A stretch of DNA of 10,795 nt from Alphaproteobacteria bacterium (lineage in GTDB: Bacteria > Pseudomonadota > Alphaproteobacteria > Micavibrionales > Micavibrionaceae), in NCBI GenBank assembly GCA_030427765.1, contig JAUICS010000022.1:1-10795 (forward strand), in the 5' to 3' direction. Shown here piece after piece: positions 1-10,795 of the stretch. The position numbers and the translations under genes are program-made. The notes under the pieces are model-generated. The model was given only the letters and a program-made list of their open reading frames with translations. It did no database searches and was not told the origin of the DNA. Every line of letters starts with the position of its first letter. The first letter of the stretch is position 1.

Positions 1-1
1 C

Positions 2-298
2 GGAAAAGAAGCTATGAATTTTCTGGATGCCGCAATTGATCTTGTCGATCTTGTTATCTGTGACTGGAACATGCCTAAAATGACCGGTGTGGAAGTCTTA
101 AGGCAACTTCGCAGTGTCTATGCGACAATCCCGTTCCTGATGCTGACGGCCAGAAGTGATACGGAATCGGTTTTTGAAGCAAAAGCCGCCGGCGTCACCG
201 CCTATATCCGCAAGCCATTTTCACCGGCACAGCTAGAGGTCAAAATACGTAAGATTGTAACGCGTATGAAAAAAGAAAAGGCCGAGGCAACATCATAA
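2..298 (+). CDS. Single-domain CheY-like response regulator, 3' part only
   Basis: Receiver domain that would be phosphorylated by a histidine kinase. The reading frame is open to the left edge (GGA AAA GAA GCT precede the first visible ATG at 14), so the gene is cut by the window and the ATG at 14 is an internal methionine. Seen: the phosphoacceptor Asp in VICDWNMPKMTG (about residue 21 of the fragment), the conserved Thr in FLMLTARSD, and the conserved Lys in YIRKPF followed by the last helix. The protein ends about 30 residues after that Lys in a charged tail, so there is no output domain. It is therefore a stand-alone receiver, as in chemotaxis or phosphorelay proteins. The missing N-terminus should hold the first beta strand and the acidic pair. 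Its partner kinase is not in the window. The family call is firm; the pathway is unknown. Confidence 0.9.
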   Translation, partial: GKEAMNFLDAAIDLVDLVICDWNMPKMTGVEVLRQLRSVYATIPFLMLTARSDTESVFEAKAAGVTAYIRKPFSPAQLEVKIRKIVTRMKKEKAEATS

Positions 299-328
299 CT
301 TTGGAAATTGTCATTCCGTTTGCCCTCA

Positions 329-334
329 TATAAT
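329..334 (+). promoter_or_regulatory. Candidate -10 box for glpK (TATAAT)
   Basis: A perfect TATAAT lies eight bases before the glpK ATG. A possible -35 element TTGTCA sits at 308-313 with a short 15-base spacer. With this -10, transcription would start at about 341-343, at or next to the ATG, and there is no Shine-Dalgarno sequence in front of glpK. This suggests a leaderless or near-leaderless message. The inference comes from spacing alone. Confidence 0.45.
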
Positions 335-342
335 CTTTAAGT

Positions 343-1827
343 ATGACAAAGACATTTATCCTTTCCATTGATCAAGGCACGACAAGCAGCCGTGCCATAT
401 TATTCGATACAGCCGGAAATATTGTTTCCATGGCACAAAAGGAATTAACACAGTATTACCCGCATAAAGGATGGGTCGAACACAGCCCATCCGAAATATG
501 GGCGGATACGTTATATTGCCTGAATAAACTGGCCCATGATTTTCATGAGGAGGTCAGCAATATTGTTTCGATCGGCATCACGAACCAGCGCGAAACAACC
601 ATCCTGTGGAACCGCAAAACCGGAAAGGCAATATACCCCGCCATTGTCTGGCAAGATGGCCGTACGGCACGGTTTTGTGATTCCTTGAAAAATGATGAGA
701 ACGAAAAAACCATTACACAAAAGACAGGCCTGTTACTCTCTCCCTATTTCTCGGCGTCAAAAATCACATGGATACTTGATAACGTGGATGGCGCACGAAA
801 AATGGCCGAGGATGGCGATATCGCATTTGGAACGGTTGATTGCTACCTGCTTTGGAAACTTACAAAGGGCCGTGTTCACTCTACCGATATTACAAACGCA
901 TCACGCACGTTGCTTTTCAACACGCGTGAGATGATATGGGATGATGAATTGCTTAATATGTTCAACATTCCGAAATCTATCTTGCCGGATGTTCAGGACA
1001 ATGCATATGATTTCGGCGTTATGGACAGTGCAATTATGGGGCGGGACATTCCCATCATGGGGATGGCGGGGGACCAGCACGCCGCCCTGATCGGACAGGC
1101 ATGTTTTGATGACGGTATGATTAAATCAACCTATGGCACGGGCTGTTTTGCCCTAATGAACATCGGCGACACGTTCCGCCTATCCGACAATAAACTTCTG
1201 ACAACACCGGGTTATCGTTTTGACGGGCACATGGCATATGCGCTTGAAGGGTCAATATTTGTTGCCGGTGCCGCCATCCAGTGGCTACGTGATAATTTAG
1301 GGGTTATACGCAAAGCCGAAGAAAGCGAGACATTGGCAACATCCGTAAATGATACAAATGGTGTTTATTTTGTACCGGCCTTTGCCGGTTTGGGTGCACC
1401 TTATTGGAACGCAGATGTGAAAGCCGCCATATTCGGATTAAGCCGCGAAAGCAACGCCGCGCATATTACACGGGCCGCACTGGAGGCACAGGCATATCAG
1501 ACAAAAGACCTTCTAAACGCCATGATAAGTGATTACGGGCATAATATGTCCATTATTCGTGCAGATGGCGGGTTGGTATCAAATGATTTTGTATGTCAGT
1601 TTATTGCCGACATTCTGCAATGTCCGATCGAAATTCCAAAAGTCTCGGAAACAACCGCGCTAGGCGCCGCATATCTGGCCGGTTATCAGGCAGGGATATA
1701 TAAAAGCCTTGATGACATTAAAGAAACATGGGCATTAAACCGACAGTTTTCACCAACAATTTCGGCAGAAGAAGCGCATACACGTTATGAGGGGTGGCAG
1801 CACGCAATCAAAACCCTGCTTGGTTAA
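343..1827 (+). CDS. glpK: Glycerol kinase
   Basis: Cytoplasmic FGGY-family kinase that converts glycerol and ATP to sn-glycerol 3-phosphate, feeding phospholipid synthesis or glycolysis. At 494 residues it is the usual length. Seen in order: the N-terminal phosphate-binding loop SIDQGTTSSRAILFD (8-22), NQRETT with the glycerol-contacting Arg83-Glu84, the WQDGRT motif, Tyr135, the catalytic Asp244 in MAGDQHAAL, the ATP-site loop KSTYGTGC, and the C-terminal signature ADGGLVSNDF. The loop just before the catalytic Asp reads SAIMGRDIPI and lacks the GGKGG-type segment that binds fructose 1,6-bisphosphate in the E. coli enzyme, so that feedback control may be absent (inference). No glpF, glpD or glp regulator is adjacent; the gene appears to be transcribed alone. 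The ATG at 343 is fixed by the phosphate-loop strand starting a few residues later. It converges on the next gene with a 4-base gap. Confidence 0.97.
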   Translation: MTKTFILSIDQGTTSSRAILFDTAGNIVSMAQKELTQYYPHKGWVEHSPSEIWADTLYCLNKLAHDFHEEVSNIVSIGITNQRETTILWNRKTGKAIYPAIVWQDGRTARFCDSLKNDENEKTITQKTGLLLSPYFSASKITWILDNVDGARKMAEDGDIAFGTVDCYLLWKLTKGRVHSTDITNASRTLLFNTREMIWDDELLNMFNIPKSILPDVQDNAYDFGVMDSAIMGRDIPIMGMAGDQHAALIGQACFDDGMIKSTYGTGCFALMNIGDTFRLSDNKLLTTPGYRFDGHMAYALEGSIFVAGAAIQWLRDNLGVIRKAEESETLATSVNDTNGVYFVPAFAGLGAPYWNADVKAAIFGLSRESNAAHITRAALEAQAYQTKDLLNAMISDYGHNMSIIRADGGLVSNDFVCQFIADILQCPIEIPKVSETTALGAAYLAGYQAGIYKSLDDIKETWALNRQFSPTISAEEAHTRYEGWQHAIKTLLG

Positions 1828-1831
1828 TTAT

Positions 1832-2659
1832 TTAACCGCGGCTGAATCCCTGTATTCCGCTATCCACATCCTTATTCAGCGCAAGGTCCAGCCCCAGAAC
1901 ATGATCAATGCCGCGCGGATGTATATTTGCCTCGATACCCTGCGACAATGTCCGGCCGATTGAACATGTATCGCCATCAACCTGCAATGTACGGATTTGC
2001 CATCCGTCCTGTGACGGCATATCGCTATGACCGTCGGCAGACGAGTCCACGCTCACGATTATTGGGCCATGTGTTGCGCTTGTCAGACTAAAATAAGGGG
2101 CGTTCGACATGTTAAAATCATCGGAAGAATTGTTGTTAAATTCATGCAGCATATTGTGGCATGCCGCAGGAATCGTATTCGGATACATTGATCCGGTGCG
2201 GGCGTGGAAAAAATGCGGGCCATTCGTCGCGATTAAACGGAAATCGGTCCCGCTATCAAGCTCCTCCACACTTTCACCATCAAAGTTATAAAGCGTCCAT
2301 TCTCCATCAGGATTGGCCGCCAGTGCCAGACGCACATCAACAGGAATGGTCTGCGCACCAAACGGCGTTACGAGTTGCCGTATCACCGGCCCCATAGTCA
2401 TAACAATCTGCTGGTTACGTTCGGCAAGCGTATCACGAAATGATTCAATCATGGTGCGACGGGCCTCCATCGCGGCGGCGTCATCCTGCTCGACCTCACC
2501 GGCTTGTGGCTGTGCTTGTGCCTGTACCAGACGGAAGTTTTCGGTCAGTTCAATGCGATTTGGCTGGGTAAGGTTTGCAATTTCGGCATTGGTAAGTGGC
2601 GGAACATCCGCCGTACCTAACGCTGCGGCGAGAGCCGCAACAGTTGACTTGATAAACAT
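1832..2659 (-). CDS. Unrecognised, probably exported protein, 275 residues
   Basis: I do not recognise this family. The N-terminus (MFIKSTVAALAAALGTADVPP) resembles a short signal peptide: one Lys, an Ala/Leu-rich core, then a polar region. Periplasmic or surface export is therefore likely but not certain. Residues 47-66 are rich in Gln, Ala and Glu and look like a flexible linker. Residues 66-100 look helical. From about 108 onward the protein looks beta-rich and globular, with only two cysteines (167 and 232), which could form a disulfide given the Dsb proteins nearby. There are no transmembrane helices in the body, no repeats and no obvious catalytic motif. An AGGGA ribosome-binding site lies 7 bases before the ATG. 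The strand choice rests on a full-length coherent protein with a ribosome-binding site; the plus-strand ORFs here read as low-quality, basic peptides. Convergent with glpK. Confidence 0.75.
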   Translation of the reverse strand: MFIKSTVAALAAALGTADVPPLTNAEIANLTQPNRIELTENFRLVQAQAQPQAGEVEQDDAAAMEARRTMIESFRDTLAERNQQIVMTMGPVIRQLVTPFGAQTIPVDVRLALAANPDGEWTLYNFDGESVEELDSGTDFRLIATNGPHFFHARTGSMYPNTIPAACHNMLHEFNNNSSDDFNMSNAPYFSLTSATHGPIIVSVDSSADGHSDMPSQDGWQIRTLQVDGDTCSIGRTLSQGIEANIHPRGIDHVLGLDLALNKDVDSGIQGFSRG

Positions 2660-2687
2660 TATATTTTCCCTGTACGTTTTGTATTTT

Positions 2688-2706
2688 TACGTAATATTGT
2701 TACGTA
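2688..2706. promoter_or_regulatory. Perfect inverted repeat TACGTAA-N5-TTACGTA, candidate operator
   Basis: TACGTAA at 2688-2694 and its reverse complement TTACGTA at 2700-2706 are separated by TATTG. The repeat lies about 30 bases upstream of the start of the unrecognised exported-protein gene on the minus strand, in an AT-rich stretch where its promoter should be. The symmetry and placement fit a dimeric repressor or activator site. A role as an RNA hairpin is less likely because the stem is AT-rich. No -35/-10 pair could be placed with confidence. Confidence 0.4.
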
Positions 2707-2774
2707 TTATTATTATTTTGTTACTTTATCAGATGTGTTTGGGAAATCAAGTTGAATGTATTAGCAAATGTTAT

Positions 2775-3419
2775 TTAGGATAAGAGCCTACGTTCCAGCG
2801 CCGCAACATATATCTCCGCGCTTTCCTTACGGCTGGCGGGCGGCTTTATATGTTTGATCGTTTTAAAATCACGCTTCATGCGGTCCAGCAGTGTTTTTTC
2901 TGTACCGCCTTCAAACACTTTTGCTACAAAATGGCCACCCTCTTTCAGAACTTCCAGCGCGAAATCATATGCGGCCTCAACCAGACACATGATTTGCAAG
3001 TGATCGGTCCCTTTGTGGCCGGATGTGTTGGGCGCCATATCGCTCATGACAATATCGGCCATACCGCCCAGTTTTTCTTTCAATAAATCCGGTGCGGCAT
3101 CATCCATAAAATCCATTTGAATGGCATCTACCCCTTCCATCGGATCAATAGCTAGCAAATCAATCGCCACAACCTTTCCCGCACCCTTGCGGCGCGCAAC
3201 CTGACACCATGCGCCCGGGGCGGCACCAAGATCAACAACAACAGACCCTTGTTTCAGGATTTTTAATTTTTCATCAAGCTCAACCAGCTTGTACGCCGAG
3301 CGGGCACGATACCCCTCATCTTTTGCTTTTCTGACATACGGGTCACGCTCCTGTCGTTCCAGCCAGCGGCGGGACGACGGTTTCCGTTTCTTGATCATGC
3401 GCTTTTCACGTGATGCCAT
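2775..3419 (-). CDS. rlmE: 23S rRNA 2'-O-ribose methyltransferase RlmE (FtsJ/RrmJ)
   Basis: SAM-dependent enzyme that methylates the 2'-O of the A-loop uridine (U2552 in E. coli) of 23S rRNA during late 50S assembly. At 214 residues it matches the family. Seen: a basic N-terminal rRNA-binding segment (MASREKRMIKKRKPSSRRWL), RSAYKL with catalytic Lys44, the SAM-binding motif VVDLGAAPGAW (61-71), Asp127 in MSDMAPN, Lys167 in FVAKVF, and Glu202 in SAEIYV. This is the full K-D-K-E tetrad, with the last three spaced as in E. coli RrmJ. The start at 3419 is supported by an AGAGG ribosome-binding site 7 bases upstream, which overlaps the stop region of the preceding membrane-protein gene. The two genes are therefore probably co-transcribed and coupled. 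The ppx/gppA neighbour common in alphaproteobacteria is not adjacent here. Confidence 0.96.
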   Translation of the reverse strand: MASREKRMIKKRKPSSRRWLERQERDPYVRKAKDEGYRARSAYKLVELDEKLKILKQGSVVVDLGAAPGAWCQVARRKGAGKVVAIDLLAIDPMEGVDAIQMDFMDDAAPDLLKEKLGGMADIVMSDMAPNTSGHKGTDHLQIMCLVEAAYDFALEVLKEGGHFVAKVFEGGTEKTLLDRMKRDFKTIKHIKPPASRKESAEIYVAALERRLLS

Positions 3420-3429
3420 CTTGAAACCT

Positions 3430-3759
3430 CTACAAAATCATCAAAAATGTTGTGGCGACGAAGGCCATAAAAAATAAACTGATGGCCGCCGCCATATACA
3501 CAAACCCCTTCGTGCCGGGCGAAAAATACGACAATATCAGGAACAGCATGATAAATACGCTGTATATAATCAGGCCGCGTTGAAACGGTGTGGCATCAAT
3601 CAAATTGAAAAATCCTTTTTCGAAGCCCAGAACCTGAATAAATTCCAGCTGCATCCGCAACGCAGCAATACAGCACAGCACAAATACAAAAGCTTTTATG
3701 CGCTGCCCTTTGTGTACAATTGCCAGTGACACCGGAAGCCATATCAAATCAAGCCACAT
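3430..3759 (-). CDS. Small four-helix integral membrane protein of unknown function
   Basis: Not recognised. The C-terminal about 105 residues contain four hydrophobic segments: roughly WLDLIWLPVSLAIV, AFVFVLCCIAAL, GLIIYSVFIMLFLILSYF and the final MAAAISLFFMAFVATTFLMI. The product is thus a polytopic inner-membrane protein with almost no soluble part. It ends 10 bases before rlmE, and the rlmE ribosome-binding site abuts its TAG stop, so the two form an operon. The start is uncertain. The ATG at 3759 gives 109 residues but has no good ribosome-binding site. A TTG at 3804 gives 124 residues and is preceded by AAAGGA at a slightly long spacing. The frame stays open to 3999, but that would overlap the divergent protease gene by about 100 bases. 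I chose 3759 as the conservative start. Confidence 0.62.
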   Translation of the reverse strand: MWLDLIWLPVSLAIVHKGQRIKAFVFVLCCIAALRMQLEFIQVLGFEKGFFNLIDATPFQRGLIIYSVFIMLFLILSYFSPGTKGFVYMAAAISLFFMAFVATTFLMIL

Positions 3760-3896
3760 TTGCCACTGGAACGTATCGCCAGATATATTTTGTATTTCCT
3801 CCAAAATAAAATGGATCCTTTCTTTTCTTGGCCTATATAACCTTATATGCTCGAATAAGTCTGTAACGTTCTGCCGTTCGGCATCGAATATAACAT

Positions 3897-3902
3897 TATA
3901 AT
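3897..3902 (+). promoter_or_regulatory. Candidate -10 box for the M48 protease (TATAAT)
   Basis: A perfect TATAAT ends one base before the first ATG of the protease gene (3904). If used, transcription would start near 3909, at the second in-frame ATG (3910), giving a leaderless message. Neither ATG has a Shine-Dalgarno sequence. No convincing -35 element is visible at 16-18 bases. The surrounding ATTATAAT is palindromic, so it could also serve the divergent membrane-protein/rlmE operon. Confidence 0.35.
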
Positions 3903-3903
3903 C

Positions 3904-5280
3904 ATGATTATGAGATTGCGTACTTTTAAAAATATCATAGCAGTTGCCGTGCTTGTCATGGCCATAATGTATGGACTCATGCCATCGGCAAATGCACAAA
4001 GTATTATCCGCGATACCGAGATTGAAAACACAATCAAAAAATGGTTCACGCCGGTTGTCGAAGCCGCGCGCATGGATATCGGCGGCGTCAGAATTATTAT
4101 TGTTAACGACCCTCAGTTAAATGCATTTGTCGCGGGCGGGCCGAATATATTTGTATTTACGGGTTTGATTTTGGAAACCGAAACGCCGGATGAACTTATC
4201 GGCGTTCTTGCCCACGAACTCGGTCACATAAGTGGCGGCCACCTTATCCGCGGCAGGGATGCCATGGAACGCGCATCCTATGAAAGTGTTCTGGGTTCGA
4301 TTATCGGTATCGGCGCAGCCATATTGACGGGTGAAAGTGGCGCGGCAGGCGCCATCACATCCGGCGCGCAGTCAACGGCTCTGCGCGGATATCTTGCGCA
4401 TAGCCGGGTTCAGGAAGCCAGTGCGGACCAGGCGGCGTTAACCTATCTTGACGGCGCGGGAATAAACCCATCGGGCCTGACCGGTTTTCTTGAAAAACTG
4501 CAACGAAACGAGGTGAGAAGCCAGCAAACACAGGATGTTGAATACTTGCGCACACACCCATTGACCGAAAAACGGATACAGCTTCTTGAAAACGCGGTTC
4601 AAAACTCCAGCCATTATAACAGTCCCGTGCCCGATGACTGGATTGAGGAACATAAACGCATGAAGGCAAAAATTCTTGCCTTCATGGAACCCGGGCAGGT
4701 TGTCTGGACCTATGACGACCGTGATATGTCCGTTCCCGCAAAATATGCGCGTGCAATTGCCGCATACCGGCTTAACGGCTTTGAAAATGCCATTTCCCAA
4801 ATTGATAACCTGATTAAACAAGAGCCTGACAACCCATATTTTTATGAATTAAAAGGTCAGGTGTTATTTGATTTCGGTAAAATTAAAGACGCTGCAGAGG
4901 TCTACAAAACAGCAGATAATATTAAGAAAGACAGCGGACTGATAAAAATATCCTATGCGCAGGCCTTAATTGAGTCAGGACGCAGTAACACGGAAAATAT
5001 CAATACCGCTATTCGCGTTCTCAAAAGTGCCGAGACATTAGAGACACGCTCATCATATCTACACCGTCTTTTGGCCACGGCATACGGTATTAATGGCCAG
5101 GACGCACATGCAAAACTGCATTTGGCGGAAGAAGCCGTATTAAAACGAAAATGGGATATTGCAAAACAAATGGCAAAACAGGCAAAGGACAGTTTCCCTG
5201 AAAATAGCCGTGAATGGATACAGGCAGAGGATATTCTCGGGTTCGTAAAACAACATGGAAAGGATGAGGACGCAAATTAG
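3904..5280 (+). CDS. Periplasmic M48-family zinc metalloprotease with TPRs (BepA/YfgC-like)
   Basis: Zinc protease of the BepA type, which in E. coli works with the BAM complex and promotes maturation or degradation of outer-membrane proteins such as LptD. Seen: a signal peptide (basic MRLR, hydrophobic core, likely cut after PSANA at about residue 31), the zinc site HELGH (104-108) inside AHELGHISGGH, the third zinc ligand Glu171 in EASADQAAL, a Gly/Ala-rich segment between them (about 130-160), a short linker, and a helical C-terminal half (about 270-458) with TPR-like helix pairs such as residues 282-340. The length of 458 is close to the family norm. Two ATGs (3904 and 3910) are possible; both give the same signal peptide, and the candidate -10 box favours 3910. 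A presumed LptD-related role would match lptE elsewhere in the window, but that is inference. Symbol withheld because bepA orthology is not proven. Confidence 0.92.
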   Translation: MIMRLRTFKNIIAVAVLVMAIMYGLMPSANAQSIIRDTEIENTIKKWFTPVVEAARMDIGGVRIIIVNDPQLNAFVAGGPNIFVFTGLILETETPDELIGVLAHELGHISGGHLIRGRDAMERASYESVLGSIIGIGAAILTGESGAAGAITSGAQSTALRGYLAHSRVQEASADQAALTYLDGAGINPSGLTGFLEKLQRNEVRSQQTQDVEYLRTHPLTEKRIQLLENAVQNSSHYNSPVPDDWIEEHKRMKAKILAFMEPGQVVWTYDDRDMSVPAKYARAIAAYRLNGFENAISQIDNLIKQEPDNPYFYELKGQVLFDFGKIKDAAEVYKTADNIKKDSGLIKISYAQALIESGRSNTENINTAIRVLKSAETLETRSSYLHRLLATAYGINGQDAHAKLHLAEEAVLKRKWDIAKQMAKQAKDSFPENSREWIQAEDILGFVKQHGKDEDAN

Positions 5281-5318
5281 ATAAGCCGACATTTTCACCG
5301 TTATGTTCAGGGAAAAAT

Positions 5319-5347
5319 GTGACGCTATCGACTTTTTTGATTACAAT
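5319..5347 (+). promoter_or_regulatory. Candidate promoter for the first dsbA-like gene
   Basis: GTGACG (5319-5324) and TACAAT (5342-5347) are separated by 17 bases. The predicted start near 5354 leaves a leader of about 24 bases with a GGAG ribosome-binding site. It could let the two Dsb genes be expressed independently of the upstream protease gene. The match is only moderate and the region is AT-rich, so chance is possible. Confidence 0.3.
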
Positions 5348-5377
5348 ATTAATATTAATAGAAAATGGAGTGACATT

Positions 5378-6142
5378 ATGACGTTTATTAAAGGGCTGAA
5401 AACTTTTTGTGGTGTGTTGGCAATCAGTGCGATTGCGATTGGCGCATCATCAACATTCTCTGCAAAGGCAGAGGGTATAACAGACGCGCAGAAAAAAGAT
5501 ATTGAGGCCGTCATCGAAAATTACCTGATGGAAAATCCGGAAATTATTTTTGAAAGCATTAATAAATACCGCGATGAACAACGCGTGGCAGAAATAGAAC
5601 AACAAAAAGAGGCCTTAAAAACACGTCAGGATGACATTATCAGCGCAAGCAGCCCATCTGTTGGAAGTGAAAAACCGACAGTTACTGTGGTCGAATTTTT
5701 TGATTACAACTGCGGTTACTGTAAAAAAGCAATAGACGGCCTGGCACGCATCGTTAAAGAAGACAAAGATGTGAAAGTCGTTTTCAAAGAATTTCCGATC
5801 TTGTCTGAATCATCCGAAATGGCTGCTCGCTGGGCGCTGGCGGCAGATAAACAGGGTAAGTATTTTGAATACCATATTGCATTGATGGAATTCAAAGGCC
5901 CGAAAAACGAAGATACATTATCCAATCTGGCCAAAAAAGTTGGATTGGACGTGGCAAAATTGAAAACAGATGCCGCATCCGATGCCGTATCAGAGGAAAT
6001 CAGAAAGACACGTGAACTTGCGTCCGAACTTGGCATTAACGGGACACCGGCTTTCATTATCGGTGATCAATTGTCACCCGGTTTTGTGCCTTATGAAGGT
6101 ATGAAATCATTGATTGATTCCGCGAAGCAGGCCAGTAACTAA
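5378..6142 (+). CDS. Periplasmic DsbA-family thiol oxidoreductase, ScsC-like
   Basis: Thioredoxin-fold protein for disulfide formation or isomerisation in the periplasm. I chose the ATG at 5378 because GGAG lies about 7 bases upstream and a clean signal peptide follows (MTFIKGLKTFCGVLAISAIA, likely cut after AKA near residue 31). The frame is open further upstream to 5303, but that start would bury the signal peptide. Seen: an N-terminal helix region typical of ScsC-type proteins (about 38-80, IENYLMENPEIIFESINKYR and a charged helix), which in known relatives drives oligomerisation; then strand VVEFFDY, active site CGYC (112-115), a helical insertion, and the cis-proline loop NGTPAF (Pro224) before the last strands. 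The 254-residue length fits. Oxidase versus isomerase activity cannot be told from sequence; the N-terminal helix hints at a multimeric isomerase. Followed 23 bases later by a second DsbA-like gene. Confidence 0.9.
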   Translation: MTFIKGLKTFCGVLAISAIAIGASSTFSAKAEGITDAQKKDIEAVIENYLMENPEIIFESINKYRDEQRVAEIEQQKEALKTRQDDIISASSPSVGSEKPTVTVVEFFDYNCGYCKKAIDGLARIVKEDKDVKVVFKEFPILSESSEMAARWALAADKQGKYFEYHIALMEFKGPKNEDTLSNLAKKVGLDVAKLKTDAASDAVSEEIRKTRELASELGINGTPAFIIGDQLSPGFVPYEGMKSLIDSAKQASN

Positions 6143-6165
6143 ACCGGTACAGTTTGCAGACAAAC

Positions 6166-6792
6166 ATGATATCACGTAAAGTCATCATACATATTATCTA
6201 CGGAATCCTGATAATCATGTCAGGGTTCCTTGGATATAATATGCATTCTGTATCGCAAGCCTATTCGAGTGCGACAGACACACCGCAATCTATGGTGATG
6301 GGACCGGAAACCAGTGATAAGGAACTGGTCGTCTTTTTCGATTATGGTTGCCCCGCATGTCATACGGCATACCCGCTGCTAAAACGATTGCACAAAGACG
6401 AGCCCGATGTGCGTATTGTGCTCCGCCCATTCCCGCGTATGGGTCCAATGTCAAATAAACTGGCCGGATTTGCATTGGCCGCTGCCGAGAAAGACAAATT
6501 TTGGGACTTCAACAATGCTGTTATCGGAAATGATGACGCGCTAAATGAGGCAAAAATCGAACGTATTCTTCTTGATATAGGCCTTAATCCGGCAAATATG
6601 GAGAAAGAAAGTGACTCCGAATTTGTAAGGGAACAGCTTGATAAAACATTCGAAGTTGCAAGATTTCTAAATATTGGCGGCACACCAACATTCGTTGTCG
6701 GGCGTGAAATCCATATCTATCCGGCCGAAGACCCGACACTTAATGATTTAAAAGGTATTCTGGGTCTCATTGAAAAAGAACCGGCATCATAA
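6166..6792 (+). CDS. Membrane-anchored DsbA-family thioredoxin-like protein
   Basis: Second thioredoxin-fold oxidoreductase, 208 residues. The N-terminus (MISRKVIIHIIYGILIIMSGFLGY) has a basic start and a long hydrophobic segment without a clear signal-peptidase site, so it is probably a signal anchor with the catalytic domain in the periplasm. Seen: strand LVVFFDYGCPACH with active site CPAC (62-65), a helical insertion (about 98-160), and the cis-proline loop GGTPTFVVG (Pro174). It lacks the oligomerisation helix of the preceding gene. A TTG at 6154 would add four residues; neither start has a strong ribosome-binding site, and translational coupling to the upstream gene (23-base gap) is likely. 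The pair may divide work between a free and an anchored enzyme, or one may maintain c-type cytochrome thiols; both are inference. The last 6 bases overlap the convergent pagL-like gene. Confidence 0.87.
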   Translation: MISRKVIIHIIYGILIIMSGFLGYNMHSVSQAYSSATDTPQSMVMGPETSDKELVVFFDYGCPACHTAYPLLKRLHKDEPDVRIVLRPFPRMGPMSNKLAGFALAAAEKDKFWDFNNAVIGNDDALNEAKIERILLDIGLNPANMEKESDSEFVREQLDKTFEVARFLNIGGTPTFVVGREIHIYPAEDPTLNDLKGILGLIEKEPAS

Positions 6793-7338
6793 GTCCGTAC
6801 CGCTAGTACCAACATGATCATCAAGAGGAATGTGGTAGTAAATTGATAAAACCTCCGCCCCCGGGTTTTCATCACCCAAAGACAGATTTGAAATATGGCT
6901 GAAACCTAAACTAATGCGGTGATCGTTTTCAAGAACGTAGCCAATTTCGATCTGAGAACGAAATTCCAGACCGTATCCCAAATCCTTGCCGCCGCCATCT
7001 TCGTAACCACCCAACGTCAGACTAGGCGTAAAAAACACATCTTCGAAAATCCAGAAATCACGAAAAAATCCGCCTGCCACATAAAAATTACCGTCAGAAG
7101 TCGTTTCAAGTGCCATAAGCGGTTTTATGCCATGTATAAGGGATTCACCAAAACGAATTTCGGCACGTAAATCCAACGCCTTGTCATTATCAAGAATATC
7201 AAAATATCCTGCCGATAATAGAAGATACCGCGATGTTTCGGGCTCCACCTTTGGTTCAAGCAGAAAGCCAGATGCCTGCGCTGAGGATACAAAAATTATT
7301 AACGAAAACATACAACCCAGAAACGGCGCAATACGCAT
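6787..7338 (-). CDS. pagL: PagL-like lipid A 3-O-deacylase (acyloxyacyl hydrolase family)
   Basis: Outer-membrane beta-barrel enzyme that removes the 3-O acyl chain from lipid A. Seen: signal peptide (MRIAPFLGCMFSLIIFVSSAQA, residues 1-22), alternating hydrophobic strands typical of a small barrel, and the family signature near the C-terminus, FSHISN...NPGAE. With the start at 7338, His148, Ser150 and Glu162 match the PagL catalytic triad in identity and in spacing (+2 and +14; H126, S128, E140 in the Pseudomonas enzyme). The terminal strand LSIYYHIP is followed by 12 more polar residues (DDHVGTSGTDL end), whereas barrels usually end at an aromatic residue. The stop lies inside the convergent Dsb gene. 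An ATG at 7365 would add nine residues; I prefer 7338 because it gives the cleaner signal peptide, though neither start has a ribosome-binding site. Family call firm; the exact acyl-chain specificity is inferred. Confidence 0.85.
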   Translation of the reverse strand: MRIAPFLGCMFSLIIFVSSAQASGFLLEPKVEPETSRYLLLSAGYFDILDNDKALDLRAEIRFGESLIHGIKPLMALETTSDGNFYVAGGFFRDFWIFEDVFFTPSLTLGGYEDGGGKDLGYGLEFRSQIEIGYVLENDHRISLGFSHISNLSLGDENPGAEVLSIYYHIPLDDHVGTSGTDL

Positions 7339-7455
7339 TCTTGATTGACTAAATAAACACCACATAACGCAATATATTATTCTTTAAAACGGTAGTATGC
7401 CGTATTGGTCAAAAATGTGCATTTTAATTTTCTGAAATATCCAGAATTTTGTGTA

Positions 7456-7484
7456 TTGACACATTCGGAGAAATATTCTTTATA
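7456..7484 (+). promoter_or_regulatory. Sigma-70-type promoter for the radical SAM/kinase module
   Basis: A perfect -35 TTGACA (7456-7461), a 17-base spacer and a TTTATA -10 (7479-7484) make this the best-formed promoter in the window. Predicted transcription start is near 7491, leaving a leader of about 60 bases that contains the inverted repeat at 7518-7534. It faces the radical SAM gene and is divergent from the pagL-like gene. Confidence 0.6.
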
Positions 7485-7517
7485 AAAAGCATAAAAACAA
7501 ATTATTTACGGCATAAT

Positions 7518-7534
7518 TTGTAATTTTATTACAA
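7518..7534. promoter_or_regulatory. Perfect inverted repeat TTGTAAT-TTT-ATTACAA, candidate operator
   Basis: Two 7-base arms are exact reverse complements around a TTT centre. The repeat lies downstream of the predicted transcription start and 19 bases before the radical SAM start codon, just ahead of its AGAGGGG ribosome-binding site (7544-7550). The position fits a repressor site that blocks transcription, or an AT-rich leader hairpin near the ribosome-binding site. It is not a usual terminator, because the stem has only one G/C pair per arm and no U-run precedes the gene. No matching regulator gene is nearby. Confidence 0.5.
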
Positions 7535-7553
7535 AAAGATAATAGAGGGGTCT

Positions 7554-8669
7554 ATGACAAAAGACAATTCAGCACATAAAGCTGACGTACGGCACGTTGT
7601 CTATGAAGACGAAACTGCGCCCGGTGCGCTAAACGTCGAAGAGATTAAAGATACTTTATCTCGTGTTTTTGGGTGGACGCTTGTTCAACGAGATCATAAA
7701 CATTCAGGCTTAAAATCGGCAGACCCGCGCATTACCCATGCATGCGATCACGAATGTCCACATTGCTGGGCCAATCTTTACGGAAAACATATGACCGTCG
7801 AAACCTTTGAGCATGTATTAGACCTTGCTCAGGAAAACGGCCTCACTGAAATCCAATTTACGGGCGGTGAGCCTACACTTAATAAGCAGCTCATCAAAAT
7901 GGCTGAAATGGCTAGAAATCGTGGGTTTCAGACAATTTTGCGAACACATGGCCGTCATATGACACGTGAATTTGATAAGAAAACCGGCAAAACATGGGCT
8001 CAGGCCGTCGCCGAGAACTTTGACGAAATCATCGTATCCATTGACGGAACGGCAGAGGCCAATTTCAAGATGCGGCCTGTCATCGTATACAATAAACGCG
8101 TTGCCAAACAAATGGGCGAAGAACGTTACGCCGAATATTTAACCGAGACGGCACATAAACAATTTGATGAAACAATTGAGGGGTATAGGGCTTTATCACG
8201 AGCCGTTGGTGCCAGAAACGATGTCAGCCTGAAAATTAACACCGTGGCAGCACGGGCAAATCTTGATAACCTTCCTACGTTCGCTACGTATTTGGCAAAA
8301 GGCGTGTCAAACGGAGAGTTTAGGATCGATTTGTGGGATATTGCACAGGTCTTTCCATCACCGGAAAATACGCCGGAGGAACAGGCCGAATATACAATTA
8401 GTGTACAAGAACTATTCCGTACTATGATGAGTGTCACCATGTTTTCTATGAATATCTCCAAGCGCGTAAAACCGGTTACGGATGGACGTTGCCTGATTAT
8501 TGATGAATCCGGCCGCGTCTATGTTGGGGGCGAGGAAAATACAGAACTGGGCACATTAGATGGAACCAACGCGATGCATATATCCGCACATATAGACGGA
8601 TATATGAACCAATATTTATTAACAGAACAGCGCACATCAAGCTATCTCCGCTATGACGCAACACCCTGA
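7554..8669 (+). CDS. Radical SAM enzyme of unknown substrate, paired with a nucleotide kinase
   Basis: Uses a [4Fe-4S] cluster to cleave S-adenosylmethionine to a 5'-deoxyadenosyl radical. Seen: a non-conserved N-terminus (1-50); strand RITHACDHECPHCW with the CxxxCxxC cluster cysteines 64, 68 and 71; the SAM-binding GGEPT (104-108); VSIDGT (161-166); a helical insertion of about 40 residues (172-212); LKINTV (226-231); and a C-terminal stretch RCLIIDESGRVYVGG (312-326) shaped like a SPASM/twitch cap but with only one Cys (313), so no auxiliary iron-sulfur cluster can form there. The protein is 371 residues, with a strong ribosome-binding site (AGAGGGG). The core resembles MoaA/PqqE-like enzymes. 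Viperins share the cluster, KIN(S/T)V and cap pattern and are often found beside nucleotide kinases, but the viperin CNYxC sequence is absent. No peptide precursor gene is visible nearby, which argues against peptide maturation. Substrate unknown. Confidence 0.88.
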   Translation: MTKDNSAHKADVRHVVYEDETAPGALNVEEIKDTLSRVFGWTLVQRDHKHSGLKSADPRITHACDHECPHCWANLYGKHMTVETFEHVLDLAQENGLTEIQFTGGEPTLNKQLIKMAEMARNRGFQTILRTHGRHMTREFDKKTGKTWAQAVAENFDEIIVSIDGTAEANFKMRPVIVYNKRVAKQMGEERYAEYLTETAHKQFDETIEGYRALSRAVGARNDVSLKINTVAARANLDNLPTFATYLAKGVSNGEFRIDLWDIAQVFPSPENTPEEQAEYTISVQELFRTMMSVTMFSMNISKRVKPVTDGRCLIIDESGRVYVGGEENTELGTLDGTNAMHISAHIDGYMNQYLLTEQRTSSYLRYDATP

Positions 8670-8708
8670 CTATGTTTGAGGCCCAATGATTTTTGAGGAA
8701 TGATAATT

Positions 8709-9320
8709 ATGAGCACACCCCGTTTTATTAATCTTGAAGGTTTTGAAGGCGTTGGAAAAACGACACTTGCACAGTGGATTGCCGATACATATGGCTATGT
8801 CTATTTAAAAAGCCCGTCTGGACAATTCCGTGATGTTCGTGACGAATTTGATCAACCCACAACCGACCCCGCGGAACGTATCGGTTTCTATATGGGTGAT
8901 TGTGTTGCCCTGTCATGTAAAATTTCGGCGTTAATGGCCGAAGGGAAAAACGTAGTCCTCGATAGATACGTCTACACAACACGCGCATTTAACCTGTCCG
9001 ACAAAGACTATGATTGCGACATCATTGCACAGATATCCGATGCGTTGTTGCAGCCCGATTGTATACTGTTTGTCGATGCAAATTTTGACACATTATATGA
9101 ACGTATTACAAAACGCGGCTTTTCAGAGAACGATAAATTATTTGTTGATCGTCAGAAATTCGCAGATGTGATGGGAAATTATTGTGAACTTTTAGATGGT
9201 GATGAGAGACTTACCGTCATTGACAACAATGGATCGCTGGAAGATGCAAAACGTCAGATCATGGCCGTTTTAGGGCCACCGCCAGTGAAACTTGTGCCAA
9301 AGACCAATGAATACGTGTAA
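8709..9320 (+). CDS. Thymidylate-kinase-like P-loop nucleotide kinase
   Basis: Predicted to phosphorylate a nucleoside or nucleoside monophosphate with ATP. The start at 8709 is chosen because TGAGGA (8694-8699) is 9 bases upstream of it; the ATG at 8700 would touch that site. Seen in 203 residues: strand FINLEGFEGVGKTT with a Walker A motif (GFEGVGKT, 11-18), the helix after it, LDRYVYTTRAFN with the Asp-Arg pair of thymidylate kinases (85-86), and a lid-like ERITKRGFSENDKLFVDR segment. It departs from true Tmk: the TREPGG motif after the P-loop is replaced by LKSPSGQFRD, and the SSxAYQ motif that follows DRY is replaced by VYTTRAFN. It is therefore unlikely to be the cell's dTMP kinase, and its substrate may be the substrate or product of the radical SAM enzyme 39 bases upstream. 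The two are almost surely one operon. It converges on lptE with only 9 bases between stops. Confidence 0.85.
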   Translation: MSTPRFINLEGFEGVGKTTLAQWIADTYGYVYLKSPSGQFRDVRDEFDQPTTDPAERIGFYMGDCVALSCKISALMAEGKNVVLDRYVYTTRAFNLSDKDYDCDIIAQISDALLQPDCILFVDANFDTLYERITKRGFSENDKLFVDRQKFADVMGNYCELLDGDERLTVIDNNGSLEDAKRQIMAVLGPPPVKLVPKTNEYV

Positions 9321-9329
9321 TTAGAAGGC

Positions 9330-9866
9330 TTATTTCTGTTCGTCCAGGAACAGGGCGACATTAATTTCAATATGGCGCGCCATATCGTGAAGGGCGTTTT
9401 CCAGTGCCTTTTCCCGCGATACGCGGGTTGCATACTGGCTGTCCAGAATGTTGTAACTGGCGAATGATCGAAGTTCACGCGATAAAACAACCTTGCCGGA
9501 TTTAATATCACGCAGTTTCATATTACTTGATAATTTCAGCTGCGCCCGCGTGATATCAGAATCTTCCGTTACATCAAATTCAACGGTACGTTGTTTGACC
9601 GGACGCACGTCAAGGATGTATTCGTAGTTGCCGCGTTCACCAGCAGAATAAAATGAATCAAGAAGCTGGTTCCGTAATATCTGGCCCTCACGGTCCGCGA
9701 TAATTGAAATTTTTACCTTGGCCAGACTTTGCCCAACGGATGAACCCGCATTAAATGCCGCACGGTCCGCATATAGAGGTTTATAGCCACATGCGCCAAG
9801 ATTTATGACGGTAAAGCCCATAAATAATATCAAAAACGCATGAATTTTTTTATCAAACAACGACAT
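9330..9866 (-). CDS. lptE: LPS-assembly lipoprotein LptE
   Basis: Outer-membrane lipoprotein that plugs the LptD barrel and helps insert lipopolysaccharide into the outer leaflet. Seen: a lipoprotein signal peptide with hydrophobic core and lipobox LGAC, giving lipidated Cys26, followed at once by GYKPLY, the hallmark of LptE. The remainder (178 residues) has the expected alternating strands and two helices (about residues 56-73 and 150-170). The ATG at 9866 lies inside the end of leuS, overlapping by 14 bases, so translation is coupled. The leuS-lptE order is typical of alphaproteobacteria, where holA (DNA polymerase III delta) commonly follows; here the next gene is the convergent kinase instead. 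No terminator is visible in the 9-base gap. Confidence 0.93.
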   Translation of the reverse strand: MSLFDKKIHAFLILFMGFTVINLGACGYKPLYADRAAFNAGSSVGQSLAKVKISIIADREGQILRNQLLDSFYSAGERGNYEYILDVRPVKQRTVEFDVTEDSDITRAQLKLSSNMKLRDIKSGKVVLSRELRSFASYNILDSQYATRVSREKALENALHDMARHIEINVALFLDEQK

Positions 9867-10795
9867 TTACAATTTTATTTGGTACGACAATGACCTTGCG
9901 GATATCCTTACCATCAATGGCCTTTTGGACTGACGGGGATGACAGGGCCTCTTTCTCTGTGGCTTCCTTATCCGCGTTTTTCGGCAACGTAATTGTGGCC
10001 TTGACCTTACCATTTACCTGAACGGCGATGGTAACCGTATCATCTTCAAGCAATGATTTATCATATTCCGGCCATGGAGTCTTAGCGAGCATTTCGTCAT
10101 GGCCAAGATGTTGCCACAATTCTTCACAAATATGCGGGATCATCGGGTTGAAACACCGAATAAGGGCTTCCATCCCTTCGCGGTAAACCCAGCGCGCATC
10201 ATCCGTTTGACCCTTCATATTGCCAAGGGCATTACTTAGCTCCCTTAGGCGGGCCACGGCTTTATTCATATGGAATCCATTGATATGGTCTGCCGTTTCC
10301 TTGATGGTCCGGTGAATATCACGGCGAACAGCCATCGCATCCGGCCCGAAACTATCGGGTTTCGGCGTATCCTTAGCCGGAATATCAAATGCAGGTTCCA
10401 TAACCATGCGGTAAAGGCGGTTCATGTAACGCCATGCACCTTCTAATCCGGCCTCCGTCCATTCAAGGTCTCGTTCGGGCGGCGAGTCCGATAATATAAA
10501 GAGACGCGCAGCGTCCGCGCCGTATCCCGAGAAAATATCTTCGGGGTCGACAACATTCTTTTTGGATTTGGACATTTTTTCGATGCGTCCTTCTTCAACC
10601 GGCGTGCCATCATCCATTTTGACGTGTTTACCGTCATCATTCTGCTTCACATCGACCGGCAAAACCCATTTCCCGTTCACATCTTTATATGTACGGTGTG
10701 TGATCATCCCTTGCGTAAACAGACATTTAAACGGTTCTTTCACATCAAGATAACCACATTGATTTAAGGCTTTTGTGAAAAAACGCGCATACAAA
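9853..10795 (-). CDS. leuS: Leucyl-tRNA synthetase, C-terminal part
   Basis: Class I aminoacyl-tRNA synthetase charging tRNA-Leu. Only the last 314 or so residues are here and the gene runs off the right edge; the TTG at the edge is an internal Leu (LYARFFTKAL), not a start. Seen: the end of the catalytic domain (YARFFTKAL, FTQGMI), the signature loop KMSKSKKNVVDP (about residues 73-84 of the fragment; HIGH lies outside), the helical anticodon-binding domain with MIPHICEELW, and the C-terminal domain (VAVQVNGKVKATI ... VPNKIVNVVV) that contacts the tRNA elbow. Length from KMSKS to the end fits bacterial LeuS. It overlaps lptE by 14 bases and is upstream in the same operon. No frameshift or damage is visible in this portion. 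Confidence 0.96.
   Translation of the reverse strand, partial: LYARFFTKALNQCGYLDVKEPFKCLFTQGMITHRTYKDVNGKWVLPVDVKQNDDGKHVKMDDGTPVEEGRIEKMSKSKKNVVDPEDIFSGYGADAARLFILSDSPPERDLEWTEAGLEGAWRYMNRLYRMVMEPAFDIPAKDTPKPDSFGPDAMAVRRDIHRTIKETADHINGFHMNKAVARLRELSNALGNMKGQTDDARWVYREGMEALIRCFNPMIPHICEELWQHLGHDEMLAKTPWPEYDKSLLEDDTVTIAVQVNGKVKATITLPKNADKEATEKEALSSPSVQKAIDGKDIRKVIVVPNKIVNVVV

Follow-up and report, generated by a model that had tools for sequence, protein, structure and literature searches.

The stretch of DNA analysed here, 10,795 nucleotides of contig JAUICS010000022.1 from a member of the Micavibrionaceae (assembly GCA_030427765.1) and referred to as the window, contains two intact open reading frames that encode a radical SAM protein and a thymidylate-kinase-like protein (Table 1). 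Their matches to PF04055 (Radical_SAM, 4.8e-13) and PF02223 (Thymidylate_kin, 5.5e-19) are far beyond chance level. The initial annotation had described the pair as a tight operon with ribosome-binding sites, and this description holds: both genes lie on the plus strand with a gap of 39 bases, AGAGGGG precedes the start of the radical SAM gene and GAGGA is located at 8695-8699. The kinase frame could start at 8700 or 8709; we favour the latter (203 aa, 39-base gap) because the GAGGA sequence fits the ATG at 8709 and not that at 8700. The proposal that the pair has its own promoter was not borne out, because a sigma-70 scan of positions 7300-9400 yielded no site on the plus strand (one on the minus strand; 5.2 expected by chance). 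The TTGACA at 7456-7461 and the TATAAA 19 bases downstream, both found by eye, are further apart than the usual spacing and lie within a 188-base stretch upstream of the radical SAM gene that has a G+C content of 26%. The two genes themselves, with 45.6% and 43.0% G+C, are inside the range of ten other genes measured (42.5-51.9%) and therefore give no sign of recent foreign origin. Pfam identifies two DsbA-like proteins, PagL and LptE in the flanks, which also contain the end of a class I tRNA synthetase gene, LeuS by eye. More distant neighbours were likewise recognised by eye only, as GlpK, RlmE and a protease of the M48 type. A 275-aa open reading frame on the minus strand (1832-2659) adjoins the glpK-like gene and has no Pfam match over the cut-off. 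An Rfam scan of the window returned no family at threshold and a tRNA search of the window no tRNA.

Table 1 Positions of genes, motifs and altered residues in the window
Feature	Position	Strand	Basis
Viperin-fold (predicted) radical SAM protein, 371 aa, rare clade separate from canonical viperins	7554..8669	+	ORF, Pfam, NCBIfam, PADLOC, tree, models
Thymidylate-kinase-like P-loop kinase, 203 aa, PADLOC best match PDC-M51B, apparently non-housekeeping-Tmk type	8709..9320	+	Profiles, trees, alignment
CDHECPHC, [4Fe-4S]/SAM motif (C64, C68, C71)	7743..7766	+	Sequence; three Cys in 12/12 lettered clade rows
GGEPT, residues 104-108, SAM-binding motif	7863..7877	+	Sequence, alignment
Asp57; Asn in 12/12 viperins compared	7722..7724	+	D in 12/12 lettered clade rows
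Asp262; Lys in 12/12 viperins compared	8337..8339	+	D in 14/15 clade rows
R304-x-K306...R312-C313; viperins mostly E-x-N...S-Y	8463..8492	+	Column mapping
Walker A of kinase, GFEGVGKTT	8739..8765	+	Sequence, alignment
Kinase DRYVYTTRAFN; DR motif retained; AFN vs AYQ in 13/16 housekeeping Tmk	8961..8993	+	Alignment
A+T-rich intergenic stretch, 188 bases	7366..7553	.	TTGACA 7456, TATAAA 7481, 19 bases apart; by eye

When 5.8 billion proteins were searched with the single sequence of the radical SAM protein, 12 matches were obtained including the window's own. A profile search gave, among the matches listed (best 120 of 252), 17 down to 120 bits, again including the window's own, and several of these are fragments. 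With 16 relatives, some of them fragments, among 5.8 billion proteins, the clade of the enzyme is rare. The first protein outside the clade was a viperin, P0018, with 69 bits. One clade member from a Roseivirga MAG (P0006) carries the NCBI name 'viperin family antiviral radical SAM protein'. The initial annotation had seen the enzyme nearer to MoaA/PqqE than to viperin and had proposed profile searches and structure prediction as checks; both checks placed viperin first. Among the NCBIfam models, viperin (NF038283) was the top match with 59.7 bits (cut-off 180) over residues 60-324, followed by a runner-up with 55.7 bits over residues 60-173 only, and the top match in PADLOC was the pVip associated with kinases (67.9 bits). 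The viperin model matched all eight clade members scanned (best E 1.9e-18), and the control viperin P0018 reached 253 bits. For the predicted models of two clade members the ten best solved structures are viperins in both cases, and the viperin fold extends nearly end to end in both models.

The CxxxCxxC, GGEPT and LKINTV motifs reported in the initial annotation are present in the window enzyme, as is one further cysteine, C313. Together with C64, C68 and C71 this makes four cysteines in total, so a SPASM-type auxiliary cluster is lacking; other clade members contain four to nine cysteines (nine in P0010, eight in P0016). MoaA has C-terminal second-cluster cysteines, and SPASM/twitch maturases have auxiliary-cluster cysteines. 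An identity as MoaA was rejected, given a score of 36.1 bits vs a TIGR02666 cut-off of 284.05 and C313 as the sole cysteine outside the core motif, and an identity as a SPASM/twitch maturase was rejected since the protein has no auxiliary-cluster cysteine set. PDC-M51A was discarded as well: it gave no match at E<=1, while a true M51A scores 567 bits. That the enzyme modifies a peptide (RiPP) or a protein is very improbable, because neither a SPASM- nor a twitch-like cysteine set is found in the protein, no precursor-like open reading frame was recognised among those of 60 aa and up, and the partner is a kinase.

The phylogeny was calculated from 50 rows (12 viperins, 11 clade rows, five MoaA and 22 others). 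The clade members P0007, P0009, P0013, P0017, P0011 and P0012, which are fragments or have odd lengths, were not included, P0011 and P0012 were also left out of A2, and the viperin set did not contain L122 (sub-cut-off) and L186 (stop-bearing). The clade (100/99) and the viperins (100/98) form separate groups and no clade row falls among the viperins. Both groups share one weakly resolved side of the tree (65/82) with two proteins that have BlsE as their best model, P0071 over and P0025 below the BlsE cut-off, whereas MoaA and the rest are found opposite. The AU test rejected neither the clade joined to viperin (p 0.505) nor the clade joined to MoaA (p 0.276); the tree thus leans towards viperin with MoaA unrejected, and closeness of the clade to viperin appears weakly supported. 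One may also think of a BlsE-like step in the biosynthesis of a nucleoside antibiotic or nucleotide sugar, with the kinase acting on a nucleoside or nucleotide intermediate. We regard this as distinctly unlikely, as the sequence alignment to BlsE covers essentially the core only and nothing else belonging to such a pathway was recognised in the neighbourhood. Two further comparisons, hhalign of the profile against 262 single sequences and a profile-profile comparison against three control groups (viperin 170; controls 279, 176 and 132), did not single out viperin and were dropped as viperin evidence because the shared core dominates in both.

Viperin residues were mapped onto the clade by profile-profile alignment at 17% identity, with L184 numbering for the viperins and counts that refer to rows with letters. 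Asn15, present in 12/12 viperins, corresponds to Asp57 in 12/12 clade rows, and the invariant His17 of the 12 viperins to Arg or Glu in 10/12. Lys201 (12/12) is replaced by Asp262 in 14/15 clade rows, Glu237 (12/12) by Arg304 in 11/14, Asn239 (10/12) by Lys306 in 14/14, Ser245 (11/12) by Arg312 in 14/15 and Tyr246 (12/12) by Cys313 in 14/15. Viperin columns retained in the clade are Lys227 (10/15), Asn229 (12/15), Asn236 (15/15) and Trp261 (14/15). The column of viperin Arg144 holds Arg or Lys in 11/15 clade rows in a stretch that aligns poorly, and Arg174, present in 15/15 clade rows, may be the true counterpart. Several of the columns mapped here presumably contact CTP in mouse viperin. Judged from these columns, the active site and substrate pocket are apparently rebuilt relative to viperin. 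A score below the NCBI cut-off and the loss of most viperin-specific residues therefore place the window enzyme outside the canonical viperins despite its predicted viperin fold. On this point the initial annotation, which had argued against viperin, was right, although on other grounds; the absence of CNYxC, which it had cited, proves little alone.

A highly divergent yet functionally canonical pVip, which would convert an NTP directly into a ddhNTP while the kinase refills the NTP/ddhNTP pool, is unlikely in our opinion. Viperins are indeed the best profile and structural matches of the enzyme, P0006 has already been named as a member of the viperin family, K227 and N229 of KIN(T/S)V are mostly kept and the Arg144 column is basic in most clade rows, but the score remains far below the curated cut-off, the viperin group of the tree contains no clade row, and Asn, Lys, Glu, Asn, Ser and Tyr are replaced by Asp, Asp, Arg, Lys, Arg and Cys, several with opposite charge. 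In addition, phmmer aligns the window protein with solved viperins over the core only (13.5-18.1 bits), whereas the canonical pVip control L184 aligns with them almost from end to end (76.2-82.7 bits).

The kinase scores 90.7 bits with the PDC-M51B profile of PADLOC and 55.6 bits with that for VakA. For comparison, a true M51B reaches 241.8 bits with the former, and three housekeeping Tmk proteins of relatives reach 57-61 bits with PDC-M51B and none to 20.5 with VakA (E<=0.001). With TIGR00041 the window kinase obtains 84.0 bits and passes the cut-off of 83.25 by less than one bit, while a Tmk exceeding this cut-off is present in 32 of 35 relatives, with best scores of 145.9-188.5. The REPGG motif is present in 16/16 housekeeping Tmk aligned and in 0/6 others including the window kinase. 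In the kinase tree, for which 16 of 30 Tmk loci were used, the 16 housekeeping enzymes of the same order make up one side of a 99/99 branch, and the window kinase together with five radical SAM-adjacent kinases the other. Support was 99/98 when the long L199 row was omitted, in a tree whose bootstrap had not converged. The window kinase groups with three pVip-adjacent kinases (89/80 and 89/82, unstarred), and the M51B kinase falls weakly on the housekeeping side in both trees; note that all these branches are long. AU tests rejected neither a grouping of the window kinase with M51B (p 0.15) nor its sisterhood with the housekeeping Tmk group (p 0.185). A protein search with the window kinase, which needs shared exact words, retrieved no relative except itself; tblastn yielded enterobacterial Tmk at 64-68 bits, and the one locus examined is an ordinary tmk operon. 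Profiles, motifs and trees together set the kinase apart from the housekeeping-Tmk type.

It is quite improbable that the two genes are chance neighbours, i.e., a displaced or fast-evolving Tmk next to an unrelated, acquired radical SAM gene. This idea draws on the window kinase being the sole Tmk-type match in the source genome, where an ordinary tmk was not found, on its score just over the TIGR00041 cut-off and on the unrejected sister relation to housekeeping Tmk. The missing tmk means little, however, because the assembly is only 77% complete, and the Tmk proteins of 32/35 relatives score far higher, REPGG is absent from the window kinase, the genes share strand and close spacing, and a radical SAM gene lies next to every one of the five M51B-like kinases, counting that of the window.

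These M51B-like kinases are rare. At strict cut-offs they were detected in five genomes in all, window included: at E<=1e-22 in two of the 299 genomes searched across the phylum, where no more than 10 candidates per genome were scored, and at E<=1e-19 in four of 135 genomes from the order, with the window counted in each. The kinase has a radical SAM gene as its neighbour in 5/5 genomes, a raw count that represents three independent contexts because G036, G041 and G040 share one conserved gene cluster. In G713, the neighbour is PDC-M51A (567 bits), which gives 54.9 bits with Radical_SAM and is of the B12 type by its best model. In G036, G041 and G040, a protein of 377-379 aa with the motif GCPKxCAYC is encoded at most five bases 3' of the kinase gene and matches Radical_SAM weakly (29.9, 27.6 and 20.2 bits vs a cut-off of 29.5). 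A radical SAM and nucleotide-kinase module, as put forward in the initial annotation, is thus the best reading of the pair, given a non-housekeeping kinase and the recurrent adjacency. Inside the clade, linkage of enzyme and kinase comes from one locus, the window. Bernheim and colleagues are said to have noted in 2021 that pVips often lie beside kinases, and the PADLOC model name (pVip associated with kinases) agrees with such a neighbourhood. Among 11 canonical pVip loci, a kinase was found at three with a kinase profile that contains these three kinases themselves. The kinases are adjacent in L184/L195, 603 bases away in L189 and 33 bases away in L193. Six of the 11 loci were genomic (flanks of about 1.5 kb, four also longer) and five came from plasmids (4-kb flanks; five of 16 plasmid records examined, L089 and two E. 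coli plasmid matches left out).

Some of the loci inspected merit description on their own account. In L199:1630-5778, L240:6188-9591 and L241:6105-11216 (G036, G041 and G040, respectively, all from the order of the source genome), the kinase gene is followed by the radical SAM-like gene, the G036 copy of which has no NCBIfam or PADLOC match, then by an open reading frame (lacking a Pfam match in L199) and a NUDIX gene (checked in L199). By eye, frames further 3' resemble a sugar nucleotidyltransferase and, except within L240, an epimerase. A phage-integrase gene (39.9 bits) lies upstream in L241; the frame in the same place in L240 scores below the cut-off. The arrangement looks like a mobile nucleotide-modifying cluster. 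L194:4812-6634 contains PADLOC's PDC-M51, in which a TMPK-like kinase is paired with a radical SAM protein whose closest models are of the B12 type. On a plasmid of Treponema saccharophilum (L192:441-4804), an annotated viperin is the last in an overlapping same-strand gene run with an unusual set of partners, i.e., nucleotidyltransferase-family, pyruvate phosphate dikinase-like and cysteine desulfurase-like genes.

Among 142 genomes of the same order, the profile search found a clade member only in the window. Matches occurred in 59 of these genomes, window included, all others at 46 bits or less and none reaching beyond model position 163 except for a piece in G065 (214-330). In this genome of the same family, two profile pieces fall into one 329-aa frame (G065:C1:1929201-1929944), which suggests a putative viperin-like radical SAM gene. 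The window was also the only hit among 372 genomes of the class at E<=1e-15. At the patterns and thresholds applied, genome contigs revealed no further clade member, one search giving no match and a pattern search 117 relatives (80 kept); viral contigs yielded 22 loci by one search, none by another and no clade member. Apart from the window's own copies, open reading frames in the genome and viral loci reached at most 54 bits in the profile check. Phages gave no match to the clade, and plasmids gave three records with core-only matches and no clade member; in a plasmid search with P0014 (22 records), the first two among the matches listed (5 of 22) are Nostoc viperins.

LeuS was matched in 36/36 genomes searched. 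Among 23 loci taken from relatives around LeuS, both LeuS and LptE were seen in 21, the exceptions being L210 and L223. The enzyme-kinase pair was found by blastp in none of these LeuS loci. A gene for a protein of about 340 aa is located directly beside LptE in eight of the 21 loci and encodes HolA (DNA polymerase III delta) in L203, the sole one checked. In the window, LptE (9330-9866) adjoins the kinase in place of this gene. The spot beside LptE is variable, because the remaining loci have other content there, and presence of the pair at the LeuS-LptE site looks sporadic. Our literature search found no publication on PDC-M51, none recognised as treating the clade and no paper joining viperin, nucleotide kinase, radical SAM and phage.

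Viperins are natural producers of chain terminators. We conclude that the module is real and represents a variant of the viperin-plus-kinase theme with a function that we infer. That the pair is a nucleotide-modifying module, radical SAM enzyme then kinase, and most plausibly directed against phages, has about an even chance of being correct. In this proposal, one [4Fe-4S] cluster and SAM would generate a 5'-deoxyadenosyl radical in the viperin-fold enzyme, and the radical would take hydrogen from a nucleotide to give a modified, e.g., didehydro-deoxy, nucleotide. The substrate would probably not be a nucleoside triphosphate bound in the way viperin binds CTP, because the pocket appears rebuilt. 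The kinase would phosphorylate a monophosphate, either substrate or product of the radical SAM enzyme, and the resulting di- or triphosphate would be the active form, most plausibly a poison for the synthesis of phage nucleic acids. While we infer that a nucleotide is the substrate, how it reacts, which of the two steps comes first and that the role is anti-phage, the predicted fold, the intact cluster motif, the lack of an auxiliary cysteine set, the separate clade, the changed residues at viperin-specific columns, the kinase type and the recurrent kinase-radical SAM pairing are results of computation. We consider the predicted fold, the separate clade and the kinase type the strongest parts, and the linkage within the clade, which comes from a single locus, the weakest. 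PMC12926258 and PMC10865869 describe prokaryotic viperins as producing modified CTP, GTP and UTP and inhibiting phage transcription. Should the pocket of this viperin-fold clade indeed be rebuilt and the kinase be dedicated to it, nucleotide analogues beyond those known today would be indicated, and the adjacency of a PDC-M51B-like kinase and a radical SAM gene offers a simple handle for finding similar modules. A bolder reading, which we consider rather unlikely, is that the clade is a sister family of viperin with swapped binding charges that makes a new class of chain-terminating nucleotides from a monophosphate or deoxynucleotide activated by the kinase, and that four or more radical SAM classes, this clade among them, have been joined to non-housekeeping TMPK-like kinases (canonical viperin, the window clade, B12-type PDC-M51A and SPL-like). 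If true, this kind of kinase would, through its link to these classes, mark a broader range of anti-phage nucleotides made by radical chemistry.

The pair can be placed among several known systems. According to PMC3715490, BlsE (cytosylglucuronate decarboxylase) is a radical SAM enzyme acting on a cytosine nucleoside sugar. It resembles the window enzyme in being a radical SAM protein of the same weak tree group with a similar fold, but aligns with it essentially in the core only and resides in another gene context. Housekeeping Tmk (TIGR00041) shares the fold family, Walker A and the DR(Y/F) motif with the window kinase, which nevertheless lies outside the group of 16 Tmk, lacks REPGG and has AFN for AYQ. 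In PDC-M51 (M51A plus M51B), where PDC stands for phage-defence candidate, the kinase component is the best PADLOC match of the window kinase and M51A, too, is a radical SAM protein beside a kinase; unlike the window enzyme, its best NCBIfam model is B12-dependent KedN5 (76.9 bits, cut-off 700) and not viperin. From pVip plus VakA of PADLOC, the pair differs in an enzyme that reaches one third of the curated cut-off score, belongs to a separate clade and has residues replaced at viperin-specific columns, and in a kinase nearer to M51B than to VakA by score. Both systems nonetheless combine a viperin fold, predicted for the clade, and one cluster motif with an adjacent TMPK-type P-loop kinase, and the radical SAM gene comes first in the window pair as it does in L184/L195.
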